From: Psychrobacter sp. GP33
GTDB taxonomy: Bacteria > Pseudomonadota > Gammaproteobacteria > Pseudomonadales > Moraxellaceae
DNA length: 64,000 nt
Direction of reading: 5' to 3'
NCBI RefSeq assembly: GCF_014119005.1
Contig: NZ_JACGYX010000002.1
Location: 434,001-498,000, forward strand
Shown: one piece after another, positions 1-64,000 of the stretch
Position numbering within the stretch: the first letter of the stretch is position 1
How the letters are laid out: each line of letters starts with the position of its first letter
Notes under the pieces: model-generated
Seen by the model: the letters and a program-made list of their open reading frames with translations, nothing else
What the model was told of the DNA's origin: nothing
The model's database searches: none
Position numbers and translations under genes: made by a program

Positions 1-96
1 CATAAAATAGTATCAATCGTAAAATAGAGTCAAAAAACCATAAACGGTTATCAAATTGAAAAAAGGTAAACGCAGTTTTGCGCTAAAAGATTTTCT

Positions 97-705
97 CTAA
101 AAGCTGGGCGATAATAACGCATTGATAAAATGTGGCAGCACCGATGGTTGCAACACAATGGTTGCAATTATTCCAAACGCGGCACCCCAAAGATGCGCCA
201 TATGATTGATGTTCGAGCCGCCTCGTCTATCTGCGTAGATACTATATGCCACATAGGCTACCGCAAATACTATTGCCGGAATGGGAATAATAGCGAACAG
301 ATACAACATCTCCCATGGCGCGAGTAAAATAAACGCAAATAGCACAGCTGATACACCGCCCGACGCGCCAAGACTGAGATAACTGGCATTTTTTTTATTC
401 TTAATATAGCTGGGAATTATCGCAACAATAATAGCGATAATATAAAATATAACAAAGCCATAACCAAATAAAAATTGACGGTATAAGCCTTCGATAGCAC
501 GTCCAAAAAAGTACAACGTGAACATATTAAATAATAAATGCATACTGTCGGCATGAATAAATCCATGGGTCACAAAGCGATCCCATTGCCCTGCCGTCAC
601 CGCTGGCGGATAGAAAATCAGCCTATTAAAGAGCTTTTTATTTTGCCACGCCAATAAGCTGATAATAACGGTGATGATAATAATAAGCGTCGTATGGTTG
701 AGCAA
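97..705 (-). CDS. Rhomboid family intramembrane serine protease
   Basis: Predicted inner-membrane protease that cuts transmembrane segments of other proteins. The 202-residue protein is almost entirely hydrophobic with about six helices, the basic rhomboid fold. Visible motifs are an H-x3-N loop in HLLFNM (about residues 56-61, oxyanion hole), the catalytic GASGG with Ser115, and the catalytic His171 in NHMAHLWG. The start is a TTG at 703-705, with AAGGA about seven bases upstream, and no ATG serves better. It stands alone, so its substrate cannot be inferred. Family assignment is firm; the physiological role is unknown. Confidence 0.9.
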   Translation of the reverse strand: MLNHTTLIIIITVIISLLAWQNKKLFNRLIFYPPAVTAGQWDRFVTHGFIHADSMHLLFNMFTLYFFGRAIEGLYRQFLFGYGFVIFYIIAIIVAIIPSYIKNKKNASYLSLGASGGVSAVLFAFILLAPWEMLYLFAIIPIPAIVFAVAYVAYSIYADRRGGSNINHMAHLWGAAFGIIATIVLQPSVLPHFINALLSPSF

Positions 706-1167
706 AGCACGATCCTTAGGCCAAGACTGATACCTAACGATATCAAAAGCCTACTGGCAGTAGCTGAGAGGTAGCCAATAAATCAGCCTGAAAATGAGCA
801 TAATAAGTAATGGAGAAAGCAGATAGAAAAAATAAGTCTGGCAATGTTCCGTTATCTTAGATAATTTACCGTAAAATCACAATCATAGGTCAACAGAAGT
901 TACATACCCATACAAATTAAGACCAATGACTGCTTAACTTATGCCAGTGGCTTTCGCTATTCTTAGCCGTGTTATTTATGCAGGGTTTATAAAGGGTTTG
1001 TTTTATAATGCTTTTATAACAGTTCCATAATAACTAGCTCACCTATAACATCAATTGCTCATGAATAAGGTTTTCAGGTTCAGTGACTACGTTTAGCAAA
1101 TGCTTGATAACAACACCTAATAATCACAATTTAATAACAGACATCAACTTCGGTAACTATCATATTT
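706..1167. other. Intergenic region upstream of the envelope protein pair
   Basis: This 462-base AT-rich gap lies between the divergent rhomboid gene and the first envelope gene. A TATAAT at 1004-1009 (within TTTTATAATG) is a possible -10 box for the rightward gene, but no good -35 is visible at normal spacing. A short open frame beginning at 1083 runs into the next gene in another frame and is not convincing. No RNA gene or repeat was recognised. Confidence 0.4.
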
Positions 1168-2736
1168 ATGAATATCATTACGCAACTCGACCAGATAGTG
1201 ACCCCAGCAGTATTGGGCGTAAGCGGCAACGTGGCACAAATCAGCTTGTTAGAACATTTTTATGCGCTCATGGTAAGCCGTTTGGCAGTACCTGAAGTAT
1301 ATCAGCAGCTACAATACAACGAGCAAAGATATAATGAGGAAAGCCTGTTAAAACCCTCTAGCATGCGCAGCACCTTATTTGAGCAGCTGTGGCAGCAAGA
1401 CAGTCAGCGACATTTATTGATTCAAGAGTTGGCAACGACCCATCATATTCCACAAATAACGGTTGAAGCATTGCTGATTAATGCTGCCCAATTAGCCTAT
1501 CAAGAGCTGAAACTGGTCGCTAATGGATATTTTTTACCAGAATTTTTACAATTGCAGCAGCCCACCGTCAGGCAATATTTACCAGCATGGGCAGCAGCAG
1601 TGATTGCACCTGTGGTTGCTGTGGTTAATGAAGAAACAGCACTGGCACCCGATGCGCTGATTTATAATAACAGTCAATTACCAAAAGCGGCTGCTCATAC
1701 AGAACAGTTATTGGTTGCAGATTCCGTGCCTGTCATTATTGAGACAAATACTGGCGAGACAGCAACCGCGCATTTGATTGATGGCATGGATGCGATTCAT
1801 GCCAATCCTGCTGCTTACCGCGATCCTGACAGTCATTCCAATGCCAGTCGCGCAGAAATACGAGCTCGCAATCAGCGTAATGACTTGATGACTCGTCTGC
1901 TGTTACTGGCAGCGGCAATCAGTGCTATATTACTGTTATGGCTCTTCGTCTTTAAATCTGATAAGGAAGAAGTGCCGGTAGAAACCGTGGTCAGCGCACC
2001 GGTTAATGATGCGACCCCTGAGATTGCTCCGCCTGCCCAGCCGTTGGCTCCCGCGCAATTGCTTGTAAGTGTCGATTCCGGTGGTAATTTATATTCTTGT
2101 TCGGCGACAGTTGGCGATACTGGCTTAGAGACAGTATTAAAGAAAGCGTTAAATACCAGTTTTGGTGAGCAAGCGGCTATCTGTCAGGTTAGCGTTCAGA
2201 CAGGGGTCGCCACCAGTTTAACCAATATCAATATTGAAACCTTACCTGATGTCTTAACTTTAATGCGAACCACACCATTTGCACGCTTACAACTGCAAAA
2301 TGACAGCATGAATCTAGAATCGCCAGATAGTGGTCAGCTTCAGCAGCTACTAGTAGGTGTACGTACCTTGTTGCCAACGCTTAATATTACCTCTACCGCT
2401 CCTACTATCGTTTCCACTAATGCCAACGCCCAGCCGCCTGCTAACACCTATGATGAAACCTATAATAATAGTGCTTATAATAATGGTGTATCGAATAATG
2501 GAATAAATGGGGCAATCCCAAATAACGGCAGCGCACCCATCACCACAACGAACAATATGATTAGCAATCAGCAAAGCCAACCGCCGGTGTCTAATAATAC
2601 TGATAGCGTTGCACCGCCTCCACCCCCACAAAACAATCCAACACCGCAATCTTCATCGCCAATGACTCCTGATACGTTAGATTTAGAGAAACCTATCTTT
2701 GTAGATCGCGCTACTATTGGAAAACCTGGGAATTAG
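1168..2736 (+). CDS. Envelope protein, paralog of the adjacent OmpA-family gene but lacking the OmpA domain
   Basis: A 522-residue protein of unknown function. An N-terminal helical domain (about 1-150, opening MNIITQLDQIVTPAVLG) matches the opening of the next gene (MDIINHLTRTVSPAVLG). A single transmembrane helix follows (about 245-261), then a periplasmic domain (about 296-410) resembling the BON-like middle domain of the neighbour. The last roughly 100 residues are a low-complexity Asn/Pro/Ser tail where the neighbour has OmpA. The start is set by the alignment with the neighbour; its ribosome binding site is weak. It may be a duplicated partner that no longer binds peptidoglycan, or a different kind of anchor. 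Confidence 0.8.
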   Translation: MNIITQLDQIVTPAVLGVSGNVAQISLLEHFYALMVSRLAVPEVYQQLQYNEQRYNEESLLKPSSMRSTLFEQLWQQDSQRHLLIQELATTHHIPQITVEALLINAAQLAYQELKLVANGYFLPEFLQLQQPTVRQYLPAWAAAVIAPVVAVVNEETALAPDALIYNNSQLPKAAAHTEQLLVADSVPVIIETNTGETATAHLIDGMDAIHANPAAYRDPDSHSNASRAEIRARNQRNDLMTRLLLLAAAISAILLLWLFVFKSDKEEVPVETVVSAPVNDATPEIAPPAQPLAPAQLLVSVDSGGNLYSCSATVGDTGLETVLKKALNTSFGEQAAICQVSVQTGVATSLTNINIETLPDVLTLMRTTPFARLQLQNDSMNLESPDSGQLQQLLVGVRTLLPTLNITSTAPTIVSTNANAQPPANTYDETYNNSAYNNGVSNNGINGAIPNNGSAPITTTNNMISNQQSQPPVSNNTDSVAPPPPPQNNPTPQSSSPMTPDTLDLEKPIFVDRATIGKPGN

Positions 2737-3057
2737 GCAGTAGGCTCTATATTTAGTATTAACAACAAAAAACGTTTCATATAAATATGCATTTGTATGG
2801 AGCGTTTTTGTTATGTATCGTAGCCAATACCAATTGTAGTTACGCGTTGCAACTGAAACATTACCTCTCGTATCATTTACACAACAGCGAGTTGATTGTG
2901 AGAACTCCCTACACAATTCTATAATAAGAACATCGCGCTATTTAACTTTGCGTGTTAGATAATTATTCTTCAAAAATAGATTTAAAAAAGCAAGATACTG
3001 TAAATAAGACAATGCAAAAAATGAAAATTAAACAATTATAATTGGAGGAAATACATT
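2737..3057. other. Intergenic region between the envelope paralogs
   Basis: A 321-base spacer with a terminator-like hairpin near its left end (2763-2812) followed by AT-rich DNA. It ends in a strong ribosome binding site, TTGGAGGA, just before the ATG at 3058. The second gene therefore seems to have its own promoter, although I cannot pick out a convincing -35/-10 pair. Confidence 0.4.
2763..2812 (+). terminator. Terminator-like hairpin after the first envelope gene
   Basis: AACAAAAAACG pairs with CGTTTTTGTT, with an inner CAT/ATG pairing and a T-run in the right arm. It begins 27 bases after the stop codon. The stem is A-T rich, so termination may be partial. Confidence 0.5.
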
Positions 3058-4686
3058 ATGGATATCATCAATCATTTAACACGTACGGTCAGCCCGGCAG
3101 TATTAGGAGACGACCATACTCCAGCCAAGCAGAACTTACTTGAACAGTTTTATGCCATTTTTGCGGCACGATTAGCGGATAAAGCCACTTACGATCGCTT
3201 TGGCAATGATACTATTGCGCGCGATGATCAAGGTTTTTATGATCGAGTATGGACAGAAGGTAGTCAGCGTGACAGTATCTCGCGCGAACTTGCCACAGCG
3301 CATAATGTGGATGCTACAGCAGCCCGTGGTTTGGTCGCGATGGCAGCACCCTTAGCTTATCATGAGATTAAAAGCTTGGCAGGGACGACACCTGTACCGC
3401 AGTTTTTAAATGACAATCGCAGCACTTTTGACAGCCATATTCCTGCATGGGCAGCGGCTGTGGTACCAGCTGGTATGATTGCAGCTGCGCCCGCCGGTAC
3501 GCGTATTTCTGATACGGTCAGTATGGCACCGCTTCAACATACCGAAGAAAAAAGCGGTGGCTTTATGAAAGCCCTGTTACCGATTATTGGTTTGATTATC
3601 TTAGGAGCATTAGCATGGGCGCTACTGCGCGGCTGTCAAAATAATCCTGAGCCTGTAGGAACGCCAATGGTGACAGAGCAGCAAACGGATGGCGAAAAGC
3701 AAACCGCCGTTGCAACTACTGTTGAACCTGCGTCGTTGCGTATCACCACGGGCGATATGGAAAATACTTTATATGCTTGCCGCCTGAATGTGGGAGATGA
3801 AACGCTCAGAACCACAGTAATGAATGCAGTAGATACAGCATTCGGTGCCGATGCCAATAAGTGTAAGGCAGATGTGGATGATAACTTTGCCATGGACATG
3901 CCAGCAGCTGCTCAGTTGGCAACTATCTTGCCGATTATCAAAAGTGTACCTAATGCCAGCATGATGATTAAAGGTGAAGAAATCATTGTTAATGCACCGG
4001 ATGCAACTGCATTAACTAAGCTGGTTAGTGATTTGCAAGCTGCTGTACCTGCAATGACTGTGATTGCTGAAGGTCCATTGAATGAGCAAAGCGAAATCGA
4101 TAATAGTATGACCGCCGCTGAAACTGCAATGAATAACCTTGGTGAGCAACCAAGCCCACGTGATGTTGCGCGTGCGTTAAGCTTGCAAGTGGTCAACTTT
4201 GCCGTTGATGAAGCCGTTATTCCTGATGAAAACAAGCGCCTGCTGGATCGTGCTGTCGCCTTGATGAAACAAGTGCCTGATATGAAGCTGATGATTATCG
4301 GTCATACGGATAAAACTGCGGATGCTGCTTATAACATGAAGCTCTCACAAGAGCGCGCCCAAGCGATGAAAGATTACATGGTGTCACAAGGGGCTGATTC
4401 TGCGAAGCTTATGACCAAAGGCATGGGTGAAACCGATCCTATCGCGGATAACTCAACCGAGCAAGGTCGCTTCCGTAACCGCCGCATTGAGTTCACCGTT
4501 TATGATGAATCGGCTCAAAATGATGCAGTCGTTGCTACTAATGGCGCGGCTACAGCTATTAATACGCCTGCGGTAACAATAGATCCAGACTTGAATCCAT
4601 TAGACAGCAATAATGATGACATATTGCCAGACAGTGATGATCCAAGCCGTGGTACGGTACTTGATCCAAAAGCTAAGGCTCAATAA
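3058..4686 (+). CDS. OmpA-family peptidoglycan-associated protein with BON-like domain
   Basis: Predicted inner-membrane-anchored periplasmic protein that binds peptidoglycan, 542 residues. Order: helical N-terminal domain (about 1-145), one transmembrane helix (about 170-190, ALLPIIGLIILGALAWALL), BON-like middle domain (about 225-340), and an OmpA C-terminal domain (about 375-485) with the motifs GHTDKTADAAYNMKLSQERA and GRFRNRRIEF typical of mDAP-peptidoglycan binding. An acidic tail follows. The start has an excellent GGAGG ribosome binding site. This order resembles OmpA/BON proteins such as mycobacterial ArfA, and is paired with a truncated paralog upstream. The N-terminal domain may be related to DUF937, but I am unsure. 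Confidence 0.88.
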   Translation: MDIINHLTRTVSPAVLGDDHTPAKQNLLEQFYAIFAARLADKATYDRFGNDTIARDDQGFYDRVWTEGSQRDSISRELATAHNVDATAARGLVAMAAPLAYHEIKSLAGTTPVPQFLNDNRSTFDSHIPAWAAAVVPAGMIAAAPAGTRISDTVSMAPLQHTEEKSGGFMKALLPIIGLIILGALAWALLRGCQNNPEPVGTPMVTEQQTDGEKQTAVATTVEPASLRITTGDMENTLYACRLNVGDETLRTTVMNAVDTAFGADANKCKADVDDNFAMDMPAAAQLATILPIIKSVPNASMMIKGEEIIVNAPDATALTKLVSDLQAAVPAMTVIAEGPLNEQSEIDNSMTAAETAMNNLGEQPSPRDVARALSLQVVNFAVDEAVIPDENKRLLDRAVALMKQVPDMKLMIIGHTDKTADAAYNMKLSQERAQAMKDYMVSQGADSAKLMTKGMGETDPIADNSTEQGRFRNRRIEFTVYDESAQNDAVVATNGAATAINTPAVTIDPDLNPLDSNNDDILPDSDDPSRGTVLDPKAKAQ

Positions 4687-4725
4687 ACCATAAATTTTAA
4701 GAACCGTTTAGCAATAATATTAAAT

Positions 4726-4760
4726 AAAAAACCGCACTCTTTATAGGGTGCGGTTTTTTT
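4726..4760 (+). terminator. Rho-independent terminator after the OmpA-family gene
   Basis: AAAAAACCGCAC and GGTGCGGTTTTTTT form a GC-containing stem with a T-run 40 bases after the stop codon. It has A/T runs on both sides and may also serve nagZ, which converges from the right. Confidence 0.9.
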
Positions 4761-4840
4761 ATGGCTATTGGTTTTATAAAGTCGAGTTACTTACAAAGTT
4801 CATTAGCACGACATGTTATTAGACTAAAAAATTGTTAGAC

Positions 4841-5938
4841 TTAAATTTCATTAAGCTTGTAGTCTGTTGGATCTGCTAAGTGACAAGCATTATCTGCTGA
4901 TTCTGTCAGCGTTTGCGCACCAAAAAAAGTCTGCAAAATATTGTCTTTGGCGCATTGCCAATGAGCGAACTGCTGGCATGTTGATTCCAAATCTCCTTGC
5001 CATATAGGAATCTGACCACACATAGTTTTAATACGGCGCTGATTTGGGTAAGGTAAATCTCGCGCCGCTTCAGCCGCTTCGTGAGCGGCAACTCTGTCAT
5101 TACAAACCAGGGCAATATCGCAACCTGCCTTAATGGCAGCGTGGACACGGGCACTGATATCACCTACCGCACACGCGCCAGCCATGCATAAATCATCGGA
5201 GAACAAGACCCCATCAAATTTTAACTGATGTCTAACAATATCTTGCAGCCAAATTTTGGAGAATCCGGCTGGTTTATCATCAACTTGTGAGAAAATAACG
5301 TGCGCGGGCATTAGCGCGTCTAACAATGGCAGCGTCTGAATAAATGGCTGTACATCGTGCGCCATAATTTCTGGTAACGATCGATTATCAATAGCTTCCG
5401 CCACATGGGAATCTGGCGCAATAGAGCCATGACCAGGGAAGTGCTTGCCAGTTGTTGCCATACCCGCTGCCCTCATACCGCGCATCAGCTGCGAGGCTAA
5501 CGCGACAATCACTTGTGGGTCAGCATGAAAGCTGCGGTCGCCAATCACCTGACTGATTCCATCAATATCGAGGACAGGGGCAAAACTGACATCGATACCC
5601 ACCGCCAACACTTCTGCTGCCAGTAAATAGCCGCAATCATAAGCGCAGGTTAATGCCTGACTAGGACTTTTATCAAACAGTTGACCCAACTTACCCATTG
5701 CTGGAAGCGGCGTAAAACCATCACGCAGCCGAGCAACGCGCCCGCCTTCTTGATCAACGCCAATGAGAATATCGGCATTATGATAGCGAATATTGTCACA
5801 CAGCTCGCGAACTTGCGCGGCATGCGCCACATTACGCGCAAACAGGATGACACCGCCCACTTGAGCTTGTTTGATTAAGCTGATATCTTCAGCAGTTAAT
5901 GCGGTGCTATCGATATCTATCATTAAGACGCCATACAT
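4841..5938 (-). CDS. nagZ: Beta-N-acetylhexosaminidase NagZ
   Basis: Glycoside hydrolase family 3 enzyme of the cytoplasm. It removes N-acetylglucosamine from anhydro-muropeptides during peptidoglycan recycling. The 365 residues are near the family norm of about 340. Visible motifs: VDQEGGRV (about 61-68), VGDRSFHADP, the KHFPGHG loop (165-171) with downstream His178 that acts with the nucleophile, and the LFSDDL nucleophile motif (about 244-249). No signal peptide, as expected. It is divergent from prc with a 0.5 kb spacer. In other Gram-negatives NagZ products induce AmpC; no ampC or ampR is in this window. Confidence 0.95.
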   Translation of the reverse strand: MYGVLMIDIDSTALTAEDISLIKQAQVGGVILFARNVAHAAQVRELCDNIRYHNADILIGVDQEGGRVARLRDGFTPLPAMGKLGQLFDKSPSQALTCAYDCGYLLAAEVLAVGIDVSFAPVLDIDGISQVIGDRSFHADPQVIVALASQLMRGMRAAGMATTGKHFPGHGSIAPDSHVAEAIDNRSLPEIMAHDVQPFIQTLPLLDALMPAHVIFSQVDDKPAGFSKIWLQDIVRHQLKFDGVLFSDDLCMAGACAVGDISARVHAAIKAGCDIALVCNDRVAAHEAAEAARDLPYPNQRRIKTMCGQIPIWQGDLESTCQQFAHWQCAKDNILQTFFGAQTLTESADNACHLADPTDYKLNEI

Positions 5939-6466
5939 TGCATGCTCTCCAGAGGGTTGTATTGTGGTGATGACTTATAGAAAATAGAGTGGTAAGAACG
6001 ATTTGTTATAGATACGCTATAAAATTTATGGCTTTAATACTACTATTGCAAAGTAGCAGTTAATCAGGCGTATTTTACCGTCAGTATTTATTATGCCAGT
6101 TAATCATGCTCGCGTATCACTTAGCAAACTATAATAAAAAGTTATAGTAAATAACCATAATGACAGGTTATAAGAGTTAAGCATAAGAGCAAGATTTCAA
6201 CCTTTGCCTCAGCTATAAATAGAGTATAAAGTAATTAGAAATAAAATAAGTATGAGTGAAAAACGATTAGTCATCGAGGTTATGCGTAAGATGTTTATAC
6301 AGTTTAAGACAGTGCAAGACACACGATCGTGATAATATTGAGTACTTTTTAATAAGAAATGCTCGCCAGTTATTCTAAGTAATAATTCAACGCTAAGCAT
6401 ACTTATTTGCGGTAAGATTCATTTGATTTACCGTCATAAAATTTTTGAGACAATTAGGTGTATATG
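5939..6466. other. Divergent intergenic region between nagZ and prc
   Basis: About 0.5 kb of very AT-rich DNA. Two inverted repeats are visible: ACTATAA/TTATAGT at 6128-6148, and CGGTAA/TTACCG at 6410-6433, 34-57 bases before the chosen prc start. Either could be an operator or a small RNA hairpin. A 63-codon leftward frame at 6209-6400 has no ribosome binding site or recognisable content and is not called. Confidence 0.35.
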
Positions 6467-8716
6467 ATGAAAAAACAACCTGCACAGTGGTTACTCAGTG
6501 TCGCGTCAGTGGGCGTTGCCGGTATTATTTTGACCCAAAGCTACGGCACAGCAGTGGCGAACACGGAAACTGGAAGTATTGTTCAGACTCCTGAACAACA
6601 GCTGACCACCCGGCAAGTTGCAGCGCTGCTCGATCGCAGTCACTATCTTAATCAGCCGCTCGATAATAAAATGGGCAGCGAAATCTTAACGATGTATATC
6701 GATAGCCTTGACCCTAATCACACCTTGTTTTTGCAATCTGATGTCGATGAGTTTAAAAAGAAATATGCCGATGAGTTTGCCAACCGCCTAAAACGCGGTG
6801 ATTTATCCGCAGGTATTGAGATATTTGAGCGCTACCGTAAACGCTCAAATGAGTATTTTGCCTTAACCGAAAAACTGCTGAATACTAAATTAAGCTTAAC
6901 GGGTAAAGAGACCATTATTCTTGACCGCGAAAAATTGGGACACTTTAAAACCAAAAAAGCCCAGCAAGACTATTGGACGCGCCAGTTAAAGTTTCAGCTG
7001 ATTAGTATCACCTTAGGTCAAGAAGATGAAAAGGCAAAAGAACAAGTGTTTTTAGCCAATCCGGACATCACGCGTGGACAAGATTTGGTGCGTGATGACA
7101 AACGTTCACCCAGTGAGATATTGCTTAATCGTCTATCTCGTCAGCACGAACAAATGCAGCGCCTGAGCGACGATGAAGTGATGGAAACCATCCTTAATAT
7201 CGCCATGCTGACTTATGATCCGCATAGCAATTACTATGCGCCCATTCAGGCAAATGAGTTACAAATTCAGTCAAGCTTACAGTTAGAAGGTATCGGTGTT
7301 TCTATCCGACCGGATCGTAAAAATCCTGACTATACGCGTATTGCCACCTTAGTAGAAGGCGGTCCTGCTGCTAAAGGCGGACAAATTAAGCCAAATGATC
7401 TTATCATCGGTATCGCTAAAGACGGTAAGACCATGACCGATGTCGTCGGTTGGTCAACGCGTGAGATTGTTAGTCTGATTCGAGGTAAGCGTGGCACCCC
7501 AGTCACTCTTAAAGTGCGTCAGCCAAATTCACCTGAAGCCAGCGCCCGTACGGTGACGGTAATACGTGACATCATTCAACAAGAAGAATCTGGTGTCACC
7601 CAACGTGTGGTTGAGATTCAGCGCCCCAACATTGATGCCACGCCCAAACGTATTGGCGTGCTTGAAATTCCAAGCTTTTATCTAAACTATCGCGCTCGCC
7701 GTAATGGCGAGGACTATCGCAGCGTCAGTATTGACACCGAAAATGCGCTCAAAGAATTAAACAAACAAAACATCGATGGTCTGGTGGTGGATCTACGTAA
7801 CAATCCTGGTGGCTCGCTTGATGAAGTGGCAAAAATGCTCGGGCTTTTTGTTAAGAGCGGACCGTTAGTACAAATTCGTGATAATCGTGGTAACGTCCAA
7901 GTGTTCCGTGATGATGATGGCGGTCAGCAATTATACGATGGCAAGTTGGTGGTACTAACTAACTTAGCTTCGGCGTCTGCCAGTGAGATTTTCGCAGCGG
8001 CAATTCAAGATTACGGTCGCGGTCTAGTCGTTGGTAACACCACAACGGGTAAAGGCTCAGCACAAATTCAGCTGGACAATTTAGCATTGGGCTCAGCAAC
8101 ATTGACCCAGCGCAAGTTCTACCGTATTACCGGCGGCAGTACGCAAAATAAAGGCGTTGTTCCTGATGTTGAGCTGGTGAATATTTATGATGATGCTACT
8201 TTTGGCGAACGTGCGCAGAAAAAAGCGCTGCCTTGGGATACTATCAGCACCTCACCTTATAAGCCTGAAGGCAAATTTACTGCCAACACGCTTGCCACTT
8301 TAAATCAACAATCGAAAATTCGCCAGCAGCAAAATCCACAGTTTGTGTATTTGTCCGCTCTTAATAAAATTCGCGATATGGAAGACGGTAAAAAACCGAT
8401 TGCCTTAGATATTAATAATCGCCGTGCCAAGATGAAGCTGGTCGAACAACGCTCATTAGAAGCTGAAAACCTACGCTTGAAAGCCAGTGGCGAGAGCCCT
8501 TATACAAACTGGAATACGTATCAAGCGTCAATGGATGCTAAGTTTGAAGAGCGTAGTCAAATGAAGGCCTTGGAGCGCCCACAGTTGCCAGAAGATGAAG
8601 TTTATATTAATGAAGCCGCTTATCTGATGCTTAGTGCTGAGGCACAAGTATTAAATGCTGACGCAAAAGCCAGTGCCATTCCAACACAAAAGACATCGAT
8701 ACCGACCGCTAAATAA
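6467..8716 (+). CDS. prc: Carboxy-terminal processing protease Prc (Tsp), S41 family
   Basis: Periplasmic serine protease that degrades proteins from their C-terminus and trims envelope proteins such as penicillin-binding proteins and peptidoglycan hydrolases. A signal sequence lies at about 1-30 (hydrophobic SVASVGVAGIILTQSY). A Tsp N-terminal helical region is followed by a PDZ domain (about 250-335) and the S41 protease core with the catalytic Ser in SASASEIF and Lys in GKGSAQ. The length of about 750 matches gammaproteobacterial Prc (about 680). An in-frame GTG (6458) and ATG (6464) precede, but AGGTG at 6456-6460 is best spaced for ATG 6467. Confidence 0.95.
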   Translation: MKKQPAQWLLSVASVGVAGIILTQSYGTAVANTETGSIVQTPEQQLTTRQVAALLDRSHYLNQPLDNKMGSEILTMYIDSLDPNHTLFLQSDVDEFKKKYADEFANRLKRGDLSAGIEIFERYRKRSNEYFALTEKLLNTKLSLTGKETIILDREKLGHFKTKKAQQDYWTRQLKFQLISITLGQEDEKAKEQVFLANPDITRGQDLVRDDKRSPSEILLNRLSRQHEQMQRLSDDEVMETILNIAMLTYDPHSNYYAPIQANELQIQSSLQLEGIGVSIRPDRKNPDYTRIATLVEGGPAAKGGQIKPNDLIIGIAKDGKTMTDVVGWSTREIVSLIRGKRGTPVTLKVRQPNSPEASARTVTVIRDIIQQEESGVTQRVVEIQRPNIDATPKRIGVLEIPSFYLNYRARRNGEDYRSVSIDTENALKELNKQNIDGLVVDLRNNPGGSLDEVAKMLGLFVKSGPLVQIRDNRGNVQVFRDDDGGQQLYDGKLVVLTNLASASASEIFAAAIQDYGRGLVVGNTTTGKGSAQIQLDNLALGSATLTQRKFYRITGGSTQNKGVVPDVELVNIYDDATFGERAQKKALPWDTISTSPYKPEGKFTANTLATLNQQSKIRQQQNPQFVYLSALNKIRDMEDGKKPIALDINNRRAKMKLVEQRSLEAENLRLKASGESPYTNWNTYQASMDAKFEERSQMKALERPQLPEDEVYINEAAYLMLSAEAQVLNADAKASAIPTQKTSIPTAK

Positions 8717-8742
8717 TCATGCTAACAGAGAGCTGATGATTG

Positions 8743-9031
8743 ATTGCGTAAGCATATGCTTACAAGCAATGACGCTACCACCTCTTATCAGAGATGGTGG
8801 AATCTGCGATGATACACCCACTGCACAATTTAACGATACTATTGATAATAACTAGGGATTGGAAGTTATTAATAGCTTATAGATTGTTTCAGGGATGAAC
8901 TGCTAGTCATGGATGATAGGGCTGGATGCTCGCTTAGTGATCGTCAATCTCGGGATTAGATTGGCTGTAACGAACAAGGATGTAGACGTAAAAAAACCGT
9001 ATAGCGCTTGCCGTTATACGGTTTTTTTACG
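8743..9031 (+). ncRNA. Candidate structured 3' UTR or small RNA downstream of prc
   Basis: Between the prc stop and the next gene there is no coding signal but three successive structures. They are a 16-base perfect palindrome GTAAGCATATGCTTAC (8748-8763) flanked by TTGC/GCAA, a CCACC-TCT/AGAGATGGTGG hairpin (about 8779-8802), and a strong terminator stem at 8987-9031. The layout could be a prc 3' UTR or an independent RNA of up to about 290 bases. No RNA family is recognised. Confidence 0.3.
8987..9031. terminator. Strong bidirectional terminator
   Basis: A 17-base perfect stem, CGTAAAAAAACCGTATA with TATACGGTTTTTTTACG, and an 11-base loop. It has A/T runs on both sides and lies 270 bases beyond the prc stop, an unusually long 3' tail for this window. 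Confidence 0.9.
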
Positions 9032-9079
9032 TTCGTATTATTTAATTCTTCACTATTCTTCAATAGTCATAGCCAATAA

Positions 9080-9127
9080 AAAAAGCCAGTAACCGCGTAT
9101 ATAATAATACGGAGTTACTGGCTTTTT
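9080..9127. terminator. Bidirectional terminator, probably for slyD
   Basis: AAAAAGCCAGTAAC pairs perfectly with GTTACTGGCTTTTT, with inner CGTAT/ATACG pairing. It lies about 110 bases beyond the end of the leftward slyD gene. Confidence 0.85.
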
Positions 9128-9236
9128 GGTTTAAGCAGTTAAGGGAGTAATTATTTAAAATAACAACTATCTAAAAAAATAACCATAACGACTTCACTGC
9201 TTAAAGTAATCTAACCATCGAGATTGACTGGTTAGA

Positions 9237-9722
9237 TTAGTGCTCAACGCCACCTGCACCATGGACATGACCATGGTTCAGCTCGTCTTCAGTAGCGGCA
9301 CGAACTTCTTGAATTTCTACATCAAACGTCAAGCGTTTGCCTGCCAATGGATGATTTGCATCAACAATCACTTCGTCATCAGTTACGTCAGTTACAGTAA
9401 CTAGCATTACTTGACCGCCAGCTTCTGATTGGAACTGCATACCCGGTTGAATATCATCAACGCCTTGGAAGTTAGAGCGTGGTACATGCTGTACTGCTTG
9501 TGCTTGGTATTCGCCGTAACCATCAGCTGGCTCAACGACCGCATTCACAGTTTCGCCAGCTGATTTGCCTTCTAGCTGCTGCTCAAGACCTGGAATGATG
9601 TTGCTATGTCCATGCAAATACGCTAATGGCTGACCTTCTGGAGACTGGTCTAGGATATTACCTTCGTCGTCTTTAAGGGTGTAGTTAAATTTGACGGCAG
9701 TATCTTTTGCGATAGTAGTCAT
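9237..9722 (-). CDS. slyD: FKBP-type peptidyl-prolyl isomerase SlyD
   Basis: Cytoplasmic proline isomerase and chaperone, 161 residues. The FKBP fold is split by an insert-in-flap chaperone domain (about 70-125, starting near GYGEYQAQAVQHVPRSNF). The family signature VDANHPLAGKRLTFDVEI is near residues 119-136, and the short C-terminus has several His residues (HGHVHGAGGVEH). Escherichia coli SlyD has a longer metal-binding tail used in nickel delivery; here the tail is reduced, so metal handling may be weaker. Monocistronic with its own terminator. FkpB is the alternative, but the insert and His tail favour SlyD. Confidence 0.9.
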   Translation of the reverse strand: MTTIAKDTAVKFNYTLKDDEGNILDQSPEGQPLAYLHGHSNIIPGLEQQLEGKSAGETVNAVVEPADGYGEYQAQAVQHVPRSNFQGVDDIQPGMQFQSEAGGQVMLVTVTDVTDDEVIVDANHPLAGKRLTFDVEIQEVRAATEDELNHGHVHGAGGVEH

Positions 9723-10117
9723 AAATTATCCTAAATATTTTGATTTAAAAATTTAAATACGGTTGCAATAAACCTAAAAAAGCCAATTAGCCAGCCAAAT
9801 AGCCACGTCATTAGTCAATTATCATCAGTTTATTAGGGTAACTTTAGCAGTTAGCATCTTTAATTGCGATGGTCTGAATAACTTTCAAGGCAAAAGTACT
9901 AAAAAGTTTAAATTATTCACTAAATTTTCAAATTATTGAGTTCTTTTTATTAAATAAGACTCGATGATGTTAAAAAAATGTTAAAAAGTAGGGAGCGTAA
10001 GTAACTATTTGACAGTTGCGTTTTAACGTGTGGACTCTTACCATGATTATAACCTTAAGATTATGACTATAACGACAATACCATTAATCACAAGACCGCT
10101 AACTATAAGACAATACT
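9723..10117. other. Divergent intergenic region between slyD and the M61 peptidase
   Basis: A 395-base AT-rich spacer. A perfect TTGACA occurs at 10009-10014 on the plus strand, but no acceptable -10 box lies 16-18 bases downstream. No repeat or RNA gene recognised. Confidence 0.35.
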
Positions 10118-12091
10118 ATGACTCAAGTACTGACGACCGATGCCATCTTACCAACTGCTATTCATTATTGCGTGAATTTTGAACGCTATCATGAGCATTT
10201 GGTAGATATTACGCTCACCTTTACTGCCGGTAATGACGCACCGCAATTGTGGTTGCCGGCATGGATTCCGGGCAGCTATTTGATGCGTGAATTTGCCCGC
10301 CATATTACCGCGGTACATTATCAAATCACCGATAAGAGTAATGATAGCAATAATAAAGATAGTAACGCTTACCGTGCCCAAAAAATTGATAAGCATACGT
10401 GGCAATTACCAGAGGTAAAAGCAGGGCAGGCGATAACGGTACATTATGAAGTGTATTGCTATGATTTATCGGTGCGCACTGCTTATGCTGATCAGCAGCG
10501 TTTGTATGGCAATTTTACCTCGCTGGCATTGGCAGTTGCAGGGCAAGAGCAGTCGTCGATACAAGTGAGCTTGCTTGTACCCGCCGCATTCTTAGCGGAT
10601 AAAAATGAAAGTGATGTCATGCTGGCGTGCGGACTTGACGCAACTCATTTGCACAGTGTCAATGAATATGGCGATGAACAATATGGCTATTGTCTACAAG
10701 CGGACAGTTATGAGCAGTTAATTGATCATCCGTTTGAGATTGCAGCGCAAGACCGATTTGATTTTATTATTCGAGACAGTGAGCATCAAACGCTTAGCCA
10801 TCGCTTTTTTCTCTCAGGCAAGCATAGCGCCAACTTGGGGCGTTTGCAGCAGGATGTGACTAAGATTTGCCAGACGTATCTTAATTGGCTGGGCGATGCG
10901 CCCTTTAGTGATTATACGTTTATGACTTATGCCAGCGGCAATGATTATGGCGGTTTGGAGCATATCAATTCGACCAGCCTGATTACTCCGCGCCGCGATT
11001 TACCCAGTATAGATGAGCCGGAGCTGGCAAGCGCCAGTTATCAACGTTTTTTAGGGCTCTGTAGTCACGAGTATTTTCATGCGTGGTGGGTTAAAACCGT
11101 GCGCCCGGATGTGATGCTCACGGTTGATTTGCGACGAGAAGCTTTTACTCCGCTGCTTTGGGTCTTTGAAGGTTTTACTTCTTATATTGATGATTTTATG
11201 TTGCAAGCCTCAAAGGTGATTGATAAAGCCAGTTATTTGACCCTACTTGCTGACCAAATCAGCCGTTATTATCAAACCCATGGACGCGCCCATCAAAGCG
11301 TTGCTGAATCGAGTTTTGATGCGTGGATTAAGTTGTACCGTAATGATGAAAATACTGGCAACGCAGGCATCAGTTATTATAATAAAGGCGCATTAGTGGC
11401 GCTCTGTCTGGACTTAACCTTATTGGAAAAAAGTGCTGGTCGATATCGCTTATTCGATGTGGTCAAGGCATTTTATGAGCAAGCCAAAGTTAATGACAAC
11501 TGTCGTATTGGTATCAGTAGTGCTGATATGGGCGCAGTGATTGGACAGTTTATGCCGATAGCGGAATGGGAAGTATTTGAGCGCCGCTACGTCAATGGAG
11601 TTGATGAGCTGCCACTAGAAACCTTATTGTCCAACAATGGCATTGTGATGCATGCCGATAGTAAGGACAATGTTCACAAACAAGTGCCGTGGGGTATGCG
11701 CTGTAGTGACACGCCAGCGGGGCTGCTGGTCAATCGGGTTCAGCGTGATAGCATCACTGCCAAAGCAGGAATATCAGCAAATGATGTGATTGTTGCCCTT
11801 GATGGTATCAAAGCGGATACTAAGCAATTAGCAACGGTGAGAAGTGCTCAGCGTGCTATTGACTGTCATTTGTTTCGCCGTGATGAGCTAATGTGTGTCT
11901 CCGTTATGCCGCCTTCTTATGCTGATGAGGAACAATTTAGCCAAAGCCTATCTTATCCGCATACGGTAAATTTACGTTTAGCAAAGTCTGATAAAATCTC
12001 AGAAACCAAGATTGCAGAAAATAAGGTTCAAAAGCAGTCGAGCGTACCAGCATGGAGTGTATGGCTAGATTTTATGACTCAGTATCAGTAA
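10118..12091 (+). CDS. M61 family metallopeptidase with PDZ domain
   Basis: Zinc aminopeptidase of the glycyl aminopeptidase (M61) family, 657 residues. An N-terminal beta-rich domain contains WLPAWIPGSYLMREFARHI (about 48-66), a family hallmark. The zinc site is HEYFH (His317, Glu318, His321) with a downstream Glu in WVFEGFTSY (about 351). A PDZ domain (about 535-600, GLLVNRVQRDSITAKAGI) follows, as in most family members. No signal peptide is evident, so it is probably cytoplasmic. Monocistronic, with a terminator about 50 bases downstream. The natural substrate is not predictable from sequence. Confidence 0.92.
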   Translation: MTQVLTTDAILPTAIHYCVNFERYHEHLVDITLTFTAGNDAPQLWLPAWIPGSYLMREFARHITAVHYQITDKSNDSNNKDSNAYRAQKIDKHTWQLPEVKAGQAITVHYEVYCYDLSVRTAYADQQRLYGNFTSLALAVAGQEQSSIQVSLLVPAAFLADKNESDVMLACGLDATHLHSVNEYGDEQYGYCLQADSYEQLIDHPFEIAAQDRFDFIIRDSEHQTLSHRFFLSGKHSANLGRLQQDVTKICQTYLNWLGDAPFSDYTFMTYASGNDYGGLEHINSTSLITPRRDLPSIDEPELASASYQRFLGLCSHEYFHAWWVKTVRPDVMLTVDLRREAFTPLLWVFEGFTSYIDDFMLQASKVIDKASYLTLLADQISRYYQTHGRAHQSVAESSFDAWIKLYRNDENTGNAGISYYNKGALVALCLDLTLLEKSAGRYRLFDVVKAFYEQAKVNDNCRIGISSADMGAVIGQFMPIAEWEVFERRYVNGVDELPLETLLSNNGIVMHADSKDNVHKQVPWGMRCSDTPAGLLVNRVQRDSITAKAGISANDVIVALDGIKADTKQLATVRSAQRAIDCHLFRRDELMCVSVMPPSYADEEQFSQSLSYPHTVNLRLAKSDKISETKIAENKVQKQSSVPAWSVWLDFMTQYQ

Positions 12092-12141
12092 TTAAGTATC
12101 AGAATTAAATATATAGCGGTATAAATGGATAAAAACATACT

Positions 12142-12181
12142 AAAAGCCCTTGCTAAAACAGTAGTTTCGCAAGGGCTTTTT
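12142..12181. terminator. Terminator between the M61 peptidase and DUF305 genes
   Basis: AAAGCCCTTGC pairs with GCAAGGGCTTTTT around a 14-base loop. It sits between convergent genes and probably serves both. Confidence 0.9.
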
Positions 12182-12229
12182 GTTAAGGTTTAAAAGGGTG
12201 AGAATGTAGGGATAAGGCTTGAAAAGTAT

Positions 12230-13048
12230 TTACCCTTTAACTTTTTCAGCGTGATTCTTACCATGCTGCTCGGCTTGCTGTTCTTCTTTTAGCTCTTGCT
12301 CATCTTCAAGCAATTCATCATTTTTGCCATACATCGCAATCCATTCTTGCATTATTTTAATTTCAGGCTCCTGGGCGTCAATGATTTGCTGGGCAAGCTG
12401 GCGCATCTCTTTGTCTTTACCATACTTAAGCTGAACCTTTGCCATATCAACTGCACCAATATGATGGGCGAGCATACCACGAGCAAATGCCATATCCGGC
12501 ACAGGGTCAGCGATGCCTGCCATCATCTCGCCATGCATGGCATCCATACCATTGGCATATGTCATTTGCATTTCTTGCGTTTCAGGTTTTGGTTTTGCTA
12601 TATCAGGATGGTTAGCAAGCCATTTTTTCATAGTATCAATTTCAAGCTGCTGCGAGTCGATAACCTGTTGGGCAAGCTCACGCATAGCAACATCAGTACC
12701 ATATTTTAGCTCGATTTTTGCCATATCGACCGCACCGCGGTGATGCCCAAGCATACTTTTGGCAAATGCAGTATCCGGATCGTTATAACCTATACCCACC
12801 ATCATCTCAGCGTGCATATCGGTCATCGACTTGGTGTAATCTTTTAGCATGTCGGACATATCATGTCCAGCATGCGCGTCTGTTGCTTCGTCTGCATCAG
12901 CAAGTGTGGCTTCAGCTTCTGGCGCAACCTCTTCTGTCAGTGTGGCTTCAGTGTCTTCTGATTTCGGCTGACAAGCACTAAGAGCAAGCACTGCGGCGAT
13001 ACTGGTGACTAAATAGGCACAACGATACGATGAATGTGAAACAGTCAT
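12230..13048 (-). CDS. Lipoprotein with two tandem DUF305 domains
   Basis: Predicted exported lipoprotein: hydrophobic signal ending in the lipobox LSAC, Cys about residue 26, then an acidic linker. Two DUF305 copies follow (about 70-145 and 160-235), each with an M-H-x-E-M-M motif, a later HH pair (GHHRGAVDMAKIELKYG and AHHIGAVDMAKVQLKYG) and an R-x-LAQQ-I-D helix. DUF305 is a ferritin-like His/Met-rich fold often linked to copper or other metal stress; that role is an inference from the family. Two copies in one chain are consistent with an internal duplication. The start has GAGGA upstream. The C-terminal tail is highly charged. Confidence 0.88.
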   Translation of the reverse strand: MTVSHSSYRCAYLVTSIAAVLALSACQPKSEDTEATLTEEVAPEAEATLADADEATDAHAGHDMSDMLKDYTKSMTDMHAEMMVGIGYNDPDTAFAKSMLGHHRGAVDMAKIELKYGTDVAMRELAQQVIDSQQLEIDTMKKWLANHPDIAKPKPETQEMQMTYANGMDAMHGEMMAGIADPVPDMAFARGMLAHHIGAVDMAKVQLKYGKDKEMRQLAQQIIDAQEPEIKIMQEWIAMYGKNDELLEDEQELKEEQQAEQHGKNHAEKVKG

Positions 13049-13266
13049 GAGATGTCCTCAATTGAAACAGGCGTGGAAATGAGCAAAAACCACTCAATAT
13101 GGTTATGAATGAGAAATTATGCATGGCAAGTAATAATAACGAGCGCTAATTATAAGTGCTAATAATAAGAAAAAATGCATAGGAGATAGGGCATAGTAAA
13201 TTCAATATTAACAGATAAACCTTACCCATTCGAGGCGCTAACCTTAAAAGCTTGTAACTGCTTTAA

Positions 13267-13890
13267 TTAATGGATAAGACCCAATCGGCGGCAATCCTCG
13301 CTATTCAAATGAACGCGCACAAACTCACCAACGCCCAATTCTCCAAGCTCAAATCCTGCCACCGACCAGCGAATCAGACGCAAACAAGGCAGCCCCACAT
13401 GAGCGGTCATACGCCGCACTTGGCGGTTTTTTCCTTCATAAATGGTCAGCATTAACCAAGACGTGGGAATACTTTTGCGTTCACGAATGGGAGGGTCGCG
13501 TTGCCATAAAGCAATGGGTAAATCGACTTCATCAACGATTTTTGCGATTGCCGGTAAGGTCTTGCCGTCTTTTAGCATCACGCCGCGTGTGAGTTGTGCC
13601 AATTGCTCAGTACTGATGGTGCCTTCCACTTGCACCAAATACGTTTTGCCTTGCTTGTTACTGTTTTTAAAATCAGTAGAGCGCGGCGGTTGGGTGATTG
13701 CTTTATTCACTCGTCCATCACTGGTTAAAATTAATAACCCCTCAGAGGTGGCGTCCAATCGTCCTGCAACGCGCAAAGTCTTATCAGTAAAGTAAGGCGC
13801 AAGAGTGGTGTGCGCATTGCCACCATCATCGCGAAATTGGCTTTGTACTCCATAAGGCTTGTTAAAAAGAATCAGGCTAGAGGTCGACAT
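13267..13890 (-). CDS. rluE: 23S rRNA pseudouridine synthase, RluE-like
   Basis: RNA-modifying enzyme of the RsuA family, 207 residues. The catalytic Asp is in GRLDATSEGLLILTSDG (about 42-58), and KTYLVQVEG and KNRQVRRMTAHVGLPCLRLIR are the other family motifs. No S4 RNA-binding domain precedes the catalytic domain, and the length fits RluE (about 217) rather than RsuA or RluB, which carry S4. RluE modifies U2457 of 23S rRNA in Escherichia coli; assignment of the exact site here rests on family resemblance. Confidence 0.85.
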   Translation of the reverse strand: MSTSSLILFNKPYGVQSQFRDDGGNAHTTLAPYFTDKTLRVAGRLDATSEGLLILTSDGRVNKAITQPPRSTDFKNSNKQGKTYLVQVEGTISTEQLAQLTRGVMLKDGKTLPAIAKIVDEVDLPIALWQRDPPIRERKSIPTSWLMLTIYEGKNRQVRRMTAHVGLPCLRLIRWSVAGFELGELGVGEFVRVHLNSEDCRRLGLIH

Positions 13891-14012
13891 ACAATAGGTA
13901 TTCCTAAAACATAAATGAACTGCAATGAACTGAAACTATCAAACATTGGCAGAATAGCAAATGGTGACCATTATAACGGTTATCTACGCAAAATTATGAT
14001 CGTTTCCAAGAC

Positions 14013-14053
14013 AAAAAAACACCCCAATAGTGTTAAACTGTTGAGGTGTTTTT
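14013..14053 (-). terminator. Terminator of the first isocitrate dehydrogenase gene
   Basis: AAAAAAACACCCCAA and TTGAGGTGTTTTT form a stem with one mismatch about 65 bases beyond the stop codon. The A/T runs on both sides allow function for the leftward gene. Confidence 0.85.
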
Positions 14054-14116
14054 CTATCTAATTTTAAAAATATGCGCTTAAAGATATGACGTTAATTAAG
14101 CGCAATTACTGCGATG

Positions 14117-16336
14117 CTACAATGACGCTAACGCCTCATTGAATAACTTACTTGGACGCATCGCTTGCTCAGCCAGTTTTTCATCAGCAAGGTAGTAGCC
14201 TTTGATATCGACAGGATGACCTTGAACGTCATTCAATTCTTTAACAATCGCGTCTTCATTGCTGGTTAGTTTTTCAGCAAGTGGCGCAAACTGTGCTTGT
14301 AGCTCAGCATCTTTATTTTGTGCCGCAAGCTCTTGTGCCCAGTACATGGCAAGATAGAAATGACTGCCACGGTTGTCTAATTCGCCCGTTTTACGTGATG
14401 GACCTTTGTTATTTAATAATAACTTTTCGGTCGCTTTATCCAGTGTATCCGCCAAGATTTGCGCTTTGGCATTGTGGTCATTGGTTGCCAAATGTTCCAA
14501 AGATACCGTCAAGGCTAAAAACTCACCCAGTGAATCCCAACGCAAATGATTTTCTTCTAATAACTGTTGCACGTGCTTGGGTGCTGAACCGCCAGCGCCA
14601 GTTTCAAACAATCCACCACCTTTCATAAGTGGTACGACTGATAGCATTTTTGCACTCGTGCCTAATTCTAGGATTGGGAACAAGTCGGTGAGATAGTCTC
14701 TTAGAATATTACCGGTCACAGAGATGGTATCCAGACCGCGAGCGACGCGCTCTAAGGTATAACGCATCGCGCGAACTTGTGACATGATTTCAATATGTAG
14801 ACCGTCGGTATTATAGTCTTTTAAGTAAGTTCTTACCTTTTTGATCAGCTCGTTTTCGTGCGGACGGTAAGAGTCTAACCAAAATACGACAGGTGTATCA
14901 GACTCGCGTGCACGGCGTACGGCAAGTTTCACCCAGTCTTGAATTGGCTCATCTTTGACTTGACACATCCGCCAAATATCGCCTTTTTCAACACGCTGCT
15001 CAAGCAATACCTCATTTGTCTCAACGTCAACAATACGGGCGATACCTGCATCACTGGCTTCAAAGGTTTTATCGTGTGAGCCATATTCTTCGGCTTGTTG
15101 CGCCATTAAGCCCACGTTAGGGACAGTGCCCATCGTGGTTGGGTCAAAATTGCCATGCCATTTGCAGAAATTAATCATTTCTTGGTAGATACGCGCAAAG
15201 GTAGACTCAGGCATGACCGCTTTACAGTCATACATTTTGCCATCTGCACCCCACATTTTACCACCTGCACGAATCATGGCGGGCATAGATGCATCGACAA
15301 TTACGTCACTTGGTGAATGGAAATTGGTTATACCTTTTGCAGAATCAACCATCGCCAGACGTGGACGATGCTCTTGACACGCATGCAAGTCACGTTCAAT
15401 TTCTTCACGCTTACTGGCAGGTAGCTCAGCAATTTTTTCATACAAACTTGCCATGCCGTTATTGACGTTAACGCCTAACTCGTCAAATAATGCACCATGC
15501 TTCTCGAATGCTTCTTTGTAGTAAATTTTAACCGCATGTCCAAATACGATTGGGTGCGACACCTTCATCATGGTGGCTTTTACGTGTAAGGAAAATAAAA
15601 TGCCCGCTTCTCGGCAGTCTTCCATTTCACGCTCATAAAATTCACACAGCGCCTGTTTACTCATAAACATCAGGTCGATGATTTCTTTATCGAGCAATGC
15701 AATCTCGGGCTTTAACACCTTGATAGTGCCATCGTCTTCTAAGCGTTCCATACGTACGGTACGCGCTTTGTCTAACGTGAGTGACTGCTCACCGGCATAA
15801 AAATCGCCACTGTGCATGTGCGATACGTGCGTTTGTGACCATTGCTTCCATTCACCCATAGAATGTGGGTGTTGACGGGCAAAGTTCTTAACCGCTTTCG
15901 GTGCGCGGCGGTCTGAGTTACCTTCACGCAGTACCGGATTCACGGAACTGCCTAAACTTTTACCATAGCGCTGACGAATTAATTTTTCTTCATCCGTTTT
16001 TGGGTCATCTGGAAAGTCAGGAATCGCAAAGCCTTTACCTTGTAATTCTTTAATACAGGCTTTTAGCTGAGGAATTGAGGCACTCACGTTAGGCAGTTTA
16101 ATAATATTAGTGCTAGGATCTTGAGTCAGTTTGCCAAGCTCAGCGAGATTATCAGGAACACGTTGTTCTTCAGTTAAGTAGTCAGGGAATTCAGCCAACA
16201 CGCGCGCGGCAACAGAAATATCACTGGTTTCAACAGCAACGCCTGCGGTTTGGGTAAATGCTTTAACAATAGGCAAGAATGATAGGGTTGCTAGCGCTGG
16301 TGCTTCGTCAGTTTTGGTATAAATAATTTTTGACAT
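14117..16336 (-). CDS. icd: Monomeric NADP isocitrate dehydrogenase, copy 1
   Basis: TCA-cycle enzyme that converts isocitrate and NADP to 2-oxoglutarate, CO2 and NADPH. At 739 residues it matches the large monomeric class (about 740), not the dimeric Icd of Escherichia coli. Family stretches: [48 protein letters not shown] and [14 protein letters not shown]. The start [13 protein letters not shown] has AAAGGA upstream. It lies downstream of and parallel to copy 2, with its own terminator and probable promoter (16523-16562). The C-terminal quarter (from about TISVTGN) is far more like copy 2 than the rest, a sign of gene conversion. Confidence 0.96.
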
Positions 16337-16651
16337 GATGGTATGACATTCCTTTAGTTATCGTTAATAATAAGGCTGGAATCTAAATAAATAGTTCTCA
16401 ACACCCTTATGCAATAATAAACTGTGCGGTTACATCAAATAACTTAACGCTAATCTTTTGTCGCTTTTGTCGTATGTATCTGTATATGTACGTATATCTG
16501 AATGATATTAAGCGTATCAAACGCCTTATTCTACCAGTCATCCGCATAAATTTCATCTTTTCCATACCAGCAGTATTGTTTAAGTTGATATCATGTTTTA
16601 AATACTAGGCACGGTTAATAATTATTCACTCTAATAATAGATAGTTGCAAT
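16337..16651. other. Leader and promoter region of isocitrate dehydrogenase copy 1
   Basis: About 315 non-coding bases upstream of copy 1. It contains a 40-base segment (16523-16562) repeated exactly upstream of copy 2, the probable promoter, which implies a 5' leader of about 185 bases. The leader also holds a palindromic GTATATGTACGTATATC near 16480-16496. The first stretch beyond it (toward 16650) shows nothing else. Confidence 0.5.
16523..16562 (-). promoter_or_regulatory. Probable promoter of icd copy 1 within a 40-base exact repeat
   Basis: Identical over 40 bases to 19371-19410. On the minus strand it reads ...GACTGGTAGAATAAGGC, with an extended -10 (TGG-TAGAAT, box at 16528-16533) and no clear -35. 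Its conservation upstream of both isocitrate dehydrogenase genes supports a regulatory role. The predicted transcript start is near 16521. Confidence 0.5.
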
Positions 16652-16692
16652 AAAAAGCACCCCAACCATCTAAGACAGTTGGGGTGCTTTGT
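16652..16692 (-). terminator. Terminator of the second isocitrate dehydrogenase gene
   Basis: A 13-base perfect stem AAAGCACCCCAAC/GTTGGGGTGCTTT with A-rich flanking sequence that becomes a T-run on the minus strand. It lies 75 bases past the stop of copy 2, so the two genes are probably separate transcription units. Confidence 0.92.
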
Positions 16693-16765
16693 TTTATAAG
16701 CTTAAGTTATATAAACTTAAACAGCTTTAAAATATAAAGCTATTTAGGTGACAACGTTACTTCAA

Positions 16766-19090
<2,325 letters not shown>

Positions 19091-19274
19091 TTATATGTAG
19101 GCTCTTGAAAAATACAGACTCTTAAAGAGTTTTGAGTTTGCTTCGCTGCTTTCGCTGAATGGTCTTTCGTTAACTGTCATCAAGCTAATTAAGTTAGCTA
19201 AGTTAAAAAGGCAAGGTAGCTAGATATCTGACTTGTCTGAAAGCGAATTATCGAGGGCATATTTTAGCGAACTC

Positions 19275-19358
19275 ACTATAATTCAGATACGATATCATTC
19301 TCGTATCATAAACTTAGGATGCTGTTTTGGCTCATATCCCATCTATCTGAATTATAGT
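19275..19358. repeat. Inverted repeat with nested hairpin in the icd copy 2 leader
   Basis: ACTATAATTCAGATA at 19275-19289 is the exact reverse complement of TATCTGAATTATAGT at 19344-19358. Between them GATACGA (19286-19292) pairs with TCGTATC (19301-19307). The 84-base unit lies just downstream of the predicted start of transcription. It could be a miniature inverted-repeat element, or a leader RNA hairpin. The right arm is similar to the matching part of the copy 1 leader (TATCTGAATGATATTAA), which weakens the insertion idea. Confidence 0.5.
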
Positions 19359-19370
19359 AAATGATTAGTA

Positions 19371-19410
19371 GCCTTATTCTACCAGTCATCCGCATAAATT
19401 TCATCTTTTC
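19371..19410 (-). promoter_or_regulatory. Probable promoter of icd copy 2 within the 40-base exact repeat
   Basis: Identical to 16523-16562. The extended -10 on the minus strand is TGG-TAGAAT (box at 19376-19381), with a predicted start near 19369 and a leader of about 387 bases. It abuts the end of the next leftward gene (19446), whose transcription may read into it. Confidence 0.5.
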
Positions 19411-19445
19411 TGTGCAAGCACTGCTACTGAACTTGGTCAAAAGTG

Positions 19446-20216
19446 TTATGAACACCCTTCCTCCAACATGTTGGCTTCTGGTGTTCCTAGCTCAATGGTT
19501 TCAACCTGTCCTTGTAGTTGGGCTCGTTGCTCGGCTGACCATTTATCTACGGGCTGAGTCATACTACTGGCATTTGCAATTTTTTTACCACCCTTCATCG
19601 TGTATTTAATCTGTAAAGGTAAAGTATTTGCTTGGCTTGGAACGTCAGAAATGAAATGGTAGTAGTCACCTGTTTCATCGTATTTATCCATGCTATAACG
19701 TAAGTTATTCGGATGAGTACTGATAATTTTATCGACTTTATCGCCGCTACGGATACCGGTATAAAACTCGATATCAGAGGCATTAAAACCAATAAGCGCC
19801 AGTTTACCATCTATTATTTGATAGTATATTGGCTCAAAGTCAGTGCCGTCTCTATTTACGCTGGCTTTAGTAGGGTCTTCGAGATAGTAGCATTCATCAT
19901 AGCCATGCTCGCCTTTAATCAATCCTAAACGGCTAATAACATCGGGCGTGATGGCTTGTCCAAAGTGCAGACCTTTATAACCTGAAGGACTAAGCGTCTG
20001 TGTATTAAAGGATGCGTTAGGAGTCTCAGCTTGCATACTGTTACGCACAATGATTTCAGGAGTGGTCTGTGCGATATTATTGCTGCCTACCGTTGATTCA
20101 CTGGTAATCTTTTGAGAGTCACAGGCGCTTACGATTAACAAGCAACTGCTCATCAAAGTTGCTGCGACTATTGATTTAATAGTGGTCTTAAATGGCGTAG
20201 TCAGTAAAGTAGACAT
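19446..20216 (-). CDS. Lipoprotein of unknown function
   Basis: A 256-residue exported protein. The signal peptide (hydrophobic about 14-30) ends in the lipobox VSAC, with the lipidated Cys near residue 32, followed by a disordered linker. The globular part (about 75-250) begins GYKGLHFGQAITPDVISRLG, a pattern seen in small proteins that build a GL-x-FG turn. It contains two Cys residues besides the lipobox and a C-terminal EEGCS. I do not recognise a named family. The start has a good GGAG six bases upstream. Transcription runs toward icd copy 2 without a visible terminator. Confidence 0.75.
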   Translation of the reverse strand: MSTLLTTPFKTTIKSIVAATLMSSCLLIVSACDSQKITSESTVGSNNIAQTTPEIIVRNSMQAETPNASFNTQTLSPSGYKGLHFGQAITPDVISRLGLIKGEHGYDECYYLEDPTKASVNRDGTDFEPIYYQIIDGKLALIGFNASDIEFYTGIRSGDKVDKIISTHPNNLRYSMDKYDETGDYYHFISDVPSQANTLPLQIKYTMKGGKKIANASSMTQPVDKWSAEQRAQLQGQVETIELGTPEANMLEEGCS

Positions 20217-20362
20217 ATAGGTCTCCTAAATATGACAGCGATATCATTAACTCCAATTTGCCTATTTTTAGCTTAAATATCTACAGTATTTTTGCAAATT
20301 GTGACAGCATAAGCGTAAAAATTTGCTACGCTAGATTTATCTAAAAATAATTAGTGAGCATT

Positions 20363-21712
20363 ATGAGTTTACAGTACGCGCTCGTGGGCGATATGAGCTG
20401 GCAGCAGCAAACCCAGTGGCAGACACCTGATACGCCATTTATGTCGTTTGCCTTTTGGCAGGCGCTGATTGATACTGGCGCGATTGGTGAGGATGCGGGT
20501 TGGTTGCCTATTTTTATATTGGTATATCGCGATACAGATATCACTCATGCAGCAAGTTTAACCGATGAAAATTTACCAACTACAGATATAACTGAACCAG
20601 TAGCAGTGATGCCCGTATTTGTAAAAGGTCACCATCGCGGCGAGTATGTTTTTGATCATGCATGGGCAGAAGCCTATGGACGTTATGGCATTGATTATTA
20701 TCCGCGCTTGGTGACCAGTGTGCCTTATACACCGATTACGGGTGAGCGTTTGTGGTTGGCACAAGGCGAAAGTCTGAGCACTGAGATTATAAACATGGCG
20801 ATGGCAGGAGTGGACGACCTTGCGCAGCAAGTAGGTGCGTCGAGCTGGCATGGACTGTTTGTGACGCCTGAGCTTGCAACGCTTGCGGCATCAACAGATA
20901 TTGAAATAGATAGTGTCATAGAAACGCTGTATTCAAAGTTAACGAGCGTCGCTTTATCTACTGCTATACCTATCCTTGAGCGTCAAGGCTGTCAGTTCCT
21001 ATGGCAAAATAAAGACCTCATCAATAATGCACAGCCCTTTGCCAGTTTTGATGACTTCTTAATGACACTGACTGCTAAAAAGCGAAAAAATATCCGCGCT
21101 GAACGCCGCAAAGTGACGGCACAAGGTATTTATTGTGTACGTAAATGCGGTGATGATATCAGCGATGACGATTGGAAAGCCTTTTATCATTGTTATGTGA
21201 TGACTTATGCCGTCCGTGGGCAGCAACCTTATTTAACTGCCGATTTTTTTACAGCATTGGCACAGACGATGCCAGAGCATATTATGCTGGCGCAAGCTTA
21301 TGACAGCGAGGGCGAGATTATCGCCAGCAGCTTGTTCTTATACGATGTTGCTCATGATACATGTGATACAAAAAATACGCGCAAACGTACGTTATATGGG
21401 CGCTATTGGGGCGCACTGGGTGAGTATGACAGTCTGCATTTTGAGCTGTGCTATTACCAAGGTATTGAGTTTGCCATTGAGCAAGGTCTTACTCATTTTG
21501 ATCCTGGCACCCAAGGTGAACATAAACTGATTCGCGGTTTTATCCCGACGACGACTCATTCATTACATCGTATTTATGATCCGCGTTTTGTGCCCGCGAT
21601 TACTGACTTTTGTGCTCAAGATCGTATACGTATGGCGGACTATCGTCAGCAAGCGCACGCTGCTTTACCGTTTAACGCTGACAATATGCCTGATTTTGAT
21701 AGCAGTCTTTAA
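20363..21712 (+). CDS. COG3146-type (DUF482) acyltransferase-like protein
   Basis: Predicted GNAT/FemAB-fold protein of the COG3146 family, 449 residues from the ATG at 20363 (an in-frame GTG at 20354 is less likely). The C-terminal half has the family signature RKNIRAERRKV (about 235-245), YGRYWGALGEYDSLHFELCYYQGIEFA (about 344-370) and FDPGTQGEHKLIRGF (about 380-394). The family is labelled peptidoglycan biosynthesis/recognition in some databases, but no substrate is established. It may be co-transcribed with ubiC 50 bases downstream. No signal peptide, so it is cytoplasmic. Confidence 0.85.
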   Translation: MSLQYALVGDMSWQQQTQWQTPDTPFMSFAFWQALIDTGAIGEDAGWLPIFILVYRDTDITHAASLTDENLPTTDITEPVAVMPVFVKGHHRGEYVFDHAWAEAYGRYGIDYYPRLVTSVPYTPITGERLWLAQGESLSTEIINMAMAGVDDLAQQVGASSWHGLFVTPELATLAASTDIEIDSVIETLYSKLTSVALSTAIPILERQGCQFLWQNKDLINNAQPFASFDDFLMTLTAKKRKNIRAERRKVTAQGIYCVRKCGDDISDDDWKAFYHCYVMTYAVRGQQPYLTADFFTALAQTMPEHIMLAQAYDSEGEIIASSLFLYDVAHDTCDTKNTRKRTLYGRYWGALGEYDSLHFELCYYQGIEFAIEQGLTHFDPGTQGEHKLIRGFIPTTTHSLHRIYDPRFVPAITDFCAQDRIRMADYRQQAHAALPFNADNMPDFDSSL

Positions 21713-21762
21713 TTCTGATATTTAGTGTTTTACTTATTTAACTTAATAATTAGTCATTAACT

Positions 21763-22272
21763 ATGCGCCCTAATCGCTTTAACACGTCAGCAAAAATTTC
21801 GCCACCGTCAGCATTACTGCCATGGCTCGATACCAATGGTTCATTGACTGCAATGTTAGAAGCAAAATCTGGTCAGCCTTTACGGGTGGTACGCAGTTTT
21901 GAAGGCTATCGGGTTTTGACATTAACTCAAAAGCAGCAGCTTGGGTTACAAGGACACTCTTTAAATCGTCCGCTCATGGCGTGGGTGCGCGAAGCACAAT
22001 TATATGGCAATGATGAGCTGCCATGGGTAACCGCGCAAAGCATTTTCCCTTTAACAAGTTTGCAAGGGCAGGCGCGACGGTTGCAACAGCTTAAGGGAAC
22101 ACCTATCGGTTATGTTTTATTCAAGCGTCGTCGAACATTACCGAATCAACGCTCTATCTATCCTACGGGTGAGGGCTGGTGTCGCCAGACGTGTTACGAC
22201 TGGTACGGGCGCACCTTGCTGATAAGCGAGACTTTTTTACCGCAATTTTGCCAACAAATACTAAAAAATTAA
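21763..22272 (+). CDS. ubiC: Chorismate pyruvate-lyase UbiC
   Basis: Cytoplasmic enzyme that splits chorismate into 4-hydroxybenzoate and pyruvate, the first committed step of ubiquinone synthesis. The 169 residues fit the family (about 165). Visible features are VREAQLYGNDELPWVTAQSI (Arg and Trp near the product pocket), IFPLTSL and a C-terminal SETFLP with the conserved Glu. It is 50 bases after the COG3146 gene, and ubiA is not adjacent, unlike in enterobacteria. A terminator follows directly. Confidence 0.9.
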   Translation: MRPNRFNTSAKISPPSALLPWLDTNGSLTAMLEAKSGQPLRVVRSFEGYRVLTLTQKQQLGLQGHSLNRPLMAWVREAQLYGNDELPWVTAQSIFPLTSLQGQARRLQQLKGTPIGYVLFKRRRTLPNQRSIYPTGEGWCRQTCYDWYGRTLLISETFLPQFCQQILKN

Positions 22273-22661
22273 ATTTCTCAATGTAGATTGAGAACATCAT
22301 CATTAAGCTAAAAAAGCTGACCAATTGGACAGCTTTTTTCTTTCTACTCAAATTTTTTATCTATAGAACTGATAAATTTATGGTGATGAATCATGCTTTA
22401 TATTTATAGATTATAGTCTGTTAGACACTTATATTTATAGCACTATGAATACAATAGACACATGTCGTTTAATCACGCTAGGATGAACTTTTTTCGCGCT
22501 TGTCATATAAAGTTTCATGCTACACTGGTTTACAGCGATACGAGTTGTGCATAAGGTATACATGAGCACAGCAATACTATTGCTAAGCATGATAAGCTGA
22601 TTGCAGGCTTCTATCTTCTAGTAGCTTCCTTTTTATAAAAGAAATCATATAGGGTATAACT
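22273..22661. other. Intergenic region between ubiC and glyA
   Basis: A 389-base gap. It starts with a small hairpin TCTCAATgtagATTGAGA (22276-22293) right after the ubiC stop, then the ubiC terminator. The rest is an AT-rich leader for glyA with two copies of TTATATTTATAG about 35 bases apart. No glycine or other riboswitch could be recognised. Confidence 0.4.
22310..22339 (+). terminator. Terminator of ubiC
   Basis: A near-perfect palindrome: AAAAAGCTG and CAGCTTTTTT flank the palindromic core CCAATTGG. A T-run follows, 38 bases past the stop. Confidence 0.85.
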
Positions 22662-23918
22662 ATGTTTAAAGATATCTCGATTAAGGAATTTGACCCCGTA
22701 CTTGCTGACGCGTTAGCCGCTGAAAGTGTTCGCCAAGAAAATCATGTTGAGCTAATTGCTTCAGAAAACTACTGTTCACAAGCAGTGATGGAAGCACAAG
22801 GTACTGATCTAACCAATAAATATGCCGAAGGTTATCCTGGCAAGCGTTATTATGGCGGTTGTGAGCACGTAGACGTGGTTGAGCAATTAGCGATTGATCG
22901 TGCAAAAGAATTGTTTGGTGCAGAATATGTGAACGTACAGCCACATTCAGGTAGCCAAGCCAACTCAGCAGTATTCCTAGCGCTGTTAAAAGCCAACGAT
23001 ACTATCCTTGGCATGAGCCTTGATGCGGGCGGTCACTTGACCCACGGCGCACACATTAACTTTTCAGGCATCAACTACAATGCGGTGCAGTACGGCTTAA
23101 TTGAAGGCTCTGGTCTGATTGATTATGACCAAGTTGACGCACTCGCTCGTGAACATAAACCTAAAATGATTATTGCTGGTTTCTCAGCTTATTCACAAGT
23201 GGTCGATTGGCAGCGTTTCCGCGATATCGCGGACGAAGTTGGTGCGTATCTTTTAGTTGATATGGCACACGTCGCTGGTCTGGTTGCTGCTGGTGTTTAT
23301 CCGAGCCCAGTACCTTTTGCTGACGTAGTCACTACCACCACGCATAAAACCTTACGTGGTCCACGTTCAGGTATGATTCTCGCTCGTGATGAAAAACTGG
23401 CGAAAAAATTAAATTCTGCCGTATTCCCAGGCAACCAAGGTGGTCCATTAATGCACGTTATCGCTGCCAAAGCGGTATCATTCAAAGAAGCATTAGAAGA
23501 CAACTTTAAAACCTATCAGCAGCAAGTGGTGAAAAACGCCCAAGCAATGGCGAAAGTAATCATCGACCGTGGCTATGAAATCATCTCTGGTGGTACTGAA
23601 AACCATTTAATGCTTATCAGCTTGGTTAAGCAAGAAATGACCGGTAAAGAAGCTGATAAGTGGTTGGGTGATGCTTATATTACGGTTAATAAAAACGCAG
23701 TTCCTAACGATCCAAAATCACCATTCGTCACTTCTGGTATTCGTATCGGTACACCAGCCGTAACCACTCGTGGCTTCGATGAAGCAGACGTAACAGAGTT
23801 GGCGGGCTGGATTTGTGATGTGCTAGACAGCCGTGGTGATGAGCAAGTGATTGCTAATACGCGCGAAAAAGTCAAAGCGCTTTGTGCCAAAAAACCGGTA
23901 TATGCTAAAAATCAGTAA
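22662..23918 (+). CDS. glyA: Serine hydroxymethyltransferase GlyA
   Basis: Cytoplasmic PLP enzyme that interconverts serine and glycine and loads one-carbon units on tetrahydrofolate. The 418 residues match Escherichia coli GlyA (417). The PLP lysine is Lys229 in [14 protein letters not shown], at the same number as in Escherichia coli. Other motifs are [29 protein letters not shown] and the C-terminal [12 protein letters not shown]. The start has an AGGG about eight bases upstream. It is monocistronic with a strong terminator. Assignment is secure. Confidence 0.97.
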
Positions 23919-23964
23919 TCTCTAAAAACTAAAAAGATGATTAATCTATTTAGTATTTAAGCCA

Positions 23965-24000
23965 TAAAAAAACCGCTTAGCATGTGCTAGGCGGTTTTTT
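23965..24000 (+). terminator. Terminator of glyA
   Basis: AAAAAACCGC and GCGGTTTTTT with inner TTAGC/GCTAG pairing, 47 bases past the stop, followed by a T-run. Confidence 0.93.
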
Positions 24001-24105
24001 GTTGGCAGGTCTTCTGTTTTTAGCAAAACCTGCGGTAAAGTGATTGTTCTCTATGTTAAATTCTTGGCGTAAGAACCTTAGCATGCGCTATTTAAATTAT
24101 AATTG

Positions 24106-24888
24106 TTACCAGCGTTCATTTTGATACTCGTCAAACCTAAAGCTGCTAGCATAACCAAAACCGTCAATATCAGGAAATAAAGTTAAATGATGTATATCGA
24201 AAGTTTCTGATAGTTCCTTTAAAGCCAATTTCTTAAAGGAAGGACTTATATTTATAGAGATGTACGGGTCGAGACTATCACTAAGAGCCAAACTACCAAT
24301 ACTATTTTCGACAACTTGACTATAGAGAAACTGAGCATTTTGAGAGGCAATGCGTTTGGAAACTACTGGCGGATGCCATACAATAGGGTTATTACCATTT
24401 TCTATTTCCTTGAATACTTCAACATAGTCTGTCACTCCACCTCTATTTTCGCCTCCTCCTACAAAATGAGAATGAAATCCAAATAATAGCCCAGCCTGTT
24501 CTGGTTCAGATGAGCAAGCAAACCAAAGACCAACCATGATACTTCTAGAAAAATCAATCAGTCTCGTAGCAGCACCATGATGTTGAAGTTTTGCTAACAA
24601 CTCTAAATCTGTAAGATTTCTACTGTTATCGTATCTATAACCTTGATGAGTAGCGTGTTCAAGCAAATGCTTCTCGTAATGCTGCATTTGCCACTCAGTT
24701 ACTTCACTCATAGTTCTCTTTAACCTTCTATATGCAGAACTGTGAATAGCCCATTGAATATTGCTTTGACCTCTCCAGAAATAAACGTTGCGTCTCTCAG
24801 GAGTATGTTGTTTTACTAAAGTTAATAATTCTTCAATAGACTCTGGTGAGTGAATTCTCCCAAATAACTTGCTATCGACAAATTTCAT
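24106..24888 (-). CDS. FRG-domain protein
   Basis: A 260-residue cytoplasmic protein with an FRG domain. The family core appears as NVYFWRGQSNIQWAIHSSAYRR (about 36-57) and, further on, LAKLQHHGAATRLIDFSRSI (about 97-116), followed by a WFACSSEP strand. FRG domains occur in many proteins of mobile and defence contexts, but their biochemical activity is not settled. The frame runs upstream to 24939, but ATG 24888 has a strong GGAAGAAGAG. Base use is clearly more AT-rich than its neighbours glyA and gltS, a hint of transfer. It stands alone with no partner gene. Confidence 0.8.
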   Translation of the reverse strand: MKFVDSKLFGRIHSPESIEELLTLVKQHTPERRNVYFWRGQSNIQWAIHSSAYRRLKRTMSEVTEWQMQHYEKHLLEHATHQGYRYDNSRNLTDLELLAKLQHHGAATRLIDFSRSIMVGLWFACSSEPEQAGLLFGFHSHFVGGGENRGGVTDYVEVFKEIENGNNPIVWHPPVVSKRIASQNAQFLYSQVVENSIGSLALSDSLDPYISINISPSFKKLALKELSETFDIHHLTLFPDIDGFGYASSFRFDEYQNERW

Positions 24889-25007
24889 AATTGCTCTTCT
24901 TCCTTTGATAACTTGATAAGTTTTTTTTACTAATATCACTCTCTCAATACTAGTTAATGATCTAGGTTAATTCACTCAAATCTTTATAGAGAGGTTTAAT
25001 AACAAAT

Positions 25008-25042
25008 AAAAAGGCTGAGCTACATTATCGTAGATCAGCCTT
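25008..25042 (-). terminator. Terminator of gltS
   Basis: On the minus strand AAGGCTGA...TCAGCCTT forms an eight-base stem with inner TAC/GTA pairing, followed by TTTTATTT. It lies 30 bases beyond the gltS stop. Confidence 0.88.
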
Positions 25043-25071
25043 ATTTATTTTAATCTAAATATATTAATAGC

Positions 25072-26343
25072 TTAAAACGGCAACTTGGTAAATATCTGCA
25101 ATACCGTAGCGTTAACGATATCGACAAAGAATGCACCAACCATAGGTACAATCAAAAATGCCTTAGGTGATGGCAAATAGCGATCGGTGACCGCCTGCAT
25201 ATTGGCAATTGCCGTTGGCGTTGCACCCATTCCAAAACCACAATGACCCGCTGCTAAAACGGCAGCATCATAATCTTTGCCCATGATTTTGTAAGTGACA
25301 AAGTAAGCATAAGCAATCATGACGGCAGTTTGAACGAGCAAGATAATCAAGACTGGACCTGCCAAATCTGTCAATTCCCACAGTTTCAATGATAATAGTG
25401 CCATGGCTAAAAATAGGCTTAACGACGCATTACCAATCACATCAATAGCGCGGTCAAACATATCAAAGTTAAAGACCATAGTCAGTGCATTACGAATAAT
25501 CACACCGCCTGCCAATGCCCAAACGAACGTAGGCAATTCAAATGCCGTACCTTCCGCAATGATAGTCATCAAGTCAGCAAACGCTAAAGCCCCTGCAAAT
25601 AAAGCCAAACTTTCAATAGTAGAAGAGGCGGTAATCAGACGAATATTATCCGGCTTTTCAAACATCTCTTCATGTCTATCATCACTGTCTTCGTCATGCT
25701 TGGTGCTATATAACGACTGCTTACCAGCAAGCTTTTCAACGTCGCTTTGATTTGGGTTTATGGGAGCCGGCTTAATGCCCATTTTATTGATCAATCTGCG
25801 CGCAACAGGACCACCAACCAGGCCACCTGCCACCAAACCATAAGTAGCAACGGCAATACCAAGTGTGGTTGCACCAACCACACCGTACTGCTCTTCTAAC
25901 ACAACGCCCCATGCCCCTGCAGTACCATGCCCACCGGTTAAAGCGATAGAGCCTGTGACCAAACCGAGCAGTGGATCAAGCCCAAGCACGCTTGCCATTG
26001 CCACCCCAACCACATCCTGCAAAATAATAAAAACGGAGACGACAATGGTAAAAATTAATAACGGTGAGCCACCAGCTTTAAGGCGTCCAAAATCGGCACT
26101 CAGACCAATTGAGGCAAAAAACATCAGCATAGTCGCTGTTTGTAGACCTTGATTGAAGTTAAAAGTATAACCCCATACCAAGTTAAGCGCATACACCATG
26201 GCGGCAGCGACCAGACCGCCCGCGACAGGCTCTGGAATATTAAAGTCCTCTAAGAACTTGATGTTCTTGACCAAAAAACGCCCAAGTAACAACACTAAGG
26301 TTGCAAATATCAGCGTGTAATAGCCGTTTAAAGTAACTTCCAT
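25072..26343 (-). CDS. gltS: Sodium/glutamate symporter GltS
   Basis: Inner-membrane sodium-coupled glutamate carrier (ESS family), 423 residues with about ten helices in two repeated halves. Family motifs: FNIPEPVAGGLVAA near residue 33-46, GSIALTGGHGTAGAWG (about 131-146) and, in the second half, AGHCGFGMGATPTAIANM (about 361-378), the two pore loops. A hydrophilic loop of about 40 charged residues lies between the halves (about 195-235), somewhat long. Monocistronic. It joins the ABC glutamate importer at 45-48 kb as a second uptake route. Confidence 0.95.
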   Translation of the reverse strand: MEVTLNGYYTLIFATLVLLLGRFLVKNIKFLEDFNIPEPVAGGLVAAAMVYALNLVWGYTFNFNQGLQTATMLMFFASIGLSADFGRLKAGGSPLLIFTIVVSVFIILQDVVGVAMASVLGLDPLLGLVTGSIALTGGHGTAGAWGVVLEEQYGVVGATTLGIAVATYGLVAGGLVGGPVARRLINKMGIKPAPINPNQSDVEKLAGKQSLYSTKHDEDSDDRHEEMFEKPDNIRLITASSTIESLALFAGALAFADLMTIIAEGTAFELPTFVWALAGGVIIRNALTMVFNFDMFDRAIDVIGNASLSLFLAMALLSLKLWELTDLAGPVLIILLVQTAVMIAYAYFVTYKIMGKDYDAAVLAAGHCGFGMGATPTAIANMQAVTDRYLPSPKAFLIVPMVGAFFVDIVNATVLQIFTKLPF

Positions 26344-26841
26344 AAGTGCATCCTTTTATAAATATAAATTAACCTGAATTCGGGATAAGGCTGGTATTAT
26401 CTTGATTTTAGGTTTGAAACATAAGTCGCCGAAATAGCAAATTTGCCAGCATTCATCATTACTATTCGCCCAAGCAACTTACCAAAAATATCAATTGCTA
26501 CTTCAATTAAGTCTTTAAAAACATTAAAATTTTCATATATAGGATGGGCTAACTAAAGCTATCAATGAGTTATATTACTATCAGTTAGGCAGACATAAAC
26601 TCTATTTTATGTATACAAAAAGTAGCTTTCCAGCAAGATACTGTAAAGATAACAACTAAAACAATAGTAGTGATGCGCTTTGTTGTCGAGTAAACCTCAT
26701 TCGCATGCTAGTTTCAGAATTAAAAGTGAGCGCATGAAAAGTTATGTGTTTAAGTAAAAAATAAAAAAACGCCAGCAGTGACGCTGACGTTTTATATAAA
26801 AGATACATTTTATATCAAATTAACACAATTTTGAATGGTAA
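26344..26841. other. Intergenic region between proA and gltS
   Basis: A 498-base gap: upstream DNA of gltS on the left and the proA terminator on the right (26764-26792). AT-rich. No promoter pair, repeat or small gene stands out. Confidence 0.4.
26764..26792 (-). terminator. Terminator of proA
   Basis: AACGCCAGC and GCTGACGTT pair with one mismatch around AGTGAC. On the minus strand a run of seven T follows. It lies 50 bases past the stop. Confidence 0.85.
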
Positions 26842-28143
26842 TTACGCTCTAGTTTCGCCATGACCATAAACAATCCACTTTTGTGAGGTCAAACCTTGCA
26901 GTCCAACTGGACCACGCGCATGGATTTTATCGGTTGAAATACCAATTTCAGCGCCAAGTCCATACTCAAAACCATCAGCAAAACGGCTAGAGGCATTAAT
27001 CATGACGCTAGCAGAATCCACTTCACGGATAAAGCGCTGCGACTTGCTATAATTGTCAGTGATAATCACATCGGTATGATGGCTGCCATGAGTATTGATA
27101 TGTTCAATGGCTTCATCCAAACCGCTGACAATTTTAATCGCTAAAATCGGCGCTAAATATTCGGTATCCCAATCGTCATCGGTAGCGGCTGATAAATGAC
27201 CGCTAAGTTTGGTATTATTATTTAAAATGGCTTGCGACTTATCGTCAAGACGCAGCTGCATGGCATCATCCGCTTGCACGATAGCTTCGGCAATTTGCGG
27301 TAATAACGTCTCAGCAATGGCTTCATCAACCAATAACGTTTCCATAGTATTACAAGTGCCATAGCGATGCGTTTTGGCATTCACGCTAACGTCAATCGCA
27401 ATTTTTGCCTCAGCATCACTGTCAATAAAAGTATGACAATTACCATCTAAATGCTTAATCACTGGTACTTTGGCATCGCGACTAATACGTTCAATCAAGC
27501 CTTTACCACCACGTGGCACAATCACATCGACATATTCAGTCATGGTAATCAGCTCACCAACCGCTGCTCGATCCGTAGTTTGTAACACTTGCACGCTATG
27601 CTCAGGTAGTCCTGCATTTTTGAGACCTTGATGAATACATTTTGCAATCGCTTGATTCGATTCAAACGCTTCAGAGCCACCGCGCAAAATAATAGCATTG
27701 CCTGATTTTAAAGCGAGTGATGCTGCCTCTAACGTCACATTCGGACGTGACTCATAAATCATCCCAACGACGCCTAATGGCACGCGCATTTTTCCCAAAT
27801 GAATGCCAGACGGCTGATAGGTCATATCCGTCACTTCACCAATAGGATCGGGCAAGGTGGATACGTCTTTTAAACCTTGCAGCATGCCGTCAAAACGAGC
27901 ATCATTGAGCTCTAAACGGTCAAGTAGTGCCGCATCAAGATTATTTTTCGTGCCATTATCCATATCGATTTTATTTGCCGATAGAATTGCTGTCTTGGCA
28001 CTGGCTAGCTCATCATAAATTGCCAGTAAAGCAGTATTTTTAAGTCCGGTATTGGCAGCAGCAAGGGCTCGCGAGGAGGCGCGCGCTTGTTGACCAACGG
28101 TTTGCATATAGGTTTTGATATCTGAAGTAGTCGATTGACTCAT
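26842..28143 (-). CDS. proA: Glutamate-5-semialdehyde dehydrogenase ProA
   Basis: Cytoplasmic NADPH enzyme that reduces gamma-glutamyl phosphate to glutamate semialdehyde, step two of proline synthesis. The 433 residues fit the family (about 417). Motifs: [32 protein letters not shown], the catalytic Cys in [13 protein letters not shown] (about 278-290) and [21 protein letters not shown] at the end. The frame opens with a TTG at 28146, but the adjacent ATG at 28143 has AAGGAA eight bases upstream. proB is not next to it. Confidence 0.96.
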
Positions 28144-28146
28144 CAA

Positions 28147-28652
28147 TTAATTTCCTTATATATAAATAGATAACAAAATGTTATCTGAAATTCTTGTTAC
28201 TGAATTTTAATGAAAACTAGATTTTAATAAAAAGTATCAAGCGGTTTACTAAATAAAGCAAATGCGCATCAGTAGGCGAAGAATATGCCACATATCGGCA
28301 GTGATTGATAAAAATGGAAGTTTTGATGCCTCTATAGCGTCATGCTATTTAACATAGAGCAGATTAGATCGATAGTAAAGATGAATTTGTGAATAGAGTT
28401 CTGTATCAATGATTATTGTATTGGCAAGATAGTCTCTTTGAGCGTACTTTTATAATGCGCTAAAAACCGTCTTATTTTATGCCGAATATCGCCAATTCTC
28501 TTCTATTATACAGTTACGCGTTCTCAACAGAATCATGGTGTAACTACTAAGGTGGCTGCATTTTTATATTCGTATACTTAAACAGTAAGCAATTTTAGTA
28601 TTGCATAGCGTTTAAAATTTTTAGCAACTTTAACCAAGCATGAGAGAAAGCT
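28147..28652. other. Intergenic region between proA and a small lipoprotein gene
   Basis: A 506-base divergent spacer, AT-rich. A TATACT at 28573-28578 could be a -10 box for the rightward lipoprotein gene, but no -35 is visible. No other feature found. Confidence 0.35.
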
Positions 28653-28979
28653 ATGATGTCACAGACGATAACGGATAAAAAGACGGCACTGACGATTCAT
28701 AAAAAATTGATATTTGTTACCTTAGCAGCAGCGGTATTAACCATGAGTGCCTGTGGTAAAAAAGACGCATCAGTGACAGAAGGCGAATCAGCTGTCGATG
28801 CTCAAGCTTCAGTGGAGCAACAAGGATCAGCGACGGCTCATGACGAGGTCGCAGTAGCAAGCGCCAATGAGGGAATCGCGACTACAGATATGCCAAACGA
28901 TGATGTTGCTGTAGCTACTGCTGATGACTCTGAAGTAATGGACGGTAGCGAATCAGAAGAGCACGTCTCGACTTACTAA
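28653..28979 (+). CDS. Small acidic lipoprotein, unknown function
   Basis: A 108-residue exported protein. A signal peptide with hydrophobic core LIFVTLAAAVLTMSACG (about 20-36) ends in a lipobox (MSAC), followed by about 70 residues rich in Ala, Asp, Glu, Ser and Val with no fold evident. Two ATG codons in tandem (28653 and 28656) are possible starts, with GAGAGAAAG upstream. It is low-complexity after the lipid anchor and I assign no function. A terminator-like hairpin separates it from the ABC transporter. Confidence 0.6.
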   Translation: MMSQTITDKKTALTIHKKLIFVTLAAAVLTMSACGKKDASVTEGESAVDAQASVEQQGSATAHDEVAVASANEGIATTDMPNDDVAVATADDSEVMDGSESEEHVSTY

Positions 28980-29076
28980 CCCAAATATTCTAAAATGCAC
29001 CTTAATATGAACGAGTAAGGTAATTTATGAGCTCAATCGTATAAAACAGCATAGCATCCATTAAAATGATAAAATA

Positions 29077-29112
29077 AGCTCAGAGTTGCAATGGCAGTCT
29101 GGGCTGTTTTTT
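29077..29112 (+). terminator. Terminator after the small lipoprotein gene
   Basis: AGCTCAGA pairs with TCTGGGCT (one G-U pair) around a 13-base loop and is followed by GTTTTTT. Confidence 0.6.
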
Positions 29113-29194
29113 ATGGTGCCTATTTTCATTATTGTTTACTCATCATTATTCGCTGATAACTATTTATTCAACACTATTGGAAGTCTGCTAAACC

Positions 29195-29989
29195 ATGCCT
29201 GATATTGCTAAAGATTCGACGCGTCCTATCGCGCTAGACATACAAGACCTGCATAAAAGTTATGGCTCATTAGCTGTACTCAAAGGCGTCTCATTAACCG
29301 CTTATGATGGCGATGTTATCTCCATTTTGGGGTCATCTGGCTCTGGGAAATCTACCTTACTACGCTGTATTAATCTGTTAGAAAAGCCCACCCAAGGCGG
29401 CATCACTATCGGTAATGAGGCGCTGAAATTAAAGCTCAATAAATCCGGTGAGCTACAGGCGGTAGATAACAAGCAGTTAGAAAACTTGCGCGCGCGCGTG
29501 GGTTTTGTGTTTCAAAATTTTAACTTATGGCCGCACAAAACGATTTTGCAAAACATTATCGAAGGACCAACGCAAGTTTTAAAGATTAAAAAAGACCAAG
29601 CCATTAGCGATGCAGAAAAATTGCTTGCCAAAGTCGGTTTACTGGATAAAAAAGACGCGTATCCGGCGAATTTGTCGGGTGGTCAACGTCAGCGAGTTGC
29701 TATTGCCCGTGCCCTTGCGATGAACCCACGCGTGTTATTGTTTGATGAGCCGACGTCTGCTCTAGATCCTGAACTGGTTAATGAAGTGCTGGCGGTTATG
29801 CGTGAGCTGGCAGAAGAGGGGCGTACCATGTTGATTGTCACCCATGAGATGCGCTTTGCCCGTGAAGTATCTAGCCAAGTGGTGTTTTTACATCAAGGGG
29901 TGATTGAAGAGATAGGCACGCCAGAACAAGTCTTTGATAATCCAAAATCTGAACGCGTTAGAGACTTTATGGCGTCCCATCGTTCGTAG
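29195..29989 (+). CDS. Polar amino acid ABC transporter ATP-binding protein
   Basis: ATPase of a polar amino acid importer (HisP/OccP type), 264 residues. Walker A is GSSGSGKST (about 47-55), the Q-loop region is [21 protein letters not shown], the signature is [16 protein letters not shown] (about 161-176), Walker B is [14 protein letters not shown], and the H-loop is VTHEM. It leads a cluster of three binding lipoproteins and two permeases that share its substrate class. A terminator-like hairpin separates it from the first binding protein, so it may be expressed at a different level from them. Confidence 0.93.
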
Positions 29990-30301
29990 TATCGTTTGCA
30001 GTATTTTTACTTATGGTTAATCTGTTATTCACGTCGCTGCTCATTTGATTATTAATCTAACTATCATAATAGTCATTGTCATAACTGTTGAAGCAATAAG
30101 GGGTCTTTCATAAGACCCTTTATTACCGCATAATGACAGTCAATGCCTAAAACGTTTGTTTTTGATTTTTGAGTCAGGTATTATCGACGAGTTTATCACC
30201 TGTCAAAATGGTTATTGTTTTCGTTGGCTGGCATGGATGTCAGAGGCTGAAAAATCAGCAATACCTATCAGAAACCAATATCAGAAACTAAGGAATGTAC
30301 G
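29990..30301. other. Intergenic region between the ABC ATPase and first binding-protein gene
   Basis: A 312-base spacer containing one hairpin terminator (30098-30122) and an AT-rich leader that ends in AAGGAATGTACG before the ATG at 30302. No other feature seen. Confidence 0.4.
30098..30122 (+). terminator. Terminator after the ABC ATPase gene
   Basis: AAGGGGTCTT and AAGACCCTTT form a stem with a TCAT loop and one bulged G, followed by TTATT. It is 110 bases beyond the stop. Confidence 0.75.
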
Positions 30302-31096
30302 ATGTCGACTTCTAACCTATTGTGGTCATCGATGACCCTCACTGCCGCCCTCGCGCTTAGTGCCTGTAGCCCATCCCAAGATGCTTCTGATGCCAATGCT
30401 GATGCTGCCAATAATGGTGCTGCGAGCAAAACCTTACGTATCGCCACCGAAGGCGCGTACCCTCCGTTTAACTATACCAATGCGGATGGCAGTCTTGCTG
30501 GCTATGATATCGATGTTGCCAATGCGTTATGCGAAGAGATGAAAGTCAAATGTGAAATTGTCGCCCAAGAGTGGGATGGCATTATTCCCGGACTGTTGGC
30601 ACAAAAATACGATGCGGTGATTGCCGGTATGTCTATCACCCCTGAGCGTCAAGAAAAAGTAGATTTCACTGAGCCGTATTTTGCCAATACCATGGTATGG
30701 CTGACCGATACCAAAGGCAGCTTTGACCCAAAAACTATTAAAAATCTTACCCTTGGTGGTCAACGGTCAACCACGCCAGGCGCGTACTTACAAGATAATT
30801 ATGAAGGTAAAGACGGCAATACCGTGCAGCTGTATGATAACTATGACAATGCCTATTTAGACCTGAAATCAGGTCGTAGTGATGCCGTCTTAGCAGAAAA
30901 AGTCTCTGCAAAATCGTGGTTAAAAGACAACCCAGCAGGCTTTGGTATCGTCGGCGATGAGATTGACAATAACGACAATATTGCCATTGCTGTTCGTAAA
31001 GGTGATCCGCTGCAAAAAGACTTTAATAAAGCAATGAGTGCCATTCGTAGCAACGGTAAGCTGGCGTTACTTGAGCAGCAAAATTTCGGTCAATAG
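30302..31096 (+). CDS. Polar amino acid binding lipoprotein, paralog 1
   Basis: Periplasmic substrate-binding lipoprotein (SBP_bac_3 fold), 264 residues. The signal peptide ends in a lipobox LSAC (Cys about 22). The mature protein opens LRIATEGAYPPFNYTNADGSLAGYD. GMSITPERQEKVDFTEPY (about 102-119) contains the Arg that binds the substrate carboxylate. The overall pattern resembles lysine/arginine/ornithine/histidine binding proteins. It is the first of three tandem paralogs feeding one importer; the substrate cannot be fixed from sequence. Confidence 0.93.
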   Translation: MSTSNLLWSSMTLTAALALSACSPSQDASDANADAANNGAASKTLRIATEGAYPPFNYTNADGSLAGYDIDVANALCEEMKVKCEIVAQEWDGIIPGLLAQKYDAVIAGMSITPERQEKVDFTEPYFANTMVWLTDTKGSFDPKTIKNLTLGGQRSTTPGAYLQDNYEGKDGNTVQLYDNYDNAYLDLKSGRSDAVLAEKVSAKSWLKDNPAGFGIVGDEIDNNDNIAIAVRKGDPLQKDFNKAMSAIRSNGKLALLEQQNFGQ

Positions 31097-31221
31097 TTTA
31101 GTGGGTCAATAGGCTATTAACCAACTGCCTTTTTTGTACATCATCTTTGGGTTAGATATATTAGGGGTCAATAATTTGCAAGTCATCTACCTGTAAATTT
31201 ACTCATAAAGGAAAAACAACC

Positions 31222-32109
31222 ATGTCAATGTCAATCACTCATAAAGCCTTGTGGCTGGCCCCGCTTAGCGCTGCAATGCTCATGCTGGCGGGCTGTAGCA
31301 ATAGCACCACACCAGCCGAAGATGGCGCAGTCGATGCCACTGATGGTAAGCAATCTACGATAAAAATCGCTACCGAATCAAGCTACAAGCCCTTTAGCTA
31401 TACCGATGCCGATGGCAAACTTATCGGCTATGAGATTGAGCTGATTGAAGCCATGTGCGCGCAAATGAAAGCAGATTGCGATATTATTTCGCAAGACTGG
31501 GACGGTCTCATTCCAGGCTTAAATGCGCAAAAATTTGATGCGATTATGGCAGGTATCTCAATTACTCCTGAGCGCCAAGAAGTAATTGAATTCTCAGACC
31601 CTTACTTTTATACCAGTATTATTTTGATTGGTAAAAAAGGTGATGATGTCAATATTGACGCTTTAAAAGGTCAGCCGGTTGCCTCACAACGTGCCACGGT
31701 TGCCTCACAATATCTACAAGATGAACATGCTGAAGCAGACATCAAACTTTATGATACCCAAGACAATGCCTATTTAGACTTAACTTCAGGTCGCGTACGC
31801 GCCATGATGTCGGATAAAGTCACCGGTATTGATTGGTTAAAAACCCCTGCTGGCAAAGATTATGAAGTCAAAGGGCAAGAAATCACCACTGATAAAGATG
31901 CTATGGGTATTGGCTTCCGTAAAGGCGATCCATTAGTGGCTAAATTTAATAAAGCCCTTGCTGAAATCCGCGCTAATGGCACCTATGATCAAATCTCTGG
32001 CAGCTATTTTGGCACCAGCTCTACCGCTGCTGCTCAAAAAGCAGTTGTGAATGGTGCAGCAGCCGAAGCAGTCGCGCAAGAAGGTACAAATGCTGAGGTA
32101 GCAAAATAA
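31222..32109 (+). CDS. Polar amino acid binding lipoprotein, paralog 2
   Basis: Binding lipoprotein of 295 residues with lipobox LAGC (Cys about 25). It opens IKIATESSYKPFSYTDADGKLIGYEIEL, and GISITPERQEVIEFSDPY carries the conserved Arg. It is the most divergent of the three around the ligand pocket (ESSYKPF where the others have EGAYxPF), so it may prefer another amino acid. A C-terminal Ala-rich extension of about 25 residues, ending VAK, is shared in style with paralog 3. The start has AAAGGA upstream. Confidence 0.92.
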   Translation: MSMSITHKALWLAPLSAAMLMLAGCSNSTTPAEDGAVDATDGKQSTIKIATESSYKPFSYTDADGKLIGYEIELIEAMCAQMKADCDIISQDWDGLIPGLNAQKFDAIMAGISITPERQEVIEFSDPYFYTSIILIGKKGDDVNIDALKGQPVASQRATVASQYLQDEHAEADIKLYDTQDNAYLDLTSGRVRAMMSDKVTGIDWLKTPAGKDYEVKGQEITTDKDAMGIGFRKGDPLVAKFNKALAEIRANGTYDQISGSYFGTSSTAAAQKAVVNGAAAEAVAQEGTNAEVAK

Positions 32110-32203
32110 AGGTAGCGCATAGCAGTCAATGGTAATCATAGCCTGCGATAGTAATTAGTTATCATGCACGCCTAATAGTTTTTAACGTAATAGACAGTCA
32201 AGG

Positions 32204-33073
32204 ATGAATATGAGTAAATTTTTAAGTCCAATTCTAGCAAGTATTGCTGTCTGTACGTTAACGCTATCAGGCTGTAATCAGTCGCAAGATGGTGCTGATA
32301 AAAAAGCTACAGATATCGCTGATAATACGTCAGCAACGGGCGAAGTACTGCGTATTGGGACAGAAGGGGCGTATGCTCCTTTTAACTATACCAATGCTGA
32401 TGGGAGCTTAGGCGGTTTTGATGTAGAGATTGCAAACGCGCTGTGTGCCGATATGAAAGTCACTTGTGAGATTACTGCGCAAGACTGGGATGGTATTATT
32501 CCCGGGCTAAAAGCAGGCAAGTATGATGCGATCATAGCCGCGATGTCGGTCACGCCTGAGCGCTCGCAGCAAGTTGCCTTTACTGATCCGTATTTTAGCA
32601 ATACGTTGGTATTTTTAGCCAAAGCAGACAGCAAATTTGACCCTGCTCAAGACAGTCATATTAATGCTAATTCTATCGCCGCTCAGCGCGCCACCATCTC
32701 TTCACAGTGGTTTGAAAAAGCGTATCCAAAAGCCGATATGAAACTGTATGATACCCTGAGCAATGCCTTTTTGGACTTAGGTTCAGAGCGCGTTGATGCG
32801 ATGGTATCTGACAAACTACCAGCCATTCAATGGCTCAATTCACCTGCAGGCGACGGTTTTATTCTTAAAGGGGCTGAGATTGATATCAATGACAATTTTG
32901 CCATTGCTGTACGCCCCGGTGACGCGCTACAGGCTAAGATTAACGATTCTTTAGCCAATATCAAAGCCAACGGCACGTACGATAAAATTAATCAAAAATA
33001 CTTTGCCGTACCTGTAGAATCAAGTCCGTCTGCCAGTGTGCAAGCTGCACCAGTCGATAGCGTTGCAAAATAG
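32204..33073 (+). CDS. Polar amino acid binding lipoprotein, paralog 3
   Basis: Binding lipoprotein of 289 residues with lipobox LSGC (Cys about 24). It opens LRIGTEGAYAPFNYTNADGSLGGFDVE, close to paralog 1, and AMSVTPERSQQVAFTDPY carries the conserved Arg. The C-terminal tail is Pro/Ser/Ala-rich and ends VAK. Spacing from paralog 2 is 94 bases with no terminator seen, so the two are probably co-transcribed. A long gap with a hairpin separates it from the permeases. Confidence 0.93.
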   Translation: MNMSKFLSPILASIAVCTLTLSGCNQSQDGADKKATDIADNTSATGEVLRIGTEGAYAPFNYTNADGSLGGFDVEIANALCADMKVTCEITAQDWDGIIPGLKAGKYDAIIAAMSVTPERSQQVAFTDPYFSNTLVFLAKADSKFDPAQDSHINANSIAAQRATISSQWFEKAYPKADMKLYDTLSNAFLDLGSERVDAMVSDKLPAIQWLNSPAGDGFILKGAEIDINDNFAIAVRPGDALQAKINDSLANIKANGTYDKINQKYFAVPVESSPSASVQAAPVDSVAK

Positions 33074-33709
33074 CCGTTAACACAGTGGTTATGGATACAG
33101 TAGTTATAAATATAGTCACCGCTATATTTAAAATCTTATTTGAGTCATCCTTGTTACTAGCCATCCATCATTTGTTCTTGTAATCAATGATGGTTAGCAG
33201 CATGACTCTGAATAAGTCACTTACCACTAGTGAAAATAATTAAAATCTGTAAAATTTTTTAACATTTACCATTAAAAAATATCAGCATAAGTCTGCTAGT
33301 TAATCCTAAATTTTCTGTTAAGTATGGGTAAAAGGTACTACATCACTTGTAGGCATCTTTTCTAATACCATGCAGTAAAAGGCTGATTTATTTGATAAAA
33401 ATGAGTCATCTGTAATAATTGACTGCCCAGTACCGTTAAATTTATGATTTTTATAGCACTTTTTAGCCCATAACAGCCTATTTCACCCCTCGTTTTGCCT
33501 GCAAGCAGTAACATGCTGCCCCATGAATATGATAAAATCACCAGTCATTTTTGCCGAGTCAATCGGTTATCCCATGATATAGATCTCATTTGTGAGAATA
33601 GCCTTGTGTGCTTGTGCCTATTGCAAACCATTATAGAGTCTATTAGCGATGCGATTTTTTTATCATTATTTCGTTAACTGACGATTATAAAGAGACTGAG
33701 TGGACAATT
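33074..33709. other. 636-base gap between the binding proteins and permeases
   Basis: The longest gene-free stretch in the window, splitting one transport system. It contains a large imperfect hairpin (33142-33208) near its left end, and no terminator with a T-run. The right part probably holds a promoter for the permease pair. A 60-codon frame at 33495-33677 has no family content and is not called. No remnant of a coding gene could be recognised by eye. Confidence 0.4.
33142..33208 (+). promoter_or_regulatory. Large imperfect hairpin after the binding-protein genes
   Basis: GAGTCAT pairs with ATGACTC at the ends, and CTAGCCATCCATCATT pairs with AATGATGGTTAG inside, with small bulges. It lacks a following T-run, so it may stabilise the 3' end of the binding-protein mRNA or limit read-through to the permeases rather than act as a simple terminator. 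Confidence 0.4.
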
Positions 33710-34429
33710 GTGTTTGATTTACAAGGATTTGGCGCGCTATTACTAAGCGGCGCAACCGTCACCATAAAACTTGCCGCGACCAGTGTTGCTATCGGTATGA
33801 TTTTAGGTCTACTTGGTGCCACAGCAAAGTTGTCTAACGTCTGGCTACTGCGTAAGATTGCGACCGTTTATACGGCAACGATGCGCGGTATTCCTGAGCT
33901 ATTATTGGTGCTCTTTATTTACTATGGCGGCTCTATGCTGCTCATGACCATTCTCAAAAAATTCGGCTATAACGATTATATTGAGATTAGTGCCTTTTGG
34001 GGCGGGGTCATGGCGCTATCGATTGCCTTTGGTGCATATGCGACCGAAATATTGCGGATGGCGATTCAAGAGATTCCCATTGGTCAAAATGAAGCTGCAC
34101 AAGCGATTGGTATGCGTCCTTTGCAGACCTTTTGGCGCATTACTTTGCCGCAAGTATGGCAGATTGCGCTACCGGGTTTGGGAAATTTGTTTTTAGTACT
34201 GTTAAAAGATACTGCCTTGGTTTCAGTCGTTGGTCTTAAAGATATTATGTATCAATCCTCGCGTGCAGCGCAGTCGACCCAGCAGCCTTTTACCTTTTAT
34301 ATGGCGGCAGCGATTATTTATTTAGGGCTGACCATGTTAATCACAGGTTTTATGATGTGGCTTGAATGGCGCGCCAATCCAGCAGCACGGTATGCCAAAA
34401 AACTAACCCATCAATCAGTTAAAGGGTAA
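33710..34429 (+). CDS. Polar amino acid ABC transporter permease (HisQ type)
   Basis: Inner-membrane permease, 239 residues with about five helices. The HAAT-family N-terminal segment (LLLSGATVTIKLAATSVAIGMILGLLGA) and the ATPase-coupling EAA loop (GQNEAAQAIGMRPLQTFWRITLPQV, about 124-148) are clear. The start is a GTG at 33710 with GAGTGGA just upstream; there is no suitable ATG. It is 12 bases from the second permease and is clearly co-transcribed with it. It should form the channel with the ATPase at 29.2 kb. Confidence 0.93.
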   Translation: MFDLQGFGALLLSGATVTIKLAATSVAIGMILGLLGATAKLSNVWLLRKIATVYTATMRGIPELLLVLFIYYGGSMLLMTILKKFGYNDYIEISAFWGGVMALSIAFGAYATEILRMAIQEIPIGQNEAAQAIGMRPLQTFWRITLPQVWQIALPGLGNLFLVLLKDTALVSVVGLKDIMYQSSRAAQSTQQPFTFYMAAAIIYLGLTMLITGFMMWLEWRANPAARYAKKLTHQSVKG

Positions 34430-34441
34430 GGGAAGCGTCTT

Positions 34442-35167
34442 ATGGATTGGAATTGGCAGGTTATTTTTGATCATATCCCAGACCTTTTGGGCGGTGCGGT
34501 ATTAACCGTACAATTAGTGGTGATATCCGGTATTGTCGGGTTATTTTTTGGACTTATTTTAGCGCAGCTGCGTTTGTCTAAAAGCTGGGCGGTACAGCTC
34601 TTACCCTTCTCTTATATTTTCTTTTTTCGGGGTACGCCGCTCTTAGTACAAATTTTCCTGATTTATTATGGTCTGGGGCAGTTTGAGTTTGTTCGTAATT
34701 CTTTCTTATGGGAGCCGGTGCTGAGTCAAGCATATTGGTGCGCCATTATTGCCTTTACTTTAAATACCAGTGCTTATTTAGCAGAGATTATTCGCGGTGC
34801 GATTCAGACCATTCCTGTGGGCGAGCTTGAAGCGGCAGACGCAATTGGTATGTCAAAGTGGCAGAAGCTCACACGTATTACCTTACCGCGCGCCTTTGGT
34901 ATCGTGATTCCGGCGTACAGCAATGAAGTGATTTTTATGCTCAAAGGTAGCGCCTTGGCATCGACGATTGCCTTAATGGATATTACTGGCGTTGCTCGTA
35001 CTATTAGTGCCCGTACTTATACCTTGATGGAATTGTTCTTTGCAGCAGGTATCGTCTATCTTTTATTATCATGGGTGATTTTGTTCAGTTTTAGACTGTT
35101 TGAAAAACGTATGAACCGCTATATGACCTATGTTCCACCTGAGGTACGTACGCCAAACGCCCTTTAG
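34442..35167 (+). CDS. Polar amino acid ABC transporter permease (HisM type)
   Basis: Second channel subunit, 241 residues, with the same architecture as its neighbour. Family features: LGGAVLTVQLVVISGIVGLFFG at the N-terminus, FFRGTPLLVQIFLIYYGLGQ (about 60-79), and the EAA coupling loop VGELEAADAIGMSKWQKLTRI. The start at 34442 follows GGGAAG closely. It is the last gene of the transporter cluster; no strong terminator hairpin follows it. Confidence 0.93.
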   Translation: MDWNWQVIFDHIPDLLGGAVLTVQLVVISGIVGLFFGLILAQLRLSKSWAVQLLPFSYIFFFRGTPLLVQIFLIYYGLGQFEFVRNSFLWEPVLSQAYWCAIIAFTLNTSAYLAEIIRGAIQTIPVGELEAADAIGMSKWQKLTRITLPRAFGIVIPAYSNEVIFMLKGSALASTIALMDITGVARTISARTYTLMELFFAAGIVYLLLSWVILFSFRLFEKRMNRYMTYVPPEVRTPNAL

Positions 35168-35442
35168 ATTGCTACTCTTTAGCCGTTATTTCTTTTCTGA
35201 TATTTCTTATCCGCTATTCATTGATACTGTTAATGAGTTTTTTATAATGGCGGATTTGACCATAATTGTATAGAATATGTTAACCATATAATTTGCTAGG
35301 GTAATGCTCTAGCGAGATGTTTTTGCGTATTGGTCTCAATACGTTCCTTTTTTGACGTCCAGGTGCTATTTATTTTCCTTATTTGTCACTGCGTCATTGT
35401 CAGTTATTTCCAACGTTGTTTTATTGAAAAAGTGGGTGAAAG

Positions 35443-37272
35443 TTGAGTGAAATTTCAAACAAAAATCTTCAAGATTATCTAGATAAAAATTTAGATACCG
35501 CATCTAACGATAATATTAATGAAAGTTTAGATGATAAACTGGATAAGAGTTTAACTGAAACTTTAGATGACAATCTGAATGAGACTTTAAGTGAACACTT
35601 AACCAAAGATTCAAGTGAGAAAAAGAAAAAGAAGAAAAAAAAGAAAGCTCAGCCGGAACCGAGTACGGATATCAGCTTTGAAAAACCAAGTAAAGCTATC
35701 ACCGTTGAAGCAGACGCTAAAGCACCACTAGGAACATCAAAAGCAGTCGAAACCATGTTTCGCAATGCTTTACGTACCGAGCTTGATTTAATCGCGCTGG
35801 CTGCGACGAAAGCCAACATCATGATTTCGCTAAACGGCATTATCATCTCTGCCCTGATGATTTCTGGGGCATTTATCTTTGTCTCATCAGCCGCATTCTT
35901 GGTGCCAGCAGGCATGTTTATGTTTACTGCTGCCGCCTCTATCTTTTTTGCCATTCTTGCTGCTTCCCCTGAAAAAGCCCATTATTTCACTGGATTTTCT
36001 AAATGGTTTAAAGCCTTAATCAAACGTGAAGCGCATTTTCGTGATTTTCGTGAGTACTTAGCGCGCGCTAATCGCTCCTCAGATGGTGAAGTCAATCTGC
36101 TGATTAATAAAGATCGTATGCAATTGACGCGCGAAGAATACTGGGAGCGTATGCAGATTTTGATGCGTGATCGCGATGAGACGTATCATTCAATGAGTGA
36201 TCAGCTGTATTGGCTTGGACAAATTGCCGCGCGTAACGGCAAGATGCTGAATATATCTTACTCTATATTTCGCTGGGGTATGCTGTTCTCGGTATTAGCG
36301 TCTATTTTCTTAAAAGCATTACTGTTCTTTTATCCGGCAGCAGGCACCGAGGTTGTACCGCAGCTTGATGCTTCAGGTTTGGGTACACTAAATGCAGTTT
36401 ATGAGCCATCTGCAGTACAGCAACTGCCTGATGGTCGCGTGTTGGTGGCTGAAGATGAAGAACAGCGGGCGATGAATATTATGACGGTTGCGCCTGATGG
36501 CAGCTTAAGTGAAAATCCGGTCGCAAGCTTGCAGCTAACACGCAGCTTTGGACGCAAGCTTAATGACGTTGAAGGTTTAACGGCTGATGATAAAGGCTTT
36601 GTCTACGCAGTGACGTCACATTCATCGGATACCAGTGGCAAACGAGATCCAACACGTGAGCAGCTACTCAGATTCCGTGTCAATGGTAATATCGCAGGCG
36701 ACGTAGCAGCGGTCACCACCTTACGTGATGAGATGGTTAAATCGCCCATACTTGATGCCGCATTTAAAGCCCGTATGAATGCCAGCGTCAACTTTGATGA
36801 GCTGGATATTGAAGGCTTGGCCTATGACAATAGCACGCGCTCCATCCTGCTCGGACTACGTACACCAATGGCAGGCAAGTCGTCTATTATCGTACCGATT
36901 GTCAACTCAGAAGCGATGTTTACTAGTAACGCGCCGCCAGTCTTCGGTCAGCCCATTTTCCTTGATTTAAATGGTGGCGGTATTCGCTCGCTGTATTTTG
37001 ATCCAGTCTTAAGTATGTTCGTCATTGCCAATGAAATCAACGATACCGCTGGCAACAAGCAAGCACAGATATGGACGTGGTCAGGCAATCCTAAAGATAA
37101 GCCGGTAAAAATAGACACCCCAGAGTTAGCGCCTTTGCAAAACATTGAAGCAGTTGATTCTATTACTATCAACGGTACTATTAAGATGGTGTTTATGGCA
37201 GATGAAGGCGATGCGAAAAAAGCCGTTCATGCCCGTTACGTCATGCTTGATTACAAGAAATTTACCGATTAA
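35443..37272 (+). CDS. Pycsar-effector-like membrane domain fused to a DUF3616 beta-propeller
   Basis: A 609-residue membrane protein. Order: an N-terminal tail with imperfect LDDxLxxxL repeats (about 12-54); nine consecutive Lys (60-68); a PycTM-like module (about 105-297) with RTELDLIALAATKANIMISL running into helix 1, a second helix (about 152-174), a cytoplasmic helical stretch containing EEYWERMQILMRDRDETYHS and a third helix (about 276-297); then a DUF3616 domain (about 315-605). The DUF3616 part shows EPSAVQQLPDGRVLVAEDEE, DVEGLTADDKGFVYAVTSHS, LDIEGLAYD, LLGLRTPM and LDLNGGGIRSL. Three helices and a Lys-rich N-terminus predict a cytoplasmic N-terminus and a periplasmic propeller. The start is a TTG at 35443, since no in-frame ATG or GTG is better. 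No nucleotide cyclase gene lies nearby. Confidence 0.85.
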   Translation: MSEISNKNLQDYLDKNLDTASNDNINESLDDKLDKSLTETLDDNLNETLSEHLTKDSSEKKKKKKKKKAQPEPSTDISFEKPSKAITVEADAKAPLGTSKAVETMFRNALRTELDLIALAATKANIMISLNGIIISALMISGAFIFVSSAAFLVPAGMFMFTAAASIFFAILAASPEKAHYFTGFSKWFKALIKREAHFRDFREYLARANRSSDGEVNLLINKDRMQLTREEYWERMQILMRDRDETYHSMSDQLYWLGQIAARNGKMLNISYSIFRWGMLFSVLASIFLKALLFFYPAAGTEVVPQLDASGLGTLNAVYEPSAVQQLPDGRVLVAEDEEQRAMNIMTVAPDGSLSENPVASLQLTRSFGRKLNDVEGLTADDKGFVYAVTSHSSDTSGKRDPTREQLLRFRVNGNIAGDVAAVTTLRDEMVKSPILDAAFKARMNASVNFDELDIEGLAYDNSTRSILLGLRTPMAGKSSIIVPIVNSEAMFTSNAPPVFGQPIFLDLNGGGIRSLYFDPVLSMFVIANEINDTAGNKQAQIWTWSGNPKDKPVKIDTPELAPLQNIEAVDSITINGTIKMVFMADEGDAKKAVHARYVMLDYKKFTD

Positions 37273-37500
37273 CTAAACTGCAAAATAAGTATAAATAGAA
37301 AGGCGTTTAATATTAAATTGCCTTTTTATCCTGCGAATTATTATTCTTTTAGTACCCAAATCGTGTTATGAGTAAGCCGATAGCAATATTTGAGACAGAA
37401 AGAATCATTAAACAGACTATTGAGTTACTTTAACGCTTATAATTTATTTCCTGAGTATCCTTAGGGCGTTTTATAATAAGTCCTATACATCATTTTTACC

Positions 37501-38559
37501 ATGAGACGCTATATGAGCCAAGCACAGTCCAAAGCAACGTCCCCTTCAGTTCTTCGCTTAGCAATACTTGCATCCCTATTGACTGCTATTGTGGTCAGTC
37601 TATTTTTATTCTTTTATCCCAGCAGTTCGGTTAATGCTGCCTCATCGCCAGCTTTGACAAAAGATGGCATGGGCAAATTTAACGATATTTACGAGCCATC
37701 AGCAACCTTGCAGCTTCCAGATGGTCGCGTACTCATCGTTGAAGATGAAGAGCATCGTGCGTTAAATATTTTAAAGATTTCAGACAATGGCAGTCTGATT
37801 GAAAATGCAGACGATAACCTAAAGCTGAGTCAAGGATTTGAGCATAAGCTTGATGACTTAGAAGGATTAACGGCAGATCATAATGGTTTTATCTATATGA
37901 CCACCTCTCATTCTTCACTAAAAAATGGCAAACGTCGCCATAATCGTGAGCAGCTGATACGTTTTCGGGTTGTAGGCGATGCAGTACAAGACATCAACAG
38001 TGTGAGAACGTTACGTGATGAATTGTCGCAGTCAAAAACATTGGTAAAAGCCATTAAAGCAAAAACGGGTCAAGAGCCTGACTTTGATACCTTGAATATC
38101 GAGGGCTTAACCTATGCTCATAAAACCGATGATTTGCTGCTAGGTTTGCGCGCCCCGATGGCAGGCGAGTCTGCTATTATCGTGCCGATTGAAAACCCAG
38201 CAGAAGTGTTTGAGAAAAATGCAGCGCCTGTATTTGGCAAGCCTATTTTCCTTAATCTAGGCGGCGGTGGTATTCGCTCTTTACACTTTAGTACTATTTT
38301 GAATAAGTTTGTGATTGCCAATGAAATTCCTGATGATAAAGGCAAAGACTTCTCAAAAATTTGGACATGGAGTGGCAACCCTAACGACGCGCCTATTCCT
38401 GTTAATTTACCTGAATTATCAGATTTGAAAAATATCGAAGGCATTGATTCAGTAAAAGTAAATGGGGTTGCCAAACTACTATTTACCGCTGATGAAGGCA
38501 ATGAGAAAAAAGAAATCGCCGCAAAATATCGTTTTGTAGATGAAGCCAAGTTTAAGTAG
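37501..38559 (+). CDS. Membrane-anchored DUF3616 beta-propeller, paralog of the upstream fusion
   Basis: A 352-residue protein that keeps only the last helix and propeller of the upstream gene. One N-terminal helix (about 18-40) ends in LFFYPSS, matching LFFYPAA of the neighbour. A DUF3616 domain follows (about 55-350) with EPSATLQLPDGRVLIVEDEE, DLEGLTADHNGFIYMTTSHS, LNIEGLTYA, LLGLRAPM and LNLGGGGIRSL. The helix probably anchors the propeller in the periplasm. It probably arose by tandem duplication. The start could be ATG 37501 or 37513. DUF3616 has no proven activity that I know of; resemblance to phytase/esterase-like propellers is only structural. Confidence 0.85.
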   Translation: MRRYMSQAQSKATSPSVLRLAILASLLTAIVVSLFLFFYPSSSVNAASSPALTKDGMGKFNDIYEPSATLQLPDGRVLIVEDEEHRALNILKISDNGSLIENADDNLKLSQGFEHKLDDLEGLTADHNGFIYMTTSHSSLKNGKRRHNREQLIRFRVVGDAVQDINSVRTLRDELSQSKTLVKAIKAKTGQEPDFDTLNIEGLTYAHKTDDLLLGLRAPMAGESAIIVPIENPAEVFEKNAAPVFGKPIFLNLGGGGIRSLHFSTILNKFVIANEIPDDKGKDFSKIWTWSGNPNDAPIPVNLPELSDLKNIEGIDSVKVNGVAKLLFTADEGNEKKEIAAKYRFVDEAKFK

Positions 38560-38623
38560 CTTATTAAGAGTAATAGAAAATTATAAATAGTCGTCCAATT
38601 AATCGTTCTAATGAGAGCCTGTT

Positions 38624-39349
38624 ATGAGCCAATCTTCACACACTCCGATTGCCGACTTGATTGTAGATAGCGTCAATATTAGTGATGAAAATGTAGTGGA
38701 TAAAGATATCAGTCACACGGCGCATCGGACGATTGGCAAAGTCGTTTGTGTGGGGCGTAACTATGCCGCTCATGCGCGTGAATTGGGTAATGAAGTACCG
38801 ACGTCACCGCTACTATTTATGAAGCCTTCTTCTTGTGTTGTTGCTGCTCAAAATACCTTGGTTCGTCCAAATCCTACTGTTTTTGGTGAAACCCATTATG
38901 AGGCAGAGCTTTGCATTCAGTTATCTGCTGACTTAAGTAACGCAACTATTGAACAGGCAAAAATTGCTATTGGTGGCGTCACTTTGGGGCTGGATTTAAC
39001 CTTACGCGATTTGCAAACCAAGCTGAAGGACAAAGGTCAGCCGTGGGAGCGTGCCAAGAGTTTTGACGGTGCGTGTGTGCTTGCAGATTGGGTTGACCCG
39101 CAAGCCTTTGGTGATTTTACGCAAGTGCGTTATCAGCTCTATATTAATGATGTGCTTAAGCAAGATGGCGATAGCGCGTTGATGCTGTTTCCGGTGTATA
39201 AATTGCTTGCTGAGATTAGTCATGCTTTTAGTTTACAAGCAGGCGATGTAATTATGACCGGTACGCCAAGCGGTGTTGGTGTCTTGCAAGCGGATGATGA
39301 GTTGCGTTTGGTATTGGATACACATGAGTGGCAAATGCGCGTCGCATAA
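38624..39349 (+). CDS. Fumarylacetoacetate hydrolase (FAH) family protein
   Basis: Cytoplasmic enzyme of the FAH superfamily, 241 residues. The C-terminal FAH fold begins at GKVVCVGRNYAAHARELGN (about 38-56) and holds LLFMKPSS, the metal-binding HYEAELCIQL (about 89-98), and MTGTPSGVGVLQ near the end. The family includes fumarylpyruvate hydrolases, acylpyruvases and oxaloacetate decarboxylases; the exact reaction cannot be decided here. An N-terminal stretch of about 35 residues looks disordered. It has its own terminator. Confidence 0.9.
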   Translation: MSQSSHTPIADLIVDSVNISDENVVDKDISHTAHRTIGKVVCVGRNYAAHARELGNEVPTSPLLFMKPSSCVVAAQNTLVRPNPTVFGETHYEAELCIQLSADLSNATIEQAKIAIGGVTLGLDLTLRDLQTKLKDKGQPWERAKSFDGACVLADWVDPQAFGDFTQVRYQLYINDVLKQDGDSALMLFPVYKLLAEISHAFSLQAGDVIMTGTPSGVGVLQADDELRLVLDTHEWQMRVA

Positions 39350-39369
39350 TAAGTCAAAAAAACACTTTT

Positions 39370-39404
39370 AAAAAAATCCCAAGCGCTGACTTGGGATTTT
39401 TTTT
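39370..39404 (+). terminator. Terminator of the FAH-family gene
   Basis: A perfect 14-base stem AAAAAAATCCCAAG/CTTGGGATTTTTTT with a six-base loop, 20 bases past the stop. Confidence 0.93.
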
Positions 39405-39585
39405 GTTCTTAATGGATGGTTTTTAAATGGAGTGCTTTTAACCAAAAACCGTTATGTTATTAAAAAGTCATCAAACCGTCATCAATGCTCAGTAGGATAC
39501 AGCGTAATGTATCTCCGTTATACGGCGCTACGCTTAATTGCTGAATTTGCCTGCCCCTCGCGCCCAACTGCCAAGGTGACTGAAC

Positions 39586-41811
39586 ATGACTTTATCACAT
39601 CATAAACAAAATCTTGCTCACGAAGAAATTGAAGACTCGAATCCTAGTAATAATATTGATTTTCAAACCATTATTAGTCGCCGCTTAAACCGTCGCAGTT
39701 TGTTAAAAGGGGGTACTGGATTGACCGCCGCTGCATTTTTCGGCACTTTACCGTTGGTAGGCTGTAATAGCGAGGACAGTAAGCCTAATGGACGTCCCAT
39801 TATTAAAAATGATAATACTGCGGCTATTCCTGCCTCGGGTACATTAAACCGCCCTGAAAGCTTAAAGTTTAAAGCAGTTGCCCATTCTAAAGCGGCGGAG
39901 ATGAGCGTGGCAGCAGGCTATAAGGCAGAGATAATATTGCCGCTTGGTATGCCTCTTATTTCTGGCATTGATGATTGGAAGGACAATCGCGAGCAATCGG
40001 CTGAGTCGTTTGAATGGCGTATGGGCGATAACCATGATGGCATGTGGTTCTTTGGCAAAAACGGTGCCGCTTATGACCCAAAAGCTTCGGATAATGGGCT
40101 ACTAGTCATGAACCATGAATATGTGAATAGCGCTGAGCTAAGTCCATTTGGTTACCATTTAATCAAAGATAACAATGCTGCGCCTATCTTTAAGAATCGT
40201 AGGCTTGCCAGTGATGTACGCCGTGAGGTCAATTGTCATGGGGTTGCCGTAGTTGAAATGAAGCGCCGAACTAATGGCAGCGGTTATGAGATCGTACCCA
40301 ATTCAAAGTATCATCGCCGTATTACCAGCAGTACGGTGGCGCAATTGACGGGTCCAGTAGCAGGCTCTGATTTGGTCAAAACCAAATTTGACCCGACTGG
40401 CTTGCAAACACGCGGCATTAATAATAACTGCGGTGCAGGTCTGTCACCTTGGGGCACGTATTTGACCACTGAAGAGAACTTCTTAGGTGTCTTTGCGCGT
40501 GGTCAAGATGCCAGCCAACTGACGCCAGGGCATAATTATGGTCGAGAGCGTTATGGCGCAAAAAAGGATTTCCCAGGTTTTGGGTATTTATGGCATACGC
40601 CCGAAGCCAAAGACGCCAAAATAATGGATGAATTTTCCCGTTGGGACATGACCGCAGTTGGTGTCACGGCAGCGGATGACTATCGCAATGGCTTTAATAC
40701 CTTTGGCTATATCACGGAGATTGATCCTTTTGACCCGCAGTCTGTCCCGCAAAAGCGCACCGCATTGGGTCGTTTTGCTCATGAAAACTGCGCCTATGCG
40801 CCGGTTGAGCAAGGCAAGCCAATTGTCTTTTATATGGGTGATGACGCGAGGGGCGAATATATTTATAAATTTGTCTCCAAAGCCACGTGGTCAAATAATG
40901 ATATTGGTGGCGGTCTAAAAGCCGGTAGCAAATATATGGATGACGGCACCTTATACGTTGCGGTGTTTAATGACGATGGCAGCGGTCGTTGGCAGCCACT
41001 TATCCATGGTCAAAATGGACTGAATAGCTCTAATAGTAAATTGCCTTTTAATGGACAAGACGAAGTATTAATATTTGCACGCGCAGCGGCAGATGTGCTC
41101 GGCGCCACCAAAATGGATCGTCCAGAATGGGTATCAGTCAGCCCAATTACGGGTGAGGTTTATGTGACCTTAACCAATAATAAATATCGTGGTGTCAGTG
41201 ATGACCAGCCAGTATCGGCAACCAATCCACGCAGTTATGAGACGCCCGGTAAAGCCCGTGGTAATGACAATGGTCACATTATACGCTGGGCAGAAACGGA
41301 CGGCGACCATGCAGCAACGAGCTTTGAATGGGATATTTATTTGTTTGCTGCGCCCCATGATTTAGCCGCTGAAAATCTCTCAAAACTCACGAACAATAAT
41401 GATTTTTCATCCCCAGACGGCTTATATTTTGACCCGCGTGGGGTACTGTGGATTCAAACCGATGATGGCGCATATACCGACACCAGCAGCTGTATGTTGC
41501 TTGCTGCACTGCCCGGTAAGGTGAGTGATGGCGCGCTAACCATCACGACCGCAGGGCAACAAACCCGCGTTGGCATGCCGGCCAATAATGACAATATCAA
41601 ACGTTTTTTTGTTGGACCAGAAGGCTGTGAGGTAACTGGTATTACCTTGACCCCGGATTTTAAGACGCTGTTTATTAACATTCAACATCCGGGCAATCAA
41701 TGGGGCGCCGTTGCAGGTGGCAAAATACCGCGTTCAGCCACAGTGATGATTACTAAAGAAGATGGCGATGTGATTTTAGCAGAATCATTTGCGCCTGCAA
41801 GTGCCAGTTAA
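39586..41811 (+). CDS. PhoX-like phosphatase (DUF839) with Tat signal
   Basis: Predicted exported phosphatase of the PhoX/DUF839 family, 741 residues. The twin-arginine motif RRSLLK (36-41) is followed by a hydrophobic run and Cys60 in LVGC, so it may be a Tat lipoprotein. Family motifs are LLVMNHEYVN (about 168-177), CGAGLSPWGTYLTTEENFLG (about 284-303) and SPDGLYFDPRGVLWIQTD near 606-623. PhoX enzymes use calcium and iron to release phosphate from phosphomonoesters in the periplasm. No Pho box or pst genes are visible nearby. Monocistronic with a terminator. Confidence 0.9.
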   Translation: MTLSHHKQNLAHEEIEDSNPSNNIDFQTIISRRLNRRSLLKGGTGLTAAAFFGTLPLVGCNSEDSKPNGRPIIKNDNTAAIPASGTLNRPESLKFKAVAHSKAAEMSVAAGYKAEIILPLGMPLISGIDDWKDNREQSAESFEWRMGDNHDGMWFFGKNGAAYDPKASDNGLLVMNHEYVNSAELSPFGYHLIKDNNAAPIFKNRRLASDVRREVNCHGVAVVEMKRRTNGSGYEIVPNSKYHRRITSSTVAQLTGPVAGSDLVKTKFDPTGLQTRGINNNCGAGLSPWGTYLTTEENFLGVFARGQDASQLTPGHNYGRERYGAKKDFPGFGYLWHTPEAKDAKIMDEFSRWDMTAVGVTAADDYRNGFNTFGYITEIDPFDPQSVPQKRTALGRFAHENCAYAPVEQGKPIVFYMGDDARGEYIYKFVSKATWSNNDIGGGLKAGSKYMDDGTLYVAVFNDDGSGRWQPLIHGQNGLNSSNSKLPFNGQDEVLIFARAAADVLGATKMDRPEWVSVSPITGEVYVTLTNNKYRGVSDDQPVSATNPRSYETPGKARGNDNGHIIRWAETDGDHAATSFEWDIYLFAAPHDLAAENLSKLTNNNDFSSPDGLYFDPRGVLWIQTDDGAYTDTSSCMLLAALPGKVSDGALTITTAGQQTRVGMPANNDNIKRFFVGPEGCEVTGITLTPDFKTLFINIQHPGNQWGAVAGGKIPRSATVMITKEDGDVILAESFAPASAS

Positions 41812-41917
41812 GCGTACAAGATAAAGGGATGTCATTAATCAGCTTTAACTAAACAGATGCAGTATTGTATCGATATCTAGATTATAACTTTATCAAGTAT
41901 CAATGCCATTTTTACCG

Positions 41918-41950
41918 AAAAAAACCCCAAATCATCACTTGGGGTTTTGC
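41918..41950 (+). terminator. Terminator of the PhoX-like gene
   Basis: AAAACCCCAA and TTGGGGTTTT form a 10-base perfect stem with an eight-base loop, about 110 bases past the stop. Confidence 0.88.
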
Positions 41951-42043
41951 GTTTGAATAAGCTTAATGTCATCATTCTCTTCTGTTTTTCTCATTAACAG
42001 GCTAGTATATGAGGCCATCCTTATCGTTGAAACTATCAAAATT

Positions 42044-43507
42044 ATGCCCAATACTAAGCCAATCGATACTATCCATGATCTCTTTGCTCATCCTCACGAT
42101 GATTCTGAGAATCAACCTAGCAGTGAATCTAGCAAGGGTTTTCAGGATAATGTATATGAGCAGTTGGCTAATCTTGATTACATTTACATGGATAAGCAAG
42201 CAACGTTAAGCCTGGATAACAGCGATGATGATATCAATCGTGAACCTGTCAATTTGGTTGATTTTTTTGAAGGGTTGGCGCAGCTGGTGACGATGGGTGT
42301 GGTAGAAGTCACCGATATTGCAGAAGCTATCCACCGTGAGATCGTTTTGCGTCCATTAGGGCGATTTAATGACCGCAATCAAAGTAAGTGGCAGCGCGGT
42401 CTTGTCGGGCGTATCTATGGTACGGTACGACATGCCTCGCGGCTGATAGGTGATAATGTCGCATCAGGAGTCAGATTGTACGACAGTATATTGAATAAGA
42501 AAAATATTCAACCGCTCCCTGAAAAGCTAAAACGATTGGTCAATGTACTGAATGGGGTCATGGGTCATCATCTGGTTACGCATCATAATCCGCTCGCTAT
42601 TCCGATGGTATTCTATGATAGATACGGATATTTGCAACAAGGTGAAGTAGCAGGGCGTATTGTCATTCTATGTCATGGTCTTTGCATGAGTCATTTAAGC
42701 TGGCATCCTTTCGAAAATGACGGTTTAGGTGAACGTATCATCCAAAGTCAGCCGACACTTACCGTTTTATATCTTGATTACAATACAGGGCGCCACATCT
42801 CAAGTAATGGACGCAACCTCTCTAAAGTTATCCAGAACTTAGCAGATAATAATCCAAACATTACACAGATTGATTTGATTGGCCATAGTATGGGTGGGTT
42901 GGTCGCGCGTAGTGCGCTATTTTATGGCAAGCAACAAGGCTTTAACTGGGTAAAACGCGTGGGAAATCTCATTACCCTTGGTTCACCGCATCATGGCGCG
43001 AGCCTTGAGCGTATTGGTAATTTTGTACAAGATAGGATTGCAAAGCTACCTTTTGCGGGGTCGTTAGCCAAACTTGGGGATTTGCGTAGTGCAGGTATCA
43101 TCGACCTGCGTCATGGCAGTATTCGTGATGAAGATTGGCAGTATTTAGAAGGTCGCAGTATTCTTCCCCATGAATTTCGCCATCCTGCTGAACTGCCACT
43201 GCATGTTCATACCTACTTAGTTGCAGGCACATTAGCTGAGGCTCATTACGATTTTATGGCTGCAAGCTTGTTAGGTGATGGATTGGTCACGATAGACTCA
43301 GCGTTAGGTGAGCATACTGACGAGCATGTGTTATTTGTGCCAGAAGGGCATAAGGCAATTTTTTATGGAGTGAGTCATTACGATTTACTGTATAACGACA
43401 GGGTGCATAAGCAAGTCATTGCATGGCTATTACAGAATGGGCGCAGCGATAATATACCTAATGTTTGCATACAGTCTTATCCTGATGAGCTTGGCGTGGT
43501 AATTTAA
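42044..43507 (+). CDS. Alpha/beta hydrolase, lipase-like (PGAP1-like fold)
   Basis: A 487-residue protein with a C-terminal lipase-like alpha/beta hydrolase domain. The oxyanion-loop motif is VILCHGLCMSHLSWHPF (about 207-223), the nucleophile elbow is GHSMGGLVAR (about 285-294), and ITLGSPHHGASLERIGN follows. A late His in VSHYDLLYN is the likely catalytic base. The N-terminal 200 residues are helical and unassigned, with no signal peptide. The frame opens at 41966, only about 15 bases past the previous terminator, so ATG 42044 is preferred although neither has a clear ribosome binding site. The substrate is unknown. Confidence 0.8.
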   Translation: MPNTKPIDTIHDLFAHPHDDSENQPSSESSKGFQDNVYEQLANLDYIYMDKQATLSLDNSDDDINREPVNLVDFFEGLAQLVTMGVVEVTDIAEAIHREIVLRPLGRFNDRNQSKWQRGLVGRIYGTVRHASRLIGDNVASGVRLYDSILNKKNIQPLPEKLKRLVNVLNGVMGHHLVTHHNPLAIPMVFYDRYGYLQQGEVAGRIVILCHGLCMSHLSWHPFENDGLGERIIQSQPTLTVLYLDYNTGRHISSNGRNLSKVIQNLADNNPNITQIDLIGHSMGGLVARSALFYGKQQGFNWVKRVGNLITLGSPHHGASLERIGNFVQDRIAKLPFAGSLAKLGDLRSAGIIDLRHGSIRDEDWQYLEGRSILPHEFRHPAELPLHVHTYLVAGTLAEAHYDFMAASLLGDGLVTIDSALGEHTDEHVLFVPEGHKAIFYGVSHYDLLYNDRVHKQVIAWLLQNGRSDNIPNVCIQSYPDELGVVI

Positions 43508-43610
43508 AATCTGTCGGATGATTTGAAGGTTTTATATGTCAAATAAAGTAGCAGTAGCAACGTTGTAAATCAAGATATTAGAGCAGTCTTTATCACCTTT
43601 TTATAATTTA

Positions 43611-43645
43611 AAAAAACCCTTAAACATTACGCTCAAGGGTTTTTG
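43611..43645 (-). terminator. Terminator between the hydrolase and hslO
   Basis: AAAAAACCCTT and AAGGGTTTTT pair around a 13-base loop, between two convergent genes. It probably serves both. Confidence 0.85.
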
Positions 43646-43690
43646 ATAATTCATTAAACTTAACTAAACGGCTAAATAGCTAAACAAAAG

Positions 43691-44683
43691 TTATTCAGTA
43701 AATATCTCAGCGATATCCTCTTTATCAAATCGATAAATCGCGCCGCAAAATCCGCAATCCATTTCAAACTGACCGCCTTGCTCGTCACAAATATCCAGCA
43801 TCTCATCTTGCCCGATTTGTAATATCGCTGTCTCGCATTTCTCTTTTGAGCAGGTACAGCCAAAGGTTAATGCTACAGGCTCTGGCAAGACCACATCTTC
43901 TTCATTGTACAAACGATATAACAATTCAGTGGTTGGTAATGTGGTCAACTCTTCAGGCTTAATGGTACGGGTCAATACGGACAAGCGCGGCCATAAATCA
44001 TTATCGACGTGCTCTTGCTCTTCGTCATCACGACGCGGCAATAACTGCACTAAAATACCACCTGCTTGCAAACCGTCCGATGCCAAGTTAATTAGCGTTG
44101 GAATCTGGGCTGATTGTTTTTGATAATGAGCTAAGCAGTCGGCTAAATTGTCATGGCTGCGCTCAACAATACCTTGATACGGCTCGCCACCTTTAGGCTG
44201 AATATTAATAAATAATACCCCTTGCCCAAATGCGCCCAGCTCAGCAAAAGCATCATTGGCGCTGGTCATATTTTCCCACGCCTGTACTTGCTCATCGTTA
44301 TCTGCTTTCCAGCTGGCAAGGGCGCGGATGACACCATCTTGGTCACATTCTGCCATTGCCCAATTCAGCAAGCTGTCTTTATCAGACGACTGCAATTGAA
44401 TGGATAAGTGACCATCGATTTTGACCGTACCAATCAATAAACTTGCCGCCGTCAGCATCTCACCCAATAAGCGTTTGATAGCTTCAGGATAAGGCTTTTG
44501 GGCAATGGTGCTCGCATAACTGCGTGATAAACGCACCACATCACCGCGCACGGGTGACTCTTGAATAAAAAAGCGTTGGCGCACATCGTTATCGAGTACG
44601 ACGTTATCGAGTACGACGTTATCGATAGGAGTGGTATCAGACTGAGGGTGCTCAGGATTTAGGGCTTGCGAATCTTGGGTCAT
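43691..44683 (-). CDS. hslO: Redox-regulated chaperone Hsp33
   Basis: Cytoplasmic chaperone that becomes active when its zinc-bound cysteines are oxidised. The 330 residues are slightly longer than usual (about 290). The C-terminal redox switch is CTCSKEKC (Cys276, 278, 283) and CGFC (Cys310, 313). The family normally has four zinc ligands, so one of the first three may be extra. N-terminal motifs are VRLSRSYAS and MLTAASLLIGTVKIDGHLSIQLQ. The N-terminal tail holds the repeat VVLDN, from a 15-base tandem repeat (44587-44626). Single gene, divergent from gltI. Confidence 0.94.
   Translation of the reverse strand: MTQDSQALNPEHPQSDTTPIDNVVLDNVVLDNDVRQRFFIQESPVRGDVVRLSRSYASTIAQKPYPEAIKRLLGEMLTAASLLIGTVKIDGHLSIQLQSSDKDSLLNWAMAECDQDGVIRALASWKADNDEQVQAWENMTSANDAFAELGAFGQGVLFINIQPKGGEPYQGIVERSHDNLADCLAHYQKQSAQIPTLINLASDGLQAGGILVQLLPRRDDEEQEHVDNDLWPRLSVLTRTIKPEELTTLPTTELLYRLYNEEDVVLPEPVALTFGCTCSKEKCETAILQIGQDEMLDICDEQGGQFEMDCGFCGAIYRFDKEDIAEIFTE
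44587..44626 (-). repeat. 15-base tandem repeat inside hslO
   Basis: CGTTATCGAGTACGA occurs twice without a break (44587-44601, 44602-44616), followed by a partial third copy CGTTATCGAT. The frame is kept, adding VVLDN units to the unconserved N-terminal tail. Slippage could vary the copy number between strains. Confidence 0.85.
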
Positions 44684-45073
44684 AAGTCAGGTGTATGGTT
44701 AAGAAGTTGCTAACTTTATGGGGATTATTCCTCATTTATCAATATTCACTAGCCATACTTAACCGTTAACGGCTATTTTTTAAGCGTATTACGACCGTTA
44801 ATAGTTAATAACAACCCTTTAGATAACATTGAATATTTATAGATGAGCTAAATTTGTCAAGACAGCGCGCTTTTTGCCCAGCGTATCGCTCTATACACTA
44901 AAGAACTTTACTAACGTTGGGAATGTTGATATAAAGTAACATTAAGTTTCATTACTATAAACTAGAGTAACATCAGGGATGCATAGCGGTTATGTTGCTG
45001 ATAACCATGCGGTTTTAATAGCTTTTTAGTATCTCTGCCAAATTGGTCACAATGTGATAAAAGGATATATCTC
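44684..45073. other. Divergent intergenic region between hslO and gltI
   Basis: A 390-base spacer. It contains the direct repeat AGTAACAT at 44935-44942 and 44966-44973 (31 bases apart, about three helical turns) and the palindrome TCACAATGTGA at 45047-45057, close to the gltI start. Both could be operator sites for the glutamate importer. No promoter pair is clear. Confidence 0.4.
45047..45057. promoter_or_regulatory. TCACAATGTGA palindrome upstream of gltI
   Basis: A symmetric 11-base site 16 bases before the gltI start codon. The same site, within the 13-base identity GTCACAATGTGAT, occurs upstream of zipA (57515-57525). So close to the start it would overlap the ribosome binding region. 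Confidence 0.3.
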
Positions 45074-46054
45074 ATGGCTTATGCACTATCAAAACCCTTA
45101 ACATTAGTCGCTTTTATGGCATTAACTTTGACGGGTTGTAACAATAGCAATCAATCTACCTCTACAGATGGCTCAGCAGATAGTACTGCTAACGATTCGA
45201 GCACCAATGCTGCCGATACCTTACAGAAAATTAAGGACTCCGGCACTATCGTGGTTGGCTATCGTGACTCCTCTATTCCGTTTTCATACATTGCTGCCGA
45301 CCCAAATCAGCCAATGGGTTATGCGCATGATTTAGAAATGAAAGTTGTAGAAGCAGTAAAAGATAAGCTAAACATGCCAGATCTAAAAGTCCGTTACAAC
45401 CTAATTACTTCGCAAACGCGAATTCCATTGGTACAAAACGGTACGATAGACTTTGAATGTGGATCAACCACCAATAACGAAGAACGCCAAAAACAAGTTG
45501 CTTTCTCTAATGGATTCTTTGAGATTGGCACGCGCCTGTTGACCAAAGCCAACTCTGGTATTAAAGACTTTGAAGACTTAAAAGGAAAAGCAGTAGTCAC
45601 TACTGCAGGCACGACATCAGAGCGTTATATCCGTCAATATAATGATGAGAAGAAACTGGGTGCGAGTATTATCTCCGCAAAAGACCACGGTGAGGCTTTC
45701 CTCATGCTTGAAAGTGGTCGTGCGGATGCCTTTATGATGGATGATGTGTTGCTAGCAGGCGAAAAAGCCAAAGCGAAAAACCCCAATGATTGGGTTATCG
45801 TGGGTAAACCGCAATCGTTTGAGATTTATGGCTGTATGATGCGTAAAGACGACCCTGAATTTAAAGCAGTGGTCGATGAAGCATTAGCCAATGTTTATAA
45901 ATCAGGTGAAATTAACAGCATCTATGACAAATGGTTCTTAAATCCGATTCCACCAAAAAATGTCAATTTAAACTTTGAGATGTCGGACAACTTAAAAGCG
46001 CTTATTGCCAATCCACATGATAGCGACCAGCCTAAAGAAGCGACTGCTCAGTAA
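45074..46054 (+). CDS. gltI: Glutamate/aspartate binding lipoprotein GltI
   Basis: Periplasmic binding protein of the glutamate/aspartate ABC importer, 326 residues with a lipobox LTGC (Cys about 22). It opens LQKIKDSGTIVVGYRDSSIPFSYI, and FECGSTTNNEERQKQVAFSNGFF (about 134-156) is typical of GltI. The sequence then continues KGKAVVTTAGTTSERYIRQYN. It is the first gene of gltIJKL; spacing to gltJ is 107 bases. The start has AAGGA nine bases upstream. Confidence 0.95.
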   Translation: MAYALSKPLTLVAFMALTLTGCNNSNQSTSTDGSADSTANDSSTNAADTLQKIKDSGTIVVGYRDSSIPFSYIAADPNQPMGYAHDLEMKVVEAVKDKLNMPDLKVRYNLITSQTRIPLVQNGTIDFECGSTTNNEERQKQVAFSNGFFEIGTRLLTKANSGIKDFEDLKGKAVVTTAGTTSERYIRQYNDEKKLGASIISAKDHGEAFLMLESGRADAFMMDDVLLAGEKAKAKNPNDWVIVGKPQSFEIYGCMMRKDDPEFKAVVDEALANVYKSGEINSIYDKWFLNPIPPKNVNLNFEMSDNLKALIANPHDSDQPKEATAQ

Positions 46055-46161
46055 CGACTTTTTGTCCCTGAATATAGTTCGTTCATGCGTCAGGTATATA
46101 TGTTTAATCATGTACATTGCCTGACGTATGCGCCTATTAATCGCGACTCGGAGAGACAATT

Positions 46162-46908
46162 ATGAACTATAGCTGGAACTGGGGTGTGCTCTTTGAGCGG
46201 ACTGGCATTGGCAGTGAGCTGTATATTCACTGGATGATTACCGGTCTTGGCTGGCTGTTATTAATTGGTAGTGTCGCGTGGGCGATTGCTATGGTCGTTG
46301 GTACGGTATTCGGTATCATGCGCACATTACCCAATAAAACGGCTCGTGGTATTGGCACCGCTTACGTGACATTTTTTCGTAATATACCGTTACTGGTGCA
46401 GCTGTTCTTTTGGTTTTATATTGCCCCTGGTTGGCTCACGCCTGCACTACAAGAATGGTGGTATAAAGGCTTGTCACCGAATACGTCCGCCATGCTCTCA
46501 GCCAGTATTGGTCTGGGGTTATTCACTGCTGCACGTATTGTCGAACAGGTTCGTACTGGTATTGACTCTTTGCCAAGAGGTCAAATCAATGCCGCTTATG
46601 CCCTCGGGTTGACAGTGCCGCAAGCTTATAAAGAAGTCCTGCTGCCCCAAGCTTTTCGCGTTATCTTACCGCCGCTTAGCTCGGAGCTGACCAACTGTTT
46701 TAAAAATGCGTCGGTTGCCTCGCTCGTTGGGGTCATGGAATTGATTAGCCAAACCAAAACCATTAGTGAATATACCCAAAATAGCCTTGAGATTTATACT
46801 TATGCGACCGTTATTTATTTGGTATTTAACTTATCGTTAATTGCCATTATGGGCTTTATTGAGCGCAAACTGCGTGTACCTGGGCTTATCGCAGGAGGTC
46901 AAAAATGA
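46162..46908 (+). CDS. gltJ: Glutamate/aspartate ABC permease GltJ
   Basis: Channel subunit of the glutamate/aspartate importer, 248 residues. MITGLGWLLLIGSVAWAIAMVVG begins the transmembrane part. TFFRNIPLLVQLFFWFYI is the family stretch, and the EAA loop is GQINAAYALGLTVPQAYKEVLLPQAFR (about 143-169). GGAGAGA is directly upstream of the ATG. The stop overlaps the gltK start by four bases (ATGA), so the two are translationally coupled. Confidence 0.95.
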   Translation: MNYSWNWGVLFERTGIGSELYIHWMITGLGWLLLIGSVAWAIAMVVGTVFGIMRTLPNKTARGIGTAYVTFFRNIPLLVQLFFWFYIAPGWLTPALQEWWYKGLSPNTSAMLSASIGLGLFTAARIVEQVRTGIDSLPRGQINAAYALGLTVPQAYKEVLLPQAFRVILPPLSSELTNCFKNASVASLVGVMELISQTKTISEYTQNSLEIYTYATVIYLVFNLSLIAIMGFIERKLRVPGLIAGGQK

Positions 46909-47576
46909 ATATGATGACTGAACTTGCCACGGCTTATCCAGGTTTGATGGGCGGCATGCTCACCACATTAAAGGTGCTTTTTTTAGCCATTATCGGTGGT
47001 ATTGGACTGGGTACGGTGCTGGCATTAATGCGCCTATCGGGTATCAAAGCGCTTGAAATTCCAGCCAAACTCTACGTTAATTACTTTCGTTCAGTACCGC
47101 TATTATTGGTGCTGCTATGGTTTTACTTTGCCGTACCAATGCTATATTTTTGGATAGCAGGTAAATATCTGCAACTTGATACCGCGTTTACCTCTTGTGT
47201 GGTCGCGTTTATGATGTTTGAGGCAGCCTATTTTTCTGAGGTGGTGCGCGCTGGTATTCAGTCTATTGGAAGTGGTCAGGTCAATGCAGCTAAAGCTGTA
47301 GGGATGACGTATGGGCAAACCATGCGTTTGATTATTTTGCCGCAAGCCTTTCGTAAAATGCTACCGCTGATTTTGCAACAATGTATTATTCTATTCCAAG
47401 ATACGACTTTGGTTTTTGCTATCGGTTTGACCGATTTTTTCCGTGCCGCCTATGTTCGCGGTGAGTTGATGGGATTATTAACCCCTTATATTTTAGGCGC
47501 GGGCGCGGTCTATTTTATTATTAGTCTTAGCGCGTCTATTGGGGTGCAACAAATCCAAAAACGTCTGAGATTTTAA
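46905..47576 (+). CDS. gltK: Glutamate/aspartate ABC permease GltK
   Basis: Second channel subunit, 223 residues, with about five helices. NYFRSVPLLLVLLWFYFAVP is the family stretch, and the EAA loop is GQVNAAKAVGMTYGQTMRLIILPQAFRKM (about 123-151). It starts inside the last codons of gltJ, so the pair is made in fixed ratio. GltL follows after 109 bases. Confidence 0.95.
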   Translation: MNMMTELATAYPGLMGGMLTTLKVLFLAIIGGIGLGTVLALMRLSGIKALEIPAKLYVNYFRSVPLLLVLLWFYFAVPMLYFWIAGKYLQLDTAFTSCVVAFMMFEAAYFSEVVRAGIQSIGSGQVNAAKAVGMTYGQTMRLIILPQAFRKMLPLILQQCIILFQDTTLVFAIGLTDFFRAAYVRGELMGLLTPYILGAGAVYFIISLSASIGVQQIQKRLRF

Positions 47577-47685
47577 TAAAGTCTGACGTACCTTTTGACT
47601 AAAAGTGTTTAAGCTATATCGTACGACTGGGTAATGCCAATGATTAATAAAAGTTATCCAAAAAAGTAACGGCTAGGAGCCAGCG

Positions 47686-48489
47686 ATGAATAATCCTGAT
47701 ACGTATATTAATGAGTTTGGCGGGCTGGTCACGGATAACGGTCATGCTAGTGATGAGATTGTCATTAAGATGACTGGTGTAAGTAAGTGGTATGGCGATT
47801 TCCAAGTGCTGACCGACTGTACCGCGCACGTACATAAAGGCGATGTGGTCGTAGTTTGTGGTCCATCGGGCAGTGGTAAATCAACGTTAATTAAAACCGT
47901 GAACGGGCTTGAGCCGTTCCAAAAAGGTGAAATACTGGTCAGTGGGATTTCTGTCGGTGCGCCAAAGACTAATTTGCCAAAATTGCGTAGCCAAGTTGGG
48001 ATGGTGTTTCAGCATTTTGAACTGTTTCCACATCTGACCATTATGGATAATTTGACTGTCGCACAAATCAAAGTATTGGGTCGCAAGGAAGATGACGCTA
48101 AGAAAAAGGCAATGGCGTATCTTGATCGAGTAGGATTGACGGTACAGGCGAAGAAGTATCCGGCTGAACTATCCGGCGGACAGCAGCAGCGTGTGGCAAT
48201 TGCACGGGCGTTGGCGATGGATCCGGTGGCCATGTTATTCGATGAACCGACTTCCGCGCTTGACCCTGAGATGATTCAAGAAGTGCTCGATGTGATGGTA
48301 GAGCTGACCCGCGATGGCATGACCATGATGTGTGTGACTCATGAAATGGGCTTTGCCAGCCAAGTTGCTAACCGGGTTATCTTTATGGATGAAGGTTATA
48401 TCGTTGAAAACTGTAGTAAAAATGAATTCTTTGAAGGGGCGCGTAGTGAACGGGCACAGAAGTTTTTATCAAAAATTTTAAATCAGTAA
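47686..48489 (+). CDS. gltL: Glutamate/aspartate ABC ATPase GltL
   Basis: ATPase of the glutamate/aspartate importer, 267 residues. Walker A is GPSGSGKST (about 58-66), the signature is [19 protein letters not shown], Walker B is [14 protein letters not shown], and the switch His is in VTHEMG. It is about 25 residues longer at the N-terminus than usual (about 241); ATG 47686 with GGAGCC upstream supports the longer form. A terminator ends the operon. Confidence 0.95.
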   Translation: MNNPDTYINEFGGLVTDNGHASDEIVIKMTGVSKWYGDFQVLTDCTAHVHKGDVVVVCGPSGSGKSTLIKTVNGLEPFQKGEILVSGISVGAPKTNLPKLRSQVGMVFQHFELFPHLTIMDNLTVAQIKVLGRKEDDAKKKAMAYLDRVGLTVQAKKYPAELSGGQQQRVAIARALAMDPVAMLFDEPTSALDPEMIQEVLDVMVELTRDGMTMMCVTHEMGFASQVANRVIFMDEGYIVENCSKNEFFEGARSERAQKFLSKILNQ

Positions 48490-48517
48490 TGTATTCATTA
48501 TTGCCCTTTATGACTGT

Positions 48518-48546
48518 AAAAAGCGCCTATCTTTCGGGCGCTTTTT
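48518..48546 (+). terminator. Terminator of the gltIJKL operon
   Basis: AAAAAGCGCC and GGGCGCTTTTT pair around TATCTTTC, 28 bases past the gltL stop. Confidence 0.93.
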
Positions 48547-48705
48547 GTTGTCGGATGAGCGCTTATCTATTTACTGCTATACTCTTTAGCACTATGATGA
48601 TTTATCCTTAAAACAATGACTCACGCTATTTAAAGAATAGCCGTCTATAAAAAATTCACGGTATACCTTTATATTTATGGTTATAACAATTATTCTGGAG
48701 CTTTT

Positions 48706-49944
48706 ATGAGTATAGAAAATCTAGCGGCATCGTCTACAGTGTCTGGTATTGCGATTATCGGTGCAGGTCTTGCTGGCTGGCATGTCATTGATGCGATTCG
48801 TGCTAAAGATAAAGATATCCCGATTACCCTTATCACAGCTGATAGCGGTGATCGTTACCACAAGCCCATGCTGACCATGGCAATCAGTCAAAATAAACAA
48901 GCAGCAGATTTAGTACGGGCAACAGGTGAGGACGCAGCAGCAGCAGCAGGGGTCACTTTACTGGCATATACCAGTGTGACGGATATTGATGCTGCCACTC
49001 AACAATTGCAGCTAATCTCTGCTCTGCGCTCAGATCCAGCCAACACGAATTACGCTACCGTTCGCTATGATAAGTTAGTATTGGCGCTCGGAGCGCATCC
49101 TATTTTTCCTAAAAGCTTGCCGCAAGAGCTGGTATGGCATGTTAACCATATCGAGCGCTTTGCTCAGCTACAAGCTCAATTGGCAACGGGTGCGCAGCGC
49201 GTAGCTATTATTGGTGCTGGCATGGTTGGTACAGAAATCGCCGAAGATTTGCTAAAAGCCGGTCATGAGGTGACGCTGATTGACTTAAATAACGCGCCAT
49301 TGTCACAAATGTTACCAGCGCAAGCCACTGCGCGTATTGCTAAAGCGATTGAGTCACAAGGAATCCGCTTTTTGGGTGGCTGCCTCGTATCAGACGTCAC
49401 TCGTAATGACGATAGCAGCTTGCAAGTCAGTTATGCGCCATTAAAGCCAGTGAACGATGATAGTAATAATAGTGCTGAGAATGAAGTGACTGAAATCACT
49501 ACCATTACCGTAGATCATGTGATTGCCAGTACTGGACTGACTGTTGATGGCAAACTTCCTGCCGCTGCTGGGATTGAGTTTGATAGCCGAACCGGAATTG
49601 TCGTTGATGCGCCAACGCTGCGTACGAAAACGGCACATATTTATGCGATTGGCGATTGTATGTCTATTAATGGGGTGGCTTGTCGTTATGTCGCGCCATT
49701 ACGGGCACAGGCAGCGACAATCGCTGATGATGTTTTAGGGATTGATCATGAGGGCTATGAGCATAAGCCGCCCATGATTCGTCTAAAAAACAAAGCCATT
49801 TCTGTCATGGCAACGGGCGTGCCGCGTGCTGAGGGCAATTGGCAAGTCAAAACAGACAGTGCTGATGAGCTGGTCATGGAATTGTTAGATGAGCAGGAAG
49901 CAGTAAGTGCTACGGTGACTATTAAAGCACCAGCAACAGTTTAA
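48706..49944 (+). CDS. FAD-dependent NAD(P)H oxidoreductase, rubredoxin-reductase-like
   Basis: Flavoprotein of the pyridine nucleotide-disulfide family, 412 residues. The FAD-binding site is IIGAGLAGWHVIDAIR (about 17-32), the NAD(P)H-binding site is IIGAGMVGTEIAEDLLKAGHEV (about 167-188), and the second FAD contact is IYAIGDC (about 312-318). The opening (SGDRYHKPMLTMAISQNK) resembles the RubB rubredoxin reductases of Acinetobacter, which pass electrons to rubredoxin for alkane hydroxylase. No rubredoxin gene is adjacent, so the partner must be elsewhere. Other electron acceptors remain possible. Confidence 0.85.
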   Translation: MSIENLAASSTVSGIAIIGAGLAGWHVIDAIRAKDKDIPITLITADSGDRYHKPMLTMAISQNKQAADLVRATGEDAAAAAGVTLLAYTSVTDIDAATQQLQLISALRSDPANTNYATVRYDKLVLALGAHPIFPKSLPQELVWHVNHIERFAQLQAQLATGAQRVAIIGAGMVGTEIAEDLLKAGHEVTLIDLNNAPLSQMLPAQATARIAKAIESQGIRFLGGCLVSDVTRNDDSSLQVSYAPLKPVNDDSNNSAENEVTEITTITVDHVIASTGLTVDGKLPAAAGIEFDSRTGIVVDAPTLRTKTAHIYAIGDCMSINGVACRYVAPLRAQAATIADDVLGIDHEGYEHKPPMIRLKNKAISVMATGVPRAEGNWQVKTDSADELVMELLDEQEAVSATVTIKAPATV

Positions 49945-50006
49945 TAGTTTAATTTTTACCAATATGAATTATTAGTACTGATGATAACTCACATTTTATA
50001 GACGAC

Positions 50007-50041
50007 AAAAAAGCAGTAAGTGTAATACTTACTGCTTTTTT
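50007..50041. terminator. Terminator between the FAD reductase and coaX
   Basis: AAAAAAGCAGTAAGT and ACTTACTGCTTTTTT form a 15-base perfect stem with a five-base loop, between convergent genes. Confidence 0.93.
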
Positions 50042-50077
50042 ATTTTTAACGACTTTAAATAGCTGGTGATGAGTGGC

Positions 50078-50809
50078 TTATAACGCCTTATTATTCTGTT
50101 CAAAATAGCGCGCCAGACCATTTAACAATAAGTCGTTACGGATATGTACCGGACGATTGATGTGTTGAGCAATCATATTGGCATCGCCGCCAGTCATAAT
50201 CAGCTCAAAATTAGGATGGCGGTTGCTGATTTCATTGACCGCGCCCACGATAGACAGCAGGATGCCGCGATGTACCGCATCTTGTGTGGTCGTGCCTTGA
50301 GTAATGCTATCAAACGTGCCGTTTGATATGGTAATTTGCTTGGTGCCAGAAAATAATGACTCGCGTTGCAAATATATATTGGGGAAAATATAGCCCCCTA
50401 AATGGGTTGCATGGTCAATCAAATCAATAGTTACTGCTGTGCCACAACCAATCACACATTGGCGCTTTTTTTTATCAACTGTACCCAGCATTTGTAGCCA
50501 GCGGTCACAGCCCAATTGATTGGCATCGTAATGGCTATTCATCAAAGGGTGAGTGGCATCTACATGGACAAACTCAAATGGAATATTAAGCCGACTTAAC
50601 GTCTCTGACACCTTGACATTCAAAGTATCGCCTAGTACCGAGGAGATACCGATAAAGTCAGGCGCGTAACGCTCAAAGCGATCGGTCAAACCCATTAGTA
50701 GTTCGGTAGGTGCTTGTAGATGCTGCGTGGCATCATGAGAGATAATCTGACCAATATCATCAGTCAGCCAGTATTTAAGACGGGTGTTGCCAAGATCAAG
50801 CCAAAGCAT
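50078..50809 (-). CDS. coaX: Type III pantothenate kinase CoaX
   Basis: Cytoplasmic kinase for the first step of coenzyme A synthesis, 243 residues. The phosphate-binding start LWLDLGNTRLKYW (about 2-14), LGCDRWLQMLG (about 97-107) and GCGTAVTIDLID (about 119-130) with the catalytic Asp are visible. It needs a monovalent cation and is not inhibited by CoA in characterised members. It lies 33 bases downstream of birA, the same pairing seen in many bacteria, and they are probably co-transcribed. Confidence 0.95.
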   Translation of the reverse strand: MLWLDLGNTRLKYWLTDDIGQIISHDATQHLQAPTELLMGLTDRFERYAPDFIGISSVLGDTLNVKVSETLSRLNIPFEFVHVDATHPLMNSHYDANQLGCDRWLQMLGTVDKKKRQCVIGCGTAVTIDLIDHATHLGGYIFPNIYLQRESLFSGTKQITISNGTFDSITQGTTTQDAVHRGILLSIVGAVNEISNRHPNFELIMTGGDANMIAQHINRPVHIRNDLLLNGLARYFEQNNKAL

Positions 50810-50842
50810 AACTATCCTTACATGAGTAACCAGTGTTACCGT

Positions 50843-51832
50843 TTAAGCATTATTAAGAACATCAATACGTCCAGTAAAAAGCGCGGCAAGCTTACCGTTA
50901 TCTTGACGTAATTGCAAACATCCCTGTGTATCAATCCCGCAGGCGTGCCCCTCAATGATTTGTAGCTCACCTTGGTGGTTTTGTGTGACGCGCAATCGCA
51001 ATCCTGCAAGGGCATCCATGGTGGCAAATTGGCGTAAAAACTCATTTCTATAAGGCGTTTGAGTGCTGGCTTGTTCGGCTGATATTTGCGTAAAGCTAGT
51101 CATGGCTGCTATTAATGCCTTACTCATTTGCTCGTATAACTCTTGCAAAGTAGGCAAGCTCAAGCTTACAGCTAGACTGGTTTGAATATTCAGTAACTCA
51201 AAAATATCTTGTAAGCTGAGCGCTTGATAGCTCATGCCCTCGCAAGTTTGCGTGGTCAACGTAGGTGTGGCTTGTACATTTAAACCAACGCCCATCACCA
51301 CGCCCACTAATTTACCAGCGCGCCAAACGGGTTCAATCAAAATGCCAGCCAGCTTATTAAAATAAATAATCGCTTCCTCATCTGTTTGAGCATGGTCATT
51401 CTGTGGCTGGATTTCTTTTTCACTATCTTTTTCACTATCTTGCTTATAAAAGCCCAAGTCATTTGCCCATTTCACCCCGATAGACGTTAATCCTTGCGCT
51501 TGCAATTGGGTATTTAAGTATTGAATAATCGGTATTTTTGCCAACTCAACACCAATAATCAGCGACAATAAGCCGCTAACAGGCACTTGTACCGGATGAT
51601 ATAACGACAGGTAGACATTGCCGAGCGGTGACTGCCATGAGCGCCCTCGTTGCCCGCGCCCTGCCGTTTGAGTTTCAGCCGTTAACAGGTGCAGCTTATT
51701 GGCACAAAGTGAGCCGTCTTGTATGGCATTAATCAGCTCACTATTGGTCGATGGACTGCTAATAACGTGGCGATGGTTGAGGCTTGAAATTGAGTCGGAA
51801 AGCGGGGCTGAGAGCGAATCGGATAGCGGCAT
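50843..51832 (-). CDS. birA: Biotin--protein ligase BirA without DNA-binding domain
   Basis: Enzyme that makes biotinoyl-AMP and attaches biotin to acetyl-CoA carboxylase, 329 residues. The ATP/biotin loop is TAGRGQRGRSW (about 52-62), followed by SPLGNVYLSLYHP, and VKWANDLGFY (about 119-128) is the second family motif. There is no N-terminal winged helix, so it should not repress biotin genes. A charged insert (about 129-155, DSEKDSEKE) interrupts the domain and the N-terminus holds a repeated LSDS motif. It precedes coaX by 33 bases. Confidence 0.93.
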   Translation of the reverse strand: MPLSDSLSAPLSDSISSLNHRHVISSPSTNSELINAIQDGSLCANKLHLLTAETQTAGRGQRGRSWQSPLGNVYLSLYHPVQVPVSGLLSLIIGVELAKIPIIQYLNTQLQAQGLTSIGVKWANDLGFYKQDSEKDSEKEIQPQNDHAQTDEEAIIYFNKLAGILIEPVWRAGKLVGVVMGVGLNVQATPTLTTQTCEGMSYQALSLQDIFELLNIQTSLAVSLSLPTLQELYEQMSKALIAAMTSFTQISAEQASTQTPYRNEFLRQFATMDALAGLRLRVTQNHQGELQIIEGHACGIDTQGCLQLRQDNGKLAALFTGRIDVLNNA

Positions 51833-52087
51833 AAGTTTAGTCGATGTGAGTCATGTGGCAGGGACAATCTTTGTTATACTACAGCGATTGTGAGCTTAAA
51901 ATCAGGGCGACGGATAAAAGCGCATGTGTTAAAGGCTGATGACAAATAAGCGTCTGGCAAATAAGCATTAATATCCGTGGCGCTCATTATGATATAGAAC
52001 TCGGCGCAATAAAAGTCAGGTGCGGTAAAAGGTACGCATATTAGAAGATAAACAAAACAAAAATAAGCTCAATAAAAGGTAGGCTCG

Positions 52088-52894
52088 ATGATGTTATATG
52101 TGTGGTTTGTGATTGCAGGGGCGGTTGCAGGTGTGTGCGCTGGTCTATTTGGTGTGGGCGGAGGGTTGATTATTGTACCCGCGCTGGTATGGATTTTTAC
52201 TGCCTATCATTTCCCGCCTGATGTGGTCACCCATTTGGCAATTGGTACATCGCTTGCCACCATTATCATCACATCTATAAGCTCGATGACCGCGCACAAC
52301 AAACGTGGCGGTGTACGCTGGGATATCTGGCGTAATATGGCGCTTGGTTTGGTCATTGGTAGTTTGGTTGGGGCTGGCGTCGCAGAAATGATTGATGGCA
52401 AATCGCTACAAGCAATTATCGGGGTTGGAGCGCTATTGGTCGCCATTAATATGTTGTTTATGTCCAATAAAGAACAGCTGGGTAAGCCAATGCCGTCAAA
52501 GGGCGTGCAGATGGGTGCAGGAACGGGGATTGGTTTGGCATCTGCTATCTTTGGGATTGGCGGTGGTAGCTTGACTGTGCCGTTTCTTAATTGGGCAGGG
52601 TTACCGATGAAGCAGTCAGTCGGTACGTCTGCTGCATGTGGCTTACCGATTGCCATTGCTGGCGCGCTTGGATTTGCTTGGTTTGGTAAAAACGTTGAGA
52701 ATTTGCCATCTGGGACAATAGGTTTTGTGCATATTTCTGGATTCTTATGTATCTCCGTGGTCAGCTTTATGATGGCAAAAGTCGGTGCCAAGCTTGCGCA
52801 TCAATTGCCTGCAGCAACGTTAAAGCGTGCCTTTGGGGTCTTATTATTATTTGTCGGTGGTCAGTTATTGTTAAATGGGATTGGGGTGTTGTAA
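52088..52894 (+). CDS. TauE/SafE family permease
   Basis: Inner-membrane protein of the TauE/SafE family (putative sulfite or anion exporter), 268 residues with about eight helices in two halves. Each half opens with a Gly-rich loop, GLFGVGGGLIIVPAL (about 20-34) and IFGIGGGSLTVPFLNW (about 155-170), the hallmark repeated motif. The substrate of this member cannot be determined. Tandem ATGs at 52088 and 52091 are both possible. No sulfur-metabolism genes are nearby. Confidence 0.88.
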   Translation: MMLYVWFVIAGAVAGVCAGLFGVGGGLIIVPALVWIFTAYHFPPDVVTHLAIGTSLATIIITSISSMTAHNKRGGVRWDIWRNMALGLVIGSLVGAGVAEMIDGKSLQAIIGVGALLVAINMLFMSNKEQLGKPMPSKGVQMGAGTGIGLASAIFGIGGGSLTVPFLNWAGLPMKQSVGTSAACGLPIAIAGALGFAWFGKNVENLPSGTIGFVHISGFLCISVVSFMMAKVGAKLAHQLPAATLKRAFGVLLLFVGGQLLLNGIGVL

Positions 52895-52937
52895 ATAGAT
52901 ATATTATCTTAGAAACTATTATTTGAGGAAGTAACGA

Positions 52938-53459
52938 ATGGGTGTGGTAGCAATTGGTGTTTTGAGTGCTCTTATAGGAGGTTTAATTTCATTTGCAACT
53001 AGTTACTTCTCAAATGTTCAAAGATATAAACAGGATATTTTAAAGCAAAACTCTGACCATACTCACAATCTGGTGAAACAAGAATCTGAACATAGATACG
53101 AAAAGCAAATTTTTTTAAGACAAAAGTATGAAGAATTAGCGTTTCATCTAATTGAGTTTACCTCTATCCTACATATTTTGAATGTACAACTATCTCAAGA
53201 AGTAAATGAAGATGAGATAAATACTGATGAGTTTACAGAAAAAGGTGCAAAAATTGAGGTGATTACTGTTTTATATTTTCCTGAATTAAATACTTGTTGC
53301 GAAGAGTTTTTGGCGGTATCACGCCAGTACCTTTTTGCTCATAGTCTTAACGATAGCTCTAACAGTATAGACAATCGGGAATTATTAAAGATAAGATTTG
53401 AGAAAGAATTTGACAAGCTTTACGATAGGATTAAAAAACACATATCAGATTATACTTAA
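52938..53459 (+). CDS. Small membrane protein of unknown function
   Basis: A 173-residue protein with one N-terminal transmembrane helix (about 3-25, VVAIGVLSALIGGLISFATSYF) and a helical, charged cytoplasmic part. The segment 28-70 looks like a coiled coil. Cys119-Cys120 form a pair (NTCCEEF). ATG 52938 has GAGGAAG, a good binding site. The gene is much more AT-rich than smc next to it. No named family is recognised. It lies 43 bases after the TauE gene, with no terminator between. Confidence 0.65.
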   Translation: MGVVAIGVLSALIGGLISFATSYFSNVQRYKQDILKQNSDHTHNLVKQESEHRYEKQIFLRQKYEELAFHLIEFTSILHILNVQLSQEVNEDEINTDEFTEKGAKIEVITVLYFPELNTCCEEFLAVSRQYLFAHSLNDSSNSIDNRELLKIRFEKEFDKLYDRIKKHISDYT

Positions 53460-53549
53460 TCCATCAAAACCCACTCTTATAAACCCCAAAAACCCCTCAC
53501 AATTTCAGGTAAAATAGCCGCTCATTTTTTGTCGATTTGCTGACCGTTC

Positions 53550-56500
53550 ATGCGCTTAAAATCTCTAAAATTGGCAGGCTTTAAGTCCTTTGCTAATGCG
53601 ACTACCTTTACTTTTCCCCGTGGTATTACCGCCATTGTCGGACCTAACGGCTGTGGCAAATCCAACGTGATTGATGCCATTCGCTGGGTGCTGGGTGAGA
53701 CCTCGGCAAAGCAGCTGCGTGGCGGGGCGATGAGCGATGTCATCTTTGCGGGTACGCAGGATAAAGCGGCGAAAAGTGTTGCCAGTGTCGAGCTGACCTT
53801 TGAGCATACCCAAGATGAGCAGACCGGAATTCGTCATGCGCTCAATCTCTATCAAGAGCTGTCCGTGCGTCGCCAAGTCAACTTGGAGGGGCGCTCAGAT
53901 TATTTTATCAATGGGACGCGCTGCCGCCGCCGTGATGTGGTAGATATATTTTTGGGTACGGGGCTTGGCGCGCGCAGTTACGCGGTGATTGAGCAGGGGA
54001 TGATTGGGCGCATTGTCGACTCAAACCCATTGCAGCTACGTGAGTTTATCGAAGAAGCGGCAGGCGTATCGCGCTACCAAGCGCGGCGTGAGGAGACACA
54101 AAAAAAGCTAGAAAAAACGAGAGATAATCTGGCGCGACTACACGATATGCAAAGCGAGATGGAGCGTCAACAAAAGACCTTATCCAAGCAAGCAGCCAGT
54201 GCCCAGCGCTATCATGAATTAAGCGAAAGCTTAGCGGACATCCAGCAGCAGCTTGCTATTCAACAGTTATACCAAGCCAAACATACCCAGCAGCAGCAAA
54301 AGCTTGCCTATGAACGCAGCGCTAGCGAAGTCATTATGTTGCAAGCGGATTATCAACAGCTAAAAGCCAAACAAGACAAGCTCACCGTCCATATTAATCA
54401 AGAACAATGGCTCAAAGACGATGCCCAAAGTACGTATTATGAGCAGCAATTGCATTATCAACAAGCCGAGTATCAGCTTAACGACGTAAAGACGCAACTT
54501 GCGACACTTGAGCAGCAATACAGTCAAGCGAAGCAGCAGCACAATCAAGCAGATACTGAAATTGCTACGCTAAAAACCGCGCAAATTGAACAACAACAAT
54601 TGCTTGAAAACAGCCGCCCGCAGCTGGCAGCATTAACTGCTAAACGCGCTAATTATCAAAAAAATGAGCAGTCAGAGCAGCGTGCATGGAATGAAGCGCA
54701 ACATCAGCTTATTAAATTGCAAGAAAAGTCACGTGCTCTTGAGCAGCAGCAGGCATTAAGTCGCCAAGCTCAGCAACGTTTAACCATTCAGCAAGAAAAA
54801 TGGACACGTCGTCATGACAGTTGGCAAGCATTATGGGCGCAGCTGCAAGCGTCTATATCGGGTACTGATACTGCAGTAAATGAATCTAGCATAAATCATG
54901 AGCCAGTCGTACAGCAGCTATCAAATATCAAAATCACAGCGTTAAGCCAGCAGCTGCAACAAATCACTCGCCAACAGGATGGTGTATCAGAACGTATAGA
55001 AGATTTGCAGCCGCAGGCATTGGATTTGCAGAAAAGCTTAGCTCATCAGCAACGCGAACTTGCCGAACATGAAAAACGACAAGCACTGTTATCGGGTGAG
55101 TATGAAACTTTACATCAAATATTGCATCCGAAAACTAATAAAAAATTAGAGAATACAAATACCGAATCAACCGTTAGCTATAATATAACAAGCAATGAAC
55201 AACCGCTATCAGTAACTACTTTACGTGAGCACATTGAGTTAAGTAAGCGCGGTCAAACGTATGCCGCTATTTTAGATAAAGTACTGGCGCTATGGCTGGA
55301 CAGTCATGTGCTGATAGCAAGAGGTGATGCCCAAAATATGGATAATACGTGCGCGCCACTCAGCGCGTATATCACAGAGTTGCTCACTTATCAGCAGCAA
55401 GCAGGTCAGGCGAAAAATGACATTCATCACAGTTTATGGTTACCTGCAGCAATAGGTGCGGCTCAAAAAAACACCTTTACAACAGCTCTTCGAAACGAGC
55501 TTCCAGATGATTTAGCCGAGCAAATCGTACCCTTATCAGCGCTGATTGTTAAACCAGCGCTTGCATTTTGGCAACAGTGCTACTTATATCTACCAAAAGA
55601 CTGTTCTAATACTAATAATGGTGATGATCGCGTTAAAGTACTATCAACTATCCTAAAAGCATTGCCATCGTCAGCGTTAATATTAACCATCGATGGCTGG
55701 ATAATCAGTAGCAGCGGAACTATTAATATAACTAAGCTTGCCGGCATTAAAGACCATCAAGGCAGCAGTCAGTTTTTGTCCCAGCGTCTGACTCAGCGTA
55801 CACGTCTAGAAGAATTAGAAGCGTTGCTCGATGAAGGTGATGCAGAACTAGAGCGTCAGCAGCAAACCATGAAGCATACTCAGCGCGATTATGATGCGCT
55901 TATGGTTAATCTTGAGGAGCTGCGGGCACAAATTACTGAATTAACCCGCGACAGTTATCAAATTCAGCAGCAGTTGAGTCGCGAGCAAGCAATGCAGGAA
56001 CGCTTGCAAGCCGATAGCGAACGCTTATATGTAGATAAAAGCGTACTTGAGCAAGAAGAGCAGGAACTAAAGCAAGAGTCTGAAGTGTTAAAGAGTGAGC
56101 AGCTGCAAATTGACGCCGATAAAGAAAAGCTTAGTCTACAATTAACCCAAGCGCAACAGCATTGCCAGCAGCTACAACAAGCGCGCAATGAGCGCAACCG
56201 GGCTCGGCAAGCGGACGATAATGCATGGCAGTCACTACAGCTGAATATTCAGCAAAGCGAGATACAGCTGGCGCATAGTCACAGCAGCCTTGTACGGGTC
56301 ACCGAGTTATATGAGACATATGGGCAAAAAATGCAGATGTTGGAAACTCGTATGAGCGAGCACCAGCAGCAATTACCCAAGCTACAAACGGATTTGCAAG
56401 TGGCGCAAGTACAGCGTGACCAGCAGCAGTTGATGGTGTCTGAGCGCGAAACCGTATTAACGCAGTCTAAGCAAGAACATAATGAACAGCAGACCACGTT

Positions 56501-57425
56501 AGATAGTTGGCAAACTCAGCTACAAGCGCAGCAAAGCCAGCTGGCAGACCATGCAACGGCATTGGCACTGAGTACAGCGCGCTTAGAAGATATGATTCAA
56601 CACGCAGAGACGGCCGTGGCGCATTATCATAAAATAGTCGCGCAATATCATAAAACCCAAGCGCCAGCTATTAATATTATAAATTTACTAGCCGACTTTA
56701 TCAGTCATGCGCGCCGAGTTCGTCCCGATAAAATGGCTGAATTGAGCGCCCAGCAGAGTACACTTCAGCAGCAATTGTCTAAAATTGGTGCGGTTAATTT
56801 AGCTGCTGTTGCTGAACTCGACGAGCTTAATGAGCGCCTAGAGCCGCTTGCCCAACAGACCGCAGATATCGCCGCCAGTATGGATACCTTGAAAGCGGCG
56901 ATTACCTCAATTGATGAGACTACCAAAACTTTATTTATGCAGACATTGGATGCCGTCAATATCGACCTTGGTGATTTATTCGCCAAAGTATTCGGTGGCG
57001 GTCAAGCCAGCTTAACGCTCAATACAGATGATATGCCAAGCAATACGCCAAAGTCAGAGCAGTGGCGCGCTGGTCTCACTTTAATGGCACAGCCCAAAGG
57101 CAAGCGTAATAGTCGCTTAGCGGTATTGTCCGGTGGTGAAAAAACATTAACCGCGCTCAGTTTAATTTTTGCGATATTTAAGCAGCATCCTGCGCCTTTT
57201 TGTGTGCTTGATGAAGTTGATGCACCGCTTGATGATGCCAATGTTGCGCGCTTTACCAGCTTGATTCATGAATTGGCGGATGACTTACAGTTTATTTTTA
57301 TCAGTCATAATAAGCTTGCCATGCAAATTGCCGATGAGCTCAAAGGTATCACCATGCCAAGCGCGGGTATTTCAGCATTAGTGAGCGTATCGTTAGAAGA
57401 TGCCGTACGTTATATTGAGAGTTAG
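53550..57425 (+). CDS. smc: Chromosome segregation protein Smc
   Basis: Large ATPase that organises and separates chromosomes, 1291 residues. Walker A is GPNGCGKSN (31-39) at the N-terminus. Long coiled-coil arms rich in Gln and Glu (about 170-500 and 730-1030) flank a hinge (about 540-700). The C-terminal head has LSGGEKTLTALSLIFAIF (signature) and FCVLDEVDAPLDDANVARF (Walker B). It is longer than Bacillus Smc (1186) mainly in the arms and hinge. The window shows no scpA or scpB, its usual partners. It heads the smc-zipA-ligA cluster. Confidence 0.97.
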   Translation: MRLKSLKLAGFKSFANATTFTFPRGITAIVGPNGCGKSNVIDAIRWVLGETSAKQLRGGAMSDVIFAGTQDKAAKSVASVELTFEHTQDEQTGIRHALNLYQELSVRRQVNLEGRSDYFINGTRCRRRDVVDIFLGTGLGARSYAVIEQGMIGRIVDSNPLQLREFIEEAAGVSRYQARREETQKKLEKTRDNLARLHDMQSEMERQQKTLSKQAASAQRYHELSESLADIQQQLAIQQLYQAKHTQQQQKLAYERSASEVIMLQADYQQLKAKQDKLTVHINQEQWLKDDAQSTYYEQQLHYQQAEYQLNDVKTQLATLEQQYSQAKQQHNQADTEIATLKTAQIEQQQLLENSRPQLAALTAKRANYQKNEQSEQRAWNEAQHQLIKLQEKSRALEQQQALSRQAQQRLTIQQEKWTRRHDSWQALWAQLQASISGTDTAVNESSINHEPVVQQLSNIKITALSQQLQQITRQQDGVSERIEDLQPQALDLQKSLAHQQRELAEHEKRQALLSGEYETLHQILHPKTNKKLENTNTESTVSYNITSNEQPLSVTTLREHIELSKRGQTYAAILDKVLALWLDSHVLIARGDAQNMDNTCAPLSAYITELLTYQQQAGQAKNDIHHSLWLPAAIGAAQKNTFTTALRNELPDDLAEQIVPLSALIVKPALAFWQQCYLYLPKDCSNTNNGDDRVKVLSTILKALPSSALILTIDGWIISSSGTINITKLAGIKDHQGSSQFLSQRLTQRTRLEELEALLDEGDAELERQQQTMKHTQRDYDALMVNLEELRAQITELTRDSYQIQQQLSREQAMQERLQADSERLYVDKSVLEQEEQELKQESEVLKSEQLQIDADKEKLSLQLTQAQQHCQQLQQARNERNRARQADDNAWQSLQLNIQQSEIQLAHSHSSLVRVTELYETYGQKMQMLETRMSEHQQQLPKLQTDLQVAQVQRDQQQLMVSERETVLTQSKQEHNEQQTTLDSWQTQLQAQQSQLADHATALALSTARLEDMIQHAETAVAHYHKIVAQYHKTQAPAINIINLLADFISHARRVRPDKMAELSAQQSTLQQQLSKIGAVNLAAVAELDELNERLEPLAQQTADIAASMDTLKAAITSIDETTKTLFMQTLDAVNIDLGDLFAKVFGGGQASLTLNTDDMPSNTPKSEQWRAGLTLMAQPKGKRNSRLAVLSGGEKTLTALSLIFAIFKQHPAPFCVLDEVDAPLDDANVARFTSLIHELADDLQFIFISHNKLAMQIADELKGITMPSAGISALVSVSLEDAVRYIES

Positions 57426-57514
57426 CAGGATGGCTTAAATACGTTTTGAATCTGTCTTTAGTATCGCTTGAATGAGATATTTTACATGGCTACTTATAAG
57501 CATTTACGAAAGCG

Positions 57515-57525
57515 TCACAATGTGA
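57515..57525. promoter_or_regulatory. TCACAATGTGA palindrome upstream of zipA
   Basis: The same 11-base symmetric site found before gltI (45047-45057), here 99 bases before the zipA start. Its role is unknown. Confidence 0.3.
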
Positions 57526-57623
57526 TGACGATAAAGGTCAGCCATGCTAGACTATTGCCAATTATTAACCGCCTTATTTCTCCGTTTATTTCCCTTTTTG
57601 TCATATATTAGGATAACTCTCTC

Positions 57624-58625
57624 ATGACTGTGATTCAGTTTATATTGATTGTCATTGCTGCATTTATATTGTTTGCAGGGCTGTTTATGGTCATGCGCAG
57701 TCTCAAGCGTCGCCAGAGCGCGGATACGCCAGTGATTAATTATGACAAAAACGGTATCCCTATTATTCCACGCCACGAGCGTAATATTGTCGATCAACCT
57801 GACTTTGATGATACGGTTGCTGGCGAAACCACTATCACGCCCAATCGCGATTATTTGCATGCCGTGATTGAAGACGTACCTGCGCGTGGTCAGGGTTCAG
57901 ATTATCAAGAGCATAACGAAAAAACCAGTGCAGACTTTGCGCGCTGGCAAGCAGAACAGAATCAGCAAGATGATGCAGAATTTGGGCAATTATCCAAAAC
58001 TCTGTACAGCGATGAACATAATCAAATGAATGGCAATCAAGAAGGCGATGCCTTTTCAAGCTTAATGTCTGCTACTGACAATTTAATGCCGGTTATTGAT
58101 ACTGCCGTTGAGCCAGCCTTTACTGATAATAGCCCAATACTCGATCAGCATCTGTTAGAGCCGGTTGATGAGGCACAAAATAGTCCGCTGATTCATGCGC
58201 AAGACAATATCAATATAACCATTTTGCCGCATCAATATCGTGACCGTCCGCCAGCTATCATTCGTGGGCAGGATTTATTGGGTTTGGTGGATAAATACGG
58301 TTTGCGTTTTGGCGCGATGAATATGTTCCACCGTTATGAGCAAAAAGAAGGTACCGGCATCTTGTGGTTTAGCATGATGGGTATTACGGATAATGGTATT
58401 GCACCCTTTGACCCACATAGCGTGGCGACCAATACTTATAATGGTGTGGTGCTGTTTTTATCGCTGCCGCATCCACGCGCGCTCGTGAGCTTTGATAGCA
58501 TGATGAGTATTGCTTATATGATGGCAAATGACTTAGACGCGATGATGCTTGATGAAAACAACGAACCAATTACGCCTGAATATAAGCAGCAACTACGCAA
58601 TTACGTACGCGATTATCAAGCGTAA
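57624..58625 (+). CDS. zipA: Cell division protein ZipA
   Basis: Inner-membrane anchor for FtsZ rings, 333 residues. One N-terminal helix (about 4-24, VIQFILIVIAAFILFAGLFMVM), a charged linker, and a C-terminal ZipA domain (about 190-330) are in the order expected. Domain motifs are GLRFGAMNMFHRYE (about 225-238), GILWFSMMGITDNG and LPHPRALVSFDSMMSIAYMM (about 285-304). AGGA is eight bases before the start. It lies between smc and ligA. Confidence 0.95.
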   Translation: MTVIQFILIVIAAFILFAGLFMVMRSLKRRQSADTPVINYDKNGIPIIPRHERNIVDQPDFDDTVAGETTITPNRDYLHAVIEDVPARGQGSDYQEHNEKTSADFARWQAEQNQQDDAEFGQLSKTLYSDEHNQMNGNQEGDAFSSLMSATDNLMPVIDTAVEPAFTDNSPILDQHLLEPVDEAQNSPLIHAQDNINITILPHQYRDRPPAIIRGQDLLGLVDKYGLRFGAMNMFHRYEQKEGTGILWFSMMGITDNGIAPFDPHSVATNTYNGVVLFLSLPHPRALVSFDSMMSIAYMMANDLDAMMLDENNEPITPEYKQQLRNYVRDYQA

Positions 58626-58805
58626 ATGCTGAACGTGTTAAACAGTTAATATTAAAATAAAGATTAATCATCCCCGCATAAATTAACTTATAAAAAAGCA
58701 TCGATAATGACATTAACTGCCTTAACTTAATCATAATGATTGGGTGATTTGTGCCAGCTATCCGTGCTCCTTCCGTAGAAAATTGGTATCATATCGGCAT
58801 CTTGA

Positions 58806-62064
<3,259 letters not shown>

Positions 62065-62097
62065 GCTATAAAATTATTATTAACTATTCTAAATCCT

Positions 62098-62649
62098 CTA
62101 CTTCTGTACCTCTCCATGCCCCTTCACATCACTTTCCTTACCATCCGGCTGAATCACGATAGGTAATATCAGACCTTTAGCGAAGTCACCTGCCAGTACA
62201 TAATCATAGCTGCTAGCAGCGATATCGGGCGTGGTATGGATAATGAGCGTCATATCTTTAGTATCCGTCAGCCCATGTGAGACATAACTGGTACTAAGCT
62301 GATCAAGCACCTTTGATAATGCCTCATTACTTGCCATGCTTATGGTCAGATTGTGCTGGGCGGTGGCATTATCGACCTTGAAGTATCCCGCATAGTCGCG
62401 GACATTTTGACTATCGAGGGCAAAGGGATATTGATAGTTATCTCGGTTAGCCGCTTTTTCGCTGCTATCAATACGCGTCCAATCTATTGCTGTCGGCGCG
62501 CTGTCTGTTGCACTGGCTGCTGGCTGAGTTTCTGCTTGAGCGCTATCCTGTTGAGCAGTGCTATTGGCATTGTCTGCGTTATTGCATCCACTTAGCATCC
62601 ACACGCCCGCCGCGCTTATAATTAGCATATTGATTAGGCGCTTTGCCAT
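62098..62649 (-). CDS. Lipoprotein of unknown function
   Basis: A 183-residue exported lipoprotein. The signal peptide MAKRLINMLIISAAGVWMLSGC ends in lipobox LSGC (Cys22), then an Ala/Gln/Thr-rich linker to about residue 55, then a globular domain. The frame extends to 62703, but ATG 62649 has AGGAG seven bases upstream. Recognisable stretches are DYAGYFKVDNATAQHNLTISM and DYVLAGDFAKGLILPIVI; I cannot assign a family. It converges on the AT-rich gene before it. Confidence 0.75.
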   Translation of the reverse strand: MAKRLINMLIISAAGVWMLSGCNNADNANSTAQQDSAQAETQPAASATDSAPTAIDWTRIDSSEKAANRDNYQYPFALDSQNVRDYAGYFKVDNATAQHNLTISMASNEALSKVLDQLSTSYVSHGLTDTKDMTLIIHTTPDIAASSYDYVLAGDFAKGLILPIVIQPDGKESDVKGHGEVQK

Positions 62650-62803
62650 CGATACATCTCCTGACTTTTCGTCATCATAACGGTTATTTTTTAATTTATA
62701 CAATTGACGTGCTGATACGCCAGTCTACTGTAATGTATTTTGACAGTTTTTGTGCCCATTCACCAGCGCAACGCTAACGGCTGTATATTATTCTTATCAG
62801 CAT

Positions 62804-62836
62804 AAAAAAACAGCCATCGTTTGATGACTGTTTTTT
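62804..62836. terminator. Hairpin terminator between the two lipoprotein genes
   Basis: AAAAAACAG and CTGTTTTTT with inner CATC/GATG pairing and one mismatch. It lies about 105 bases beyond the end of the leftward MliC-like gene. Confidence 0.85.
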
Positions 62837-62940
62837 CTAGCAATATTGCGTCGGCGTTGATGACTATTATAGTTGGCTATTTTTTCTTATTATTTTTAAA
62901 TAGCGCATCTATAACTGTAGTCAATTAGAACAGCAATCAA

Positions 62941-63342
62941 TTAGCGCTTTTCACAGTTTACTTGATAAGCCGTACCGTCTTTCCATTTCATAGCAAGGAT
63001 ACCTTTATCGCCTTTCATGTGCCATGCATAAGACACGTCTGGATTGGCATCATTCACATAACTTGCAGTATCACCTTCAACACCACCATTTAATAATACT
63101 GGCTGTTGTGTCCATTTGATTTTAGGCACAGTCGCATTAACCATCACTTGTTGCTTATTGATAGACTGTTTTGCCATGATTTGTGAATCGTCAGTACAAG
63201 TATAACGCTCTGGCATCATACGATCGTATGCAGCATCGGTCACGCTTTCAGCTGGAGTAGATGGGGTTGGAGCAGTAGTAGCACAGGCACTAAGTAAAGC
63301 AAGGGCTGGTAGGGCAGTAGCAAGTTTTAACATGTTAGTCAT
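62941..63342 (-). CDS. MliC/YdhA-like lipoprotein
   Basis: A 133-residue exported lipoprotein, signal ending in lipobox LSAC (Cys about 20). The mature part shows RYTCTDDSQIMAKQS, then SYAWHMKGDKGILAMKWKDG and a final VNCEKR. This is the layout of MliC/YdhA lysozyme inhibitors, with two Cys bridging the fold. The SGARYS loop that contacts lysozyme in known MliC is not obvious, so inhibitor activity is uncertain. ATG 63342 with GGAGAAG upstream is preferred over the TTG at 63354. Confidence 0.7.
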   Translation of the reverse strand: MTNMLKLATALPALALLSACATTAPTPSTPAESVTDAAYDRMMPERYTCTDDSQIMAKQSINKQQVMVNATVPKIKWTQQPVLLNGGVEGDTASYVNDANPDVSYAWHMKGDKGILAMKWKDGTAYQVNCEKR

Positions 63343-63532
63343 AATCTTCTCCAAAAGTATAAAAAATAAGCTAAATATCGTCTTATAAATACGCTAAGCG
63401 CATGACGTTCATAATATCGAAAACCAATCCTCGACAATGTTAGAAATTGTTCCTTACCTGTGCACTAACTGTCAGCCTCGTTACTTAGTTAATGACTAAT
63501 GTAAATGTTTATCACTGCTAATAAGTAGGCAA

Positions 63533-63570
63533 TAAAAAGCGCACAACAGCTTAACGTCTATTGTGCGCTT
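63533..63570 (-). terminator. Terminator of ygiQ
   Basis: AAGCGCACAA and TTGTGCGCTT form a 10-base perfect stem. On the minus strand it is followed by TTTTATT. It lies 63 bases past the ygiQ stop. Confidence 0.88.
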
Positions 63571-63632
63571 ATCAATGAGTTGATTTTTAACTCATTGGTG
63601 CTAATGAATAGAGATTAGCTTAAAGGCTGAGA

Positions 63633-64000
63633 TTACTTGGTTTTGCGTGGCGGTAGACCAGTATGCTGGGTTTGGAAATTACCTTTACTGACCTTTTTAC
63701 TGTGTGTGCCGACAGTGTTTTTCCCCGTTGAGTTTTTCGTAGCACTCACACTGTTATTATTACGCTTCACGGAGTCATTACCAAGGCGGCTGTTCTTTTT
63801 ACGTGCCGATTGATAGCTGTCTTGTGCGGCTTCGCGCCCTTCTAAGCTGGCATTAAAGGGCGGTATCAGGCAACCACGATTTTTACCAATCAAGTCACTA
63901 CGTCCCATATCTTGCAACGCTTTACGCAGTAATACCCAGTTTTTTGGGTCATGGTAGCGCAAGAATGCTTTGTGCAATTTACGTTGTTTGCCTGACTTGA
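63633..64000 (-). CDS. ygiQ: YgiQ family radical SAM protein, C-terminal part
   Basis: The 3' end of a gene that continues beyond the right edge of the window. The translated end reads [20 protein letters not shown], then [16 protein letters not shown] and CLIPP, the conserved end of YgiQ-type radical SAM proteins. A basic, Ser/Asn/Lys-rich tail of about 70 residues follows, likely disordered. The radical SAM CxxxCxxC site would lie upstream, outside this window. The reaction of YgiQ is not known. Confidence 0.85.

Follow-up and report, generated by a model that had tools for sequence, protein, structure and literature searches.

A PycTM-DUF3616 fusion and its propeller-only tandem duplicate in Psychrobacter: origin, conservation and a tentative link through a shared ligand

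RESULTS

The fusion gene and its propeller-only neighbor

The window, a stretch of 64,000 nucleotides from a contig of Psychrobacter sp. GP33 (NZ_JACGYX010000002.1), carries two consecutive genes on the forward strand, to which we refer as the fusion and the solo. Based on the ORF call, Pfam, BLASTP, and the hydrophobicity segments, the first gene (35443 to 37272, + strand) encodes a PycTM-DUF3616 fusion of 609 amino acids, which consists of a charged and variable N-tail (residues 1 to 95), a PycTM module (about residues 96 to 297), and a propeller (about residues 304 to 609; 36352 to 37269, + strand; delimited by Pfam, BLASTP, and the tree). Its predicted start is a TTG, the first possible start codon of the reading frame, as is the case in all eight intact fusions, including the gene in the window. 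The N-tail is strongly variable, with a Lys-rich run at its end. Hydrophobic segments 1 and 2 (residues 133 to 151 and 156 to 174; 35839 to 35964, + strand) make up the PycTM hairpin, while segment 3 (residues 278 to 296; 36274 to 36330, + strand) is the helix that the fusion has in common with the solo. The fusion scored 45.2 bits against the Pfam profile of PycTM (PF18967; cut-off 27.2), 37.7 bits against the PADLOC PycTM profile, and 27.7 bits against DUF3616 (PF12275; cut-off 20.6).

The solo (37501 to 38559, + strand) starts with ATG and encodes a protein of 352 amino acids that scored 27.2 bits against DUF3616 (cut-off 20.6) and begins with a hydrophobic leader (residues 20 to 38; 37558 to 37614, + strand) homologous to helix 3 of the fusion. 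In BLASTP, residues 14 to 351 of the solo match residues 272 to 607 of the fusion with 176 identities over 338 positions (52%; E 4e-126), i.e., from the third hydrophobic helix of the fusion to its end. A preceding sequence-only reading had described this 352-residue neighbor as a propeller-only paralogue without the PycTM module, and both parts of that description hold: the alignment spans helix 3 and the propeller, and the solo has no PycTM match in Pfam at E ≤ 10. The shared motifs listed there (LFFYP, EPSA..QLPDGRVL, EGLTAD, LGLR.PM, and GGGIRSL) all lie inside the alignment. Within the genome of the window, the solo matches only the fusion and itself, and the fusion is the sole match to PF18967. 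The solo has no match to Phytase-like (PF13449) in Pfam at E ≤ 10, stays at 14.3 bits against SdiA-regulated/YjiK (PF06977), under the family cut-off of 21, and finds no solved structure by sequence at E ≤ 10. In NCBIfam, no score came close to a cut-off.

The pair occupies one fixed site in a minority of Psychrobacter genomes

Pfam and the comparison with relatives place the pair between a gene for an ABC permease (BPD_transp_1; 34442 to 35167, + strand), which forms the left border of the site, and a gene for an FAA hydrolase (38624 to 39349, + strand), which forms the right border. This arrangement, with the fusion first and both genes on the same strand, is found in all eight carriers, among them P. 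frigidicola (G016), Psychrobacter sp. TAE2020 (G076), a Psychrobacter metagenome-assembled genome (G080), and P. urativorans (G101). With the solo as the query, 10 of 105 Psychrobacter genomes match: eight hold intact pairs, G103 holds fragments, and G027 holds a tail fragment. With the fusion as the query, 9 of 299 genomes sampled from the family (16 genera) match, all of them Psychrobacter. One intact gene without the other was not found in any genome examined. Presence or absence of the pair in related genomes had been named in the sequence-only reading as a check on the duplication; the pair is indeed conserved, being intact in 8 of the 105 genomes.

We surveyed the site itself in 103 of these genomes, leaving out G049 (no permease match at the threshold) and G087 (the contig ends there). 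Besides the eight intact pairs, the survey returned a relic of both genes in G103, relics of the solo tail in G027 and G028, 87 genomes in which the permease and the hydrolase are direct neighbors without a relic at E ≤ 0.01, and five genomes with neither the hydrolase in reach nor a relic. On the permease gene tree, the carriers and relics require at least five changes, and the relics stand beside carriers (G103 with G000, G016, and G102; G027 and G028 with G076 and G101). The simplest reading is that the pair was inherited and repeatedly lost; transfer at this one site between members of the genus is a possible alternative. An origin from a mobile element within the genus is not supported, given the single fixed site and the absence of a match in the phage collection; no match was confirmed in viral contigs with strict patterns, and plasmids gave only four DUF3616 matches, all weak. 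A scan of genome contigs with strict patterns returned four loci, all in Psychrobacter, a count that is no measure of absence elsewhere.

In G017, alone among the carriers, the solo and the hydrolase are separated by two extra genes on the opposite strand (L040:10433-12491); by eye, they are esterase-like and methyltransferase-like. Upstream of two permeases in the window are three tandem paralogous genes for solute-binding proteins (30302 to 33073), and this trio is matched in order in the nine relatives read. In the window, G017, and G102, the hydrolase gene is followed by one for a PhoX-type phosphatase (39586 to 41811), which has no match in the stretches read from the other seven relatives.

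The solo is a truncated duplicate of a fusion

In a tree of the 16 Psychrobacter propellers, a single branch splits fusions from solos (support 94/91). In a tree rooted with six propellers from other genera (G1198, G1027, two of G1371, G1208, and G1093; weaker matches were left out), the 16 propellers group together (100/99), and G1198 is their sister. With all rows included, the fusions are supported at 67/31 and the solos at 89/88; the solo of G011 is a long branch, and without it, both clades reach 100/100. The duplication noted in the sequence-only reading is thus recovered as one tandem event with the two copies on either side of one branch, and the two propellers, rather than branching far apart, are sister clades in the rooted tree.

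Fusions also occur outside the genus. In G1198, from the same phylum and another class, the fusion is full-length (54% over 519 amino acids) and is the sole match in that genome, and G1027, from the same class, has a fusion with 32% over 559 amino acids. No second propeller was found near the latter in the ORFs of a 19-kb stretch, and among 23 genomes of the G1027 family, many of them incomplete, only G822 gave another match, a weak propeller. Both of these single-copy fusions branch outside the two Psychrobacter clades; therefore, a PycTM-DUF3616 fusion was ancestral, and its truncated duplicate is the solo. As judged from the sequences and trees, the duplication took place in the Psychrobacter line and started from a fusion, and the solo subsequently lost the PycTM hairpin. 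The solo is a duplicate older than the species split. An order in which the solo is older than the fusion was rejected, because forcing all 10 fusions into a clade without the solos costs 59 lnL (p-AU 0.0002); grouping the Psychrobacter fusions with G1198 as a clade was likewise rejected (13 lnL; p-AU 0.009).

Both propellers are under purifying selection and retain conserved polar positions

Based on ratios that are rough, as many dS values exceed 1, dN/dS of the solo ranged from 0.062 to 0.170 in seven of eight comparisons, the eighth being saturated, and dN/dS of the fusion propeller ranged from 0.033 to 0.108 in seven of eight. The solo had the higher value in six of the seven shared comparisons, the exception being G076-G101. 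Both the fusion and the solo are therefore under purifying selection.

Conserved positions were counted over 11 propellers from outside the genus, which include two close pairs (G1371a/b and G1221/G1295). Of 29 columns conserved among them with no more than one exception, 24 are retained in every one of the eight solos and 23 in every one of the eight fusions. Importantly, every one of the 14 conserved polar positions (in solo numbering S67, D82, E83, D119, E121, S136, H137, R149, E201, R217, N232, R259, E313, and D331) is kept in all eight solos and all eight fusions. In the solo model, 12 of these positions (all except R149 and N232) fall at strand starts or ends, blade after blade, and may thus line one face of the propeller. 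Only two positions differ in a fixed manner between the eight solos and the eight fusions; at five positions, all fusions keep the residue of G1198 and no solo does, while the reverse is true at one position. The retention of all 14 polar positions argues that the solo is not a dead copy, and from the sequences, the retained positions would fit a shared ligand. The higher dN/dS of the solo and the five-versus-one imbalance in lost positions are also compatible with the solo having a task of its own.

The spacer allows separate transcription in the window and one transcript in two relatives

The fusion and the solo are separated by 228 bp in the window and by 30 to 228 bp over the eight pairs, with the spacers of G017 and G080 being only 36 and 30 bp. 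The spacer in the window contains a hairpin (37295 to 37329, + strand) whose 3' arm ends in a U-run and which is a possible terminator; its predicted energy is −12.1 kcal/mol (z −3.85), and none of 200 shuffles was as low. This hairpin is absent from the output of a scan for consensus terminators. Further downstream, a TATAAT box read by eye (37472 to 37477, + strand) is a possible −10 element of a solo promoter; the spacers of G016 and G102, also read by eye, show the same box, and it is absent from the output of the promoter scan. Given the hairpin, the fusion and the solo are possibly separate transcription units in this genome. The short spacers of G017 and G080, on the other hand, suggest one transcript for both genes in these two genomes.

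The solo is probably a five-bladed propeller, and both propellers are most likely periplasmic

The structure model of the solo, computed from 10 sequences, has a pLDDT of 81.7 and a pTM of 0.79. In Foldseek alone, other propellers rank first, with TM-scores of 0.3 to 0.45; after re-alignment of the Foldseek matches, YjiK of E. coli (3qqz) ranks first (Z 19.9; 226 residues; 3.0 Å), followed by glutaminyl cyclase (Z 18.8), mannobiose phosphorylase (16.8), and human apyrase (16.7). The label "propeller", given in the sequence-only reading, is thus backed by the model and its best re-aligned solved match, and from the strand list and the matches, we suggest that the fold is probably a five-bladed propeller. 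The model of the fusion is poor (pLDDT 50.7) and too weak for any structural claim on the membrane part.

All eight fusions have three hydrophobic segments, and all eight solos have one N-terminal segment; four solos (G011, G016, G076, and G101) have a second, marginal hydrophobic peak inside the propeller. The Lys-rich N-tail suggests that the fusion would be oriented with the N-tail in and the propeller out, and together with the three segments of the fusion and the one segment of the solo, it makes a periplasmic location of both propellers the most likely one. A motif resembling a signal peptidase site follows the hydrophobic leader in all eight solos and helix 3 in four of the eight fusions. 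Because the motif is also present in these fusions, it does not separate a "soluble decoy" from an "anchored partner".

No cyclase lies beside the pair

We profiled the neighbors of the pair in the window, eight with Pfam and eight with PADLOC, and found no cyclase among them. By Pfam, the eight are transport, metabolic, and chaperone genes; PADLOC returned nothing for seven of eight and a weak match (14.8 bits; E 0.003) for a lipase-like gene. By eye, there is no cyclase among the extra genes of G017 either. The genome of the window has one PF00211 cyclase domain, on another contig, and such domains occur in 88 of the 105 Psychrobacter genomes, including seven of the eight carriers; in the remaining carrier, G017, nothing matched at E ≤ 0.001, which is to be read with the fact that PF00211 misses some PycC. 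It is indeed a blunt probe, finding the cyclase of G103 only weakly and not listing the PycC of G088.

PF18967 matches 12 of the 105 genomes: the eight carriers, G103 (in a separate small gene), G088, G023, and G060. In G103 (L217:4594-6374) and G088 (L218:3997-5279), a small PycTM gene directly precedes a PADLOC match to PycC (430.5 and 288.5 bits, respectively), and these two loci are likely true Pycsar pairs. A Pycsar operon was rejected at the fusion locus, which, in contrast to G103 and G088, has no cyclase among the neighbors profiled. G103 combines a small PycTM-PycC pair with a decayed fusion-solo pair.

PycTM and DUF3616 genes outside the genus

In two genomes of one genus from another family (G1221 and G1295), about 0.6 to 0.9 kb separate a PycTM-only gene from a DUF3616 gene on the opposite strand, and a PAS-domain gene stands between the two (L107:6393-8813 and L108:92-2711; PAS profile applied to G1221 alone). 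This near-adjacency hints at joint work of the two parts and counts as one independent case, which is not an operon. G1246, the last of the three genomes of this genus (g510) with a DUF3616 match, is 74% complete and gave no PycTM match. More generally, proteins with DUF3616 and no PycTM part are also found outside Psychrobacter. Two DUF3616 propellers of G1371 (L103:7045-8007 and L104:7827-8747) also match Pfam Phytase-like.

In published work, a Xanthomonas DUF3616 gene is placed among biofilm-related genes (PMC3130047), and a DUF3616 gene is termed "possibly a Phytase" (PMC8052667). Within the literature searched, we found no paper mentioning both DUF3616 and PycTM, none with both "beta-propeller" and "Pycsar effector", and none joining Psychrobacter and Pycsar.

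DISCUSSION

Here, we present an analysis of a PycTM-DUF3616 fusion and its downstream propeller-only paralogue. Based on the sequences and trees, an old fusion was partly duplicated in tandem in an ancestor of part of Psychrobacter, and the downstream copy lost the PycTM hairpin, keeping helix 3 as a leader together with the propeller. The fact that the genes are found together suggests joint work, and from their common duplication and co-occurrence, it is likely that the fusion and the solo work together. We speculate that the fusion acts as an outside-in receptor, in which the propeller would bind a small ligand in a putative conserved polar funnel on one face and might alter the state of the PycTM membrane module. 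The solo could bind the same ligand or the heads of the fusion and thereby tune the output as a competitor or co-receptor. Our best guess, which we advance tentatively, is that the solo is such a shared-ligand modulator of the fusion. In its favor, the pair is intact in 8 of 105 genomes and never reduced to one intact gene, the site and order are constant, the propellers are sister clades under purifying selection with all 14 polar positions kept, and PycTM and DUF3616 recur as near-adjacent separate genes in another genus (G1221 and G1295). Against it, genes only 30 to 228 bp apart could be lost jointly by simple linkage, the hairpin in the window lies between the genes, dN/dS of the solo is higher in six of seven comparisons, no solo turned up with either single-copy fusion elsewhere, and G1246 has DUF3616 without a PycTM match.

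It is quite possible, if again short of an even chance, that the solo is an independent periplasmic protein with its own task, perhaps a propeller enzyme of the YjiK or phytase type, and that adjacency is a trace of its origin. The higher dN/dS, the five positions at which only the fusions keep the G1198 residue against one the other way, the possible promoter of its own, and the possible terminator between the genes would all agree with this; the full set of conserved polar residues would fit an active site as well, and PycTM-less DUF3616 proteins exist outside the genus, two of them also matching Phytase-like. However, the solo is never intact without the fusion in the 105 genomes of the genus, only two fixed differences set the eight solos apart from the eight fusions, and the solo itself has no Phytase-like match at E ≤ 10. 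A hetero-oligomer, in which solo propellers are obligate accessory subunits of the periplasmic head of the fusion, would account for the co-occurrence and for the single transcript suggested by the spacers of 30 to 36 bp in G017 and G080; we consider it unlikely, as the searches around the single-copy fusions of G1198 and G1027 turned up no solo, which argues that a fusion can do without a solo, and as transcription is possibly separate in the window.

Two further explanations are highly improbable. Decay of the solo into a non-functional remnant of the fusion is a thought prompted by its missing domain and by the relics in G103, G027, and G028; yet its frame is open in all eight carriers, and its dN/dS of 0.06 to 0.17 in seven of eight comparisons together with the intact polar positions led us to reject a dead copy. 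We see equally little reason to regard the fusion as the cyclic-pyrimidine-gated effector of a canonical Pycsar antiphage system, as the Pfam and PADLOC matches to PycTM (45.2 and 37.7 bits) might imply. No cyclase was found among the profiled neighbors in the window; PF00211 occurs only on another contig and is missing from G017, which is weak evidence because PF00211 misses some PycC, and a distant cyclase is possible; the site is fixed amid transport and metabolic genes, with no phage match and only the four weak plasmid matches to DUF3616; and true small PycTM-PycC pairs occur elsewhere in the genus.

The shared-ligand modulator remains our preferred reading. The PycTM module is known as a cyclic-nucleotide-gated killing effector. 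A more far-reaching scenario, which we regard as speculative and rather doubtful as a whole, is that this killing effector was rewired, without a dedicated cyclase, into an outside-in receptor by a periplasmic propeller and that a soluble propeller-only antagonist or co-receptor then evolved by tandem duplication in Psychrobacter. If true, a sensor-like head placed across the membrane, the lack of a cyclase beside it, and a head-only sibling would mean that PycTM can be driven from the cell exterior, and a functional context would be gained for the uncharacterized DUF3616 family. The solo would offer a natural handle for finding the ligand and for testing the PycTM switch.

Pycsar is described as a cyclase plus PycTM or PycTIR, with PycTM being the receptor of a cyclic pyrimidine from the infected cell that breaks membrane integrity (both as given in PMC11224242). 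The hairpin and third helix of the fusion match the Pfam (PF18967) and PADLOC profiles of this membrane effector; however, the fusion runs on into a propeller, whereas the PycTM genes of G103 and G088 end there (184 and 177 amino acids), and its locus differs from Pycsar in having no cyclase. Both propellers pass the curated cut-off of DUF3616 (PF12275), with the difference that here one copy is joined to PycTM and its tandem sibling keeps just the last PycTM helix. YjiK (PDB 3qqz), of the SdiA-regulated family (PF06977), is the best re-aligned solved structure and has the same fold as the solo model, but the sequence score of the solo stays below the cut-off of that family (14.3 versus 21 bits). 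Finally, pairs of a receptor and a soluble decoy consist of a full receptor plus a copy without the signaling part. "Receptor and decoy", the comparison drawn in the sequence-only reading, is one option among several by analogy: the fusion would correspond to the full receptor and the solo to the copy without the signaling part, with a common ligand, release from the membrane, and competition as presumed features.
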